DNA of 64,000 nucleotides from Cyanobium sp. (GTDB taxonomy: Bacteria; Cyanobacteriota; Cyanobacteriia; PCC-6307; Cyanobiaceae). Within the stretch, counting starts at the first letter, position 1. Every line of letters begins with the position of its first letter. A program made the position numbers and the translations under genes. The DNA is taken from assembly GCA_014191755.1 (NCBI GenBank), contig BJHE01000008.1, forward strand, positions 27,072 through 91,071, written 5' to 3'. Positions 1-64,000 of this stretch are shown one piece after another. Below the pieces are notes generated by a model. It made no database searches, was not told where the DNA came from, and saw nothing but the letters and a program-made list of their open reading frames with translations.

Positions 1-430
1 CATTCCCGTGCCCCGGCGCGAGTTCGATTTCTCGGGCGGCCACGTAACCCACAACATTCCCACCCGCCTGGCCGAGCGAGGTTTCAACTGGCATCCGATG
101 AATGTCTATGCCTCCAATGCCGAGCCGGAAGCCTTCTTCACCCCGGGTCCCGACGCCACGCTCTGGAGTGAGGAGCTGGGACATCTGCGCTACGGCCTGG
201 GCAACTTCTACGGGGTTGATGGCCAGATCACCCATTACCACAACTGGTATGACCGCGTAATCACCACCAAAACTGGGCCAGCCGGGGCACCGTCCCCCCA
301 GCGGCCCCGACGGGAGTTTCCCTCCGCTTTCATCAATGCATATTCCCAGCGCTTCCTCGCGGATTACCAAGCCGGCCGCGTGGACCTGCCCCGGGATCTG
401 AGTAGCCGCCGAGTGCCGGTAGCCCTGTAA
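1..430 (+). CDS. C-terminal part of an unidentified protein, truncated by the window edge
   Basis: Open frame runs in from the window start to TAA at 428-430; co-directional with the glycosyltransferase genes; family not recognised. Confidence 0.5.
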   Translation, partial: IPVPRREFDFSGGHVTHNIPTRLAERGFNWHPMNVYASNAEPEAFFTPGPDATLWSEELGHLRYGLGNFYGVDGQITHYHNWYDRVITTKTGPAGAPSPQRPRREFPSAFINAYSQRFLADYQAGRVDLPRDLSSRRVPVAL

Positions 431-434
431 CGCT

Positions 435-1559
435 ATGCCGCGCTCCCCCTCCTCTCATCAGCGCAAGGCTGCCCATTTCCTGCTGGTGCCGGAACTTCTC
501 TATTCCCCTCCAAACCGGGCCATCATTGAGGCGCTGCTGAGCTGCGGCTACGCGGTTCATGTGTTCTCACCGGGCACTCCGCAAGATCCCTCGGACTACG
601 GACCCGATGTGCACACCCACCGGGCGGAGTATTCGATCCACTGGCTCCGCCGCCATCTACTCAGCCGCCGGTGGTGGAACTTCGACTGCTTCTCCGGTAC
701 CAGCGAGGATCCCTTGGCCGTGGTTGGGCTGCTCTCCGCCCTGACGGGCCGCGCCTGTTTCTCCTTGGTGGATGAAATCAAATCCGGCGGCTACCGAGGC
801 AACAGCCCGGAGCGCTGGAAGCAGCTCTGCCGTTGGGCCATGCGCCGCTCGCGCTTCACGATCGTGAACGACGACTCCCGTGTGAGCCTGCTGCGGGAGT
901 ACGCCGGACTGGCGGCAGATGCCAATGTGCTGGTCTACCCCGGCTGCTTCCATCAGCCGCCCAAGCCCGATCCGGAGTTCCGTCGGGCTCTGCGCCGACG
1001 CTGGGGGCTGGGGGAGGATGATCTGGTGATCGCCTCGTCCGGAGCCTTCAACCTCACCGCCGGGGCCGACTGGCTGGTGCAGGCGCTCCAGGAGGAGCCG
1101 GGCCTCCAGGCGGTGATTCAACCGCTGGCGGTCAGCCCCCTGTGTCTCTTTCTGCTGAGGCGCCTCGGACTGGAGGGGCGCCTCTACCTGCAGGAGGAAC
1201 GGCTGGGTTGGCAGGAGGCCTGGAGGTCTGCTGTAGGCCTTGACATCGGACTGGCGATCTACACGAATCCAGCCCCCCAGTTCCAGCACATGGGGACCAG
1301 TTCAAACAGACTCTGTATGTTTCTGGCCATGGGAGTACCGGTGATCGCCACCCGACAGCGGAGTTTTCGCTTCATCGAAGACTACGACTGCGGTGTTCTG
1401 GTGGAGAATTACGATCAATTCCTCGCTGCCATTCGCTACATCGGTGCCCATCTTCCCGCCATGCGGGAGAACTGCCACCGCTGCTTCCACGAGTACATCA
1501 TGCCGCCGGACCGCTACCCGCGCTTGCTTGAGGCGATCGCGTCCCTGCCCGGCGGTTGA
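435..1559 (+). CDS. Glycosyltransferase (GT-B / GT4-like)
   Basis: ORF 374 aa with C-terminal 'GTSSNRLCMFLAMGVPVIATRQRSFRFIEDYDCGVLV', typical of GT-B sugar-nucleotide binding domains. Confidence 0.75.
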   Translation: MPRSPSSHQRKAAHFLLVPELLYSPPNRAIIEALLSCGYAVHVFSPGTPQDPSDYGPDVHTHRAEYSIHWLRRHLLSRRWWNFDCFSGTSEDPLAVVGLLSALTGRACFSLVDEIKSGGYRGNSPERWKQLCRWAMRRSRFTIVNDDSRVSLLREYAGLAADANVLVYPGCFHQPPKPDPEFRRALRRRWGLGEDDLVIASSGAFNLTAGADWLVQALQEEPGLQAVIQPLAVSPLCLFLLRRLGLEGRLYLQEERLGWQEAWRSAVGLDIGLAIYTNPAPQFQHMGTSSNRLCMFLAMGVPVIATRQRSFRFIEDYDCGVLVENYDQFLAAIRYIGAHLPAMRENCHRCFHEYIMPPDRYPRLLEAIASLPGG

Positions 1560-1594
1560 ATCCACCGGAATCCCCCCCCTCTCCCTGACTTTCC

Positions 1595-2491
1595 TTGGCA
1601 CCCGCCGGCAACCTCCGATACCGTTTTTACTGCGCCGGACGCGAGGCCGGCTGGGCCCTGCGCCGGCGTATTCCGACACGATTACTGCCAGCGCGCAGGG
1701 ATTTAGCAGGAGCCTTCAACATTGGAGTGACCACCTACAGCGAACGGTATGAGAGGTACTTCAAGCCGCTACACAGGAAACTGAGCCGCATCTTTCCCGA
1801 AGTGAGCATCACTGTGGCCGTGAATGGTCATGGCACTCCGGAAGCTCAGGCCGCCTATCTCCAGCGCTTCGAGCGAGAGATCTGCCAAGGAGCGCCTCCC
1901 CACCAGCGCTTCGTGCTCTACGACAGAGCGCACGGCCTCACCACCCTCTGGAACGCGATGCTCGCTAGCTCCCCCGCCGATCGCCCCTTGCTGATCCTCA
2001 ACGACGACCTGGCCGTTGATGGATTCCTGCGCCGGTGGGCGGAGGGCTTCAGCTGGTCCAGCGTGGACCTCAGCCTGCTCAACAGCTCCTGGTCGCACTT
2101 TGTGATCGCTCCAGCCACGGTGGCCCGGGTCGGGGCGTTCGACCCTGGCTTCCCGGGCATCGGTTTCGAGGACATGGACTACACCGCCCGAGCCGGCCTG
2201 GCCGGTGTGGGAATTGCCAACCATCTGTGCGGCTACATCCGCCACCAGGACCACAAACCCGAAGCCACCTCGTTCGACGACATCTCCGGACGGGTCTGGG
2301 GGAAATACACCTCGGCCAACCAGTCCCACTTCGCCGCCCAGTGGGAAACCTGCCCCCCAGGCGAAGGTGTGTTTATCAAGCAGCTCCATGGCCATGTGCG
2401 GCCCCGGCTCCCCGTGACCACCCTGGCTCTGACCCCGATCCCGGCCACGGCCTGGGTGGGTTCCGTTCTGTACCCCGACCGGACGGCGTGA
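1595..2491 (+). CDS. GT-A-like glycosyltransferase
   Basis: ORF 298 aa (TTG start) with 'LLILNDDLAVDGFLRRW' and 'GFEDMDYTARAGLAG', GT2-like; its stop overlaps the next start as GTGA. Confidence 0.6.
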   Translation: MAPAGNLRYRFYCAGREAGWALRRRIPTRLLPARRDLAGAFNIGVTTYSERYERYFKPLHRKLSRIFPEVSITVAVNGHGTPEAQAAYLQRFEREICQGAPPHQRFVLYDRAHGLTTLWNAMLASSPADRPLLILNDDLAVDGFLRRWAEGFSWSSVDLSLLNSSWSHFVIAPATVARVGAFDPGFPGIGFEDMDYTARAGLAGVGIANHLCGYIRHQDHKPEATSFDDISGRVWGKYTSANQSHFAAQWETCPPGEGVFIKQLHGHVRPRLPVTTLALTPIPATAWVGSVLYPDRTA

Positions 2492-3822
2492 ACCTTCTCT
2501 TCGTGGCCCCATCCGCCTACCTGCTGGGGGGCGTGCAGGACTGGCTGGCGGATCTGGTGGCCGACCAGCGCCAGCGAGGGGTCAAGGTGACGGTGGCCGT
2601 ACCCGATGACACGATCCATCGGCGAGCCCCCTACGCCAAGCGCTACCCCAGCCTGGCGCCGATCCCCTTCCGCAACCGTTCCGGCAGCGAAGCGGGACGC
2701 ATCCTGGCGCTGGAACAGTTGCTGCGGGCCCATCCCGACCATGTGGTGGCAGGGGTGAACATCGCGGCCCTCTACCCCGCAGTCCGACGGCTGCGGCGCC
2801 AGGGAGACTTCCGCGGCCACCTGGTGATGACCCTGCACGCCATCGAGGCGGACTACTTCGCCGATCTACGCGACCAGAACGACCTTCTCGATGGCCTGGT
2901 GGTGACGAACCGCCTCAGCGGCGAACTGGCCCGCGCCCTCGGGGGGATGGAGGCCGAGCGGGTGTTTTATGCGCCCTACGGGGTTGAGCTGGGATCCGAG
3001 TGGGTCGAACCGGCTCCCGCCACCGCGAAGGCCGACACGGAGCCGCTGCGGATCGCCTGGGTGGGGCGGCTGGATCGGGCCCAGAAGCGGGTGCAGGACC
3101 TGGCTCCGATCCTCAAGGCCCTGGATGCAGAAGGTATTCCCTTTCAGCTCACCATCGCCGGCGACGGCCCGGATCGCCCCCTAGTGGAGGCCTCCCTGGC
3201 CGCCAGAATCACCGCCGGCCAGGTGATCGTCACCGGCGCGATCCCGCGGTCGCAACTGGCCCAGCGGGTTTACCGAACCCATCAGGTGCTGCTGATCACC
3301 TCCGCGTGGGAAACCGGACCGATCGTGGCCTGGGAGGCGATGGCTGCCGGTCTGGCGGTAGTGAGCAGCCGATATGTGGGATCAGGGCTGGAAGGTGCCC
3401 TGGTGCACGGCAGCACTGCCCTGCTTTTCCCCGTGGGCGACGCCCGGGAGGCGGCCGCTCAGCTGGCGAGCCTCCGAAATCCGGCCGGGCTGCGAGAGTT
3501 GGGCGCAGCAGGCTTCGATCTGGTGAAACGGCGCTATTCGCGGGACGCCTCTCAGGCCGCCTGGATGGCAGCGTTCCAGGCCGTGGCGGCCCTCGCCCCC
3601 CTGCCGGTGCCGGGGCGAGCCGTTCCCATCGCCGCAGCCGGTGGGCTGGACCGGCGACTCGGACCGGAAACGGCCGAACGGCTTCGTCGGCTGCTTCGCA
3701 GGCGGTTCCGCCATCGCGAGGCGGGCAGCGAATGGCCCCATAGCGGCCATGCCAGCGGCGACGACGCCTCGCTGCTGGAGCTGGCCGGGGCGCTCGACCG
3801 CGGCACGGGGACCCATGACTGA
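2488..3822 (+). CDS. Glycosyltransferase family 4
   Basis: GTG start at 2488 'VNLLFVAPSAYLLGGVQDWLADLV...'; 'RIAWVGRLDRAQKRVQDLAPILKAL', 'ETGPIVAWEAMAAGLAVVSS' are GT4 motifs. Confidence 0.85.
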   Translation: MNLLFVAPSAYLLGGVQDWLADLVADQRQRGVKVTVAVPDDTIHRRAPYAKRYPSLAPIPFRNRSGSEAGRILALEQLLRAHPDHVVAGVNIAALYPAVRRLRRQGDFRGHLVMTLHAIEADYFADLRDQNDLLDGLVVTNRLSGELARALGGMEAERVFYAPYGVELGSEWVEPAPATAKADTEPLRIAWVGRLDRAQKRVQDLAPILKALDAEGIPFQLTIAGDGPDRPLVEASLAARITAGQVIVTGAIPRSQLAQRVYRTHQVLLITSAWETGPIVAWEAMAAGLAVVSSRYVGSGLEGALVHGSTALLFPVGDAREAAAQLASLRNPAGLRELGAAGFDLVKRRYSRDASQAAWMAAFQAVAALAPLPVPGRAVPIAAAGGLDRRLGPETAERLRRLLRRRFRHREAGSEWPHSGHASGDDASLLELAGALDRGTGTHD

Positions 3823-4855
3823 GCCGGGAACCCCAACGCGGCGTGAGCAACTCGGCGTGTGGTTGAAGGACCGCTGGCGCTGGGAGCGGGCCCTGCGCTC
3901 GCCTACCCGCCGCTACCTCGGCCTGGCCAACCGCAGCGAAACCGTCGAGCCGGCTCCCGATGACGAAGGTTTCGCCTGCTGCTGGACCTACACCTCCCGT
4001 CTCCATGCCTCCCAGGTCCAGCCCCGACTCGCCCAGCGCCTGCTGGGGCGCTGCCTGGGGGATGCGCCGATCGGACGGCGTCCGTCGCCGGCCCCCTTCA
4101 GCGGCCCCCCCCAGATCAGCGTGCTGATCGGCCACCGGGGTACGGAGCGCCTCCCCCTGTTGCTGGCCACCCTGGAATCGGTGGCCGCCCAGGAAGGGGT
4201 GAGCCTGGAATGCCTCGTGATCGAACAGGACACCACCCCGCGGATCAACACCTCCCTGCCCCCCTGGGTGCGGCACATCCACGCACCGCTGAGCGAGCCG
4301 GAGGCCCCCTACAACCGCTCCCACACCTTCAACGTGGGGGCCCAGGAAGCCCGCTCGCCGGTGTTGCTCCTCCACGACAACGACATGCTCGTGCCCCGCG
4401 GCTATGCCCGGCGCATCCTGCAGCGCATCGGCAACGGCTACGCGGTGGTGAACCCCAAACGCTTTATCTTTTACCTCAACCCGCAGCACAGCCAGGCGGT
4501 GCTGAACAACGGGGCCCCCTACGACGAGAAACCAGCCGATTACATCGTGCAGAACCTCGAAGCCGGCGGCAGCATGGCGATCACAGCCGAGGCCTACAAC
4601 CGGGTGGGTGGCATGGATGAGGAATTCCGGGGCTGGGGAGGGGAGGACAACGAATTCTGGGATCGCTGCCTCACCCTGCCCACCTGGATCTGGGGGTATG
4701 AACCGATCGTGCACCTCTGGCACCGAGGCCAACCCCTCAAGGGCGAAGGCGACAATCCCAATCTCGAGCGGGCCCGCACCCTGATGCTTCGTCCGGCCCG
4801 GGAGCGGATCGAAGACCTGCGGCGGCGGCGCCAGCACGGCGATGGAGGGAGCTGA
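3815..4855 (+). CDS. Glycosyltransferase family 2 (galactosyltransferase-like C-terminal domain)
   Basis: ATG at 3815 overlapping the upstream gene; 'SVLIGHRGTERLPLLLATLESV', 'LLLHDNDMLVPRGYARRIL', 'NRVGGMDEEFRGWGGEDNEFWDR'. Confidence 0.8.
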   Translation: MTEPGTPTRREQLGVWLKDRWRWERALRSPTRRYLGLANRSETVEPAPDDEGFACCWTYTSRLHASQVQPRLAQRLLGRCLGDAPIGRRPSPAPFSGPPQISVLIGHRGTERLPLLLATLESVAAQEGVSLECLVIEQDTTPRINTSLPPWVRHIHAPLSEPEAPYNRSHTFNVGAQEARSPVLLLHDNDMLVPRGYARRILQRIGNGYAVVNPKRFIFYLNPQHSQAVLNNGAPYDEKPADYIVQNLEAGGSMAITAEAYNRVGGMDEEFRGWGGEDNEFWDRCLTLPTWIWGYEPIVHLWHRGQPLKGEGDNPNLERARTLMLRPARERIEDLRRRRQHGDGGS

Positions 4856-5873
4856 AGCCATGGCCCCGACCACTGAACGTGATCCCGATCTGGTGAGCAC
4901 CATCATTCCGGTGCACAATCGTGCCGATCTGCTGCGGGAAGCCGTAGCCAGCGTTCTGGCCCAGACCTATCGGCCGATCGAGATCGTGATCGTGGACGAC
5001 GGCTCCACCGACGACACCGCCGCCGTGGCGGAGGACCTAGCCCACACCAGCCCGGAGTCGATCCTGGTGATCCACCAGCCCAATGCCGGTCCGGGTGCAG
5101 CCCGGCAACGGGGCCTGGATCGTGCCCGAGGAAGCTTCATTCAGTTCCTGGATTCCGACGACCTGCTGCTGCCGGGCAAATTCGCGGCCCAAGTGGGAGC
5201 TATGCGGCACAAACCCGACTGCCACATCAGCTATGGGCCGAGCCTGGAGGAAAACCACTCGATTCAGCCTGTGCAGCGCCGTGGGCCGATGCGCGGCACC
5301 GGCCAAGTGCGGACCACCCTGTTCCCCCATCTGCTGGTGGAACGCTGGTGGACCACCAGTTGTCCTCTCTACCGCCGTGACTTGCTGGATCGTATCGGTC
5401 CCTGGCGCAGTTGGATCAATGAGGAGGACTGGGAGTACGACGCCCGGGCGGGAGCCACGGGGGCCAGGCTCGCCTGGGTACCGGAGGAGGTGTCAGTGCG
5501 GCGGATTCATCTGGCCGATGGCCACCTCAGCGATGAGGGCTGCGAAGATCCTCGCAAGCTCTCCCACCGTGCCCTGGCCCAAGCCTCCCTCTTCCACTGC
5601 GCCCGGCAGGCGGGCGTGGCCCATGACACACCGGAGATGCGGCAGTTCGTGAGGGCCTCCTTCCTTCTGAGCCGCCAGTGCGGCCTCGCCGGCGTAAACG
5701 ATGCCTCCAAGTCCCTGTTCCAGCTGGCCAGGGCTGCCTCCGGACGACGACGGCTGCAGCAATCTCCGGAATTCCTGCTCTACGGCCTGCTGGCCGCCCT
5801 GGTTGGCTGGCGGGGTGCCGCCCGAGTGAGCCTGGGGCTGCGCCGCCTGATGCCCCGCCGCAACGCCCCATGA
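4842..5873 (+). CDS. Glycosyltransferase family 2
   Basis: 'VSTIIPVHNRADLLREAVASVLAQTYRPIEIVIVDDGSTDDTAAV', classic GT2 N-terminus; start may be ATG 4860. Confidence 0.9.
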   Translation: MEGAEAMAPTTERDPDLVSTIIPVHNRADLLREAVASVLAQTYRPIEIVIVDDGSTDDTAAVAEDLAHTSPESILVIHQPNAGPGAARQRGLDRARGSFIQFLDSDDLLLPGKFAAQVGAMRHKPDCHISYGPSLEENHSIQPVQRRGPMRGTGQVRTTLFPHLLVERWWTTSCPLYRRDLLDRIGPWRSWINEEDWEYDARAGATGARLAWVPEEVSVRRIHLADGHLSDEGCEDPRKLSHRALAQASLFHCARQAGVAHDTPEMRQFVRASFLLSRQCGLAGVNDASKSLFQLARAASGRRRLQQSPEFLLYGLLAALVGWRGAARVSLGLRRLMPRRNAP

Positions 5874-6784
5874 CCCCGACGACTCCACTGGTTTCCGTGG
5901 TGATGGGGGTGCGCAACGGTGCCGGGACCCTGGAAGCCACCCTGACCTCCCTCACCCAGGGCCAGGATCTCGACCTGGAAGTGCTGGTGATCAATGACGG
6001 CTCGACCGATCAGACCGGTGCGCTGCTGGAACGCTTGGCCGCCGCAGATCGCCGCATCCGGGTGCTGACCCGCGAGGGTCGAGGGCTCACTCGGGCCCTG
6101 ATCGAGGGCTGCAGCGAAGCCAGGGGCAGCTTCATCGCCCGGCAGGATGCTGGCGACCGCTCCCTGCCAGGACGACTCGCGCAGCAGGTGAGCTGCCTAG
6201 AGGCCGATCCAGGTGCCAGTCTTTGCTCCAGCCACGTGCGGCTGGTTGTGGAGGAGGGGGCCACCGCCACCGTGAACCGGCTGGGCGAGGAAAGCCTGGC
6301 CGATGGACTCACCGGACCGTCGATCCATGGTTCGGTGCTCATGCGCCGCGAAGCCTACGAACGGGCCGGCGGCTACCGGGCAGCCTTCTATTACGCCCAG
6401 GATCTCGATCTCTGGAGCCGGATGGTGGAATCCGGGCGGCATCGGGTGGTGCCCGAGGTGCTCTACGAGGCCACCCTTTCGCCTGGATCGATTAGCGGTT
6501 CCCGGCGCCAGGAACAGGAGGCCTTCCACGCCCTGATCGTGGGAGCCACCCGGGCCCGTCGGGCCGGGGAATCCGAGGATCCCTGGCTGGAGCAGGCCGA
6601 GCAGCTGAGCGGAAGCTGCCGCACTGCCCGCCGCAATCCCCGCCGCGAAGCCGATGGCGCTTACTTCATCGCAGCCTGCCTAGCGGCCGAGCACCCTGAT
6701 CTGTCCCGCCGGTACCTGGATCGCACCCTGGAGCTGAACCCCTGGCACCTCAAGGCGCGGCTACGGCAGCTGAGGGCACGATGA
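5870..6784 (+). CDS. Glycosyltransferase family 2
   Basis: ATGA overlap with upstream gene; 'PLVSVVMGVRNGAGTLEATLTSLTQGQDLDLEVLVINDGSTDQTG'. Confidence 0.9.
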   Translation: MTPTTPLVSVVMGVRNGAGTLEATLTSLTQGQDLDLEVLVINDGSTDQTGALLERLAAADRRIRVLTREGRGLTRALIEGCSEARGSFIARQDAGDRSLPGRLAQQVSCLEADPGASLCSSHVRLVVEEGATATVNRLGEESLADGLTGPSIHGSVLMRREAYERAGGYRAAFYYAQDLDLWSRMVESGRHRVVPEVLYEATLSPGSISGSRRQEQEAFHALIVGATRARRAGESEDPWLEQAEQLSGSCRTARRNPRREADGAYFIAACLAAEHPDLSRRYLDRTLELNPWHLKARLRQLRAR

Positions 6785-8871
6785 AGCTCACGGTTGCCAT
6801 CCCCACCTACGGCCGCGACGGGGTGCTCACCGCCAGCATCGCCGACCTTCTGGCCCTCGATCCGCCCCCCTGGGAGCTCCTGATCGTGGACCAGACCCCG
6901 CGCCACGATGCCGACACGGAGGCCCGGCTGGCCCGCTGGCACGAAGAGGGCCATATCCGCTGGTTGCGCCTGGAGCGCCCCTCGATCACCGGTGCCATGA
7001 ACCGGGCCCTGCTCGAGGCCCACGGCGATCGGATCCTTTTCCTCGACGACGACATCCGCCCCGACCCCGACCTGCTGCGGGCCCACCAACGCGCCGGCGA
7101 ATTGGATCCCGAGGCAATGGTGGCCGGCAGGGTACTGCAGCCATGGCACAGCGAGCGGGAGGATCCCCCCGGCGCCCCCTTCCTGTTCAACAGCCTCGAA
7201 CCCCGCAGCTTGAAGGCATTCATGGGGGGCAATGTGGCCATCCCCCTGCGGCGCGCCCGCAGCCTGGGTGGCTTCGACACCAACTTCGTGAAGGTGGCCT
7301 ATCACTTTGAAGCCGAGTTCGCCCACCGCTGGTGCGACAGCGGTGGGCGCATCAACTACGAACCAACCGCCTTGATCCACCATCTGCGGGCCGAACGGGG
7401 CGGCACCCGCAGCTACGGCAAACACCTCACCACCCTGCAACCCGATCACGCGGTGGGGCGCTACTACTTTCTGCTGCGTAGCCGGCCTCCGGCTCAGGCG
7501 CTGTTCGGCTCGGTTGGCGCCCTGCTCAAGTCGGTGCGGACCCGCCACCACCTGAGCCATCCCTGGTGGATCCCGGCCACCCTGCTAGCCGAGTTGCGGG
7601 GCCTGCTGTGGGCACTGCGGCTCAACGCCGGGGGTCCGGCCCTGCTGCCCACCCGCACACCCAGACTGCTGGTGGTGGGCAGCCACCCGGTGCATTACCA
7701 CACACCAATGTTCCACACCCTGGAGGCCGATCCGGCCCTAGCCAGCGACGTGCTCTATCTCTCGCTGCCGGATGCGCGCACCCAGGGGCTGGGCTTCGGC
7801 GTGGCCTTCGCCTGGGATGTGCCCCTGCTTGAGGGCTACCGCTGGCGCCAGGTCCGCAGCGGCCGCGGCCGGGGCATCACCAGCGGCTACTCCGGGGTGT
7901 GGCTGACCAACCCGCTGATGGAACTGGGCTGGGGCCCCTCCCGGCAGCGGCCGGACGCGATCTTCCTGACGGGATGGCATTTCCTGGGCCTGGTGCAGCT
8001 GCATCTGGTGGCGCGTTTACTGCGGATCCCGGTGATCCTGCGGATGGATTCCAATGGGCTCAGACCTCGCTCCTGGCTGCTCAACCGGATCTACGGCGTC
8101 CTCTTCCGGGGCGTGGCGGTGGGGCTGCCGGTGGGCCAGGCGAATGCCCGCTGGTACCGAAGCAATGGTGTGCCCGAGAATCGACTGATCCCTTCTCCCC
8201 ACTTCATCGACAACGCCAGCTTCGCCGCCCAGGCCGCCGAGCAACGCAACCAACGCCAGGCCCTGCGCCAGCGCTGGGGGATCCCGGAGGGAGCCTTCTG
8301 CTTCCTCTTCGCGGGCAAACTTCAGAAGAAAAAACGGCCCCAGGATCTGCTGGAGGCGATGAGACTGCTCCAGCAGCAAGCGCCAACGGGCCACCGCCCG
8401 ATTCACCTTCTGATCGTCGGCAGTGGGCATTTGGAGGAGGCCTGCCGCGCTCAGGCGGCCGCCCATGACCTGCCCGTGAGCTTTGCCGGCTTCCTCAACC
8501 AATCCGCGATCGCCTCGGCCTATGCAGCTAGCGACTGTCTGGTTCTTCCCTCCGACCACGGCGAAACCTGGGGGCTGGTGGTGAATGAGGCCATGGCCTG
8601 CGGCCTGCCGGCCGTGGTGAGCGACCTGGTGGGCTGCCGGGAGGACCTGATCATCGAAGGGAAGACCGGCCTGAGCTACCCCTGTGGCGATCCAGGGGCG
8701 CTAGCGGCCTGCCTGGTGCGCATGGCAGGGGATCCGGAAGCCAGCCGCCGGATGGGGGAGGCAGGCCAGCAGCTGGTGGAGAGAGCCTTCACAGTGGAAG
8801 CTGCCGCAGCTGGCATCCGGGCCGGGGTGATGCGGGTGATCGGACGATCGCCGGCTCCGCCAGACCGATGA
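6781..8871 (+). CDS. Two-domain glycosyltransferase: N-terminal GT2 plus C-terminal GT4
   Basis: Single 696-aa ORF; N-term 'KLTVAIPTYGRDGVLTASIADLL...DRILFLDDDIRPDPDLL' (GT2), C-term 'FCFLFAGKLQKKKRPQDLLEAM...LPSDHGETWGLVVNEAMACGLPAVVSD' (GT4). Confidence 0.85.
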   Translation: MKLTVAIPTYGRDGVLTASIADLLALDPPPWELLIVDQTPRHDADTEARLARWHEEGHIRWLRLERPSITGAMNRALLEAHGDRILFLDDDIRPDPDLLRAHQRAGELDPEAMVAGRVLQPWHSEREDPPGAPFLFNSLEPRSLKAFMGGNVAIPLRRARSLGGFDTNFVKVAYHFEAEFAHRWCDSGGRINYEPTALIHHLRAERGGTRSYGKHLTTLQPDHAVGRYYFLLRSRPPAQALFGSVGALLKSVRTRHHLSHPWWIPATLLAELRGLLWALRLNAGGPALLPTRTPRLLVVGSHPVHYHTPMFHTLEADPALASDVLYLSLPDARTQGLGFGVAFAWDVPLLEGYRWRQVRSGRGRGITSGYSGVWLTNPLMELGWGPSRQRPDAIFLTGWHFLGLVQLHLVARLLRIPVILRMDSNGLRPRSWLLNRIYGVLFRGVAVGLPVGQANARWYRSNGVPENRLIPSPHFIDNASFAAQAAEQRNQRQALRQRWGIPEGAFCFLFAGKLQKKKRPQDLLEAMRLLQQQAPTGHRPIHLLIVGSGHLEEACRAQAAAHDLPVSFAGFLNQSAIASAYAASDCLVLPSDHGETWGLVVNEAMACGLPAVVSDLVGCREDLIIEGKTGLSYPCGDPGALAACLVRMAGDPEASRRMGEAGQQLVERAFTVEAAAAGIRAGVMRVIGRSPAPPDR

Positions 8872-10091
8872 AGCCGCCCCTTCGAGTTCTCCATGTGATC
8901 CCCTCGATCAGCCCTCTCCGGGGTGGACCGAGCAAGGCGGTGCTGGACATGGTGGCTGCCCTCCGCCAGCGGGGCGTCGACGCCTCGATCCTCACCACCA
9001 ATGACGATGGTCGGGGTGTGGATGCCTCGCTGCCCACCGGGAAGTGGATCGACCGCCAGGGCATTCCCTTGATTGCCTTTCCGCGCTGGAGTCCCCCCGT
9101 TCACGCCCTGCGGGAGTTCGCCTTCAGCCCCGGTCTGGTGAGGTGGCTGAAAGTCCATCTCCACGACTACGACCTGCTCCACGTGCATGCGATCTTCTCG
9201 TTTCCCTCCACTTGGGCCATGCGTGAGGCCCGCCACGCCGGCGTTCCCTACCTGGTGCGGACGATCGGACAGCTCAGTCCCTGGAGCCTCGCCCAGAGCC
9301 GCTCCCGCAAGATCTGGATGCTGCGGCTGATCGAGGAGCGCAACCTCAATGGGGCTGCCGCCCTGCATTTCACCGCCGGGGCTGAACGGGATGAGGTGGC
9401 AGCGCTCGGCCTGCTGCCCCCGGCTCTGGTGCTCCCCCTCGGGGTGCAGCTGAACAACCAAACCAACCGCAGAGCCCAAGTAGGGAGTGACCTCACCGAT
9501 CGCACCACCCGATTTCTGTTCCTCTCACGGCTGCATCCCAAGAAGCAACTCGATCGCCTGCTGGAAGCGCTAGCCCTGCTCAACCAACAACGGCCCGATG
9601 CTTCCTGGGAACTTCGGATCGCCGGCCGGGGTGAACCCGGCTACGAGCGCCAGCTCCATGGGCAGGCCGAATCGCTCGGCCTGGGCCAGCGCTGCCTGTG
9701 GCTGGGGCAGGTGGAGGGTGAAGGCAAGGACAAGGAGCTGGCGGATGCCGACTGGCTGGTGCTGCCCTCGGCGGCTGAAAATTTCGGCATCGCCGTGGCC
9801 GAAGCCCTGGCGGCCGGCACCCCGGCCATCCTCTCGCCCGAGGTGGCGGTGTCGGAATTGGTGGCAACGGCCGGAGCCGGCCTGGTCTGTGCCAGCACCC
9901 CTCCGGAGTTGGCCTGCACCCTGGCGCAAGCCATTGGGGGCCCCAGCCCTGCCACCCGTTTGGCTGCCCGTAGCCTTGCGGAGCAGCGGCTGGCCTGGCC
10001 AGCCATCGCCTCGGCCCTGGAGACCCACTATGCCGACATCGTGAAAGCGAATCGCCGCAACGCCGCTCCCTCCGCGCCATCCCCCCCGTAG
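8868..10091 (+). CDS. Glycosyltransferase family 4
   Basis: 'RVLHVIPSISPLRGGPSKAVLDMVAAL', 'RFLFLSRLHPKKQLDRLLEALALL', 'PSAAENFGIAVAEALAAGTPAI'. Confidence 0.9.
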   Translation: MKPPLRVLHVIPSISPLRGGPSKAVLDMVAALRQRGVDASILTTNDDGRGVDASLPTGKWIDRQGIPLIAFPRWSPPVHALREFAFSPGLVRWLKVHLHDYDLLHVHAIFSFPSTWAMREARHAGVPYLVRTIGQLSPWSLAQSRSRKIWMLRLIEERNLNGAAALHFTAGAERDEVAALGLLPPALVLPLGVQLNNQTNRRAQVGSDLTDRTTRFLFLSRLHPKKQLDRLLEALALLNQQRPDASWELRIAGRGEPGYERQLHGQAESLGLGQRCLWLGQVEGEGKDKELADADWLVLPSAAENFGIAVAEALAAGTPAILSPEVAVSELVATAGAGLVCASTPPELACTLAQAIGGPSPATRLAARSLAEQRLAWPAIASALETHYADIVKANRRNAAPSAPSPP

Positions 10092-10098
10092 CCCGTCG

Positions 10099-11556
10099 AT
10101 GACATCGCTGTTCCTGGTTCTGATGTTCGGCAGCCTCGCCTTGGTCCTGCTGGATGGCAACTGGCGAGCAGGATTGCTTATCACTGTGGTGATCGGTTTT
10201 CTGCAGGATCCAATCCGGAAGATCACACCGGACCAACCCAGCACGTTCGTGGGCCTGGTGCTGCTTGCCTTCGCGCTGACCACCCTGGTGATCTATGAGA
10301 AGAAACAGGGAAGGATTGACCTGCGCAGCATGTTCTGGACCGTGCCGGAAATCCTTGAATGGATTCCCATCTACTTCCTCGTGATCGCGGCCCAGGCGAT
10401 GAATTCCTTTCTCCGCTTCGGAGACATCCGACTCATGGGTCTGGGCTTCGCCTTCTACATGGCCCCCGCCGTGGCCATCTGGGCAGGCTACGAGGTGGGA
10501 TGCAGTCCCAAAGCCTTGCAAAAAGTGATCATCACATACCTAGCTTTATGCAGTCTATTTGCGATATCAGCCTGGCTCGACTTCCGAGGTCTTGATAGCA
10601 TTTTCTTTCAAGAGGTGGGCGAGGGAATTCAAATCACCTTTGAGGGTTTTTCCGCCTCAGGGGTTTCGGGCCTGTGGCGCACCAGCGAGGTGGCTGCCTG
10701 GCATCTCGCCGCAGGAGCCTGCTTCTCCATCGTTATGGCGGTGAGTTCCCAACGACGTGATACGCAGTTGCTTCTATTCTTGCTGGCCGCAGCCTTCGCC
10801 TATCTCACGATCCCCACAGGACGCCGTAAAGCGCTGGTGCTAGTGCTGGTATTCACAGCCTTCTACCTGCTGCTATTCAGCCGCAGGGCTTCCCCAGCCT
10901 CGCGAGAGAGGGTGATCAGCAGCGTGCTCGGGGGATCCGCGATGGCCTACGGGGCCTATGCGCTCTTTCTGATCACGGCCAAGGGAGATTCCTTCGACCG
11001 CTACCTGAATCGATCCCTGAGCGCCAAGGACGACCTGTTTGACCGCTTTCAGACGCAAGGCCTTGGAGCTCTGCTGAGAGCACTCGACGTCTCCCAGGGC
11101 TGGGGGCTGGGGGTGGGGGCTGGGGCCAATCTGGGCAACATCAAGTTCAGCGACAGCGCCCAGGCGGTCCGACGGAGCATTCAGAGCCTCAGTTATGTAT
11201 CGGAAGGGGGTGGCGGCAGAATCGTGGCCGAATTAGGCCTGCCCGGACTGGTTGTAGGGATCGTACTCGTTGCCTTATTTTTGCTAACTTTTCGTCGTAA
11301 CTTCCGCTTACTCACCCTGCTGGAACCCCGCCTGGCCTTCCTGTTGCTTGGCCTTGTGGCATTCGGCCTCGCCAACGTGGTGTTCTTCTTTACGGCCGCA
11401 CAGGTTTACTCCGATCCCTTCATTCTGATCCTGCTTGGCATTTGCTTCGGATCCTTTCTTGCCGTGCCCACCCTGATCGCTCGTCAGCAGGCCCAGCTTG
11501 CCTACCTGCAATCCCAGCCCCCGACCACCGGCATGTCCTTCCCCGCTGTTCGATGA
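10099..11556 (+). CDS. Polytopic membrane protein, O-antigen polymerase/ligase-like (Wzy candidate)
   Basis: 485 aa with many hydrophobic segments and position inside the glycosyltransferase operon; family inferred from topology and context. Confidence 0.6.
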   Translation: MTSLFLVLMFGSLALVLLDGNWRAGLLITVVIGFLQDPIRKITPDQPSTFVGLVLLAFALTTLVIYEKKQGRIDLRSMFWTVPEILEWIPIYFLVIAAQAMNSFLRFGDIRLMGLGFAFYMAPAVAIWAGYEVGCSPKALQKVIITYLALCSLFAISAWLDFRGLDSIFFQEVGEGIQITFEGFSASGVSGLWRTSEVAAWHLAAGACFSIVMAVSSQRRDTQLLLFLLAAAFAYLTIPTGRRKALVLVLVFTAFYLLLFSRRASPASRERVISSVLGGSAMAYGAYALFLITAKGDSFDRYLNRSLSAKDDLFDRFQTQGLGALLRALDVSQGWGLGVGAGANLGNIKFSDSAQAVRRSIQSLSYVSEGGGGRIVAELGLPGLVVGIVLVALFLLTFRRNFRLLTLLEPRLAFLLLGLVAFGLANVVFFFTAAQVYSDPFILILLGICFGSFLAVPTLIARQQAQLAYLQSQPPTTGMSFPAVR

Positions 11557-11557
11557 G

Positions 11558-12430
11558 ATGACCTCCAATCCGTTGCCCCTAGAGGCGTCGGGCTACTCCT
11601 CCGCAGTAAGGGCCCCATCGCTCCCCCTCACGGCCCTCCTGCTCACCTGGAACGAGACCGCCAACATCGGCCGCACCCTCGCTGCCCTCCACTGGTTGAA
11701 CGATATTCTCGTCATCGACAGCGGCAGCACCGATGGAACCCTTGAGGTGCTGGCGGCCCACCCCAACGTGCGAGTTCTGCACCGACGGTTCGACAGCTTC
11801 GCCGAACAATGCAACTTCGGGCTTGATCGCATCAGCACCGAGTGGGTGCTCAGCCTCGATGCCGACTACGGCGTTCCCCCGGAGTTAGCCCGCTCAATGC
11901 AATCCCTGCTGGAGCGGGCCGACCGGGACCATCTCGCGGGCTTCAGCCTCCCCTTTCGCTACTGCATCGATGGCCGGCCGCTGCGGGGATCGTTGTTACC
12001 CCCTCGAACCTGCTTGTATCGCACCTTGAGGGGACGCTACCGCGATGAGGGCCATGGGCACCGGGTGGTGATCGAGGGCGAAGTGGCTCCGCTGCCTGTC
12101 CCCCTTCTCCATGACGACCGCAAGCCGCTGGCGCGCTGGCTGGCCTCCCAGCAGAAGTACCTGCAGATCGAGGCCGCCAATCTGCTCGGCACCCCCAGCC
12201 ACCGATTGTCCTGGGTGGACCGGCTCCGCAAACACACCCCACTGTCGCCCTTGGCAGCCATCACCTTCTGCCTGCTGCTGCGCGGTGGGCTGCTCGACGG
12301 CCGAGCGGGGCTGATCTACGCACTGCAGCGCACCTACGCCGAACTGTTGCTGGTGCTCATGCTGGACGAGGCACGGAGACGGAAGGTCAATATCGCCGAG
12401 GCCGCAACCGCTTCCGCAGAGCCCACTTGA
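11558..12430 (+). CDS. Glycosyltransferase family 2 (WaaE/KdtX-like)
   Basis: ATG at 11558; 'LLTWNETANIGRTLAALHWLNDILVIDSGSTDGTLEVL...WVLSLDADYGVPPELA'. Confidence 0.85.
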   Translation: MTSNPLPLEASGYSSAVRAPSLPLTALLLTWNETANIGRTLAALHWLNDILVIDSGSTDGTLEVLAAHPNVRVLHRRFDSFAEQCNFGLDRISTEWVLSLDADYGVPPELARSMQSLLERADRDHLAGFSLPFRYCIDGRPLRGSLLPPRTCLYRTLRGRYRDEGHGHRVVIEGEVAPLPVPLLHDDRKPLARWLASQQKYLQIEAANLLGTPSHRLSWVDRLRKHTPLSPLAAITFCLLLRGGLLDGRAGLIYALQRTYAELLLVLMLDEARRRKVNIAEAATASAEPT

Positions 12431-12465
12431 ACATCCGATTCCAGGACATGAGCGAGAGATCGCCT

Positions 12466-12495
12466 ACCAGGCGGCTTACGCTCGCCTGGTTTCTT
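12466..12495 (+). terminator. Putative intra-operon hairpin/terminator
   Basis: ACCAGGCG (12466-12473) / CGCCTGGT (12483-12490) with 9-nt loop followed by TTCTT, in the 85-nt gap before the epimerase gene. Confidence 0.45.
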
Positions 12496-12518
12496 CCCCA
12501 ATCCCTCCGTCCTGGTTG

Positions 12519-13553
12519 ATGGCTTCGATCCTGATCACCGGCGGCGCCGGTTTCATCGGCACCAATGCCGCCCTTCACTTCGCCTCCAGAGGCTGGACCG
12601 TGAGCATCGTGGACAACCTGTCCCGTCGGGGAACTGAAAAGAATCTGGCCTGGCTGCTGGAGCAGCGCCCCGAGATTGACTTCCATCAAGTGGACATCCG
12701 CGATTTCGAGCCCCTAGCCGCGGTGATCAGCGAGCGCAAACCCGACATGGTGCTGCACCTGGCCGCCCAGGTGGCCGTGACCACCTCTTACACCAACCCC
12801 CGGGAAGATTTCGAAATCAATGCCCTGGGCAGCTTCAACGTGATGGAGGCCGTGCGGCTGCGGGCGCCGGAGGCCTTCGTGCTCTACGCCTCCACGAACA
12901 AGGTGTACGGCGGCATGGAAACGGTGCCGGTGGTGAGGGGAGAACACGGCTATGTGTTCGCGGATCTGCCGCTCGGGGTCCCCGAGCACCAGCCCCTCGA
13001 TTTCCACTCCCCCTACGGCTGCTCCAAGGGGGTGGCCGACCAATACACGATCGATTACGCCCGCATCTACGACCTGCAGACCTGCAGCTTCCGCCAATCC
13101 TGCATCTACGGCATCCGCCAATTCGGCATCGAAGATCAGGGGTGGGTGGCCTGGTTCAGCATCGCCGCCCTTCTGGATAAACCGATCACCCTCTACGGCG
13201 ACGGCTGGCAGACCCGCGATGTGCTCAATGTGCAAGATCTGGCCCGAGCCTATGAGGCCGCCTGGAACCACCGCAGTGTGGTGAGCGGCCAGGCCTTCAA
13301 CATCGGCGGAGGGCCAACCAACACCCTCTGCCTTCGCGATCTGCTCGGTTTCCTGCAAGAGGAACTGGACATCACCCTCACCCCCCGCACGGGGGCGACC
13401 CGGCCAGGGGACCAACCCGTGTTCGTCTGCGACATCCGCAAGGCTGGGGAGCTGATGGGCTGGGCGCCGCAGATTGGCGTCAGCGATGGCGTGCGCGACC
13501 TGATCCGCTGGGTGCGGGAGAACCGCGAGCTGTTCGACTTCCTCAAGGGATGA
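12519..13553 (+). CDS. NAD-dependent epimerase/dehydratase, CDP-paratose 2-epimerase-like
   Basis: 'ILITGGAGFIGTNAALHF' Rossmann motif, 'SPYGCSKGVADQYTIDYARIYDLQTCSFRQSCIYG', 'GDGWQTRDVLNVQDLARAYEAA'; TTG at 12516 is an alternative start. Confidence 0.8.
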   Translation: MASILITGGAGFIGTNAALHFASRGWTVSIVDNLSRRGTEKNLAWLLEQRPEIDFHQVDIRDFEPLAAVISERKPDMVLHLAAQVAVTTSYTNPREDFEINALGSFNVMEAVRLRAPEAFVLYASTNKVYGGMETVPVVRGEHGYVFADLPLGVPEHQPLDFHSPYGCSKGVADQYTIDYARIYDLQTCSFRQSCIYGIRQFGIEDQGWVAWFSIAALLDKPITLYGDGWQTRDVLNVQDLARAYEAAWNHRSVVSGQAFNIGGGPTNTLCLRDLLGFLQEELDITLTPRTGATRPGDQPVFVCDIRKAGELMGWAPQIGVSDGVRDLIRWVRENRELFDFLKG

Positions 13554-14776
13554 GCGGCGCAAGGCTGAGGGCCCTGATCAGCACGATCGAACCGATCGAT
13601 GGTGGCGTGCCCACCATGACCCGCTGCATCACGCAGCTGCTTGAGGAGCTCGACATCGAGCCCGTGTATGCCTGGTACGCACCTTGGAGCCAGCATCCAG
13701 CCCTCTCCGTGCCGCTGTATGCCGTGGCGAGCGGCAGGCGTCCAGGAGCACTGGATCAACGGGCCTACGGCAACCACGAGGCCCATGCCCTGGGCAGCTG
13801 GTTGCCGGAGCTGGAGTTCACCCACTACCTGCCACGGCGGGCCTGGCGCGACCGGATCGCCAGCTGCCAGCTGCATCTCTCGGTGACCGGTAACCCCCTT
13901 TGCGCGCTGCCCTATGCCCGTCTTGGCCTGCCCTTCCTGGCCTGGGTGGCCACCCCCTGGGAAGCGGATCGCGCCAACCGGGTGCGGGGCTTCAGCCTGC
14001 CCCGCCGCCTTCTGGATCGCGGTCTGAACGGTCCGGTGCTGCGCCGGCTGGAACGGCAGGTGCTCCGAGCTCCCGAGGGCCGGATCCTGGCCCTGAGCCA
14101 GTACACCGCCGACGCCCTTGGCCAGGTGGCCGGACACCCCATGGCAGGTGTGCTGCTGATGCCGGTCGACAGCACCACCTTCTCCCCAGACCCAGCGGCC
14201 GTGGTGCCCTGGCGGATCGGCTTCGCCGGCCGCTATGGCGATCCGCGCAAGAACATCGAGCTGCTGTTGGATTCCGTGGAGCTGCTGCATCGGCAGGGCG
14301 CCCCGGTGGAACTTCATCTCGCCGGCGAAAAGGACCTAACCCTCCTGCAACCCCGACTGCGGCAGCGTGGGATCGAGCCTCTGGTCCGGTGCCATCCCCC
14401 CCTCGAACCGGGACGGCTGGCACAGCTTCTGCGCAGCCTCGACCTGTTCGTGATCCCTTCGCACCAGGAGGGGCTCTGCATCGCGGCCCTGGAGGCGATG
14501 GCCTGCGGCGTTCCGGTGGTGAGCACCCGCTGCGGCGGACCGGAGCAGTTCGTGCTGGAGGGCCTTACCGGCCAGCTGGTGGATGCTGATCCCCAGGCCC
14601 TGGCCGTTGCCATCGCCGCCATCGCGGCGGACCGGCCGCAGCGGCAGCGGCTGGCCCATGGTGCGCATCAGTGGGTCTCCGATCACGCCAGCACCGCCGC
14701 CGCCCGGGCCACCTTCAGCCGCCAGCTGAAGGCCACCTGGCCCCATGTGGCCATTCCCCAGATGGAGGCAAACTGA
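13550..14776 (+). CDS. Glycosyltransferase family 4
   Basis: ATGA overlap; 'RIGFAGRYGDPRKNIELLLDSVELL', 'IPSHQEGLCIAALEAMACGVPVVSTRCGGPEQFVLEG'. Confidence 0.9.
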   Translation: MSGARLRALISTIEPIDGGVPTMTRCITQLLEELDIEPVYAWYAPWSQHPALSVPLYAVASGRRPGALDQRAYGNHEAHALGSWLPELEFTHYLPRRAWRDRIASCQLHLSVTGNPLCALPYARLGLPFLAWVATPWEADRANRVRGFSLPRRLLDRGLNGPVLRRLERQVLRAPEGRILALSQYTADALGQVAGHPMAGVLLMPVDSTTFSPDPAAVVPWRIGFAGRYGDPRKNIELLLDSVELLHRQGAPVELHLAGEKDLTLLQPRLRQRGIEPLVRCHPPLEPGRLAQLLRSLDLFVIPSHQEGLCIAALEAMACGVPVVSTRCGGPEQFVLEGLTGQLVDADPQALAVAIAAIAADRPQRQRLAHGAHQWVSDHASTAAARATFSRQLKATWPHVAIPQMEAN

Positions 14777-16611
14777 TGTGCGGCATTGCGGGCCTGCTCG
14801 GCGCCGAGCCGGGCTCCTTCGCCGAGCGGGTGCGGCCCGCCATTGCCCACCGGGGCCCCGACGATGCAGGCACCTGGCAGAACGCCACCACCTGCTTGGT
14901 GCAGACGCGTCTGGCCATCCTCGATCTCTCCCCCAGCGGCCACCAGCCGATGGCCTCCCCCTGCGGCCGCTGGCAACTGGTGTTCAACGGCGAGATCTAC
15001 AACCACGCCAACCTGCGCCAGCGGCTGGAGGCCGAGGGCGAACGGTTCCGGGGCAGCGGCGACACCGAGGTGCTGTTGCGTTGGATGGCCCGGCGTGGTC
15101 GCTCCGGACTGGCCGATCTGCGTGGCATGTACGCCTTCTGCCTGCTGGACACCCAGGAGGGGAGCGCACTCCTGGCCCGCGATCCCCATGGCATCAAACC
15201 CCTTTACATCTGGCAAGGCCCCTCCGGGGAACTGGCCTTTGCATCGGAGCTGCGGGCCCTGCTAGCCAGCGACAGGATCCCCCGGCGACCCGACCCTGAG
15301 GCCATCGCCGCCTACCTGGTCAGCGGCTCGGTGCCCGAACCGGCAACCCTGGTGGCCGGGGTAAAGCGGCTGGAAGCCGGCCACTGGCTCCAGTGGCAGG
15401 CGGGCACGAGCCGCATTGAACCCTGGTGGCCCCTGCCGGAAAGCCTGCTCATCGGGCAGAAGGAGGAAGTCACCAACCGCCCGGCTCCCATCAACAATCG
15501 GGAGGTTGCCCTTCAGCTGACCCGCTCCGCTTTGCGGGAGTCGGTAACGGCCCATATGGTGAGCGATGTTCCGGTGGGCCTTTTTCTCAGTGCCGGCCTG
15601 GATTCGGCAGCCCTACTGGCTCTTGCGCCCCCCGGCCTTCACACGTTCACGATCGGCTTCGACGACCCCGGTAGCGAGGGGTTCGATGAATCTGAGCCGG
15701 CAGCGCAAATCGCGGCCCTGTTCGGGGCGGAGCACACACCCCTGACCCTGCGCGCCGACCAGGCCCGCTCCTGGCTCCCCGACTTTCTCTCCAGCCAGGA
15801 CCAACCCTCCATCGACGGCTTCAACACCTGGTGTGTCTCCCGGCTGGCCAGTGAGCGGGGGCTGAAGGTTGCCCTCTCCGGTCTCGGGGGGGATGAATTG
15901 TTTGGGGGCTATCCGAGTTTCCGCACAGTTCCCCGGCTGCATCGCTGGCGCCGCCGCCTGGGGCCGCTCGGCCCCCTGGCGGCGGCCGCCCTGAGCCGGA
16001 GCCCGGGGGGAAGGGAGCAGAAACGACAACGGCTAGCGGAACTGCTCCGCGGCGCCCCCTCCCTGCAGGCCGCCCACCGCTGCCTGCGGGGGCAGTTCAC
16101 CAGCCCGGAGGTCGCGGCGCTGATGCGGCACTGGGGCCTGCCTTCGCCGCAGGGAATCTCCATCGAAGCTGGCGGCGAAGCTCCCCCGGATGGGTTGGAT
16201 CTGGCCGAATCCGTAGCCTGGCTAGAGGGCAGCCGCTATCTGCGCAATCAACTCCTGCCGGACAGTGATGTGATGGCGATGGCCACCGCCCTGGAGCTGC
16301 GCCTTCCCTATGTGGACGCGACGCTTCAGGGACAGATCGCGCCGATCGTGCCCTCGCTTCGATTGGCCCCAGGCAAGGCGCTGTTGCAGGCCAGCATTCA
16401 CGAACTACCAGCCTGGTTCACGAACCGACCCAAACAAGGATTCCGGTTCCCCTTCCAGCTCTGGCTGGACAACCCACAATCTCCCCTCGCTCTGCGGGTA
16501 CCCTCCACCCCGGCGGGCCTGGATCTGCGGCCTTGGTACCGCCGCTGGAACCTCATGGTTCTGGAGAGCTGGCTCCGCCACCACTTGGCGATCGATCTTC
16601 CCCAACTATGA
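14776..16611 (+). CDS. asnB: Asparagine synthase (glutamine-hydrolysing)-type amidotransferase
   Basis: Starts MCGIAGLLG (Ntn Cys2), 'FNGEIYNH', 'VPVGLFLSAGLDSAALLAL' PP-loop, 'LSGLGGDELFGGY'; TGATG junction with upstream gene. Confidence 0.92.
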   Translation: MCGIAGLLGAEPGSFAERVRPAIAHRGPDDAGTWQNATTCLVQTRLAILDLSPSGHQPMASPCGRWQLVFNGEIYNHANLRQRLEAEGERFRGSGDTEVLLRWMARRGRSGLADLRGMYAFCLLDTQEGSALLARDPHGIKPLYIWQGPSGELAFASELRALLASDRIPRRPDPEAIAAYLVSGSVPEPATLVAGVKRLEAGHWLQWQAGTSRIEPWWPLPESLLIGQKEEVTNRPAPINNREVALQLTRSALRESVTAHMVSDVPVGLFLSAGLDSAALLALAPPGLHTFTIGFDDPGSEGFDESEPAAQIAALFGAEHTPLTLRADQARSWLPDFLSSQDQPSIDGFNTWCVSRLASERGLKVALSGLGGDELFGGYPSFRTVPRLHRWRRRLGPLGPLAAAALSRSPGGREQKRQRLAELLRGAPSLQAAHRCLRGQFTSPEVAALMRHWGLPSPQGISIEAGGEAPPDGLDLAESVAWLEGSRYLRNQLLPDSDVMAMATALELRLPYVDATLQGQIAPIVPSLRLAPGKALLQASIHELPAWFTNRPKQGFRFPFQLWLDNPQSPLALRVPSTPAGLDLRPWYRRWNLMVLESWLRHHLAIDLPQL

Positions 16612-18353
16612 CCCTCATTCTCGGGATCAACGCCTTTCACGCCGACGCTGCCGCGTCCCTAGTGCGCGATGGAGAGATCATCGCTGCGGCGGAAGAGGAG
16701 CGCTTCCGCCGCATCAAGCACTGGGCCGGTTTCCCCTCCGAAGCGATTACCTGGTGTCTGGCCGACGCGGGCGTGACGATCGGTGATCTCGATCACATCG
16801 CCATCAACTCCCTGCCGGGCGCCCACAGGCTGCGCAAACTGATTTACACAGCAGCCTCCCGCCCCGATCCGCGCTTCCTGCTGGCCCGCTGGCGCAACAA
16901 GCGGGAACGGGCCGGCCTGGCCGAGCAGCTCGCCAGTGCCTTCCCCGGGCAGTCGATCCGGGCCCAGCTCCATTTCGTGGAGCACCACCGCGCCCACCTG
17001 GCGTCCGCCTTCTACGCCTCTCCCTATCCCGAGGCCGCCGTGGTGTCGGTGGATGGCTTCGGCGATTTCTCGAGCGGCGCCTGGGGCTACGGCAGCGGCA
17101 CCGATCTGGCGATCGATGGCCAGATCTGGTTCCCTCACTCCCTTGGCGCCTTTTACACCGCCATCACCCAGTATCTGGGATTTCCCCACTACGGGGATGA
17201 ATACAAGGTGATGGGGCTGGCGCCCTATGGCCAGCCGACCCGAATGGAGGAGATGCGTCGCATCGTGCGGCTCCAGGAGGACGGCACCTACCGCCTCGAC
17301 CTGCGCTGGTTCCAGCACGCCGGCCAGAATCTGCCCCACCAGTGGAGCAACGGCATCCCCACCGTTGGCCAGCACTGGAGCCCGGCCCTGGAAACCCTGT
17401 TGGGCCCGGCCCGCCGACCGGATGAGCCCCTCGAGCAACACCACAAGGACATCGCCCGTTCAGCCCAGGTGATGTACGAGGAGGCCTTCTTCCACCTCCT
17501 GAACGCCCTGCATCTCCGCCATCCCACCGACCACCTCTGCATCGCAGGGGGCTGCGGCGCCAATTCCGTGGCCAACGGCAAGGTCACCGTGGCCACACCG
17601 TTCCGTCAGGTGTATGTGCAGGCGGCCGCCGGAGATGCAGGAGGGGCCCTTGGCGCGGCCCTCGAGGTCTGGCATGGCCTGGGGAATCCCCGCAGCCAAC
17701 CGATGCTCAACGCCTACCTGGGCAGCGAAGCCAGCGCTCCGGCCATCGAAGCTCTTCTGGCCGACCCGACCCGTACCGCAGCCCTGGCGAGCTGCACGAT
17801 CGAACGCCCAGCCGATGACCAGCTGTGTGACCAGGTGGCCGCCGCCATCGCCGATGGACTGGTGATCGGCTGGTTCGACGGACGGATGGAGTGGGGCCCA
17901 CGCGCCCTTGGGCACCGCTCGATCCTCGGCGATCCGCGCCGGGCAGACATGAAGGACATCCTCAATCTGAAGATCAAACGGCGCGAATCCTTCCGCCCCT
18001 TCGCGCCATCGGTGCTGAGGGAAGCAGTGCCGGAATGGTTTGAGCGCGACGGTGACGTGCCGTTCATGATGCAGGTGTACCCGATCCGGGAAGAGAAGCG
18101 GACTCTCATTCCAGCGGTGACCCATGTGGATGGCACCGGCCGGCTCCAGACCGTCAGCGAGGCCGGCAATGGCCGTTACTACCGCCTGATCCGCGCCTTC
18201 GCGGCGCACACCGGCGTGCCGATGGTGCTCAACACCTCGTTCAATGAGAACGAACCGATCGTCTGCACCCCGGGCCAGGCGCTTGACTGCTTCCTGCGAA
18301 CCAAAATGGATGTGCTGGTGCTCGGCCCGGTGCTGATCCGCAGGCGGGGCTGA
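16608..18353 (+). CDS. Carbamoyltransferase, NodU/CmcH family
   Basis: 'LILGINAFHADAAASLVRDGEIIAAAEEERFRRIKHWAGFPSEAI', 'MEWGPRALGHRSILGDPRRADMKDILNLKIKRRESFRPFAPSVL'. Confidence 0.93.
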   Translation: MTLILGINAFHADAAASLVRDGEIIAAAEEERFRRIKHWAGFPSEAITWCLADAGVTIGDLDHIAINSLPGAHRLRKLIYTAASRPDPRFLLARWRNKRERAGLAEQLASAFPGQSIRAQLHFVEHHRAHLASAFYASPYPEAAVVSVDGFGDFSSGAWGYGSGTDLAIDGQIWFPHSLGAFYTAITQYLGFPHYGDEYKVMGLAPYGQPTRMEEMRRIVRLQEDGTYRLDLRWFQHAGQNLPHQWSNGIPTVGQHWSPALETLLGPARRPDEPLEQHHKDIARSAQVMYEEAFFHLLNALHLRHPTDHLCIAGGCGANSVANGKVTVATPFRQVYVQAAAGDAGGALGAALEVWHGLGNPRSQPMLNAYLGSEASAPAIEALLADPTRTAALASCTIERPADDQLCDQVAAAIADGLVIGWFDGRMEWGPRALGHRSILGDPRRADMKDILNLKIKRRESFRPFAPSVLREAVPEWFERDGDVPFMMQVYPIREEKRTLIPAVTHVDGTGRLQTVSEAGNGRYYRLIRAFAAHTGVPMVLNTSFNENEPIVCTPGQALDCFLRTKMDVLVLGPVLIRRRG

Positions 18354-19207
18354 TGGGTGCGGCGTCGACCAGCGGTCCAAGCGGGGTATCCGCAGCGCCA
18401 GCCGGCCGCTTCCCCATCCATCTGATCGTGCCCACCCGCGATTCCTACCGGCTGCTGCCACGGCTGGTGGACTCACTCCAGGCCCAGACCGAGGGCAGCT
18501 GGCAGGTCACGTTCATCGACGGGGGTAGCGGCGCCGAGCACCGGGCCTGGCTCGATAGCCTCTGCCTTGGCGACCATCGCTTTCGTTGGTTGGAGCAGAG
18601 CGCCCAAAACCCCGGCATCTTCGGCGCCATGAACCAGGGATTCGCACTGGCGGGGCCCAACGACTGGCTCCTGTTCTGGGGTAGCGACGACTGGGCGGCC
18701 GGTCCCCAAGTGCTGGACCAGGCCGCAATCAGCCTGGTGGAATGCAATCGGCGGGGCCCGATCCCCGACCTGCTGGTCTGCCGTGGGCGCTACTTCCGCC
18801 TAGAGCCCAACGTCCCACCGAGACCTACCCGAACCACCAGCTTCCAATGGCGCCGCTCCTACCGCCGCTCCCTGCTTTGGGGGTCCACGCCACCCCATCA
18901 GGCCACCCTGGTCGGACCGGGTGCCAGGGCCAAACTGAATCACTACGCAGAAGGCTTCCGGCTTTCCGCAGACCTCGACTACTTTCTGCAGCTCTCCACC
19001 CATCCGGATCTGGAGGTGTGCCGCAGCGACCTCGAACTGGTCCACATGGGCGACGGTGGCGTGAGCGGCCAGCAGACCCGACAACGCCTGGCTGAGGTGC
19101 GCCGGGCTTACCGGCGGGCCTTTGGGGCCTTCTGGCCCGTGCCGTTTCTGCTGCGCTACGGGCAACGGATCATCAGCCGCTTTGAAACCGCTTCAATCGA
19201 GCTATGA
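18353..19207 (+). CDS. Glycosyltransferase family 2
   Basis: 'LIVPTRDSYRLLPRLVDSLQAQTEGSWQVTFIDGGS...NPGIFGAMNQGFALAG'. Confidence 0.85.
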   Translation: MGAASTSGPSGVSAAPAGRFPIHLIVPTRDSYRLLPRLVDSLQAQTEGSWQVTFIDGGSGAEHRAWLDSLCLGDHRFRWLEQSAQNPGIFGAMNQGFALAGPNDWLLFWGSDDWAAGPQVLDQAAISLVECNRRGPIPDLLVCRGRYFRLEPNVPPRPTRTTSFQWRRSYRRSLLWGSTPPHQATLVGPGARAKLNHYAEGFRLSADLDYFLQLSTHPDLEVCRSDLELVHMGDGGVSGQQTRQRLAEVRRAYRRAFGAFWPVPFLLRYGQRIISRFETASIEL

Positions 19208-20163
19208 CGGAAACCACCCATCCAATCCTGCTGTTCGGGGCCACCACCGCCACAGGAGCCGCCTGTCTGGAACTAGCCGCCGGAAGGCCGGTGGTGGTGG
19301 CTGGAAGGAGGCCACCCCAGGGCTGGCCGGGCGAAAGCTTTCTCGCTATCGACCTCAACGGAACCTCCCTCCCCAGCCCGGAAGCTCTGCCGGAGAACGC
19401 GCTACTGGTGAGCTTCGCACCGATCTGGTTGCTGGCCCCCTTCCTAGCTGCCCTCCACGATTCCCTTGGCGGCCTGGGGCGGCGTCTGCCGCTTGCCGCG
19501 GTCGTGGCCTGCTCCTCGTCCTCGGTGATCACCAAGCGCTTTGCCGCCAACCGTGAGGATCGACGCCTGGTGGAGCGGCTGCTGCACTCCGAGGACAGCC
19601 TGGAGGCCACCTGCGCGAAGGCCGCCATTCCTTGCCGCATCCTGCGGCCGACCTTGATCTACGGGCAGGCTGGGGACCGGGGTGATCAGAATCTCAGCAG
19701 ATTGCTGCAGATGATGCGGCGGCTGCCTCTCCTGCCGCTGCCAGCTGAAACCGGGAAGCGCCAGCCGATCCATGGCCGCCAACTCGCCGCGTCAGCCCTG
19801 CATCTGGCGGATAGCGCGGCCAGGGAGCCGGCGGACTCGGCCAGCCTCCGCATCGCCCTCGGCGGTGATGAGACCCTTTCCTACACCACCATGCTGCAAC
19901 GCCTTCAACAGGCGGCCAGGCAGCGCGATCCGCTCGATCGAGCCGGGCGTTGCCGACTGCTGCCCCTGCCCACGGGCCTCTTCCACCTGCTGGCCGCCCC
20001 CCTGCTGCCGATCACAGCCAAGGGGTTTGAGGCCGTGCTCAGGATGGAGGCCAACCTGGCCGGCTTCACCCCCGTCCACTCCCTGCTAGGCATCGAGCCA
20101 GAACCGTTTCCCGTGGCCCCGCTGGCCTGGCATCCCCCCAGCCGCTCCCTGGGAGAGTCATGA
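19204..20163 (+). CDS. NAD(P)-binding Rossmann-fold nucleotide-sugar epimerase-like protein
   Basis: 'ILLFGATTATGAACLELAA' and 'PCRILRPTLIYGQAGDRGDQNLSRLL'. Confidence 0.7.
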   Translation: MTETTHPILLFGATTATGAACLELAAGRPVVVAGRRPPQGWPGESFLAIDLNGTSLPSPEALPENALLVSFAPIWLLAPFLAALHDSLGGLGRRLPLAAVVACSSSSVITKRFAANREDRRLVERLLHSEDSLEATCAKAAIPCRILRPTLIYGQAGDRGDQNLSRLLQMMRRLPLLPLPAETGKRQPIHGRQLAASALHLADSAAREPADSASLRIALGGDETLSYTTMLQRLQQAARQRDPLDRAGRCRLLPLPTGLFHLLAAPLLPITAKGFEAVLRMEANLAGFTPVHSLLGIEPEPFPVAPLAWHPPSRSLGES

Positions 20164-21113
20164 CAATGGCGGCCAATCTGCAGCAGCAGCCGATCCCTCC
20201 CCTCCCACTGATCGCAACGGTGGTCTCTGCATTGCTGACTTGGCTGTTGCTGTGGATGTTGATCCCATGGCTGAGGAGGCGGCTGCTCGATCAGCCCAAC
20301 GCCCGAAGCTCCCACCGCATTCCCACCCCCCGGGGCGGCGGTGTGGTGTTCGTACTGGTCGGCAGCCTGCTCAGCCTCGCCCTAGGGGCAGGCACAAGTT
20401 CCTGGATCCCCCTGATCTGCTGTCCCCTGGCCCTGGTCGGCCTGCTGGATGATCGCTTTGACCTGCCTGCCGTTTGGCGCTATGCGGCCCAGGTCGCTAC
20501 GGCGGGCGTGCTGGTAGCAATGGCGGCCGTGCCGCTGCCGATCTGGGCCCTGCCGTTGGTTCTGGTGGCGATCACGGCAGTGATCAACTTCACCAACTTC
20601 ATGGATGGACTCGACGGTCTGGTAGCCCTGTGCGGAATCGTGCTGATGGCCTCGGTCGGACTTTGGCCCGTGGCCGGGGCCTTGCTGGGCTTCCTCGCCT
20701 GGAACTGGAGTCCGGCCAAGGTGTTCATGGGTGATGTAGGGAGCACCTGGATCGGGGCTGTGTTTGCAGGCATGGTGCTGCAGCAACCTGGTCCGTGGGA
20801 GGCCATCTCCTTGCTGCTGGTGAGCTTCCCACTGCTGGGAGATGCCCTGATCTGCGTGCTACGCCGGCTGCGGGCAGGCCAGCCCGTGTTCCAGGCCCAC
20901 CGCCTGCATCTGTTCCAAAGGCTGCAGCGTGGAGGCTGGCCCCATGCGAAGGTTGCATTTGTGTACGGAGGTGCCACCACGCTCCTTGCATTGGCACGAC
21001 CGTTCGGAAACGCTGCGACACTGATCCCTTTGATCGGCGCTGAAATGCTCATCGCGCTGTGGATGGAGCGCAACCAAGCCGTTTCTTTCCAAGATGAGGC
21101 GAAAACGGGGTAA
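20160..21113 (+). CDS. WecA/TagO/MraY-family polyprenyl-phosphate sugar-phosphate transferase
   Basis: 'RSSHRIPTPRGGGVVFV', 'GLLDDRFDLP', 'INFTNFMDGLDGLVA', 'KVFMGDVGSTWIGAVFAG'. Confidence 0.92.
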   Translation: MTMAANLQQQPIPPLPLIATVVSALLTWLLLWMLIPWLRRRLLDQPNARSSHRIPTPRGGGVVFVLVGSLLSLALGAGTSSWIPLICCPLALVGLLDDRFDLPAVWRYAAQVATAGVLVAMAAVPLPIWALPLVLVAITAVINFTNFMDGLDGLVALCGIVLMASVGLWPVAGALLGFLAWNWSPAKVFMGDVGSTWIGAVFAGMVLQQPGPWEAISLLLVSFPLLGDALICVLRRLRAGQPVFQAHRLHLFQRLQRGGWPHAKVAFVYGGATTLLALARPFGNAATLIPLIGAEMLIALWMERNQAVSFQDEAKTG

Positions 21114-21304
21114 AGTGCTGAAATGACGCATTTATTTGGATGGCTCCTCGGCAGCGAATACTTTCCAGCCGCCAAGCCTGCACCAGAAAGTGCTTAACTT
21201 TCGAATTCTAGATGTTTTAGGTATGAAGATTTTCAAGGAGTTGGAGACTGAGTGAGTACCAACCCAGCATTTTGCCCCCATCGCCAGATAACGAGAACAG
21301 CAAA

Positions 21305-23377
21305 ATGAATTCTAAGCTGTCTTCACCACCCAACCATTCCCCACCGAAGCGCCCTGCCCTTTCTTCCGATGCGCCGGCCGGAATCGCTGCCCGCAGCCGT
21401 CGCTGGCTCTGTTCAAGGCTGGCCAACACGGTGCTGATCCGGCGCACGTATTTGGTGACCTTTGACGGTCTTTTGATCCTGGCAGCGTTTTATGGAGCCT
21501 TCGCCCTCCGCCTGCACGAAAAGGAAACCCTGAGCGCCACTGTCGCTTCCGTGCCTTGGCTACCTTGGCTGGCTCTTGTCAGCGGGCTACCCGTGTTGCT
21601 GTTCTCCGGTTGGTACCGGGGACTCACCCGCTACGCCGGTAGCCATTCGCTTTACGGCTTAATCCCCCGTGGCGTGGTAATGGTGCTGGTTTTGTTGATG
21701 GCGAACACACTTCTGGGCGGCGCACAACCGCCGCGTTCCTTCTGGATGTTGTATCTGTTGTTATTCTCGGGGGGGGCGATTTGCAGCCGCATAGTGCTGC
21801 GGGATGTTCTAGTTCGCCAGTTAGAGCGCGATAGCAGCAAACGCATTCCTGCTGATGAGACGGATGCAACCTTAATCTATGGGGCAGGCCATTCAGGCAT
21901 GAATTTATTGAATGCCATTCGCAGTGATCGCCGCTTTCGCATTATCGGATTCCTCGATGACGACACCCAGCTCCATGGAAGAACACTCCAGAATCTCAAA
22001 ATTCACAGTCCAACCCGTCTACATGCCCTGATCAAGGATCATGGTTTAAACAAAGTTTTGCTAGCCATGCCCTCCCTATCCAGGGAGCGGAAAAGACTTC
22101 TGGTCGATCAGCTCAGCCATCTCGGCTTGGAAGTGCTCTCGATCCCTTCCCTTGCACAGTTGGCAAACGGTCAACGAATCGTGAGCGACATCCAACCGGT
22201 GCTCATTGAAGATTTGCTAGGTCGGGAACCAAGCAAACCTCTATCGCATCTCCTCCAGGAAAGCGTTAAAGGGAAATGCGTACTCGTGACCGGGGCTGGT
22301 GGCTCGATCGGCAGTGAGCTATGCAGACAAATCCTCGCTCTAGGAGCCAGAAAACTACTGTTGCTTGACTTGAATGAATACGTTCTCTACAGCATTGATA
22401 AAGAGCTGAGCTCTCAGAAATCAGGCATTGAAATCAGACCAATCCTTGGCGACGCGTCAGATGCAAACAGATTGACACTCATCTGTCGCGAGCATCAAGT
22501 ACAAACCATTTTCCACGCAGCTGCATACAAACATGTGCCACTGGTTGAAGCCAATCTCTGCGCTGGGATTGCAAACAACCTACGCGCAACAAAATCGGTG
22601 ATTCAAGCGGCCATCGAGGCTGATATCGAGCGTCTCACGCTGATTTCCACCGACAAAGCCGTCAGGCCAACCAATGCCATGGGAGCGAGCAAGAGGGTGT
22701 GTGAGCTGCTGATTCAGGCAGCGGCCGCAGATCTGGCTGGCCGGCAACCGGTGATGGCGATGGTGAGATTCGGAAACGTTCTTGGATCTTCAGGATCAGT
22801 GATCCCCCTCTTCCATGAGCAGATCTCCAAAGGAGGGCCAATCACCGTGACCCACCAAGCGATAACGCGCTACTTCATGACGATTCCCGAAGCCGTGCAG
22901 CTGGTGCTACAGGCAACCGGTATGGCCCGGGGCGGCGAACTCTTTCTACTAGATATGGGAGAACCGGTGAGAATTGCTGAATTGGCACGCCAGATGATTG
23001 AACTTTCTGGTCTTCGTGTCAGGGACGAACTGAATCCCAATGGCGACATCGCGATTGAATACACAGGTTTACGGCCTGGCGAGAAACTTTACGAAGAACT
23101 TCTGATCAGCGCTCGCGATGAAGCCACCCAACACCCCCTGATTCGAAAAGCCAAAGAACCCAACCACAGCAGTTCCGAGCTAAGGCCCATGGTTGAAGCC
23201 CTGGAAGAGGCCTTGGACCGATGGGATGAGCAAGCTACAATAATGGCGCTGTCGAGGCTGGTTCCTGAATACAATAAAGACATGAAGATGCAACTAACAA
23301 CCGCTGCAGCTAATGTAAACGGACTAGCACCAGATACAACCCACCCCGCTTCCCCCAAGCTACCTACTGCTCCATGA
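21305..23377 (+). CDS. CapD/FlaA1-like nucleoside-diphosphate sugar epimerase/dehydratase, membrane anchored
   Basis: N-terminal TM segments, 'GKCVLVTGAGGSIGSELCRQILALG', 'ISTDKAVRPTNAMGASKRVCELL'; TTG 21272 is an alternative start. Confidence 0.92.
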   Translation: MNSKLSSPPNHSPPKRPALSSDAPAGIAARSRRWLCSRLANTVLIRRTYLVTFDGLLILAAFYGAFALRLHEKETLSATVASVPWLPWLALVSGLPVLLFSGWYRGLTRYAGSHSLYGLIPRGVVMVLVLLMANTLLGGAQPPRSFWMLYLLLFSGGAICSRIVLRDVLVRQLERDSSKRIPADETDATLIYGAGHSGMNLLNAIRSDRRFRIIGFLDDDTQLHGRTLQNLKIHSPTRLHALIKDHGLNKVLLAMPSLSRERKRLLVDQLSHLGLEVLSIPSLAQLANGQRIVSDIQPVLIEDLLGREPSKPLSHLLQESVKGKCVLVTGAGGSIGSELCRQILALGARKLLLLDLNEYVLYSIDKELSSQKSGIEIRPILGDASDANRLTLICREHQVQTIFHAAAYKHVPLVEANLCAGIANNLRATKSVIQAAIEADIERLTLISTDKAVRPTNAMGASKRVCELLIQAAAADLAGRQPVMAMVRFGNVLGSSGSVIPLFHEQISKGGPITVTHQAITRYFMTIPEAVQLVLQATGMARGGELFLLDMGEPVRIAELARQMIELSGLRVRDELNPNGDIAIEYTGLRPGEKLYEELLISARDEATQHPLIRKAKEPNHSSSELRPMVEALEEALDRWDEQATIMALSRLVPEYNKDMKMQLTTAAANVNGLAPDTTHPASPKLPTAP

Positions 23378-24294
23378 TTCAACTATTAAGCCATATTCCG
23401 CCAGGTCTTAAGGCCAAAATTCCGGCCATACCACCTGCAACGCCCCGCAATTTATGGCTTCTGCTGACAGCGGCTGTGGCCACACAAAATCTGGCTGCCT
23501 TCCAAAGCAGTCAGGATGAAAACATCACGGTGTTTGCAGCCTTGATCTGGGGAGGGGCTTTGATCTGCTTGGAAGACCAACTAGAAACGCTGGACCCAAA
23601 CCCTCAATGGACCGGCTTGATCGCTGGAACGACTCTTCTGAGCTGGGTAATCGCTCGCACATCGATCATCCTGCATTGGGATGGGATGATTTTCATCTTA
23701 CCTCTGATTGGTTGCATCGCTTTAGCCCTGCTATGTGAACCTATCAAAGGAATTGGAAGATTTCGCGACTCGCTCCTTTGTTTGCTGATGCTTCCAGCAT
23801 TCAACGTGGTTATGAAGCTGATTCCCGATGGTCCATTGAGTGTTTTAACCGCACACCTGAGTGGCTTCTGGCTTGGCATCCTGGGATTCGAGAATATTGT
23901 ACGCAATAAAACCGTTCTTATGCCGACCGGGGGAGTTGAGGTCTTGCCGGCATGCAATGGTGTTGACATGATTGCACAGGTTATCTGCATCGCTGTGATC
24001 TTCCAGCTTGCCTTTCCACTAAGGTCCTTTCTAAGCCGCGTCATTGTTTTTTCCCTTGCTCCTGTGATCGGCCTTGCAAGTAACACCATACGGATTGCCA
24101 TCCTGGCCCTCTGCGTGGCCAATGGCAATGGTAAGGGCAGCGGATTGTTTAGCTTCTTTCATGACAGCATTGGATCATTAGTTTTTTCAGGTTTTTCTGT
24201 GTTCATTTTCGGTATTCTCTACATGCGATTGTTAGAGCGAGAGCTCCCCCCACTGCCTGCAGTTCTCCATGACCAGACATCCCATCATGAATGA
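23374..24294 (+). CDS. Cyanoexosortase (exosortase A type)
   Basis: Polytopic; exosortase catalytic blocks 'PACNGVDMIAQV' (Cys), 'ASNTIRIAILAL' (Arg), 'FFHDSIGSLVFSG' (His). Confidence 0.88.
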   Translation: MIQLLSHIPPGLKAKIPAIPPATPRNLWLLLTAAVATQNLAAFQSSQDENITVFAALIWGGALICLEDQLETLDPNPQWTGLIAGTTLLSWVIARTSIILHWDGMIFILPLIGCIALALLCEPIKGIGRFRDSLLCLLMLPAFNVVMKLIPDGPLSVLTAHLSGFWLGILGFENIVRNKTVLMPTGGVEVLPACNGVDMIAQVICIAVIFQLAFPLRSFLSRVIVFSLAPVIGLASNTIRIAILALCVANGNGKGSGLFSFFHDSIGSLVFSGFSVFIFGILYMRLLERELPPLPAVLHDQTSHHE

Positions 24295-24970
24295 TCGGAT
24301 CGTCAGCAAGAAGCAATTACGTTTAATCTATTCCATCCTAGCGGCAATTGCTTCTGTTGCCGCCACAAAATCATTGATCTGGCCCCGCTGGCCCGAGGCC
24401 AGACCACTGAATCAACAAGCGATTACGGAAACATTGAATGCGGCCGGCCTCCGTGCAACTCCACTCAAACCATTGGCAGCCAAACGCAGTGCAGAGCTCG
24501 CCACATCAGCCGTCATCGGGTATTCTCTTGATGATGGACTTGAACTCAGACTGATGAGGGGAAAGGCGCGTAAACGGTTTAACTTTCAGACTGCATTCCT
24601 ATCAACAAGTCACCCTGAGCTGCAGCTCAAACAAAGACAACTGTCAGCTGGCCCGCCCCCCTATGCCATCGGTCTTGTTTCAAGCCAACCAGCACTGCAA
24701 ACCTGCCTTGTCCAAGAGAGTCAAGCGTCAATGGATTTTGGCGTGACAAGAGAAGAACTTTCGGCACTAGTGGACCGTGCAAATCAATCCAGGTGGAGAA
24801 GATTGAAGTCTATTATTGGCCTGCAGTCAAATCGAACTTATGAATGCATTCTGCTTCAAGCTAAAAACACCAAGGAGTTACCTGCATTGACCGAAAATTC
24901 AACATGGCTACGTATACTCAAGATTCTACGACCTGCTCTGCAATCAGGATCAAACAAGTCAAGCCTGTGA
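24287..24970 (+). CDS. Cyanoexosortase A system-associated protein-like
   Basis: Start overlaps exosortase stop; single N-terminal TM plus soluble domain, size and context match known exosortase accessory proteins. Confidence 0.65.
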   Translation: MNDRIVSKKQLRLIYSILAAIASVAATKSLIWPRWPEARPLNQQAITETLNAAGLRATPLKPLAAKRSAELATSAVIGYSLDDGLELRLMRGKARKRFNFQTAFLSTSHPELQLKQRQLSAGPPPYAIGLVSSQPALQTCLVQESQASMDFGVTREELSALVDRANQSRWRRLKSIIGLQSNRTYECILLQAKNTKELPALTENSTWLRILKILRPALQSGSNKSSL

Positions 24971-24983
24971 CCGATCATCAAAT

Positions 24984-25541
24984 TTGAAGCCACTATTACA
25001 ACTTTCCGAAGAAGGTGTCATGGGTCTACTTGATCGTCTATTGCGTCAAAACACTCCAGCTACCAGACAAACAATTCCCCAGCAGAGCCGGCCACTGATT
25101 TACAGCTGGATCCAGAGTGGCAAGTTTGCGATCGGTCCGATGCCCCAGACAGCTGAGCAGTGGCTGCAGTTAGAACAAGCGGGATTCAGAAGCCGATTCA
25201 GCTGTTGTTATCCCGAAGAAGAGATCTTTGCAACTGCTCCTAATTCGTGGCTATGTGATCGGGTATCCCTGCCGGACCATCGGCGCCAAGAATTAATGAA
25301 ACCGGAGCAACTCGCTAAGGCCCTGCTCCAAGCGGAGACAGTGATTGAATCGCAGCCGGCCACCTACCTGCATTGCTTTGCTGGACGGGAACGTTCACCC
25401 TTGGTCGCCGTTGGTTTGGTGGCCCGACTTAAGGGAGTTGATGTGCTCACGGCCTTAGAACGTGTGCGTCTCTGCCATCCATCCGCTTCTCCAATATTCA
25501 GCGACTTGGATAAACTTGAACAGCTGTTGAAAACAATGTAA
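24984..25541 (+). CDS. Dual-specificity-type protein phosphatase (cysteine-based)
   Basis: CX5R signature in 'YLHCFAGRERSPLVAVGLVARLKG'; start TTG 24984 or ATG 25020. Confidence 0.75.
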   Translation: MKPLLQLSEEGVMGLLDRLLRQNTPATRQTIPQQSRPLIYSWIQSGKFAIGPMPQTAEQWLQLEQAGFRSRFSCCYPEEEIFATAPNSWLCDRVSLPDHRRQELMKPEQLAKALLQAETVIESQPATYLHCFAGRERSPLVAVGLVARLKGVDVLTALERVRLCHPSASPIFSDLDKLEQLLKTM

Positions 25542-25672
25542 AGATAACCAAGCAAGATTGGTATCGACTGCTTAGATTTAGAGACTAGCTCAGCGACGGA
25601 AATGAAGCAACTTCAACCAACAATCGGCAAAAAATTCACGGGAAGTCCGATAGATTTGTTGTCCAATAAATT

Positions 25673-28189
25673 CTATCCCTTCGGATGGTTAGCCTGATCC
25701 GATGGCTCCGTGCCATTGACTTGATTAGCATCATTACCATTACCAGACTTCAGCTTTGACTGGCGCAACTCGCGGGAGACGCCCTCTTCATGGTAACGCT
25801 GAACGGCAGCACTACTACCGTCGCTAATATAACGATCTGTGACATAAGAATCACGGTAGCCGCGCACCAAGTTACCAACATCACGGGCATAACGTCCAAG
25901 TCCTTCACCGTTTTTGCCATAAGTTGAAGAGGAACCGCTGTCATTGGCATAGGCATAGTGGTAGTAGTATCCATATTCATAACCATAATCATTCAGGCGG
26001 CTTGGGAAGTTCACTTGATTACAGATCAGCCCCAACACATCAACACCGGTGGCCTTGATTCGGCGACAGGCCTGTGGAGCCAATTCACGGCTAACCTTGC
26101 CAAGACCAACGAGGAATAAAATCCCATCCAGTTTTTCGCCAAGCAGAATCGGGTCAGAGAGCATCAGACAGGGTGGAGCATCAAACAGCACCATATCGTA
26201 TTCAGTGAGAGCGCGAATTTCATTGACAACTTCTTGGGCGCGGGTTGAGTTCAACAATTTCGCTGGGTCTGGCGGTTTCGGCCCAGCGGGTAAGATATCA
26301 AGATTATCTTGGATCGGTTGAATCAATGACTTCAACGGCACCGAAGAGTTGGTAAGTATGGTTGAAAAGCCCTCCCCATTAGCCAATCCGAGGTAGCGGG
26401 TCTGCATCGGGAGACGCATATCAGCATCCACCACGAGAACCTTGAGGCCAAGGTCGGCAAGGGTACGAGCAAAGATGGTGACAGCTGTCGATTTACCTTC
26501 GCCTTGGGTCGATGAAGTCACGGCGACAAGGCGAATGTCCCGATCGGAACGAAGCAGTCGGAAAGTGGTGAACAAACTGCGAAGTGATTCCTTGATGGCA
26601 AAGCGTTCACTAGCGCTCATCTTGGATATACTGGTCGAAACATCCACCCCAGACTCAAGGGGAAGATAAGGAATTAAACCCAGAACTGGTAATTGCAATT
26701 CTCTTTCCGTTTCCATCGGAGTATGGAATACGTTGTCAGTACGCTCGCGAAGGATCGCTGCACCCAGGCCAGAAACTAGACCGAGCATCAGGGCGCGCAG
26801 CAAATTACTTTGAAGATTTGGTTCAACAGGGATTTCGTTAAACTCCGCCGGAGCAATCACTTGCCAGGGAGAGGTGGAGCGGGCCCGCTGGAGCCGATAA
26901 TTATCACGAGCAATCAAATAACTGGAATAATTTTCTCGAGCAGATTTTAGATTTGAAGCCAACTCTTCATATTTTTTCATCAGAGAAGGGCTGTTCTTGA
27001 AGTTCTCATTCAACAGCAAGATCTGCCGGTTAAGTTCATCCTGCTGGGATTCGTTGGCAAATAATTGTGCCTTGATCGCATCGGTAGCCTGCTTTCGAAC
27101 AACTGGGAGAATGGCATCGCGTTGGGCGAGTATGGATTGAACGATTGGGGAATCATCTTTGTACACAGCTCGAGCGTTAGCAAGCTTCTGTTCAAACTCA
27201 TCAAGAGTCTCATTTGGAGTGGTTTGTCCTGCCCCGATTTCATTGCTATCATTGGCATCACTCCTTCCAGGAATCACGGTACCTTGGCGGCCCAATTGCT
27301 GGATCGGCGTCGGCGCTCCACTGGGTGTCCAATTAAGGCGTCCGGACTGGACGGAGGCAAGCTTGCTTTTTAAATCGTTGTGCTCGACTTGCAGAGCCAT
27401 AGATTTTGCTACCAAATCGTCTCGATTTGACACGATTTTTTCAGCTAAGCCGCTAGGATCCAAAACGTTGTATTTTTGCCGAAAATCAAGAAGCTGAGCC
27501 TCTAATTTGGTAACATTGTTGCGAAGCCTAGGTGCTTGCTGCTCAAGAAATTCTACCCCAGAATTTAGAGTAGACTCTCGCTGCGACTTTGAAAATTTTG
27601 TGTAATCCTTAGACAATTCATTTAAGATTAAACGTCCCTTAGCTGGATCGCGCCACCGTAGATTGACATTTAAAACCTCTTCAACGTTTCCGGCAGGAGC
27701 GATCGAAAGATTGGAAATCAAGTCATTAATCGAAACTCCCATCCGATCAGCCACCGGCTTAACAAGCAGAGGGGATCTCATCAGTACAATCAGACTGGGA
27801 ACATCATTTTTTTGGGTTTGCCGAGCAATGGTTTCTAGCTTGCTTTCACCACCTCGTGAAGCCTCCATTTCAAAAGGGTTGCTGATCTGGATTTGAAATC
27901 CACCCTCATAAACAGGCGAAAAAATCCTTTGGCGCAAAGTGTTCAGGGCCAGCGCCCCGGAAACCAAGCCAAAAGTGAGAAGGAAAACACCCTGGCGTCG
28001 TTTGATCGTCCTGATCAACCCCTTGATGCCCCCTCCGCCGTCCCCCTCCGCTGGGGCCAAAGGAGACGGTGAAAGGCCGAGATCAAATCCCTGATACCGG
28101 GCACCGGGCTGGGCACCAGCCAATAAAGCCTCTGATCCGGGCTGGTTACCGCCGGGGAGGGGTTGGCGGGAGGCGCCCGTGAGTGTCAC
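25673..28189 (-). CDS. Polysaccharide biosynthesis tyrosine autokinase (Wzc-like BY-kinase)
   Basis: Wzz domain with coiled coil, Walker A 'SSTQGEGKSTAV', A' 'VLVVDADMRLP', B 'DMVLFDAPP', C-terminal Tyr-rich tail 'YGYEYGYYYHYAY'. Confidence 0.95.
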   Translation of the reverse strand: MTLTGASRQPLPGGNQPGSEALLAGAQPGARYQGFDLGLSPSPLAPAEGDGGGGIKGLIRTIKRRQGVFLLTFGLVSGALALNTLRQRIFSPVYEGGFQIQISNPFEMEASRGGESKLETIARQTQKNDVPSLIVLMRSPLLVKPVADRMGVSINDLISNLSIAPAGNVEEVLNVNLRWRDPAKGRLILNELSKDYTKFSKSQRESTLNSGVEFLEQQAPRLRNNVTKLEAQLLDFRQKYNVLDPSGLAEKIVSNRDDLVAKSMALQVEHNDLKSKLASVQSGRLNWTPSGAPTPIQQLGRQGTVIPGRSDANDSNEIGAGQTTPNETLDEFEQKLANARAVYKDDSPIVQSILAQRDAILPVVRKQATDAIKAQLFANESQQDELNRQILLLNENFKNSPSLMKKYEELASNLKSARENYSSYLIARDNYRLQRARSTSPWQVIAPAEFNEIPVEPNLQSNLLRALMLGLVSGLGAAILRERTDNVFHTPMETERELQLPVLGLIPYLPLESGVDVSTSISKMSASERFAIKESLRSLFTTFRLLRSDRDIRLVAVTSSTQGEGKSTAVTIFARTLADLGLKVLVVDADMRLPMQTRYLGLANGEGFSTILTNSSVPLKSLIQPIQDNLDILPAGPKPPDPAKLLNSTRAQEVVNEIRALTEYDMVLFDAPPCLMLSDPILLGEKLDGILFLVGLGKVSRELAPQACRRIKATGVDVLGLICNQVNFPSRLNDYGYEYGYYYHYAYANDSGSSSTYGKNGEGLGRYARDVGNLVRGYRDSYVTDRYISDGSSAAVQRYHEEGVSRELRQSKLKSGNGNDANQVNGTEPSDQANHPKG

Positions 28190-28333
28190 GTCGAGTAGGG
28201 AATACAGATTCAGTCATCTTAAGCCCCTCGTCCCTGATGCGACGCAACAAAAAGAGCCCTTCACGTTCTGGCACCCTTGAACTCCCTAGCCACGGGACCC
28301 GTTTAGACTGGGAAGCCGGTTCCGAATTTTCGC

Positions 28334-29545
28334 GTGCCCGTTCCCGACTCCAGGCGAGGCCTCCAACCAGGGCGTAGCCTTTCCCTTACCAGGCTGCTGG
28401 GCTCACAGACACGGAGCCGACAGCACGTCCAATTAAAGTGGGTCCTCGCCGTGGCGTTGCTGATTTGTGGCCCATCGACTGAATTGGCCCGGGCAGGCTC
28501 CAACCCTGATTCTTCCTTAACCAGGGATCAGGCCCCATTCCAACCTGGCCAAAGCAAGGGATCAGCTAATCTTACACCTGCCCGTCTCAGTATTACTGAG
28601 GTATATGCCGATCTCTACGTGCTCGGCCCCGGTGATGGACTGCAACTCACCTTTCTCGATCCAGCGGCGAAAGAGATCGGTGGACCCTTCGGCATCCTGC
28701 CGGATGGCACCAGCAGTCTTCCCCTGCTGGGTTCGGTTCAGCTAACCGGACTCACGATCGGTCAAGCCAGCCGCTGGTTGTCCAGCCTCTATGGCAAGCA
28801 GTTGAAACGTCCACAGCTCTATCTCACCCTGATCACCCCCCGCCCGGTGAAGGTTTCGATCATCGGTGAGGTGGAAAAACCTGGCCTCTATCCCCTTCCA
28901 CCCTTCTCCACACCGGTTTCAGCCATTCAGCAAGCCGGTGGGATCACGGTGAACTCTGATATCCGCAAGGTGACACTCCGGCGTCAAGCTGGTATCGATG
29001 GAAGCCAGAAACAGGCCACCCTTGATATCAGCCAAGTCTTGCTCAACGGAAATCAGCTTCAGAATCCTGTGCTGTTTGATGGAGACACCTTGATCATCGG
29101 CTTCACCAAGGAGGTGCCTGCCGAAATCCGCGAAATCGGAGCTTCAAATCTAGCTCCCACGTCTATCAGTGTAACGATTCTGGGTGAGGTAAAAACACCG
29201 GGTTCTGTAAGTCTCCCTGCCAACACTCCGCTGGTGGAAGCGATCTTCCGCGCCGGTGGACCGGTGCGCTGGCGGGCCAACAAAAATCAGGTTGAGCTCG
29301 TACGTTTCAGCCGCGACGGCAAAGCGACACGTCAGACTTTTAGCTACAACGATACCACCAATCTATCTCTGAAAAATCCCCCTCTTCGCAATGGTGACAC
29401 GGTCATTGTGAAATCGAGTTTCTATGGCAAGGTTTTGAATGCTTTCTCTGATATCGCCGTACCGATCGGGGCTGCGAGCAGTGCTGCAAATTTGGTCAAC
29501 ACTTGGTACTTCTATAGAAATTGGAACAACAACAATAACAATTAA
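28334..29545 (+). CDS. Polysaccharide biosynthesis/export protein (Wza-like, SLBB domains)
   Basis: 'DLYVLGPGDGLQLTFLDP', 'PRPVKVSIIGEVEKPGLYPLPPFSTPVSAIQQAGGIT', second SLBB 'VTILGEVKTPGSVSLPANTPLVEAIFRAGG'; GTG start uncertain. Confidence 0.93.
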   Translation: MPVPDSRRGLQPGRSLSLTRLLGSQTRSRQHVQLKWVLAVALLICGPSTELARAGSNPDSSLTRDQAPFQPGQSKGSANLTPARLSITEVYADLYVLGPGDGLQLTFLDPAAKEIGGPFGILPDGTSSLPLLGSVQLTGLTIGQASRWLSSLYGKQLKRPQLYLTLITPRPVKVSIIGEVEKPGLYPLPPFSTPVSAIQQAGGITVNSDIRKVTLRRQAGIDGSQKQATLDISQVLLNGNQLQNPVLFDGDTLIIGFTKEVPAEIREIGASNLAPTSISVTILGEVKTPGSVSLPANTPLVEAIFRAGGPVRWRANKNQVELVRFSRDGKATRQTFSYNDTTNLSLKNPPLRNGDTVIVKSSFYGKVLNAFSDIAVPIGAASSAANLVNTWYFYRNWNNNNNN

Positions 29546-29611
29546 AGTAAATCTTTAAAATCGAGTTTGGTTTCGCCTCATTTTAGTTGACAAACTCTTC
29601 TTCCTCACACC

Positions 29612-30742
29612 ATGGATTGCCATTCCCGCCCCTCGACCCCAAACCGCGCCATAGCCTGGGCCTTACTCAGTCAGTCCATTTGGCTACCCCTTCTTGCTCT
29701 TGATGTGCACGATCGCTGGCAGGCCCAGATTCGGGTACAACGGGAGGTTGCCGAAGCCGCGAGCCGCCGCTCTCCCCGGGAAGAGATCCCGCAGATTCAG
29801 CTCCCTGGTGGCGTGACCACCGCAGCTAGCAAGCAGAAAGACACTGGCCTGCTTCTCGGGAGCGCCACCCGGTCGCCCCTGAATCCCTCCGACCGAACCG
29901 GCATGGTGAGCGAAGCGGGCTTCTCCGGCTTCGCGCCGACCGGTCCTTCCCACATGTTGAATCCCGGGCGAACAGACGCCATCCCCGGTACTCCAACAGC
30001 GGCTTCAGGCCCTGGCGAGCTTCAGCTGCGCCGTGGAAACTCCCCCCTCGGCCTCTCCACCGCAGCGAGCTCGCCTAATCCCCTTCTCCAGACTTTCAAC
30101 AGGGCCGAATTGCTCGGGGGCAGCCTTGGCCTGAGCGATCTCAACAGCCCCGCAATGCCTCCCCTGGCCATGGCTGAACGGGCCCGCTGGCAAAGGAGCG
30201 GTGATCCCCTCGCTCCCCTGCCCGGAGCCTGGAGGGAACCGATGCGACGAGCCCTCCAGGGCCTGGCCACCAGTAAGGGCGCCGCTACCAGCGTCACGGC
30301 AGCCAGGGTGGTTCATGTGCCCTCGCTCCGGGTGCGCCAGTCAACTCCAGTGCCCCTGGCGGTACAACCGGATGGCAGCGTCGACATCCTCACTAAACCG
30401 GACAACCCGGCTGTGGTGGATGAAATCCGCCAATGGTCGTCACGCCAGCCCACCTCGGGACAGCCCGGAGTCACCGCTGCTGTGGTCCATCTCGAACCCC
30501 TGCCCGAGGCGCCCCGCGAGCTAGAGCCTGCCACCATCCAAACCAGCACCGCCGCGCCGATCCAAGCCCCCCTAGCGACAAACAGCCGGCCCGCGGCCGC
30601 TGAACCCGCAGTCGCCCCAAGCCCACCCCCCGTGGCCGCAGCCCCGGCCCCCGAGGTGACGGCACCACCCCCGCCGGCAGCCGCTCCATCCGCCAGTAGC
30701 GCAGTCCCCCCAGGGTCAGCGACTGGAGCCAGCATCCCCTGA
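29612..30742 (+). CDS. Hypothetical Pro/Ala-rich protein with N-terminal hydrophobic segment
   Basis: 376-aa ORF, hydrophobic N-terminus, low-complexity Pro/Ala-rich C-terminus; follows Wza-like gene. Confidence 0.55.
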   Translation: MDCHSRPSTPNRAIAWALLSQSIWLPLLALDVHDRWQAQIRVQREVAEAASRRSPREEIPQIQLPGGVTTAASKQKDTGLLLGSATRSPLNPSDRTGMVSEAGFSGFAPTGPSHMLNPGRTDAIPGTPTAASGPGELQLRRGNSPLGLSTAASSPNPLLQTFNRAELLGGSLGLSDLNSPAMPPLAMAERARWQRSGDPLAPLPGAWREPMRRALQGLATSKGAATSVTAARVVHVPSLRVRQSTPVPLAVQPDGSVDILTKPDNPAVVDEIRQWSSRQPTSGQPGVTAAVVHLEPLPEAPRELEPATIQTSTAAPIQAPLATNSRPAAAEPAVAPSPPPVAAAPAPEVTAPPPPAAAPSASSAVPPGSATGASIP

Positions 30743-30746
30743 GAGC

Positions 30747-31070
30747 ATGGCGTCGGTTCCCGTGAACACCCTGCTCCAACAAGGCTGCGGCTTCACCCTC
30801 GGCCTGGTCTGCGCCACGGCCCTGCCGGTCTGCTCGGGCGAGATTCTGGTGGCTGGAGCGGAAAACAGGCCAGTATGGAGAGCTGGTTCATCTGTGGCGG
30901 AGGGCTCCACCGCAGGACACCCCCCTGTTCCCACCTGGTCTGCCGTTCCTCTTGGACCCTTAGCGAGCCCAGGCTGGGATCTACTCCCAATCGGGCCTCG
31001 CCGAGCACCGGGCTGGTCGCCACCCGCACCGCCGGTGATCAATAAGTCACCCCTGTGGCAGAGGTTCTGA
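30747..31070 (+). CDS. Small hypothetical protein, possibly secreted
   Basis: 107-aa ORF 5 nt after the previous gene; N-terminal hydrophobic stretch. Confidence 0.35.
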   Translation: MASVPVNTLLQQGCGFTLGLVCATALPVCSGEILVAGAENRPVWRAGSSVAEGSTAGHPPVPTWSAVPLGPLASPGWDLLPIGPRRAPGWSPPAPPVINKSPLWQRF

Positions 31071-31085
31071 CGCCGGCGCTAGACG

Positions 31086-31616
31086 CTACGCGGCCACCGC
31101 CAGCACTGCCTCGCTGATCGCCCGTCGCTGTTCGGGGTCGTACCCCCAGCGATCGAGAAAGTCGAGATCGGGGCCGCTGGCCTGGCCGGCAGCCTGCAGG
31201 AGAAGCTCCAAACGCTGCTTGACCAGATTCGGATCAAGCTGGCGCAACAGCTCGGTGCTCCTATCCCTCACCCGTTCCGATCGGGCCTGCTGGGTGGCAT
31301 CGCCGCTGCGCTGATGGTGCAGCGCCATGGCCGTGGACATCGCCAGATTGCGGGCAGTGAGATCGACCACCCCCTCGCCCGCCTGCCGCAGCTGCAGCAC
31401 CAGGGGCTCGGGGGGGCGATCCATTAAGGCACTGTCGCTGCTGAGGCTCACCACGAAAAAACCTCGCGCACCATCACGGCTGTTCACCAGGTGGGCCACC
31501 TGATCGGCGAGCACCTCATCGCTTAGCTCGCCGGCCTCCCAGAGAGCAAGCCCCTGGGCGGCTTGCTCCATCGCCTGGGGGAACGTGGGAGCAGAGGCTC
31601 CGGAATCAGTAGTCAT
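31086..31616 (-). CDS. Conserved cyanobacterial hypothetical protein
   Basis: Frame starting MTTDSGASAPTFPQAMEQAAQGLALWEAGELSDEVLADQV; divergent from era. Confidence 0.65.
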   Translation of the reverse strand: MTTDSGASAPTFPQAMEQAAQGLALWEAGELSDEVLADQVAHLVNSRDGARGFFVVSLSSDSALMDRPPEPLVLQLRQAGEGVVDLTARNLAMSTAMALHHQRSGDATQQARSERVRDRSTELLRQLDPNLVKQRLELLLQAAGQASGPDLDFLDRWGYDPEQRRAISEAVLAVAA

Positions 31617-31715
31617 GCGGCTGGCCCCCAGCGGATAGGTTTCCAGCCTATGAAGTGGTGCCACCGGCTGCCATGCGACGGTCACGGGGGGAGCGCTAGC
31701 TGCCAGGCTTGCTGC

Positions 31716-32660
31716 ATGGAGATTTCCCAGGCCCTGCCGGTCAGTCCTGATGGGTTCCGATCCGGCTTCGTTGCCCTGATTGGTCGCCCCAATGTGGGCA
31801 AGTCCACCCTGCTCAACCAGCTGGTGGGGGAAAAGGTGGCCATCACCTCTCCCGTAGCCCAGACCACCCGCAACCGGCTGAGGGCGATTCTCACCACGCC
31901 CTCGGCCCAGTTGGTGCTGCTGGACACGCCCGGCATCCACAAGCCCCACCACCTGCTGGGCGAGCGCCTGGTGCAGAGCGCCCGCGGGGCGATCGGCGAG
32001 GTGGATGTGGTGCTGTTGCTGGTGGATGGCAGCCAGCCAGCGGGACGGGGCGACGCCTACATCGTGGAGCTGCTACGCCAAGGCAACCTGCCGGTGCATC
32101 TGGCCCTCAATAAGCACGATCTGGTGGAACCCGGACGGGCTATGGAACTGGCGGACTCCTACCGGGAGCTGCTGGCCGGCGGCGAAGGCGAATCCGGCCT
32201 CCCCTGGCCCCTCCATCCGGTGAGTGCCCTCACCGGGGAAGGCACAGCCGAACTGGTGCGGAGCCTGGCGGCTGATCTGCCCGCAGGACCCCACCTCTAT
32301 CCGGCCGATGCCGTGAGCGACCAGCCGGAACAGTTGCTCCTGGCCGAGCTGATCCGGGAGCAGGTGTTGCATCACACCCGGGAGGAGGTGCCCCATTCGG
32401 TGGCGGTGAGGGTGGAGCGGATTGTTGAGGATGGGCCCCGGACGGCGGTGCTGGCGACGGTGGTGGTGGAACGCAGCAGCCAGAAGGCGATCCTGATCGG
32501 CAAGGGCGGCAGCATGCTGCGGGAGATCGGAAAGGGCGCCCGGCTGCAGATGCAGAAGGTATTCGACGGACCCGTCTACCTGGAACTCTTTGTGAAGGTG
32601 GTGCCGCACTGGCGGCGCAGTGCCTCCCGCCTAGCCGAACTGGGCTACACGGGCGACTGA
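31716..32660 (+). CDS. era: GTPase Era
   Basis: 'GFVALIGRPNVGKSTLLNQLVGEKVAITS', 'LLDTPGIHKP', 'NKHDL', C-terminal KH domain 'KAILIGKGGSMLREIGKGAR'. Confidence 0.97.
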   Translation: MEISQALPVSPDGFRSGFVALIGRPNVGKSTLLNQLVGEKVAITSPVAQTTRNRLRAILTTPSAQLVLLDTPGIHKPHHLLGERLVQSARGAIGEVDVVLLLVDGSQPAGRGDAYIVELLRQGNLPVHLALNKHDLVEPGRAMELADSYRELLAGGEGESGLPWPLHPVSALTGEGTAELVRSLAADLPAGPHLYPADAVSDQPEQLLLAELIREQVLHHTREEVPHSVAVRVERIVEDGPRTAVLATVVVERSSQKAILIGKGGSMLREIGKGARLQMQKVFDGPVYLELFVKVVPHWRRSASRLAELGYTGD

Positions 32661-32746
32661 CGAGCCCAGCGCTTGTTTCGCTGGCCCAGACATGGCGGCC
32701 CTGGCGAGACGGCTGAGCGATGCATTGAAGAAGGGCGGCTGAGAGG

Positions 32747-33372
32747 ATGAGCCGGTGCATGGCGATCAGCTTGAGCGAGTTTCCCCCCTCCGACTTGGCG
32801 AGTTTTCTCCGGCTCTGTGACGGTGAGTGGCTCACGGTGCGCAGCCGCTTCGAGCTTCAGAACACCGGGAGTGACGATGCCAACCCAACGCCTCCTGCCG
32901 AGGCCGAGCTGGAGGCATCGGCGGGGCCAGCTAGCCAAGGGCCCTTTGGCGGCGACGATCCCGGCCCGACGGCATCCGAACCCCAGGAACAGTGGCACGA
33001 CAGTGCCCGCGGGGCCCTGCTCGTGACTTATCTGGAGCCGGGGGAACCGCACGAACCGGGGGCGTTGCAGGTGACGCCCCCGGCGCTCGATAGCCGAGCG
33101 GCCACACCGCAGCGCTTGCACTTCCAGGCGGGGGGCGGTTTTGAGCGCAAGGATCAGGCCGGCAACGCGCTCAGCCATGGCACCTGGCAACTCTGGAGCG
33201 ACGGCAGCATGGAGCTCGCCCAGAACGGGGCCGACTCCGTGGTGTGGGAGCGGATCTGGTTCACCAAGCCCAACCTGCGCCTGCGGAGCAGCGTGGAGCA
33301 CGGCCGAGACGGCAGCCCTTGCCGTGCCAGCTTCAGCTCCGAGATCCGCCGCGTCAGCCGCCCCGCGCCGTG

Positions 33373-33373
<1 letters not shown>
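32747..33373 (+). CDS. CpcS/CpeS-family phycobiliprotein lyase
   Basis: '[21 protein letters not shown]...[19 protein letters not shown]...[13 protein letters not shown]'. Confidence 0.75.
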
Positions 33374-34640
<1,267 letters not shown>

Positions 34641-34644
<4 letters not shown>

Positions 34645-35393
34645 CCCCACCCCCGGAACCCACCAAGCCCCGCCTCGACCTCCGCCTCGACTTGGAGCGC
34701 CGCAGCCGCCTGGGAATGGTGGAGGCGATCTGGGGCGAACACAAGAGTGCCGAGCAGATCGCGGCGGCCCTGGAGGGTTTGCACCAAGCCGGCCAGGTCG
34801 GCCTGGTGACCCGGGTGGTTCACTCCAAGGCCGAGGCGGTACTCACGAGCCTGCTAGCCAGGGGGCATGACCCCGCAACCTGGTGCTATCACCCGGACGG
34901 CCGCTGCATCTGCTCAGCTTCATTGCCCCAGGCTGATCCCGAACGGGCAGCGGTGGCGATCGTGGCCGGAGGTAGCAGCGATTTGATCGTAGCTAGCGAA
35001 GCCAGCCTGGCCCTGGCCTGCCACGGGATCGCCAGCGATCTGGTGCTGGATGTGGGCGTGGCCGGACTGCATCGCCTGCTCGGCCAGCTAGATCGCATCA
35101 GGAGGGCTCCGCTGCTAATCGCCTGTGCCGGTATGGAGGGCGCCCTGCCCACCGTGCTGGCCGGCCTGTTGCCCCAACCGGTGATCGGAGTGCCGGTTTC
35201 GGTGGGCTACGGGGTAAGCGCCGGTGGGCAGGCGGCCCTGCAGGGGATGCTCGCGAGCTGCGCGCCGGGACTCACCGTGGTGAACATCGACAACGGCTAC
35301 GGAGCCGCGATGGCGGCCCTGCGCATCCTCGGGTCCTCAGCCATGGGGCCTGTGCAGGGTGAAGAAGCAGGGGATGTTCACCCGGTGCGGTGA
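34641..35393 (+). CDS. larB: LarB-like (AIR carboxylase-domain) protein
   Basis: '[23 protein letters not shown]', '[25 protein letters not shown]', '[28 protein letters not shown]'. Confidence 0.9.
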
Positions 35394-35457
35394 GCTGGCG
35401 GTCCGAGCGTTACAGCGGGCAATGATGGCAGTTTGCGGAGGGCTGCCACAAGCTAAA

Positions 35458-35496
35458 TCCCTCCTGCAGGGCTCACAAGGAAGCCTGCGGGAGGGA
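35458..35496. terminator. Strong GC-rich hairpin between convergent genes (possible bidirectional terminator)
   Basis: TCCCTCCTGCAGGGCT ... AGCCTGCGGGAGGGA near-perfect inverted repeat; no clear T-tract. Confidence 0.4.
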
Positions 35497-35524
35497 CTGG
35501 GCTGCCCGGGAAGAGCAGCGCGGT

Positions 35525-36565
35525 TCAGAGATGCTGGAGTTCGGGGTAGGCCCCCAGCAACTGGTCGGCGGTGAGCACCTCGCCCACCCCCTCGGGCTGC
35601 CAGATCACCTCGAGAGCCAGGAGATCCTCTACACCCACCGAGGCAAGACGCTGGAGGGTTTCGCGAAGCGCTTCAGCCGTATCCGTGCCCTTGAGGTCGA
35701 GGGCTCGACGACTGGCGATCAACAGCGTGACCGCGATGTAATCACTCGCCGCGTCGCTGCTGCCGGCAGCCACCACGGAGGACCCGGCGCTGCGCGCTCC
35801 AGCCACGTTGGTGGTGATCTCCCGCTCGAGCTTGCTGCGCTCCCGCACGGCAAGGCGGTTGAAAGTGGACTCGGCACTAGCAAAGGGCACCTGACCAACC
35901 TCGCCGTTGGCGTAAACCCAGAGCTCTGGGTTGCGCAACAGCGAGAGGCTGGTTTCCTGCAAAACCCGCTGCAGACCGGCCGTGGTGGAAGTGTCGGCCG
36001 TGGCGGCCATACGACGCAGATCGGCCTGCAGTTCGCGGGCGGAGGCCAGCAGACCCACCTGAACCTCGGCGATCGCCACCGGGCCATCCACGGAACCGCC
36101 GAGGCTGCCGGCGGAATCGGAACCGGAAAGGCTGCCACCGGCGTTACGCAGGCCATTGAGCAGGGCACCCACCACGGCCATCAGCACCAGCAAGCCGAGC
36201 AGACCGCCTCCGAATCCGAAGATCGGCACCACGAACGGCACACCAAAGCCGCCGCCGCCGTAGTAGACACCACCGCCGTAGTAACCACCACCGCCGTAGT
36301 AACCGCCGCCACCGTAATAACCGCCACCACCGCCGTAACCACCGCGATAACCACCGCGATAGGAGCCGCCACCGCCGCCGCCGTAATTACGGGGTGCGGA
36401 AGGAGCCGAACGGAAACTGCCGCCACCGATGCGGCCGCCACTGGCGGCTTGGGCGGGGGTTGGTGCGGCGGCAATCAGGGCGGCCATCAAAACCGGGATT
36501 AGCACGAAACCGGTCAGGCGCCGCAGCACGGGACGCAGGAACGGGGGTAATTGTCGAGGAGCCAT
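35525..36565 (-). CDS. DUF1517-type membrane protein with Gly/Tyr-rich N-terminal region
   Basis: Signal/TM N-terminus, 'GGGGYYGGGGYYGGGGYY' tract then TM and soluble domain resembling cyanobacterial/plant DUF1517 proteins. Confidence 0.8.
   Translation of the reverse strand: MAPRQLPPFLRPVLRRLTGFVLIPVLMAALIAAAPTPAQAASGGRIGGGSFRSAPSAPRNYGGGGGGSYRGGYRGGYGGGGGYYGGGGYYGGGGYYGGGVYYGGGGFGVPFVVPIFGFGGGLLGLLVLMAVVGALLNGLRNAGGSLSGSDSAGSLGGSVDGPVAIAEVQVGLLASARELQADLRRMAATADTSTTAGLQRVLQETSLSLLRNPELWVYANGEVGQVPFASAESTFNRLAVRERSKLEREITTNVAGARSAGSSVVAAGSSDAASDYIAVTLLIASRRALDLKGTDTAEALRETLQRLASVGVEDLLALEVIWQPEGVGEVLTADQLLGAYPELQHL
36250..36395 (-). repeat. Short tandem repeat tract encoding GGGGYY units
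   Basis: Repeated ccgccgtagtaaccaccacc-type units. Confidence 0.75.
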
Positions 36566-36591
36566 GGATGGCGCCGAGGGATGAGGCGAAT

Positions 36592-36807
36592 CTAGGAACC
36601 ACCCCCCACGATGGTGACCACTTCCAGCACATCGGATTCCACCACCGGCTGTGAAGGCCAGTTCTGGCGGGACAGGATGGATCCGTTGAACTCCACCACC
36701 ACCAGCCGTGGCTGATAGCCGAGGGCCTCCAGCAGCCGATCGAGGCACAGGCCGGCCGGTGCGATCCGTTCCTCCCCGTTGACCCGCAGCGTGATCGACT
36801 CAGTCAT
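36592..36807 (-). CDS. thiS: Sulfur carrier protein ThiS
   Basis: 'ITLRVNGEERIAPAGLCLDRLLEALGY...VEFNGSILSRQNW...DVLEVVTIVGGGS', C-terminal GG. Confidence 0.93.
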   Translation of the reverse strand: MTESITLRVNGEERIAPAGLCLDRLLEALGYQPRLVVVEFNGSILSRQNWPSQPVVESDVLEVVTIVGGGS

Positions 36808-38011
36808 CAACCCTCGCCAGGGCCTCCAGCAGGGCGGCGCTGGCCGCCTGCGGGTCCGGAGCTGCCGTGATCGCCCGCACCACCGCCACCCGGCGGGCGC
36901 CGGCGGCGACCACGGCGCCCAGGTTGGTCAGGTTGATGCCGCCGATCGCGAAGAAGGGAACCGGGCAAGCGGACGCCGCGGCCGCCACGTAGGCCAGGCC
37001 GACCGGCTCCCGACCCGGCTTGGTGGGGGTGGCGTTGACCGGCCCCACCCCCACGTAGTCGCAGCCTTCGGCCACGGCGCGATGGAGCTGGTCGAGAGCG
37101 TGGGTGCTACTGCCGACCAGCCGATCCGGCCCCAGCAGCCGCCTAGCCACTGGCAGGGGCAGATCACCCTGGCCCAGATGCACGCCATCGGCCTCCACAG
37201 CCAAGGCCAGGTCGACCCGGTCATTGACCAGGAACAGGGCTCCATGGCTATGGCAGAGCCGCCGCAGCTCCTGGGCTTCGAGGAGCCGCTGGCGATCGTT
37301 GAGCGGATCGGCCGCCTTGGAGCGGTATTGCACGATCCGCACCCCGGCCGCCAGGGCCCCCGCCACAACATCCCGGGATCGGGCGCCCACGATCAGATAC
37401 AGGGAACAACTCCCCAGCAGGGAACGACGTCCGTCGCCATCGCGATGGGTGCGAAGCAGATCCGCCTCTAGGTCGTAGAGGCGGTAACGGCAGCGGGCCG
37501 CTTCCTCCGCCAGGGGGGGGTCGATGCCCCGCCCGAATTCCTCTAGCACCCGCAAGGCCTCCTGCACCCGGGCAGCATTGGCCGCCACGATCTGATCAGG
37601 AGAGCTGCGTGCGGACTGGGCCGGATGGGTGAGGCCAGCGGCCGAATCGGTGGCGCTGTGCCGGGCCCATTTGTAGGAATCTCGGTGGAGCAGCCCCAGC
37701 CGTTGGCGCAGGTCCTTGCTGCGCGCCACCAGATCGGGGCGATCGAGCCCGAAGCGGGCCCAGTCCTCGAGAACCCGCAGGCCCTCCCGGGCCCGATCGA
37801 GATTGGCATCCAGCAGTCGCTCGATCGGCTGGAGGTCGGGAGGCCTACATGAGCCCGCCGCCGCGCTCCCGTCGGGCAGCTGGGCGGGCCCAGCCCTATC
37901 ACCGCCGGGAACCGGAGAGGGAATGGTGGTCGGCGGGGAAATCGGCACTCGGGATGAGGTGGAGGAGGGTGGAGCGTTACCTAGGCTGTAACCATCCCAG
38001 AGGTGCCCCAT
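36800..38011 (-). CDS. thiE: Thiamine-phosphate synthase with cyanobacterial N-terminal domain
   Basis: C-terminal ThiE 'LYLIVGARSRDVVAGALAAGVRIVQYRSKAADPLNDRQRL...GVHLGQGDLPLPVARRLLG...YVGVGPVNATPTKPG'; N-terminal domain 'ERLLDANLDRAREGLRVLEDWARF'; exact start uncertain. Confidence 0.9.
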   Translation of the reverse strand: MGHLWDGYSLGNAPPSSTSSRVPISPPTTIPSPVPGGDRAGPAQLPDGSAAAGSCRPPDLQPIERLLDANLDRAREGLRVLEDWARFGLDRPDLVARSKDLRQRLGLLHRDSYKWARHSATDSAAGLTHPAQSARSSPDQIVAANAARVQEALRVLEEFGRGIDPPLAEEAARCRYRLYDLEADLLRTHRDGDGRRSLLGSCSLYLIVGARSRDVVAGALAAGVRIVQYRSKAADPLNDRQRLLEAQELRRLCHSHGALFLVNDRVDLALAVEADGVHLGQGDLPLPVARRLLGPDRLVGSSTHALDQLHRAVAEGCDYVGVGPVNATPTKPGREPVGLAYVAAAASACPVPFFAIGGINLTNLGAVVAAGARRVAVVRAITAAPDPQAASAALLEALARVDD

Positions 38012-38141
38012 GGTCAACGATCCGGGCAGCGGCAGTGAAGAAAATCCCCTGCTGGTGCTTGTCTCCGGCATTCTGCTCATGGGTCTGATTGCGCTGTTCA
38101 TCAGCTGGGGCCTTCGCCACGCCTACGCCACTCCAGGCTGA
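38010..38141 (+). CDS. 43-aa single-transmembrane microprotein
   Basis: Own translation MVNDPGSGSEENPLLVLVSGILLMGLIALFISWGLRHAYATPG*; acidic N-terminus plus one ~20-aa hydrophobic helix; too short for the supplied ORF track. Confidence 0.5.
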   Translation: MVNDPGSGSEENPLLVLVSGILLMGLIALFISWGLRHAYATPG

Positions 38142-38232
38142 CCCGACCGATTAGTCGGATCAGCCTCATCTTGATGGGCCTCACCCTGATGAGGATCAAC
38201 CCGACGCCGTCTGACCGGGAACGGCCCCATTC

Positions 38233-39282
38233 TCAAATGGGATCCAGGATCGCCGCGGCCTCCCTGGCATCTGCGGCGATGCGCGTTGCCAGTTCATCGA
38301 GGCCGGCGAACCGCTGCTGGCTGCGAAGGTACCGCACGGGCTGAACGATGAGCTGCGCACCGGCCAAGTCGATCTCCCGATCGAGCAGATGCACCTCCAC
38401 GGCAGAGGGTGCGAGCGGGTCCACGGTGGGCTGAGGGCCCAGATTCATCACAGCGGGCATGCCGGCGCCATGGACCTCGCCGGACCAGGCCAGCACCGCG
38501 TAGACGCCCTCTTGGGGGAGAAATTTGCGGCCATCCACCTGGAGATTGGCCGTGGGCCAACCGAGGCCCCGGCCGAGACCTCGGCCCGGCACCACCAGGC
38601 CATGGAACCGGTAGGACCGCTCGAGCAGCCGTTCGGCCTCCGCCAGATCAGCGGCGGCTAGGGCCCGCCGGATCCGGCTGCTGCTCACCCGCTCGCCCGC
38701 TTCGAATAGCAGCGGCACCACCGACACTTCCACGCCGCAGGCGGCTCCGATCCGCGCCAGATCGGCCGCGTCGCCGCAGCGGCCGGCGCCGAAGCGGAAG
38801 TTCTCACCCACCGCCACCCGGCGCGCCTGGAGCTGCCCCACCAGCACCTCCACCACGAAGGCCTCCGGCGAGAGGGCCGCCAGGGCGCGGGTGAAGGGCA
38901 CCATCACCAACTGGCGGATGCCCAGCGGCTCCAGCAGTTCCAGCTTCTCCTCCGGCAGGTCGAGCCGCAGGCGCGTTTCACCATGGAGCACCTCGCGCGG
39001 GTGGGGCCAGAAACTGACCACGGTGGGCACCCCGATACCGCCGGAACAGTCGCCGTGCTCCTCAGGGCCGAGCCCACTTTTCGGGACGTCCGATGTGATG
39101 GCGGTGATCGCCTCAATCACGCGACGATGGCCCCGGTGGAGACCATCGAAACTGCCCAGGGCAATGGCTGTGGGGCGCAGGGCCTGATCCGGGATGTGCA
39201 GCGGGATGGACAGGGGAATCAGGACCGGGCGCTCGCCTTGGGGATCCTCCCATGGCAAGTTTGGAACCTCTGCGAACAGCAC
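38233..39282 (-). CDS. ribF: Bifunctional riboflavin kinase/FAD synthetase
   Basis: 'TAIALGSFDGLHRGHRRVIEAI', 'VAVGENFRFGAGRCGD', 'VPGRGLGRGLGWPTANLQ'. Confidence 0.94.
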   Translation of the reverse strand: MLFAEVPNLPWEDPQGERPVLIPLSIPLHIPDQALRPTAIALGSFDGLHRGHRRVIEAITAITSDVPKSGLGPEEHGDCSGGIGVPTVVSFWPHPREVLHGETRLRLDLPEEKLELLEPLGIRQLVMVPFTRALAALSPEAFVVEVLVGQLQARRVAVGENFRFGAGRCGDAADLARIGAACGVEVSVVPLLFEAGERVSSSRIRRALAAADLAEAERLLERSYRFHGLVVPGRGLGRGLGWPTANLQVDGRKFLPQEGVYAVLAWSGEVHGAGMPAVMNLGPQPTVDPLAPSAVEVHLLDREIDLAGAQLIVQPVRYLRSQQRFAGLDELATRIAADAREAAAILDPI

Positions 39283-39287
39283 GACCC

Positions 39288-39863
39288 ATGGCCGATCCAG
39301 TGGATCTGCAGCGGATCTCCGGCGCCCTCCGCAATGTGGGTTGGGTGCGCTTCTGGACCCAGCTGGCCCTGGCGGTGGTGGTGGTGGGGGTGCTGCTGTT
39401 CAACAGCATCGGTGCCCGGGTGGCCTCCAATGCCCAGCGGGCCGTGGGCTTGGGCCCGGGACTCTCCTTCACCACGCTCTCCTTCCTACTGCTCGCCTGG
39501 AGCCTCTGGCAGTGCTGGCTGGTGATCCGCTGCGGCCGGGCCCTGGCCAGTCCGGTGCACCCCAGCCGCGGCGAAACCAGCCGCCTGATCAAGCGCGGGC
39601 TGCTGGTGGATCTGGCCGGCCTCACGATCGCCGCCGTGGGCTATCAGGCCCTGGCCGGGAGCCTTTTCCTGCAGGCCTCGATGCAGGCTCCGGGGCTATT
39701 CGGCCCAATGTCCTATCAGGGAAGTCAGGGACCGATCAGCACCTTCCCGATCACCTCAATCGAAATGCTCTCGGTGCTGAGCAACACCCAGGTGCTCTTC
39801 GCCCATCTGATCGGCCTGATGTTCACCCTGTGGATGCTGCAGCGGGTCCACCGCAGGGGTTGA
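39288..39863 (+). CDS. DUF3611-like multi-pass membrane protein
   Basis: 'MADPVDLQRISGALRNVGWVRFWTQLALAVVVVGVLLF' with four hydrophobic segments; in-frame ATG at 39252 also possible. Confidence 0.75.
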   Translation: MADPVDLQRISGALRNVGWVRFWTQLALAVVVVGVLLFNSIGARVASNAQRAVGLGPGLSFTTLSFLLLAWSLWQCWLVIRCGRALASPVHPSRGETSRLIKRGLLVDLAGLTIAAVGYQALAGSLFLQASMQAPGLFGPMSYQGSQGPISTFPITSIEMLSVLSNTQVLFAHLIGLMFTLWMLQRVHRRG

Positions 39864-39998
39864 GGGGGCTCCTGCTCCGGGCTTCCGGCCGATGGTCCGA
39901 TCAACGAGGCGAGGGCCAGGATCGGCCAGGAGAAGTGAGCGGCGTGGCAATCCGGACGGGCGTGGCTCCGTTGAGGGCGAATGGCAGCCCTAGGACGA

Positions 39999-40814
39999 TC
40001 ACGCGGGCCCCGGGCCAGCGGAGAGGGCAGCCGGATTTGGCAGGTTGTCCGTGGCACCCCGCCAGAACAATTCGGGCTGCAACGGCGTGAGCGAGGCTCC
40101 CCCCGCTGCGATCCAGGCCACATCGGTGGGCCAGTCGGCGGGGCCCGCCACGGCGGCATCCAGGTCGTCCACCACCTCGCCGGCCAGCCAGTAATAAGTG
40201 CGGCCACGGGGATCCTCGCGCCGGTCGAACTGATCGGTGTAGCGGCGCACGGCGGTGCGGCACCAGCGCAGGGGGCCGATAGCCTCGCTCGGCAAGGGCG
40301 GCACGTTCAGGTTGAGCAGCATGCCCTCGCGCCAGCCTGCCGCCACCATCCCTTCGGCCACGTCCAGGGCGAGACGAGCGGCGGGGCCGAACTGGCGCCA
40401 CTTGAAGTCGGCAGAGCTCACCGCCAGGGCGGGATAGCCCTCGATCGTGCCCTCCATCGCGGCACTCACGGTGCCGGAATACAGCACGTCCGTGCCCAGA
40501 TTCGGACCGTGGTTGATGCCCGAGAGCACCAGCTGGGGGGGCTCCTCCAGCAGCCGGAACAGACCTAACTTCACACAGTCGGAGGGGGTGCCGCTGCAGG
40601 CCCAGGCCGTCACACCCGGGGCGAAGAGCTGGTCGGCCCGCTCGGCCCTCAGGGGGGTCTGGAGCGTGAGGCCATGGCCCGTGGCAGAGCGTTCCTGGTC
40701 GGGACAAACCACGGTGACCTGATGACCCCGAGCGGCGGCCTCGGCCGCCAGGGCCTGGATACCGGCGGCGAAGACCCCGTCGTCGTTGCAGATCAGGATC
40801 CGGAGGGGGGCCAT
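39999..40814 (-). CDS. surE: 5'/3'-nucleotidase SurE
   Basis: '[19 protein letters not shown]', '[12 protein letters not shown]', '[27 protein letters not shown]'. Confidence 0.95.
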
Positions 40815-41162
40815 GGCGGGTGGGGCTCTGGCGATCAGGGTGCCACGGAGCCTTCGGTCACCGGGGTGCCGTGGGCTGCAGCCGGCCGGCTTCCCTAGGG
40901 CGAAGCGCATCCAGGGCATGCGCCACAGATTGCCTCCTCATTCCTGACCTTCCTGGCCTCGTGCTGGCCTGTTCCCGGCCTCTTGCGCAGCGCAGGCCGC
41001 ACCCTCCGGTGGGCCGCTGCCCGAATGGCCATCCCCCGGTGTTCCAACCGCGTTTGTACCCACGCGTGCGAGCCCGCTGAGGAGGACACCGGGGGCCCGG
41101 CTGCGACCACCAGCCGGGCACTGCCTACAGTCGCGCTTCCTCCTTCCGCAGTCACCGCCGCC

Positions 41163-42185
41163 GTGAGCGCCACGATCACCCTCCAGCAGCTCACCGACCA
41201 GCTTCAGGCCCTTGAAGCGGAGGCGGCCGCCGCGATCGGTGCCGCTGCCGACCCGGCCGAGCTGGAGCAGCTGCGGGTGGATTTATTGGGCAAGAAGGGG
41301 CGCCTCTCCGGGGTTCTCGGGGCGATGGGGCGCCTCCCGGGCGAGGAGCGGCCCCAGGTGGGACAGCGGGCGAATGTGCTCAAGGAGCAGGTGCAGAGCC
41401 TGCTGGGGGAGCGCCTCCACCAGCTCCAGTCCTCGGCCCTGGACGATCGCATCGCCCGCGAGACGCTCGATGTGACGGCCCCCTGCCGCTATGTGCCGCC
41501 GGGCCACCGCCATCCCCTACAGGCCACGGTGGAGGAGATCCTCGACATCTTCGCGGGCCTGGGCTACCGGGTGTCCGAAGGGCCGGAGGTGGAAAGCGAT
41601 CACTACAACTTCACCGCCCTGAACATCCCTCCCCACCACCCGGCCCGGGACATGCAGGACACCTTCTATCTGGCGCCAGGAGCCGATGGTGGTGAGCGCC
41701 TGCTGCGGACCCACACCTCGCCGGTTCAGATCCGCCATCTGGAGGCCAATCCGCCGCCGGTGCGCATCGTGGCCCCCGGGCGGGTGTACCGCCGCGACGC
41801 GGTGGACGCCACCCACTCGCCGGTGTTCCATCAGGTGGAGGTGCTCGCCCTCGATGAGGGACTCGACTTCAGCCACCTGCGCGGCACGGTGACCACCTTC
41901 CTGCAGCGTTTCTTCGGGGACCTACCGGTGCGCTTCCGCGCCAGCTACTTCCCCTTCACCGAACCCTCCGCCGAGGTGGATGTGCGGTGGCGAGGCCGCT
42001 GGCTGGAGGTGATGGGCTGCGGGATGGTGGATCCGGCCGTGCTCGAGGGACTGGGTATCGATTCGGAACGCTGGAGCGGCTTCGCGGCGGGGCTAGGAGT
42101 GGAGCGCTTTTGCATGGTGCGCCACGGCATCGATGACATTCGCCGGCTGTATACCAGTGACTTGCGCTTCCTCGAGCAGTTCTAA
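41163..42185 (+). CDS. pheS: Phenylalanyl-tRNA synthetase alpha subunit
   Basis: GTG start; '[37 protein letters not shown]', '[10 protein letters not shown]', '[16 protein letters not shown]'. Confidence 0.96.
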
Positions 42186-42540
42186 GCAACCGGACCCCAT
42201 AGGCAGATTGGCGGCAATGCTCAGGCCCAAAAGTGCGAAGCAATTGCGAGAGTCAATTCATTCGCTCACAAATAGCCAGTTGTCGCCACTATCACCGATT
42301 AAAGCAAGTTCGACCCAGGGATGCTTCGCTGCCATGCATTCAACGTTTAGCCTCTGAACACGACGATCACAAGCCCCACTTCAAGCTGGGTTCTGATGCC
42401 AAGGTGAACCCTGGACTCCAGTGTATTCAAACCATCCTTTGGCAAACGGAATGGATGGAGCCGATCAACTTCAGGCTTGGCGCGGGGCGGGTGCTGCCAT
42501 CCCCTGCTTCCCTAGACTTTCCCTACCTGCTCCATCACCT

Positions 42541-43461
42541 CTGTCCCGCGTCGGCCTGATCGTCAACGACGGCAAGGCCCTGGCCCTGGCCACCGCCGCC
42601 ACCATCGAAGCTCGGCTCGAGGCAGCCGGCATGGAGGTGGTGCGTGTGAGCAGTGCTGGCGGTGTGGTGGGCTTCGCCAATCCCGATCAGCACCTGCGCG
42701 CCAAGGGCTACACCGCTTGCGTGCCGGCCAGCTTCGATGCGTCCATGCCCCTGGCCCTGGTGCTCGGCGGCGACGGAACCGTGCTCTCGGCCGCCCGCCA
42801 GACGGCACCGATCGGCGTACCGATCCTCACGATCAACACCGGCCATCTGGGCTTCCTGGCCGAGGCCTACCTCAAGGATCTGGAGGGTGTGCTCGACCAG
42901 GTGATCGCCGGCGATTGGACGGTGGAGGAACGCTCGATGCTGGTGGTGAGCGTGATGCGGGGCGAGCAGCGTCGCTGGGAGGTGCTCTGCCTCAACGAGA
43001 TGGCCCTCCACCGCGAGCCGCTCACCAGCATGTGCCACTTCGAGATCGCGATCGGCCGCCATGCCCCGGTGGACATCGCCGCCGACGGGGTGATCCTCTC
43101 CAGCCCGACCGGCTCCACGGCCTATGCCCTCAGCGCCGGCGGTCCGGTGATCACGCCCGACTGCCCGGTGCTGCAACTCACGCCGATCGCGGCCCACTCC
43201 CTGGCGTCGCGGGCCCTGGTGTTCAGCGACCGGGAGCCGGTCACGGTGTTTCCGGCCACGCCCGAGCGGCTGATGATGGTGGTGGATGGCAGCGCCGGCT
43301 GCTACGTATGGCCCGAGGATCGGGTGCTGGTGCGGCGCAGCGAACACCCGGTGCGCTTCGTGCGCCTGGCCGACCATGAATTCTTCCAGGTGCTCCGCAA
43401 CAAGTTGGGCTGGGGGCTGCCCCATGTGGCCAAGCCGGGCAATGTCCAGGAGCTTTCATGA
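42541..43461 (+). CDS. nadK: NAD kinase
   Basis: '[24 protein letters not shown]', '[12 protein letters not shown]', 'INTGHLGFL', '[22 protein letters not shown]'; start uncertain (CTG 42541 or upstream in-frame ATG). Confidence 0.9.
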
Positions 43462-44195
43462 CGGCCGCCAATGCTCCGGGATGGGGACGGCGCGCCAGGC
43501 CGGAGGCCGGGTCGATTGTGCTGCTGGTCGGCGGCCAAGCCGAAGCCTTAGCACCACGTCTCGAACTTTCCGGCCATCGGCCGATGGCGCTGGAGCCCGA
43601 GGAATCTGGCGCCTGCCCCCAGCCCCAGGCGGTGATCGTGGCCCCTGATCAAGAAGGGGAAATCGCCCGGCTGCGCCAACGCTTCTCCGGGGTGCCTCTG
43701 CTGCTGGGCGTCGCCAGCGACAGCGTGGAGGGAAGGATCCGCTGCCTGGCCAGCGGCGCCGACGATTACTGGCTCACCTCCGTAGGAGCCAGTGACCTGC
43801 TCACCCGGCTGAGACTGCACCTGGGTCTGAGCCGCGGCCCCGGCCCCGTGGCGGAACCGATCACCGAGCGACTCCAGTGGGCCGACCTAGTGGTGACTCC
43901 CGCCTCGCAGCTGGTGCAGCGGGGAATGCGGACCGTGGCCCTCACCACCCGGGAGTTCGACCTGCTGCTGCTCCTGCTGCGGGAACGGGGACGGGTGGTG
44001 AGCCGCGAGCGGATCCTGAAGGAGGTCTGGCTGGGGGAAACGGCCGCCGCCAGCAACGTGATCGAGGTCTACGTGCGTTACATCCGCCAGAAGCTCGAGG
44101 AAGGCGGCGAACGACGCCTGATCCATACGGTGCGGGGCCAGGGCTACTGCCTGGGGGAGAGGCTGCCGGAGCGGGAAGCTGGGCTACTGCCATGA
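43458..44195 (+). CDS. OmpR/PhoB-type winged-helix regulator with degenerate receiver domain
   Basis: C-terminal '[68 protein letters not shown]'; receiver-like N-terminus retains '[10 protein letters not shown]' but lacks acidic pair, phosphoacceptor Asp and Lys. Confidence 0.85.
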
Positions 44196-44238
44196 AGAGT
44201 GAGGTAGGGCCCTGAAGTACTGGAAAAGGGGAAAGCCG

Positions 44239-44943
44239 GTGCGCCTCAATCCCATCCCCCCGAGCAACGCCGTGATCCCCATGCCAAGCCCGATGCTGAG
44301 CACCCCTATCGGATCCACTGTCCGTGAAGCCCCCCGCCCCTGTGGAAGGGGTTCGATCGACGCGGTTCGGGTGATTCCGGCCCTACTGGTTCCGGGTCTG
44401 CTGGTTCCGGTTCTGGCCGCCCGAGGTGATCAACCCAGCGCTCCACCCCAGCACCTACCCATTGAGGCCCGCTGGTGTCCTGCCGGCGACCCGCCGGGTG
44501 CTTCCCTCCCACTGGGACCGCGGCGCCCCACAGCCACGGCGGGCCCTGACGCCCACCCCACCGTCAAGCCGGACTGCGTGGCGCTGGAGGTGCCGCGCAC
44601 CTGGCACCAATACAGCCTGGGCCTGCAGCTGCGGCCGCCGCTGCCGGTAGGCCGGGGCATGTGGTTCCCCTACCGCCCCGCCCAGGTGGCCCGCTTCTGG
44701 ATGCACCGCACCCCTGAGCCGCTCGACATGGTGTTCGTGCGCAACGGTCGCGTGATCGCCATCGAGCCCGCCGCAGCCCCGTGCATGCAGCTCCCCTGCC
44801 CCAGCTACGGGCCAGATGAGCCGGTGGATGGGGTGCTCGAACTGGCGGCCGGCCAGTCCAGCCAACTCGGCCTGCGGGTGGGTTCGCCCCTGCGGGTGGA
44901 ACTGCTCAGGTCCTTCGGCCCGACAGCACCAGCACCGGATTGA
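44239..44943 (+). CDS. DUF192 domain protein
   Basis: C-terminal 'RGMWFPYRPAQVARFWMHRTPEPLDMVFVRNGRVIAIEPAAAPC...VDGVLELAAGQSSQLGLRVGSPL'. Confidence 0.8.
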   Translation: MRLNPIPPSNAVIPMPSPMLSTPIGSTVREAPRPCGRGSIDAVRVIPALLVPGLLVPVLAARGDQPSAPPQHLPIEARWCPAGDPPGASLPLGPRRPTATAGPDAHPTVKPDCVALEVPRTWHQYSLGLQLRPPLPVGRGMWFPYRPAQVARFWMHRTPEPLDMVFVRNGRVIAIEPAAAPCMQLPCPSYGPDEPVDGVLELAAGQSSQLGLRVGSPLRVELLRSFGPTAPAPD

Positions 44944-46192
44944 GAGGGGCCAAGCGGGTGCCGTCCCCCAGGGGGGCCCCGCGCCACACCTGCAGCTGCC
45001 GGATCGCCACCTGGAGGCCTGCGGTCTCGAGCAACGGCCGCAGCTCGGCCAATGCTTCGAGGGTGGCCAGGGGCACCACCACCACCCCGGCCGGTCGGAG
45101 CCGCTGCAGCACCGCCTCCAACACGTCGCGACGGTCCCGGCCACCGCCGCCGATCAGCACCCGATCCGGATCAGGCAACTGGGCCAGGGCAGCGGGAGCC
45201 GCAGCCTCCACCAGGCCGGCGGGCGCCACCGCCAGCCGTTCCGCATTGGCCGCCAGCAGGGCCGCCGCCCCGGCCCGGCGCTCCACCGCCCAGAGGCGCA
45301 GACCCGGCCGCAGCCGCAGGGCCTCCAGGCCCACCGTGCCCACCCCGGCCCCGATGTCCCAGAGCACCCCCTCAGCGGGAAGATCGAGATCGGCGAGGAG
45401 CTGGATGCGCACCTCCCGTTTGGTCATCAGCCCTGGTTGGTCGTGGTGCTGCAACCAGAGGCCATCGTCGATGCCGAACAGGGGCAGGCTGGCCGGATCC
45501 GGGGCGGGCGGCTCGACGGCCAGGAGCACCACGAGGTGGAGCGGATCGAGATCCTCCGGCAGCGGATCGCTGGCCGCCAGCGACAGCAGGCGCTCGGCGG
45601 GATGGCCCAGCCGTTCGGCCAGCCACACCCCGTAGGCCTCCTCCAGCCCTGAGGCCCGCAGGATGCGGCGCACCTCCTCGGCCCCCCCGCGAGCCGGGTC
45701 CGTGAGCACCACCAGGGCGGGGGGGCGTTGCTGCAGCCGGGCCGCCAGCGCCTCTGGATCACGTCCGTGCAGGCTGACCCAGCTGGCGTCCTGCCAGGGG
45801 CGGCCGATGCGGGCGAAGGCCAGCTGCAAAGAGGTGGGAGCCGGGTGAAAACGGATCCGCTCGGCAGGAAGGTGCTGCAGCAGCAGCCGGCCAATGCCGA
45901 ACCAGAGCGGATCACCGCTGGCCAGCCAAAGCACCCGCCGCCCGGCCTCCAAGGCCGCCAGTACCTGAGGCATCACCTCGAGCGGCCGGTCACTGGCAAG
46001 CCGCTCGGGGCGCTCGGGATGGGGGTTCGATCGCGCGAGATCGACCAGCAGCCGCCGCGGGGCCACAACCAGATCGGCCAGCAGGATCGCCTCCTGCCAT
46101 TGGCGGGAGAGTCCATCCACCCCGGCGGCATCGGTGCCCAGCACCTCCAGCAGCGATCCCTCCAGACCTGCGCCATCACCTCTGCTAGCCAT
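44906..46192 (-). CDS. cobL: Precorrin-6Y C5,15-methyltransferase (CbiE-CbiT type)
   Basis: CbiE part 'VLWLASGDPLWFGIGRLLLQHL' and CbiT part 'GVLWDIGAGVGTVGLEALRLRPGLRLWAVE'. Confidence 0.88.
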   Translation of the reverse strand: MASRGDGAGLEGSLLEVLGTDAAGVDGLSRQWQEAILLADLVVAPRRLLVDLARSNPHPERPERLASDRPLEVMPQVLAALEAGRRVLWLASGDPLWFGIGRLLLQHLPAERIRFHPAPTSLQLAFARIGRPWQDASWVSLHGRDPEALAARLQQRPPALVVLTDPARGGAEEVRRILRASGLEEAYGVWLAERLGHPAERLLSLAASDPLPEDLDPLHLVVLLAVEPPAPDPASLPLFGIDDGLWLQHHDQPGLMTKREVRIQLLADLDLPAEGVLWDIGAGVGTVGLEALRLRPGLRLWAVERRAGAAALLAANAERLAVAPAGLVEAAAPAALAQLPDPDRVLIGGGGRDRRDVLEAVLQRLRPAGVVVVPLATLEALAELRPLLETAGLQVAIRQLQVWRGAPLGDGTRLAPLNPVLVLSGRRT

Positions 46193-46231
46193 GATGCTCC
46201 AGGCAGATCGCCAGCCCATCTCCCTTAGCCC

Positions 46232-46513
46232 ATGACCGATCGTCGCCAGCGGATCCACGCCCTGGTGCTGGCCCTGCTGGCCCGCCAGGAGGAACTCGAA
46301 CTGCTGGACGACGACCATGCCGTGCCGAGAGGAGGGTCCCTCGGGGTAGGGGGGGACCCGGGCAGCTGGCTGGAGCGCAATCGGCGGGTGGTGCGCCGTT
46401 TCCAGGGCCTGGTCCGGACCGCCGTGACCCTCGATGCCCTGATCGAACAGGAGTTGTGCAGCGATCAGCTCGCGGGCGACGGAGACGCGAGGAAGGCCCG
46501 GAACCTCGGATAG
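46232..46513 (+). CDS. Small hypothetical protein
   Basis: 93-aa ORF 'MTDRRQRIHALVLALLARQEELELLDDD...'; overlaps the convergent acyltransferase end. Confidence 0.4.
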   Translation: MTDRRQRIHALVLALLARQEELELLDDDHAVPRGGSLGVGGDPGSWLERNRRVVRRFQGLVRTAVTLDALIEQELCSDQLAGDGDARKARNLG

Positions 46514-48570
46514 AGCAGCCAGGCGCCTGCATTGGTGAGGTGATTGTCGTCGCTGAAAAGCAGGTTGCTGCCGCGGTGGGAGGAGCACTGGTCGGCGTCG
46601 GGGGGGCAGACGCTGTCGAAGGGATCGAACAGGGCCGTACCCGGCACCTCAGCGACCAGCCGCTGGAGGAACGACCTCACCTGATCGGTGGCGGCGATCT
46701 GGGCGGCCCGGGGCTGCTGGACCGGACGGCACTGCGGAGCCTGGGACCAGGAGGGACGGAACCATTCCGGCTGGCAGAGGGTGAGCGGCCCGCTGAGCTT
46801 GGCCTGCGGAACGGTGGGCAAGGGCGCGAAGATCACCATCCCCGCTCCCCGGCTGACCACGGCGGTGCCAAGACGGCGGATGGCGGTGGCATAGGAGGCC
46901 TCGGCCCTCTCCCGGGCAGGTCCCTGCAGGCTCGAGAGGTAACCCGCCAGGTTGGACACCAGCACGATCCGGTCCTCCGGGCGGAGGCGGTCCAGAAGCA
47001 TCTGCTCCATATGGTCGGTGGAGGGCCTGCAGAGGCGGTAGCGCCCTGGGATGGCTGCGCCGTCCTCCCAGCGGGAGAAGTCGGGAACCGGGCAGCCACC
47101 TCGGGCGAGGAAAGCCACGTTGTAGCCGCCGCTGGCCAACAGCTTTCCACCCAGCGGAATGAGCATGTGGGTGTGGCTGTCGCCGACGAAATAAAGGGTG
47201 GGCCGGCCGGGGGAAGCATCCGCACGACAGGCCCGCAGGACATCCTTCTTGGGAATCGGGTCGGTGGGCTCTTGAAAGCAGTGCACCGTGTCCACGGTGG
47301 TGCCATCGATGCGCTTCATGTTCAGCGAACCGCCGACCACATGGCTCCTCTGGCCGGCGAAGATCCGTCCCATCAGGGGACCCTGCAGCCCGAGACTCAC
47401 CACACTGGCCAGCACGGTCATGGCCGGATAGAGCACCCAGGGGTGACCGAGGCCGGTGGGTTGGCCGTAGCGGAAGAGACCTTCCAGGCGATAGGAAAAG
47501 ATGGTGCACAGCGCGATCAACGCCAGCACCGGCAGCAGAGTGAAGGCCGTCAGGCCGATGGTCCAGCGGGCCAACACGATCACAGGCCAGTGCCAGAGGT
47601 AGAGCGAGTAGGACACCGCCCCCAGCATCAGGCTGACGGGGTGGCAGAGGAGCCGCCCGACGCCGCTGGTGGGCTGCAACAGAATGAGCAGAACGGCCGT
47701 GATCGCCGCCACCGCCAGGGTGGTGGCTATGCGCCACGATTCCGGCAGCAACAGCAGCCCCACCATGGCCAAAAGCAGCACCAGGCTCAGGGGGCCCCGC
47801 AACCCAGGGAAAGCCAACCTGCGGCCCAGATCCCTGGCGCTGCCCCCACCACGGTGGAGGAGATAAGCCCCGCAGCCCGCCGCCAGCTCCCAGAAACGGG
47901 CAGGGGTGAGGAAGAAGGCCCGCTCGGACTGCCCATTGAGGCTCAACCCTACGAACAGCGCCAGGGAGACCGTCACCACCAGCAAGCTGACAATCTTCAG
48001 CCGGCGTAGACCTCCTCCAGCAGCCCCGGCCACACCCAGCCCACAAAGCAGCAGGATGGCCGGCCAGACAAAATAGAACTGTTCCTCCACGCCGAGGGAC
48101 CAGGTGTGCATAAAAATATTAAAATAATTATCACCAGCGAAGTAGCCAGTTCCCTGTCTCAGCAGATACAAATTGGAGACGCCGAAGATCGCCGCTGTTC
48201 CGGTCCGCATAATTGGCGCATAAAAATCATCGAGCGGCGAAGAAAACAGGGAAAAAAGAATCGAAACAACCACGATGTTGACCACTAGGGCCGGCAGTAG
48301 ACGTCGCACCCGGCGGCCATAGAAGCGGGCCAGGAACTGCCAGCGGCTGCCATCCTCACGGGCCAACAGCGAGGATGTGACCACATAGCCGGAAATCACA
48401 AAAAAGATATCAACTCCTAAGAATCCACCGGGCAACAAGCGCTCATTCAGATGGTTGATCAGCACAGCAACCACCGCCACAGCCCGGAGGCCATCAATCT
48501 CTGGCCGATAGGCCGGGGACCGCTTCGGAACTACTAAGAAACGATTGAATACGTGCATAAAATTATTCAC
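46465..48570 (-). CDS. OafA-type acyltransferase 3 with C-terminal SGNH-like domain
   Basis: 'YRPEIDGLRAVAVVAVLINHLNERLLPGGFLGVDIFFVISGYVVTSSLL', C-term 'TLYFVGDSHTHMLIPLG' and 'SSHRGSNLLFSDDNHLTNAGAWLL'. Confidence 0.93.
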   Translation of the reverse strand: MNNFMHVFNRFLVVPKRSPAYRPEIDGLRAVAVVAVLINHLNERLLPGGFLGVDIFFVISGYVVTSSLLAREDGSRWQFLARFYGRRVRRLLPALVVNIVVVSILFSLFSSPLDDFYAPIMRTGTAAIFGVSNLYLLRQGTGYFAGDNYFNIFMHTWSLGVEEQFYFVWPAILLLCGLGVAGAAGGGLRRLKIVSLLVVTVSLALFVGLSLNGQSERAFFLTPARFWELAAGCGAYLLHRGGGSARDLGRRLAFPGLRGPLSLVLLLAMVGLLLLPESWRIATTLAVAAITAVLLILLQPTSGVGRLLCHPVSLMLGAVSYSLYLWHWPVIVLARWTIGLTAFTLLPVLALIALCTIFSYRLEGLFRYGQPTGLGHPWVLYPAMTVLASVVSLGLQGPLMGRIFAGQRSHVVGGSLNMKRIDGTTVDTVHCFQEPTDPIPKKDVLRACRADASPGRPTLYFVGDSHTHMLIPLGGKLLASGGYNVAFLARGGCPVPDFSRWEDGAAIPGRYRLCRPSTDHMEQMLLDRLRPEDRIVLVSNLAGYLSSLQGPARERAEASYATAIRRLGTAVVSRGAGMVIFAPLPTVPQAKLSGPLTLCQPEWFRPSWSQAPQCRPVQQPRAAQIAATDQVRSFLQRLVAEVPGTALFDPFDSVCPPDADQCSSHRGSNLLFSDDNHLTNAGAWLLYPRFRAFLASPSPAS

Positions 48571-48694
48571 GAAGGCGGACGTATAGCGCCAAGATTAACA
48601 GTGATCCTCCCAAGCCGGCGACACCCCCAATCCATGGGCGCCGCCCGGAGCCCCCGCCAGCCTCTGACAAGCTGGGGCGAGCGTTCTGATCACG

Positions 48695-51226
48695 ATGCCG
48701 CCGTTCGGCCTCTCCGCCCTCCGGAATTTGGGCCGAAGCGGTCCTGAAGCCTCAAGCGCGCCTCGAGCCACCTGGCAGCGGCCCTTCGGCCTCGGCTGGG
48801 AGCGGCCCTACACGGTGCGCTACGCCAGCAACCTCGACGACGGGCCCAATCACGGGGCACCCCTGGGGGGGTTCGGCGCCGGCTGCATCGGCCGCGGCCC
48901 TGATGGCGCCTTCAATCTTTGGCACCTCGATGGCGGTGAGCACTGGTTCGGCACCCTGCCCGACTGCCAGTTCGCCCTGTTCGAGCACGACGGCCAACGG
49001 ATCAAGGCCCATGCCCTGGCCACCGCCCCCCTGCGGGACGACTCCCGACCGGATGCCCCCCAGCCGCCCCTGGCGGCCTGGAGCTGGTACCCCGCCAGCA
49101 CCCCCGAACAGAGCAGCGGCACCTACAGCGCCCGCTACCCCTGCAGCACCTTCCACTACACGAACGTCTTTGCGGCGCAGGTGAGCTGTGAGGCCTTCAG
49201 CCCAATTCTTCCCGGTGATTACCAGCGCACCAGCTACCCGGTGGCGGTGTTCCGCTGGAGCTTCAGCAACCCCACCGCCGCCCCGCTTGATCTCTCGCTG
49301 CTGCTGAGCTGGCGCAACACGGTCGGCTGGTTCACCAACACCGACCCGGCCGCCGCCGTGCACTTCCGTGACGACGGCAGCCCCGAACACAACTACGTGC
49401 CGGCGATCGGCCGCAGCCGGGGACAACGCAACCGCAAGCTGGATGCACCGGGCCTGAAGGGCGTGCTGCTGGAAGGGGAGCAGGCCGAGCCCTTGGCCGA
49501 GGGCCAGGGCCAGTGGTGCCTGGCGGTGCCCGACGAGGCCGCCCTGGCTCATCCAGGCCTGGAGATCATGCGCTGCAGCCGCTGGAATCCAACTGACGAT
49601 GGCGGCGAGCTCTGGAACTCCTTCGGCCGTGAGGGCTCGATCCCCGAGAGCGACAACGACCGCCGCAGCGCCGACCACGACCACGCCAGCGCCGCCCTGG
49701 CGGTGCGCTTCCGGCTCGAACCGGGCCAGAGCCTGGAGTTGCCGGTGGTGATCAGCTGGGACCTGCCGGTGACGAGCTTCGCCACCGGCACCCGCGCCCT
49801 GCGCCGCTACACCGACGTCTTCGGCAGCAGCGGCGACAACGCCACCGCCATCGCAGCCGAAGCCCTGGCGGACTGGCGCAGCTGGCGGGAGGCCATCGAC
49901 AGCTGGCAGAAGCCGGTGGTGGAGCGCGCCGACCTGCCGGATCCCCTGCGCATGGCCCTGCTCAATGAGCTCTACGACCTGGCCAGTGGCGGCAGCCTCT
50001 GGACCGCCGCCACGCCGCAGGATCCGGTGGGACGCTTCGGGGTGCTCGAGTGCCTCGACTACGCCTGGTACGAGAGCCTCGATGTGCGGCTCTACGGCTC
50101 CTTCGCCCTGCTGCAGCTCTGGCCGGAACTCGACAAGGCGGTGCTGCGCGATTTCGCCCGGGCGATCCCGGCGGCCGATCCCACCCCCCGGCCGATCGGC
50201 TGGTACTTCACCCAGGGCCGCGGACGGGTGGAGGCCCCCCGCAAGCTGGCCGGCGCCACCCCCCACGATCTGGGCGCGCCGAATGAGCGCCCCTTCGACG
50301 CCACCAATTACACCGCCTACCAGGACTGCAACCTCTGGAAGGATCTGGCCAGCGACTTTGTGCTGCAGGTGTGGCGCAGCTTCCGCCTGGCCCCCAGCGG
50401 CGAAGACCTGCGCTTCCTGGCCGAATGCTGGCCCGCGGCCCTGATGGCCCTGCGCTACCTCAAACAATTCGACGCCAACAACGACGGCCTGCCCGACAAC
50501 GGCGGCGCCCCCGACCAGACCTTCGACGACTGGCCCCTGCAGGGCGTGAGCGCCTACTGCGGCGCCCTCTGGATCGCGGCCCTGGAGGCTGCCCTGGCCA
50601 TGGGCCAGCGCCTGCAGCTGGAGCTAGGCCTCGACACCAGCGCCGAACAGCGCGAGTTCGGGGGCTGGCTGGAGCAGAGCCGATCCAACTTCGATGCCCT
50701 GCTCTGGAACGGCGAGTTTTACAAGATCGATGCCGAGAGCGGCACACCGGTAGTGATGGCCGACCAGCTCTGCGGCGACTTCTACGCCCGCCTGCTGGGG
50801 CTACCCCCCGTGGTGGCGGACGATCGCGCCCGCTCCTCCCTCAAGGCGGTGAAGGAAGCCTGCTTCGAAAGCTTCCACGGCGGCCAGCTGGGGGTGGCCA
50901 ACGGCCTGCGCCGCGATGGCACCCCCCTCGACCCCAATGGCACCCACCCCCTGGAGGTGTGGACCGGCATCAACTTCGGCCTTGCGGCCTATTACCGCCT
51001 GATGGGTGACGGTGACACGGCTCTGGCGATCTGCAGCGCCGTGGTGCATCAGGTGTACACAGGCGGCCTGCAGTTCCGCACCCCTGAAGCGATCACGGCC
51101 GTGCACACCTTCCGCGCCTGCCACTACCTGCGGGCCATGGCGATCTGGGCCCTCTGGGCCACCCACACCGGCTGGCAGGCAATCCCGGGGGCGGAACGGC
51201 AACCCATCGCTGGAAGGCAACCATGA
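48695..51226 (+). CDS. GH116-family glycosidase (GBA2/glucosylceramidase-like)
   Basis: 'GAPLGGFGAGCIGRGPDGAFNLWHLDGGEHW', 'LLSWRNTVGWFT', 'DNNGLPDN..DQTFDDWPLQGVSAYCGALWIAALEA' type motif, 'GTHPLEVWTGINFGLAAYY'. Confidence 0.88.
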   Translation: MPPFGLSALRNLGRSGPEASSAPRATWQRPFGLGWERPYTVRYASNLDDGPNHGAPLGGFGAGCIGRGPDGAFNLWHLDGGEHWFGTLPDCQFALFEHDGQRIKAHALATAPLRDDSRPDAPQPPLAAWSWYPASTPEQSSGTYSARYPCSTFHYTNVFAAQVSCEAFSPILPGDYQRTSYPVAVFRWSFSNPTAAPLDLSLLLSWRNTVGWFTNTDPAAAVHFRDDGSPEHNYVPAIGRSRGQRNRKLDAPGLKGVLLEGEQAEPLAEGQGQWCLAVPDEAALAHPGLEIMRCSRWNPTDDGGELWNSFGREGSIPESDNDRRSADHDHASAALAVRFRLEPGQSLELPVVISWDLPVTSFATGTRALRRYTDVFGSSGDNATAIAAEALADWRSWREAIDSWQKPVVERADLPDPLRMALLNELYDLASGGSLWTAATPQDPVGRFGVLECLDYAWYESLDVRLYGSFALLQLWPELDKAVLRDFARAIPAADPTPRPIGWYFTQGRGRVEAPRKLAGATPHDLGAPNERPFDATNYTAYQDCNLWKDLASDFVLQVWRSFRLAPSGEDLRFLAECWPAALMALRYLKQFDANNDGLPDNGGAPDQTFDDWPLQGVSAYCGALWIAALEAALAMGQRLQLELGLDTSAEQREFGGWLEQSRSNFDALLWNGEFYKIDAESGTPVVMADQLCGDFYARLLGLPPVVADDRARSSLKAVKEACFESFHGGQLGVANGLRRDGTPLDPNGTHPLEVWTGINFGLAAYYRLMGDGDTALAICSAVVHQVYTGGLQFRTPEAITAVHTFRACHYLRAMAIWALWATHTGWQAIPGAERQPIAGRQP

Positions 51227-51894
51227 CAGCATCTCGCGAGTCCAGATACCGGCATGGCTCCCCAGGCCCCCACGTGCCTTCCAGCCCGGCACCGCACCAC
51301 CAAGGCAGACCCCGCGTCGGAATCCAACCAGCCCGCACTGGTGCGATGCCGCTGCAGGAGCTCAGCCTGGGAGGCGCCCTACTCCGTTGCCTGATCGGCC
51401 TGGTGGTGATCACCCTGCTGAGCCTGGGCCTCTTCCCTCTGACAGCGGCTCCGGCCTGGGCCCTGATTCACGCCCACCCGGACGAAACCACGGCCACCGG
51501 GGTGGTGCGCAGCCTCGAGAGCCTGCGCGACCTCGACTACCAGAGCTGGCAGGTGGTGGCCTACCGCGAAGGTCCGCCGCGGCCTCAGGCGCCGATCACC
51601 CTGCGGATCGTGAGCTACCCCGGTCGGGTGAGGCTGGATCACCCCACACCGCTGCTGGTGACCGGTGGCAGACGCCTCTGGGAGCTGGCCGACACCACCT
51701 TGAGCAGCCCGAAGCTTGCCGGCGATGGTCGGGCCGCCGCGGCCGAGTTCGACCTCACCCCCCTGCTGGCCGACCTCGAAAACAACCGCCCCCTGCGGCT
51801 GGAGCTGCCTGGGGTGTTCACCGAGCTGCCGGTTCCCCCCTACGTGGTGAAGGAATGGCGAAGCCTGCCCGGTTGGAGCGAAAAGGCCGCATGA
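51223..51894 (+). CDS. DUF3122-like exported protein
   Basis: ATGA overlap with the GH116 gene; 'ALIHAHPDETTATGVVRSLESLRDLDYQSWQVVAYREGPP', N-terminal hydrophobic segment. Confidence 0.7.
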   Translation: MTASRESRYRHGSPGPHVPSSPAPHHQGRPRVGIQPARTGAMPLQELSLGGALLRCLIGLVVITLLSLGLFPLTAAPAWALIHAHPDETTATGVVRSLESLRDLDYQSWQVVAYREGPPRPQAPITLRIVSYPGRVRLDHPTPLLVTGGRRLWELADTTLSSPKLAGDGRAAAAEFDLTPLLADLENNRPLRLELPGVFTELPVPPYVVKEWRSLPGWSEKAA

Positions 51895-51970
51895 ACCCCC
51901 GCCAGCGCACCAGGGTGATCTTCGTCGTAGGTCAGCCGGCCCGGCCCATGGGGGCCATCGTTTCCCTCTG

Positions 51971-53188
51971 ATGGCGGCGGCTGCCTCCCCTTCCAGCGCC
52001 CTTCAGGCCCCCTGGCTGCCCTGGATGCGGCGAGCCCTCCAACTGGCTGCGCTCGGGGAGGGCCGCACCAGCCCTAACCCTCTGGTGGGGGCCGTCGTGC
52101 TCGATGCCGCAGGCCAGCTGGTGGGAGAGGGGTTCCATGCCCGCGCCGGCGAACCCCATGCCGAAGTGGGAGCCCTGGCCCAGGCCGGCGCCAGGGCCCG
52201 CGGCGGCACCGTGATCGTGACCCTCGAGCCCTGCTGCCACCACGGCCGCACGCCGCCCTGCAGCGAGGCGGTGATCGCAGCCGGCATCAGCCGGGTGGTG
52301 GTGGCCATGGCCGACCCCGACCCGCGGGTGGCTGGCGGCGGCATCGCCCGGCTGCGGGCCGCCGGGCTGGAGGTGATCGAAGGGTTAGCCGAGGCCGAGG
52401 CTCTGAGGCTGAACCGGGCCTTCGTGCATCGGGTGCGCAGCGGCCGGCCCCTGGGGATCCTGAAGTGGGCCATGAGCCTCGATGGCCGCACCGCCCTGCC
52501 CAACGGCCAGAGCCAGTGGATCAGCGGGGCCGAAGCCCGGGCTTGGGTGCATCAGCTGAGGGCCGGCTGCGATGCCGTGATCGTGGGGGGCGGCACCTTG
52601 CGCGCCGATGACCCCCTGCTCACCAGCCGCGGCCGACGTGACCCCGAGCCGATTCGGGTGGTGATGAGCCGCACCCTGGATCTGCCGCCGCAGGCCCGGT
52701 TGTGGGACACCACCATGGCCCCCACCCTGGTGGCGCATGGCCCCGAGGCGCCCCAGGAGCGGCGCGAGGCCTTCGACCGACTGGCCGCCGCCGCCAGGGA
52801 TGGTGTGCAGCCCGGAGCCGCAGGGCGTGAAGCGACGTATCCCTGGGCCGAAGGGGCGTGCACACCGGAACTCCTCGCCAGCCAATCGGGGCCCCAGCGC
52901 CTCGAATTGCCATCCTGCGAACCCGCCGCCCTGATGGAGGCCCTGGCGGCGCGGGGCTGCAACCGGGTGCTGTGGGAATGCGGCCCGGAGCTGGCCGCCG
53001 CGGCCCTGCGCCAGGGGTGTGTGCAGGAGCTGGCGGCCGTGATCGCCCCCAAGCTGCTGGGAGGTCAGGCGGCGCGCACGCCGCTGGGGGATCTCGGCCA
53101 GGAGAGCTTGGATCAGGCCCAGCCCTGGCGGGAGCTCGAACGGACCAACCTGGGCAGTGATTGGCTCTGGCGGCTGAATCAGTCCTGA
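51971..53188 (+). CDS. ribD: Bifunctional riboflavin deaminase-reductase RibD
   Basis: 'RTSPNPLVGAVVLDAAG', 'FHARAGEPHAEVGAL', 'TVIVTLEPCCHHGRTPPCSEAVIAAGI', reductase 'LKWAMSLDGRTALPNGQSQWISG'. Confidence 0.96.
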   Translation: MAAAASPSSALQAPWLPWMRRALQLAALGEGRTSPNPLVGAVVLDAAGQLVGEGFHARAGEPHAEVGALAQAGARARGGTVIVTLEPCCHHGRTPPCSEAVIAAGISRVVVAMADPDPRVAGGGIARLRAAGLEVIEGLAEAEALRLNRAFVHRVRSGRPLGILKWAMSLDGRTALPNGQSQWISGAEARAWVHQLRAGCDAVIVGGGTLRADDPLLTSRGRRDPEPIRVVMSRTLDLPPQARLWDTTMAPTLVAHGPEAPQERREAFDRLAAAARDGVQPGAAGREATYPWAEGACTPELLASQSGPQRLELPSCEPAALMEALAARGCNRVLWECGPELAAAALRQGCVQELAAVIAPKLLGGQAARTPLGDLGQESLDQAQPWRELERTNLGSDWLWRLNQS

Positions 53189-53935
53189 AGGGGGAGGACT
53201 CTGTCGAAATAGGACTTGAGCCGATCAATCGGCACCGTCACGTCGGACCATTGAGCTTGAGTGGTAGCGGGAACATACCAACGCTCCTGATCCATTGCTC
53301 CGACTGCACGGTCCCGCAAGAAAAGCCGTAAGTAAAGAGTAATTACAGCTCACTATTTCGCTTAACCCAAAACAATAGAACGGACTCCAACGCGGCGGAA
53401 ATATCTCCAATACCTGAGTGCCTTCACTGCAGAACATCAGGTTGGTGGGAGCGGCACCATGGAGTGCAATGATCATTGATAACCTTACGAATTCTCGCAT
53501 CTGACCGGGTGATATACAACCGCCGACTGCGGCCGCCAGTGCCAATGATTTGTTGTGACTGAGCACCAAGAAAACAGTTGCGCAGCCAACCAACTTCATC
53601 CGGACTGAGAAGCCATCCGCTGCGGAAAGTTGGGGCGAACAAGCGCTCGCAAACAACAATTCCAGCGCTAGACAGTCCGATTTATTTGTCGTGAGGCAAC
53701 CCCGCCAAAATCAATGCATCACGCTGATAATCCACAAGCGTCACTGGAACGATCACACGATCAATCCCGTGCAAGAAAGGTTTAATCCGTGCCAGAATGG
53801 CCATACCCTTCCGTGCGCCAGTGGAAATCATTGCCAGACAGCGGCTGTACCAGCGAGAGGCAGTTCCCGTTCAACTGAAGTGGGTGCTTTGCAAAGCGGA
53901 GACGCCGGAAGAGCGGTTAACACTTTAACTCTTGG
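53179..53935 (-). pseudogene. Degraded glycosyltransferase family 61 pseudogene
   Basis: Minus-strand fragments across frames: 'LNGNCLSLVQPLSGNDFHWRTEG', then 'MAILARIKPFLHGIDRVIVPVTLVDYQRDALILAGLPHDK*IGLSSAGIVVCERLFAPTFRSGWLLSPDEVGWLRN...RRLYITRSDARIRKVIN', then 'MIIALHGAAPTNLMFCSEGTQVLEIFPPRW', then 'AQWSDVTVPIDRLKSYFDRVLPLQD*'. Confidence 0.75.
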
Positions 53936-54147
53936 ACCACTCCCGTGCTCAAGAATCGGCATCCAGGATTAGTCCCCTGGCAGCCCATGGATGGATCAAG
54001 CGAATCAAGCAAGACAAACAGATTCGCCAAATCACTGAACAGCACAAAAAACATTGAATTCATCCTATTGCAGTTTAAAGCCGCTAGATCCTGCCCATTG
54101 GTGGTGACTGCCCCCCCCCCTGCAACCCTTGCGGATGCAGCAAACCT

Positions 54148-54633
54148 TCACACCAACTCCGGATGGAGTGGATCCCCCTTGAAGGGACCGATCAGATCGC
54201 TCGTGATCCAGCCGCCATAGAAGCCACCGGGCTGGGGACGCACCCGCTCCCCGTCCAGCCAGCAGCCCTCCACCGCGCCGGGATAAAGGGCATACCATCC
54301 GGCCAGGGCCGCGTAGGCCGACGTGGGTTCGGGGTACTGCCACACCACCCGCCGCAGCCGCTGCTCGCTGACCGTGCCTGAACCGTTCACCAGATCGAAA
54401 TAGCAGGCCACCCCTTTCCACTCGCAGAAGCTCCTTCCGGGAGCAGGCTCCAATAGGGAGGCATCGAGGGCCTCCGGCGGGAGATAAAAGGTTGGTGGGT
54501 GAAAAGTTTCCAGCACCCTCAGGGAACGGTGGGTGTCACACAGCACCCGGCCGAACACCTCCACGCGCACATGGCGTTCGCAGGGCACCAGGGCCGGGGG
54601 CCTCGGGTAGTTGGCGACGATCTCCAGAGCCAC
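54148..54633 (-). CDS. DUF427 domain protein
   Basis: 'ETFHPPTFYLPPEALDASLLEPAPGRSFCEWKGVACYFDLV...VVWQYPEPTSAYAALAGWYALYP'; GTG start at 54633 proposed. Confidence 0.82.
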   Translation of the reverse strand: MALEIVANYPRPPALVPCERHVRVEVFGRVLCDTHRSLRVLETFHPPTFYLPPEALDASLLEPAPGRSFCEWKGVACYFDLVNGSGTVSEQRLRRVVWQYPEPTSAYAALAGWYALYPGAVEGCWLDGERVRPQPGGFYGGWITSDLIGPFKGDPLHPELV

Positions 54634-54637
54634 ACCT

Positions 54638-54895
54638 TCAACCGGAAATGAAGTGACGCAGCCGGCGCGCCTCGTCGCCGGCGCGACGCTGCAGCTCGGC
54701 ATCGCTGAGGGTCTCCTCAGAGCGGATCTGGGCGGAGAAGACATCCGCCTCCTCCACCGCGAAACCGGCCTGGCGGGCCAGGGCCAGAAAGGCCTCCAGA
54801 TCCAGGGGTTCGGCGTGGTCGTGGAGCCGACGCGTCAGTTCGGGGTCCTTCTCGGCGTGGGCCAGGAAGGCATCGAGTTGGGGGAGGCTCATCAT
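54638..54895 (-). CDS. Nif11-family (nitrile hydratase/Nif11 leader-like) small protein
   Basis: 'SLPQLDAFLAHAEKDPELTRRLHD...LDLEAFLALARQAGFAVEEADVFSAQ...LSDAELQRRAG'. Confidence 0.75.
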   Translation of the reverse strand: MMSLPQLDAFLAHAEKDPELTRRLHDHAEPLDLEAFLALARQAGFAVEEADVFSAQIRSEETLSDAELQRRAGDEARRLRHFISG

Positions 54896-54959
54896 GGATC
54901 TACCGATCTTCCCTGTCTTAGCGAGCCGAAGGCTCGGGGCGAGGCCAGCGGATACCCGC

Positions 54960-55763
54960 TCAGATCGCGGGCCCATCGAGCAGATTCAGTTGTACCGCCC
55001 GCACGGACGCCTGCGGCTTCCCCTGCTGGAACGGCGCCGCCGGCAGACCTGCGGAGAGTGGCGGCGCGGCGATCGGGGCGAGGCCCCCACCGGCCGGCCC
55101 TGCGGGCAGGAGGCTCCCGGGCTCCAGCTTCACCGCCTCCCAGGCCGCCGGATCCCAGGAGCCCATCAGGGGCTCAAGGGCCCGCAGGCCAGGCCCGTCG
55201 GTCGCGTCCAGCCAGGCCTCCTCCAGCCCGTCCGGAATGACGACAGGCATCCGGTCATGCACGCGGCGCAGCAGGTCGTTGGGGGCGGTGGTGAGCACCA
55301 CGCAGCTCTCGAGTTCGCCGCCATCGGGGCCGCACCAGCGATCCCAGAGGCCGCCGAGCCAGAAGGGAGAACCATCGCGGCGGCGGAACAGCCACGGCTG
55401 CTTCCAAGGCTTGCCCGTGGACGGATCGGTGCGATTTTGCCACTCGTAAAAGCCATCGGCCGGCAGCAGGGCGCGACGGTGCCGCCAGGGTCCGCGAAAA
55501 AAGGGCTTTTCCGCCACCGTCTCGCAGCGGGCATTGATCGGCCGGCTCCGGCCCAGCGGATCTTTGCTCCACTCAGGCACCAGGCCCCAGAGCGCCAGGC
55601 CCACCGCCAGGCGGCCGTGCTCCTGACGCTGTAGCAGAACCGGCTCCCCCGGCCGCACCTGGATCCGGGGGGAGTAGTGCTCCGCCAGGCCGTGCGGCAG
55701 GGGCCCCTGAAGCCGCGGCAGCAAGGCATCGAGGGCGGTGTTGAGGGAGAAGCGGCCGCACAT
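54960..55763 (-). CDS. SRAP domain protein (YedK/HMCES family)
   Basis: Starts MCGRFSLN (catalytic Cys2); 'INARCETVAEKPFFRGPWRHRRALLPADGFYEWQ', 'HDRMPVVI'. Confidence 0.95.
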   Translation of the reverse strand: MCGRFSLNTALDALLPRLQGPLPHGLAEHYSPRIQVRPGEPVLLQRQEHGRLAVGLALWGLVPEWSKDPLGRSRPINARCETVAEKPFFRGPWRHRRALLPADGFYEWQNRTDPSTGKPWKQPWLFRRRDGSPFWLGGLWDRWCGPDGGELESCVVLTTAPNDLLRRVHDRMPVVIPDGLEEAWLDATDGPGLRALEPLMGSWDPAAWEAVKLEPGSLLPAGPAGGGLAPIAAPPLSAGLPAAPFQQGKPQASVRAVQLNLLDGPAI

Positions 55764-55918
55764 CGGGCAGAAGAGGGGCGGGTGAAGGAAGCGACCAGTG
55801 ACGAATCGAGAGCTGCGGCTACGAGGCGAGCCGGCTCCCCTTCGGTTCTCCCACCCAGCAGGCGAGCCAGCGGGCGGCACACCCGCCTAGCCTGGCTCCA
55901 TCTCAACTCTTACGCCGC

Positions 55919-57781
55919 ATGGCCATCCGCCAGGACGACAACCGCCCCAGCCGGCGCTTCGGCCTGATCAACCTGCTGCTGATCGGCTTCGGCGTGCTGC
56001 TGCTGGCCAGCAACTTCCTGCCAAACCAGGCGATGCAGGTGCCGCGGGTTCCCTATTCGCTGTTTATCGACCAGGTGAACTCCGACAATGTGAAGCGCGC
56101 CTTCATCACCTCCGACCAAATCCGTTACGAACTGATCAAACCGCCGGCCGAGGGGGCCCCCACGGTGCTGGCCACCACCCCGATCTTCGATATGGAGCTG
56201 CCCCAGCGGCTGGAACAGCACGGCGTGGAGTTCGCCGCCGCCCCGCCCCGCAAGCCCAGCTTCATCACCACCTTGCTGAGCTGGGTGGTGCCGCCGCTGA
56301 TCTTCATCGGGGTGCTCCAGTTCTTCGCCCGCCGTAGCGGCATGGGCGGCGCCCAGGGCGCCCTGAGCTTCACCAAGAGCAAGGCCAAGGTGTACGTGCC
56401 CGACGAGGAATCGCGGGTCACCTTCGCCGACGTGGCCGGTGTGGATGAGGCCAAGACGGAACTCACGGAGATCGTGGACTTCCTCAAGACGCCCGAGCGT
56501 TATGCCGCCATCGGCGCCCGCATTCCCAAAGGGGTGTTGCTGGTGGGCCCTCCCGGCACCGGCAAAACGCTGCTCTCGAAGGCGGTGGCCGGCGAGGCAG
56601 GCGTGCCCTTCTTCATCATCAGTGGCTCAGAGTTTGTAGAGTTATTCGTGGGTGCGGGTGCCGCCCGGGTGCGCGATCTGTTTGAAGAGGCCAAAAAGAA
56701 AGCCCCCTGCATCATCTTCATCGACGAACTCGATGCCATCGGCAAGAGCCGCGCCGGCTCGATGGGAATGATGGGCGGCAACGACGAACGCGAGCAGACC
56801 CTCAACCAGTTGCTCACCGAGATGGATGGCTTCGCCTCCCAGGACAAGCCGGTGATCGTGCTCGCGGCCACAAACCAGCCCGAAGTGCTGGATGCGGCTC
56901 TGCTGAGGCCCGGCCGTTTCGATCGCCAAGTGCTGGTGGATCGCCCCGACCTCTCCGGCCGGCGCACGATCCTGGGCATCTATGCCAAGAAGGTGAAGCT
57001 CTCCGATGGCGTTGACCTCGACAAGATCGCCCAGGCCACCAGCGGCTTCGCCGGTGCCGATCTGGCCAATCTGGTGAACGAGGCCGCCTTGCTGGCCGCC
57101 CGCGCCAAACGCACCACCGTGGAGCAGGGCGACCTGAATGAAGCCATTGAACGCGTGGTGGCAGGTCTGGAGAAGAAGAGCCGCGTGCTGCAGGCCGATG
57201 AGAAGAAGGTGGTGGCCTTCCACGAGGTGGGCCACGCGATCGTGGGCCACCTGATGCCGGGCGGCAGCAAGGTGGCCAAGATCTCAATCGTGCCCCGCGG
57301 CATGAGCGCCTTGGGTTACACCCTCCAACTCCCAACCGAGGAACGCTTCCTCAACTCCAAAGAAGATCTCGAGGGCCAGATCGCCACCCTCCTGGGCGGC
57401 CGTAGCGCCGAGGAGATCGTCTTTGGCGAGGTCACCACCGGCGCCGCCAACGACCTGCAGCGCGCCACTGACATCGCCGAGCAGATGGTGGGCACCTTCG
57501 GCATGAGCGACACCCTGGGCCCCCTCGCCTATGACAAGCAGGGGGGTGGCCGTTTCCTGGGCGGCAACAACAACCCCCGCCGCTCGGTGAGCGATGCCAC
57601 TGCCCAGGCGATCGACCGGGAGGTGCGGGGCCTGGTAGACCGCGCCCACGACCGGGCCCTGGCGATCCTGAGCCACAACCGCGAGCTGCTCGACTCCATC
57701 TCCCACAAGATCCTCGAGAAGGAGGTGATCGAGGGAGATGAACTCAAGGACCTGCTGGCCTCCAGCCTGATGCCGGGATAA
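55919..57781 (+). CDS. ftsH: ATP-dependent zinc metalloprotease FtsH
   Basis: '[28 protein letters not shown]', '[14 protein letters not shown]', 'HEVGHAIVG' zinc motif. Confidence 0.97.
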
Positions 57782-57933
57782 TGATCATCAATCGAATGAA
57801 CGAAACAACTGGCCTCGTAGCCCGCGATACACCATTTTCCTCTTTGCACTTGCATCTTTTTACATAGGCACACCTAGATAGCTTGACACATCCATGCTTG
57901 ATGAATAAACTTTAACCGAAAGTTTTTTTGTTC

Positions 57934-58440
57934 ATGGATCTCCAATCGCTGCTTACCAGTATTGGCAATACCCGTAGCAATCCTCCAGATTCCGCAACTT
58001 ACACCTGGTACCCTACGGCAGCGGAATCGGATCGTTCCCAACCTCACTATGTCAATAAGGATGTGAAGCTTGGCATAGATTTTCAGGTGAGCAAGCTCCC
58101 CTTCGAAGCTTTGCAAGTCATGGATGCTCGCTTGGTCACGATTGCGCCTGGGAGCTGCAATGAAAAACACCGCCATTCACACGAAGCTATCTTCGTGCTG
58201 CTTTCGGGCCAGGGGGAAATCATCATCGATCACCAAGCGATGCCGCTTGAACTGGGTTGCGTTGCCTCTGTACCCCGCTGGGTTGTGCACCAGTGCCGCA
58301 ACACCTCTAGCGAAGCGCCATTAATGCTGCTGGCCATCACCGATTTTGGTCTGACCTCAGCCGTGCTGGGTAACTACGACGCCAAGACAAGGCTCAAAGC
58401 CGGCGGCGTCGACGCCTTCGCCGCAGAGGATCGCGACTAA
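57934..58440 (+). CDS. Cupin-domain protein
   Basis: 'PGSCNEKHRHSHEAIFVLLSGQGEIII' (cupin motif 1) and 'PRWVVHQCRN' (motif 2); TTG 57928 alternative start. Confidence 0.82.
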   Translation: MDLQSLLTSIGNTRSNPPDSATYTWYPTAAESDRSQPHYVNKDVKLGIDFQVSKLPFEALQVMDARLVTIAPGSCNEKHRHSHEAIFVLLSGQGEIIIDHQAMPLELGCVASVPRWVVHQCRNTSSEAPLMLLAITDFGLTSAVLGNYDAKTRLKAGGVDAFAAEDRD

Positions 58441-58590
58441 GCCCATCGCTTCGCGCATCAAACACGCCCAATCAATCCGCCCCAATCCTTAAGTTTAACT
58501 CACACCTACACATTATCCTTAAGCCAGTTACAGGCTATTCAGTCTGCACGCAACTCTTCCAACTAGTCCAATTCAAAGCCATTCACTCCG

Positions 58591-59409
58591 ATGACCTTTG
58601 TAGCAGATTTACCCCGCCGCCTAACCAGCCTCAAGGAAAGCCGGCTAAACGACGAAGCCGGCCAGGATTGCGACAGCCCAGCCCTATACGTCGACGATCT
58701 GGCGCAGAAAGCTCTCCAACATCGCGCCGTGAATCACCCCTATCTTCATGCGATGGCAACAGGTGCTTTCCCTTCTCTTCATGGAGCCTTGGCTGATTTT
58801 GCCCAGCATTATAACGGCTATTCTGCCCATTTCCCCCGCTATCTCACTGCTCTAATATCCAAGCTGGAAAACCCAGATCATCGAAAAGTGCTGCTCGAAA
58901 ACCTCATGGAGGAGTCGGGTCAATATGAGGAAGAAGAGCTGCTAGAGCTTAAAGAATGCGGAGTTCAACCAGAATGGATCACCGGCATTCCCCACCCTGA
59001 GCTGTTCAAGCGCTTTCGCAATGCCATCGGTGTGGGCGACAGCACCGCAGATCACGACCACATCGAGGTGGTCTGCTGGCGCGAACAATTTCTTGCCATC
59101 TTGAACACGGGATCGGCTGCCGAAGCCCTCGGGGCCCTGGGCCTTGGCACCGAAACGATTGTGCAGACCATCTACCGACCCTTTGTTGCTGCCATCAACC
59201 AGCTAGGCAGCCTCAAGCCAGAAGATGCCGTTTTCTTTCCATTGCATACGGCCGTCGATGACCACCACCAGGCCACCCTCAAAGCGATTGCCAGCGATTT
59301 CGCCGCCACAGCCGCCGGCCGGGCCGACCTCACCAAGGGCATGCGCAAAGCCCTTGCTCTGCGGGATTCCTTCTGGTCTTGGCTGCATGAACGCGCCATG
59401 GCCGGCTAA
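58591..59409 (+). CDS. Iron-containing redox enzyme family (heme-oxygenase-like / TENA-PqqC-like fold)
   Basis: 'YSAHFPRYLTALISKLENPDHRKVLLENLMEESGQYEEEELLE', 'HIEVVCWREQFLAIL', 'FFPLHTAVDDHHQATLKAIA' with Glu/His/Asp positions compatible with a diiron site. Confidence 0.75.
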   Translation: MTFVADLPRRLTSLKESRLNDEAGQDCDSPALYVDDLAQKALQHRAVNHPYLHAMATGAFPSLHGALADFAQHYNGYSAHFPRYLTALISKLENPDHRKVLLENLMEESGQYEEEELLELKECGVQPEWITGIPHPELFKRFRNAIGVGDSTADHDHIEVVCWREQFLAILNTGSAAEALGALGLGTETIVQTIYRPFVAAINQLGSLKPEDAVFFPLHTAVDDHHQATLKAIASDFAATAAGRADLTKGMRKALALRDSFWSWLHERAMAG

Positions 59410-59755
59410 GCAGGCCCTTACAGCAACGGATCTCCACAGGACGCTACCGATGTTCGCACCTATTGAAGGCAAATATCCAGAACAATCTCTGCACAATCCA
59501 GTGGCTTAAGCCCTGATCTATTGAGCTGTAAATCATCCCTAGGCTCAGGTTCTTTATGCGAATAACCTATCCGATTCCCAGTCCTCCCCAAGAAAATTGG
59601 CACAATTCTTCCTGAAACTAGCTATGCCTATTGGCGCTAGATCGACGCAACGCAACACAATAAGCTTGTCAACTCAAGCAGGCCTGGACGCCACCCAAAA
59701 CAACCATTCCAGTAGACCGGGGCTACATAAAAAAGCTAGTTCCACCCGCAAAACC

Positions 59756-60523
59756 ATGGACCTAAACAACCGCCAGCTTTACAACGCCTCCGTAGCAGCC
59801 TGGCGTCGCCAGGAGCCAATTATACTCAGCGACTTCACCGCCAGACCCCGTGTGATTGAGGTCTTGGGTGACGTCCGTGGTCTACATCTCTGGGATCTGG
59901 GCTGCGGTGAAGGCTTGGTGGGCCGACAATTGGTCTCGGGAAATCCTGCCCGAATTGATGGCTTCGATCTCTCCGAGCAGATGATCGCAGCCGCCCGAGA
60001 GCAAGCGGCTGCTCTGGCGAGTGACCAGGGCGGGCCGCTGCACTACCGCGTGGCTGACCTGGCCGATCCAGCCCAGCTGCCCAGCGGCTCCTGCGATGCG
60101 GCGGTGGCTGTCTTTCTATTCAACTACCTCGACCTCCTAGCCACCGAGCAGGTGCTCCGCTGGGTGCGAATGGCGCTGCCCCCCGGTGGATCCTTCACCT
60201 TCACCGTTCCCCATCCCAGCCTTGCTTTTCTGCGGCCGGCCGAAGCCCCCTTTTATATCGAACCTGGCAACCACACCTACCTGGGCAGCAGCGATCAACT
60301 CTTCGAGGGCCGGATCTGGCGCCGCGACGGCATCAGCAACGCGATCCGATCCAGACACAAGAGCCTGGAGGATTACAACCGGGTTCTTCGCAACAGCGGC
60401 TGGACCCGCATGCCGCTGATCGAAGAGCTGGGGGTGACGGAAGAGCATCTCCACCTGGATCCAACCTTCTTCGGCCCCTTACGCGGCACCCCACTCCACC
60501 TGCTGTTCCAAGTGCAGGCATGA
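59756..60523 (+). CDS. Class I SAM-dependent methyltransferase
   Basis: 'LHLWDLGCGEGLVGRQLVSGNPARIDGFDLSEQMIAAARE', 'SCDAAVAVFLFNYLD'; ORF extends upstream to 59597 but ATG 59756 fits the domain. Confidence 0.85.
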   Translation: MDLNNRQLYNASVAAWRRQEPIILSDFTARPRVIEVLGDVRGLHLWDLGCGEGLVGRQLVSGNPARIDGFDLSEQMIAAAREQAAALASDQGGPLHYRVADLADPAQLPSGSCDAAVAVFLFNYLDLLATEQVLRWVRMALPPGGSFTFTVPHPSLAFLRPAEAPFYIEPGNHTYLGSSDQLFEGRIWRRDGISNAIRSRHKSLEDYNRVLRNSGWTRMPLIEELGVTEEHLHLDPTFFGPLRGTPLHLLFQVQA

Positions 60524-61455
60524 CACCCCCCAGCAAGCGCTTTCAAGCCTGGCGCGCGGCCGATCTAGCCAACAGCAACCATTGGATTTTTGCCGCTGAA
60601 GCCAGCCTGGCCGCAGCCGATCCAGATAGCCTGCGGGCCTGGTGCCAACCCCTGATCAGCGAATTGCAGCACGGCTGCGGGGTGGCGCTGGTGCGGGGGC
60701 TTGGCGGGCTCGATGGGACAACGCTAAGGCAGCTCTACCTTGAGATTGGCTGCTGCATCGGCGAGCTGGACACCACCTACGGCGCGCTTTACGAGGTCAC
60801 CGACTCGGGAGAGTCCCATCGGGTGCGGGCGATTCCGGTCTCCCAAACCCATGCTTCCACCTCGGTGCACACCGACAGCTCCCGCCTTGAGACCCATCCC
60901 CGCTGGGTCGGCCTGGCCTGCATGCGCCAGGCCCCGCTGGGGGGTGGCTCCCGGCTGGTCTCGGTGATAGCGGTGCACGACCAGCTGGCCCAGACCCACC
61001 CCGCCCAGCTGCAGCGCCTCAAGCGCTGCTTCCACCGCGACCTGGTGACGCCTGGATCCTGTAACGACCTGGCCGGCATCAAGGCCAACCGCTTTCCGGT
61101 CTTCTTCGACGCCAGCGATGGCCCCAGCCTGCGCTACATGCGTTATTGGATCGAAACGGGCCAGGAGCGGATCGGCGAACCTCTGGGGCCGCTTGATTGC
61201 GAGGCCTTCGATGCCCTCGATGCCGCCCTCAATGATCCGCAACTGCGCCACGACTTCGCCCTGGCACCAGGGGATCTGTTGTTCATCGACAACCACAAGG
61301 TGGCCCACGATCGCGATGCTTACCAAGACGATCCCAGCGCACCGCGGCTGATGCTGCGCCTCTGGCTCAATGAACCATGCCCCCTCTCAAGGCCCCCCTG
61401 CAGCCCCCCCTTGACGGCGGGCAGCCCGATCCCGGATAAGGGTTGTTTGAGCTAG
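60520..61455 (+). CDS. TauD/TfdA-family Fe(II)/2-oxoglutarate-dependent dioxygenase
   Basis: HxD in 'SVHTDSSRLETHPRW', distal 'FIDNHKVAHDRDAY', 'PRLMLRLWL'; ATGA overlap with methyltransferase. Confidence 0.85.
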   Translation: MTPPSKRFQAWRAADLANSNHWIFAAEASLAAADPDSLRAWCQPLISELQHGCGVALVRGLGGLDGTTLRQLYLEIGCCIGELDTTYGALYEVTDSGESHRVRAIPVSQTHASTSVHTDSSRLETHPRWVGLACMRQAPLGGGSRLVSVIAVHDQLAQTHPAQLQRLKRCFHRDLVTPGSCNDLAGIKANRFPVFFDASDGPSLRYMRYWIETGQERIGEPLGPLDCEAFDALDAALNDPQLRHDFALAPGDLLFIDNHKVAHDRDAYQDDPSAPRLMLRLWLNEPCPLSRPPCSPPLTAGSPIPDKGCLS

Positions 61456-61459
61456 GCCC

Positions 61460-62443
61460 ATGCCCGCCACCCCTCCCCACGCGTCGGCCGCCGCTGACCG
61501 GTCCCCGCTGGATGGGCTTGTCGGCGGCGATCTGCTCTCCTCCGCCGACCTCACCCCGGAGCAGACCCGGGCCCTGCTGTCATTGGCGGCCGATCTCAAG
61601 GCCGGCCGGCGCCGCATCGACCTGGGCGGCAAGCTGCTTGGCCTGATCTTCAGCAAGGCCTCCACCCGCACCCGGGTGAGCTTCACCGTGGCCATGGCGC
61701 GCCTCGGCGGCCAGACCATCGACCTGCTGCCCATCGTGACCCAGGTGGGCCGGGGCGAGCCGCTGGCTGACACGGCGCGGGTGCTGAGCCGCTACTGCGA
61801 TGCCCTGGCGATCCGCACCTTCGCCCAGGCCGACCTGGAGTCCTATGCCCACTGGGCGACGATCCCGGTGATCAATGCCCTCACCGACCTGGAGCACCCC
61901 TGCCAGGCCCTGGCCGATTTCCTCACACTGCAAGAAGCCTTCGGCAGCAGCCCGGCGGACCTGGCCGGCCTGACCCTGGCCTACGTGGGTGATGGCAACA
62001 ACGTGGCCCACTCCCTGATGATCTGCGGCGCCCTGCTGGGGGTGAATGTGCGGATCGGCTGCCCGGAGGGTTTCTCCCCCGATCCCAATGTGCTGGAGCG
62101 GGCCCGGGCCCTGGCGGAGCACGGCGCCCAGGTCACGGTGGTGCACGAGCCGCTAGAGGCGGTGCGGGGCGCTCATGCCCTTTACACCGATGTGTGGGCC
62201 TCCATGGGCCAGGAGGAGGAGCAAGCCGAGCGGGAACGGGCCTTCGCCGGCTGGTGCCTCGATGAGGCCCTGCTCAGCGAGGCCGATCCGCGCGCCATCG
62301 TGCTGCACTGCCTGCCGGCCCACCGCGGCGAGGAGATCAGCTCCGGGGTGATCGAGGGCAGTGCCAGCCGGGTGTTCGACCAGGCCGAAAACCGCCTCCA
62401 CGCCCAGCAGGCCCTGTTGGCCACCCTGCTGGGCGGCCTCTGA
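61460..62443 (+). CDS. argF: Ornithine carbamoyltransferase
   Basis: 'FSKASTRTRVSFTVAMARLGGQ', 'ALTDLEHPCQALADFLTLQE', 'VLHCLPAHRGEEIS'. Confidence 0.96.
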   Translation: MPATPPHASAAADRSPLDGLVGGDLLSSADLTPEQTRALLSLAADLKAGRRRIDLGGKLLGLIFSKASTRTRVSFTVAMARLGGQTIDLLPIVTQVGRGEPLADTARVLSRYCDALAIRTFAQADLESYAHWATIPVINALTDLEHPCQALADFLTLQEAFGSSPADLAGLTLAYVGDGNNVAHSLMICGALLGVNVRIGCPEGFSPDPNVLERARALAEHGAQVTVVHEPLEAVRGAHALYTDVWASMGQEEEQAERERAFAGWCLDEALLSEADPRAIVLHCLPAHRGEEISSGVIEGSASRVFDQAENRLHAQQALLATLLGGL

Positions 62444-62596
62444 AGCCCCGAGCCTCGGGGTCCAACCCCGCCAGGCGCCGGCCGTACCTCGAAAGAAACG
62501 CGCCCACGACGCCCCAAACAGCGCCACCTGGACGCCACCACCCTGGACAAATCGGCCCAACCCTGGCAGAACAGGGGTGGTTCATCCGTACTGCTC

Positions 62597-63226
62597 GTGT
62601 TCGCATCGCCGGCCATCGCCAGCCCGGAGCCCCTCACCAGTGCCCAGCAGGAGCTCTACAACTGGCTGGAGGGCTACATCCACCAGCACCGCCACAGCCC
62701 CTCCATCCGCCAGATGATGGAGGCGATGGGGCTGCGTTCCCCGGCCCCGATCCAGAGCCGCCTGCGGCACCTCCAGCAGAAGGGCTGGATCACCTGGCAG
62801 GAGGGCCAGGCCCGCACGCTCCAGCTTCTGGGGGAGAAGGCGGCTGGGATTCCGGTGCTCGGTGCGGTGGCGGCCGGTGGCCTGATTGAAACCTTCGATG
62901 ATGTTCAGGAGCGGCTTGATCTGGCGCCCGTGCTCGACACCCGCGGCCTGTTCGCCCTCACCGTGAACGGCGACTCGATGGTGGAGGCCCACATCGCCGA
63001 TGGCGACGTGGTGCTGATGGAGCCGGTGGCCGACCCGGCCCGACTCCGCGACGGCACCATCGTCTGCGCCCAGGTGAGCGGCAGCGGCACCACCCTCAAG
63101 CACTTCCATCGCAGCGGCGGCGAGGTGCGGCTGGAGGCCGCCAATCCGGCCTATGCGCCGATCGTGCTGCCTGCCGAGGAGGTGGTAGTGCAGGGCCGCC
63201 TACTGGCAGTGTGGCGCCAGGTGTGA
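62597..63226 (+). CDS. lexA: LexA-family transcriptional repressor
   Basis: wHTH 'YIHQHRHSPSIRQMMEAMGLRSPAPIQSRLRHLQQKGWI', cleavage-site region 'GAVAAGGLIE', catalytic 'NGDSMVEAHI' and 'TTLKHFHR'; GTG start. Confidence 0.92.
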   Translation: MFASPAIASPEPLTSAQQELYNWLEGYIHQHRHSPSIRQMMEAMGLRSPAPIQSRLRHLQQKGWITWQEGQARTLQLLGEKAAGIPVLGAVAAGGLIETFDDVQERLDLAPVLDTRGLFALTVNGDSMVEAHIADGDVVLMEPVADPARLRDGTIVCAQVSGSGTTLKHFHRSGGEVRLEAANPAYAPIVLPAEEVVVQGRLLAVWRQV

Positions 63227-63374
63227 CAGAAGCCCCACTCCCTGCGAGGACGATGGGGCTGGGACAGACCACGTTGTAAGCTCAGTGTGCGCCTGGCAAG
63301 CCCTTAGGGCTATCCGGAAAGGCGGGTTTCCCTCGGGTCACCCCACCAGCATTCCCGGAGCCTCACGCATCCCA

Positions 63375-63447
63375 GGGGCCATAGCTCAGCTGGTAGAGCA
63401 CCTGCATGGCATGCAGGGGGTCAGCGGTTCGAATCCGCTTGGCTCCA
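63375..63447 (+). tRNA. tRNA-Ala(GGC)
   Basis: GGGGCCA...TGGCTCCA acceptor stem, D-arm AGCTCAGCTGGTAGAGC, anticodon loop ATGGCAT (GGC), T-loop GGTTCGAATCC. Confidence 0.97.
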
Positions 63448-63458
63448 TTGAAAAACCG

Positions 63459-63496
63459 AATCCCACCTTCCTTCTCAGGCAGGTGGGATTTTTGTT
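63459..63496 (+). terminator. Rho-independent terminator after tRNA-Ala
   Basis: 10-bp stem AATCCCACCT/AGGTGGGATT followed by TTTGTTTT. Confidence 0.8.
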
Positions 63497-63558
63497 TTGG
63501 ACCCTTCTTGCCCAAAATGGTCATAGAAATGGACTCATTTTCCAGGGCGCCGAGCAAT

Positions 63559-63585
63559 CGAAGCATCGCCAAATGCGATGCTTCG
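63559..63585. terminator. Perfect 11-bp hairpin directly abutting the stop codon of the EAL-like gene
   Basis: CGAAGCATCGC caaat GCGATGCTTCG; stop codon (minus strand) at 63586-63588. Confidence 0.5.
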
Positions 63586-64000
63586 CTACCGAGAGGGATC
63601 GAGAACTCCTCCATAGTGAAAGCCCTGGGCCAAGGCACAACCCAGCTCGATCAGATGGGAATCCTGCAGGGCGGTCTCCACAGCTTTGGACACCACAACG
63701 ATGCCGAGGGCGCGAGCCAGCCCGATCACCGCCTTCACAAGGGTCTCGTCATCACGATCGCTGCCGAGCCCCTCCACGAAGGAGCGATTGATCTTGAGGA
63801 TGGCGATCGGGAAACGGCGCAGATAGCGCAGGGATGAGTAACCAGTGCCGAAATCATCCACAACCAGGCTCTCCCCCAGTCCGATGCCATCGATCAGGCG
63901 CCCCGGGGCCAGCAGGGCGACCACCTCCGCATCCACGGCCTTGCCGACGCGATGGATCACATTGCGCAGGGCGTCCTCATCCTCAAGGTTGAAGGCCGAG
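63586..64000 (-). pseudogene. Truncated GAF-like/EAL-domain remnant (5' end beyond window)
   Basis: 'NLEDEDALRNVIHRVGKAVDAEVVALLAPG' (GAF-like start) joined directly to 'SLVVDDFGTGYSSLRYLRRFPIAILKINRSFVEGL...GCALAQGFHYGGVL' (second half of an EAL domain). Confidence 0.6.

Follow-up and report, generated by a model that had tools for sequence, protein, structure and literature searches.

The window, a stretch of 64,000 nucleotides from Cyanobium sp., carries four co-directional genes wedged between ftsH and argF; in order, they encode a cupin, a heme-oxygenase-like diiron oxidase (HDO), a SAM methyltransferase (MT) and a TauD-type Fe(II)/2-oxoglutarate (2OG) oxygenase (Table 1). The coordinates, the strand and the enzyme families given for these genes in a preliminary description were confirmed, the families by Pfam matches, and the reported coupling of the MT and TauD genes was found as an ATGA overlap of stop and start codon at 60520-60523. 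The spacers described there as AT-rich (57782-57933, 58441-58590 and 59410-59755) have a GC content of 40, 48 and 49%, respectively, whereas the window as a whole has 64%. The cupin and HDO genes have a GC3 of 0.61, the MT gene one of 0.72 and the TauD gene one of 0.79, as compared with 0.87 in ftsH and 0.90 in argF.

Table 1 Features of the ftsH-argF region (positions in the window)
Feature	Position	Strand	Remarks
ftsH (flanking)	55919..57781	+	Original C-terminal tail lost to the insertion
Inserted DNA, 3.64 kb	57767..61405	+	Replaces ~96 bp (L133 11811-11906) of the relative G542
Sigma-70-like promoter match, TTGACA-17-TAAACT	57883..57911	+	22 bp ahead of the cupin start codon (ATG); sole match in the block
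Cupin, 168 aa	57934..58440	+	Pfam Cupin_2, 8e-16
HDO, 272 aa	58591..59409	+	Pfam Haem_oxygenas_2, 1e-19
Spacer, 49% GC	59410..59755	+	36-bp match to L041, weak (E=0.003)
Class I SAM methyltransferase (MT), 255 aa	59756..60523	+	Pfam Methyltransf_25, 7e-14
TauD-type Fe(II)/2OG oxygenase, 311 aa	60520..61455	+	Pfam TauD, 1e-34
Native argF leader, TTGACG...GGATAAGG	61406..61459	+	Conserved in empty-site relatives
argF (ornithine carbamoyltransferase; flanking)	61460..62443	+	Outside the cassette; assigned in the preliminary description and by sequence reading

The proposal that this block is an acquired island was borne out by an empty site. In G542, the nearest relative available that has the flanking genes (FtsH 99% and ArgF 95% identical), ftsH is followed directly by argF, and when positions 55001-63300 of the window were compared with this locus (L133) by blastn, the alignment stopped at 57766 and restarted at 61406, with flanks 92-93% identical. 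Since the relative has ~96 bp where the window has ~3.6 kb, the block is an insertion; the cassette is horizontally acquired. FtsH ends in LMPG in the window and in TLPTEAALQAVAA in G542, and similar long tails are present in other relatives; this replacement of the FtsH tail favors a gain here over a loss in G542. In two more genomes of the same genus (L126 and L131), ftsH likewise adjoins argF without the cassette. The right edge of the insertion lies inside the TauD frame, so that the last codons and the stop come from the conserved argF leader, and the residues encoded by them are disordered in the model (pLDDT below 50). The insertion has placed the argF leader within the 3' terminal part of the TauD frame, and argF expression may depend partly on transcription of the cassette. 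The same block was found between ftsH and argF in the picocyanobacterial contigs L041 and L043 (G107, another genus) and, with the gene order changed, in L044, while L046 has the cupin and HDO genes alone at this place. Phage records gave no match to the cassette, none of the viral contigs encoded a relative and the plasmid search gave a single distant match; hence, phage or plasmid cargo was rejected.

Purifying selection acts on each of the four genes (dN/dS of 0.10-0.39 in comparison with cassette-bearing relatives), which are therefore maintained for function. The promoter listed in Table 1 is to be read as a consensus match only, because shuffled sequences are expected to give 1.4 such matches where the block has one. 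A tRNA-Ala was the only RNA element detected between 53000 and 64000.

Predicted active sites and fused domains

Three metal-dependent enzymes and a methyltransferase had been proposed, and the iron ligands were indeed found to be conserved among the homologues of the HDO, the cupin and the TauD enzyme. In the HDO, residues E108, H135, E188, H219 and H226 are invariant among 51 homologues and D223 is either Asp or Glu; this reproduces the Glu...His, Glu, His-x3-Asp-x2-His pattern of the superfamily, and the heme-oxygenase fold was recognized in a Microcystis homologue, whose fold matches those of BesC, CADD and UndA. The apparent diiron site would thus consist of three His and three carboxylates and would place the enzyme in the BesC/CADD branch. 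In the genome G023 (L004/L008), an HDO homologue of 59% identity (L008 7148-8107, minus strand) carries H219R, D223H and H226R, so that none of the three ligands on the third metal helix is left. It stands without a cupin, an MT or a TauD enzyme of the families described here and is presumably either decayed or repurposed.

The HDO of the window is devoid of an N-terminal domain for binding of cyclic nucleotides (cNMP) that is present as PF00027 in its closest homologue, L041 (86% identical), and the spacer 58441-58590 holds no convincing remnant of it. Such a domain is common among the HDOs; the fusion was confirmed in L041, L062 and L096 and was recognized by sequence reading in L043, L047, L049, L052, L055, L066, L080 and L086, and fusions of this type span several phyla; no description of a cNMP-HDO fusion was found in the literature searched. 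L041 also holds a decayed second HDO copy (5220-5530) between its HDO and MT genes, at the place that corresponds to the spacer 59410-59755 of the window, which fits a merger of two gene modules. The MT and TauD genes of L041 contain one in-frame TAG each (6203-6205 and 6742-6744), to be ascribed to decay, a strain mixture or an assembly error. At four Bacteroidota loci, a gene for a FAD/2Fe2S-type reductase (identified by sequence reading) is adjacent to the cassette genes, and it is a plausible electron donor.

In the cupin, H79, H81, H83, E84 and H119 are invariant among 37 homologues and the usual Glu position is occupied by Ser, Thr or Ala; a mononuclear iron site with three His ligands (H79, H81 and H119) is predicted from this pattern. 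Its nearest solved sequences by profile are gentisate 1,2-dioxygenases. The MT has 3bkw, ToxA and phosphoethanolamine N-methyltransferases as its nearest profile matches and is probably an N-methyltransferase. The TauD enzyme shows the H-x-D...H iron triad and the distal Arg for 2OG expected of the TauD/TfdA family, as H117, D119, H263 and R276, all invariant among 24 homologues. By profile it is nearest to FrbJ (2e-36), then to TtnM, γ-butyrobetaine dioxygenase (GBBH) and TmpA, and by fold to TmpA, TtnM and BBOX1. When compared with the aromatic cage of GBBH, which we take to be Y177, W181 and Y194, two positions are aromatic (Y87 and Y/F91) and the third is not, being Q109 (Gln, Met or Lys in homologues). 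Downstream of two distant HDOs (L009 1431-3054 and L034 7542-9225), a different protein is encoded, which resembles PhyH-type 2OG oxygenases; an HDO combined with a methyltransferase and a 2OG oxygenase may be a more general pattern.

Distribution of the HDO and its partners

The HDO was found in five of 201 sampled genomes of the family and the TauD enzyme in four, three genomes being common to both; in the phylum, 17 of 386 genomes have the HDO, some of these being distant. When 85,000 species genomes were scanned with an HDO alignment, 132 relatives were obtained, and the neighborhoods of the best 80 loci were analyzed, with partner families assigned by profile searches. These loci belong to about ten phyla, including Cyanobacteriota, Planctomycetota, Myxococcota, Pseudomonadota, Bacteroidota and Verrucomicrobiota, and mostly to aquatic bacteria. 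In the HDO tree, which is a quick one with some weak branches and with many rows from metagenome bins that may be mislabeled, the Microcystis HDOs cluster with those of Bacteroidota, apart from the picocyanobacterial ones.

Next to the HDO gene in these 80 loci, a cupin was found in 48, an MT in 34 (nearly always together with TauD) and a TauD enzyme in 33, all at no more than about 3 kb, and all 48 cupins share the strand of the HDO. At least one partner family adjoins the HDO in 67 of the 80 loci, across about ten phyla, and all four genes are together in about 15; L056 was counted through a TauD gene on the opposite strand some 3 kb away. The pairing of HDO and MT extends to distant HDOs of about 34% identity (L137 and L034). 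Genome-wide searches showed genomes with HDO and cupin but without MT, e.g. Sphingopyxis, as well as genomes with HDO, MT and TauD but without cupin; five genomes in which no MT adjoins the HDO locus carry one elsewhere. Co-occurrence of the two halves falls short of expectation, not above it (16/32/19/13 loci; Fisher p=0.04, and p=0.24 when restricted to loci whose flanks are complete). The neighborhood comparison suggested in the preliminary description thus showed that the families co-occur across about ten phyla but do not form an indivisible set, as half-sets exist alone in whole genomes. The refuting outcome named there, an absence of co-occurrence in other genomes, was not observed. The HDO is the hub, with the cupin and MT/TauD as two modules. 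As the halves occur alone and are together less often than expected, the data do not call for a single linear pathway of four steps; a common HDO product may be processed differently by the two sets.

When all neighboring open reading frames of the 80 loci were clustered, the cupin, MT and TauD alone recurred beyond local synteny. The reported lack of NRPS, PKS and ligase genes holds for the whole set, as none of these and no transporter (for uptake or export) or precursor gene was recurrent in the 80 loci.

The HDO and cupin are also found in a single chain. HDO-linker-cupin proteins are encoded in six Microcystis genomes and the reverse, cupin-HDO, in two picocyanobacterial loci (L042 and L057); fusions in both orders are good evidence that the two act in the same pathway. 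A model of the Microcystis fusion had a mean pLDDT of 81 and a pTM of 0.52, so that the relative placement of the domains is unsure. It matched BesC and CADD with a target-based TM-score of about 0.8. The match to SznF extended through both domains (~480 columns), its TM-score of 0.3-0.4 being due to a different placement of the two domains. In Microcystis (L030-L033), the cassette adjoins genes resembling dndD and dndE of phosphorothioation; this neighborhood is possibly a shared variable spot.

Proposed pathway and comparison with known systems

In SznF, the N-nitrosating HDO-cupin enzyme of streptozotocin, the HDO yields a reactive intermediate that is rearranged by the 3-His cupin (PMC11705231, PMC10849742). 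The reading we favor, to which we give somewhat better than an even chance, is that the cassette is a self-contained, HDO-centered oxidative-tailoring operon, in which the HDO and cupin work in series and the MT and TauD enzyme tailor. With O2, the HDO would oxidize or cleave a free amine or a metabolite of the amino acid type; its reactive product would next be handled by the 3-His iron cupin, a partner protein here but fused to the HDO in Microcystis and others, in a two-site tandem of the SznF style. Methyl groups would then be added by the MT, with nitrogen as the most likely acceptor, and the methylated product would be hydroxylated by the coupled TauD enzyme. We infer the step order, the amine substrate and the N-methylation from the families involved, and the suggested substrate class rests on distant homology; no fixed four-step pathway is claimed, mainly because of the partly complementary distribution of the modules. 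A wider proposal, rather unlikely as a whole, is that mostly aquatic bacteria of about ten phyla share an unrecognized pathway class. In it, an HDO responsive to cyclic nucleotides would act jointly with a 3-His cupin in a new oxidative rearrangement (N-N formation or C-C cleavage) of a free amine, the product of which would be converted by interchangeable tailoring modules to an interspecies metabolite.

The cassette could instead serve the catabolism or detoxification of a small molecule of aquatic habitats, be it aromatic, betaine-like or phosphonate-like, which would explain its patchy spread in plankton. The proximity of the cupin to gentisate dioxygenases and of the TauD fold to TmpA and GBBH, the sporadic distribution of two separable modules and the lack of a recurrent exporter or precursor gene are in line with this, but methylation by SAM is unusual for degradation and an uptake transporter is not recurrent either; we consider it unlikely.

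Quite unlikely, too, is a pathway closer to those of SznF and ham, in which the HDO would N-oxygenate an amine, the cupin would give an N-nitroso compound or diazeniumdiolate, and the MT and TauD enzyme would decorate it into a signal, toxin or metallophore. In the case of streptozotocin, a methyltransferase acts upstream of SznF, a step that would suit such a pathway. The pairing of HDO and cupin is that of SznF, GrbD and ChmM, where an HDO is followed by a 3-His cupin as in the Microcystis fusion, and the ligand patterns agree; the H-x3-D-x2-H spacing of the HDO resembles H311/D315/H318 of SznF, and the His pair and third His of the cupin resemble H407/H409/H448 (PMC11705231). The ham cluster of fragin and valdiazen also unites an HDO, HamA (9vwb), and a cupin, HamB, in one pathway (PMC11705231), but it has an NRPS and an AurF-type N-oxygenase as well, and HamA is a weak match to the HDO (profile E=0.07; fold weak too). 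The window differs from SznF in having separate genes, in the order cupin then HDO, with a TauD partner, and its HDO is nearer to BesC and CADD by sequence and fold, with an apparent 3-His/3-carboxylate site where SznF has 3-His/4-carboxylate; in the sequence alignment, no conserved acidic residue was found at HDO positions 81 and 83, near the spacing expected for the fourth carboxylate of SznF. Direct homology to SznF was rejected, as SznF was absent from the HDO profile matches listed and from the best 60 of 97 cupin profile matches. Many loci are without any cupin, which also speaks against such a pathway. Of the likeness to both BesC and SznF that had been suggested, the former stands by sequence and fold and the latter by domain layout, not by sequence.

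A cofactor supply as with CADD, in which the HDO would form p-aminobenzoate or a precursor akin to it, possibly out of residues of the HDO itself, and the other genes would be accessory, is very improbable: CADD is among the nearest solved HDOs and its NCBIfam subfamily model matches with E=2e-16, but the score of 60.3 bits misses the cut-off of 200. Constant pairing with a cupin or with MT/TauD is not known as a feature of CADD, which also speaks against it. That four unrelated accessory genes are adjacent by chance is hardly credible, since the modules can occur apart but recur side by side across about ten phyla, on a common strand and with fusions in both orders; chance clustering was rejected.

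HDO-based pathways and HDO-cupin pairs are already known, whereas this lineage with its gene set appears to be new in the literature searched (mostly without subscription papers), in which no description of such a cluster was found. A reaction is known for about a dozen HDOs among more than 10,000 sequences (PMC13108848); for this lineage, strong functional clues are offered by the cupin fusions in both orders, the coupled MT and TauD genes, the cNMP domain and the candidate reductase. Members are carried by named strains, Microcystis aeruginosa NIES-4325 and Sphingopyxis terrae NBRC 15098, so that the product can be approached by ordinary metabolomics; it would show what bloom-forming cyanobacteria and their neighbors make or destroy with the cassette.

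Among characterized enzymes, BesC (4-chloro-allylglycine synthase, E=2e-11) and CADD (4-aminobenzoate synthase, E=6e-11) are nearest to the HDO, which scored 32.7 bits with the NCBIfam equivalog model of BesC against a cut-off of 500. It differs from both by an insert of ~20 residues between the first Glu and His ligands and by its cupin and MT/TauD partners. The TauD enzyme shares the Fe and 2OG ligands with its nearest relatives FrbJ, TtnM, GBBH and TmpA; Y87 and Y/F91 match Y177 and W181 of GBBH, while the position of Y194 is Gln, Met or Lys. It is set apart from all four by the motif RYMRxWI, which is specific to the TauD family of the cassette.
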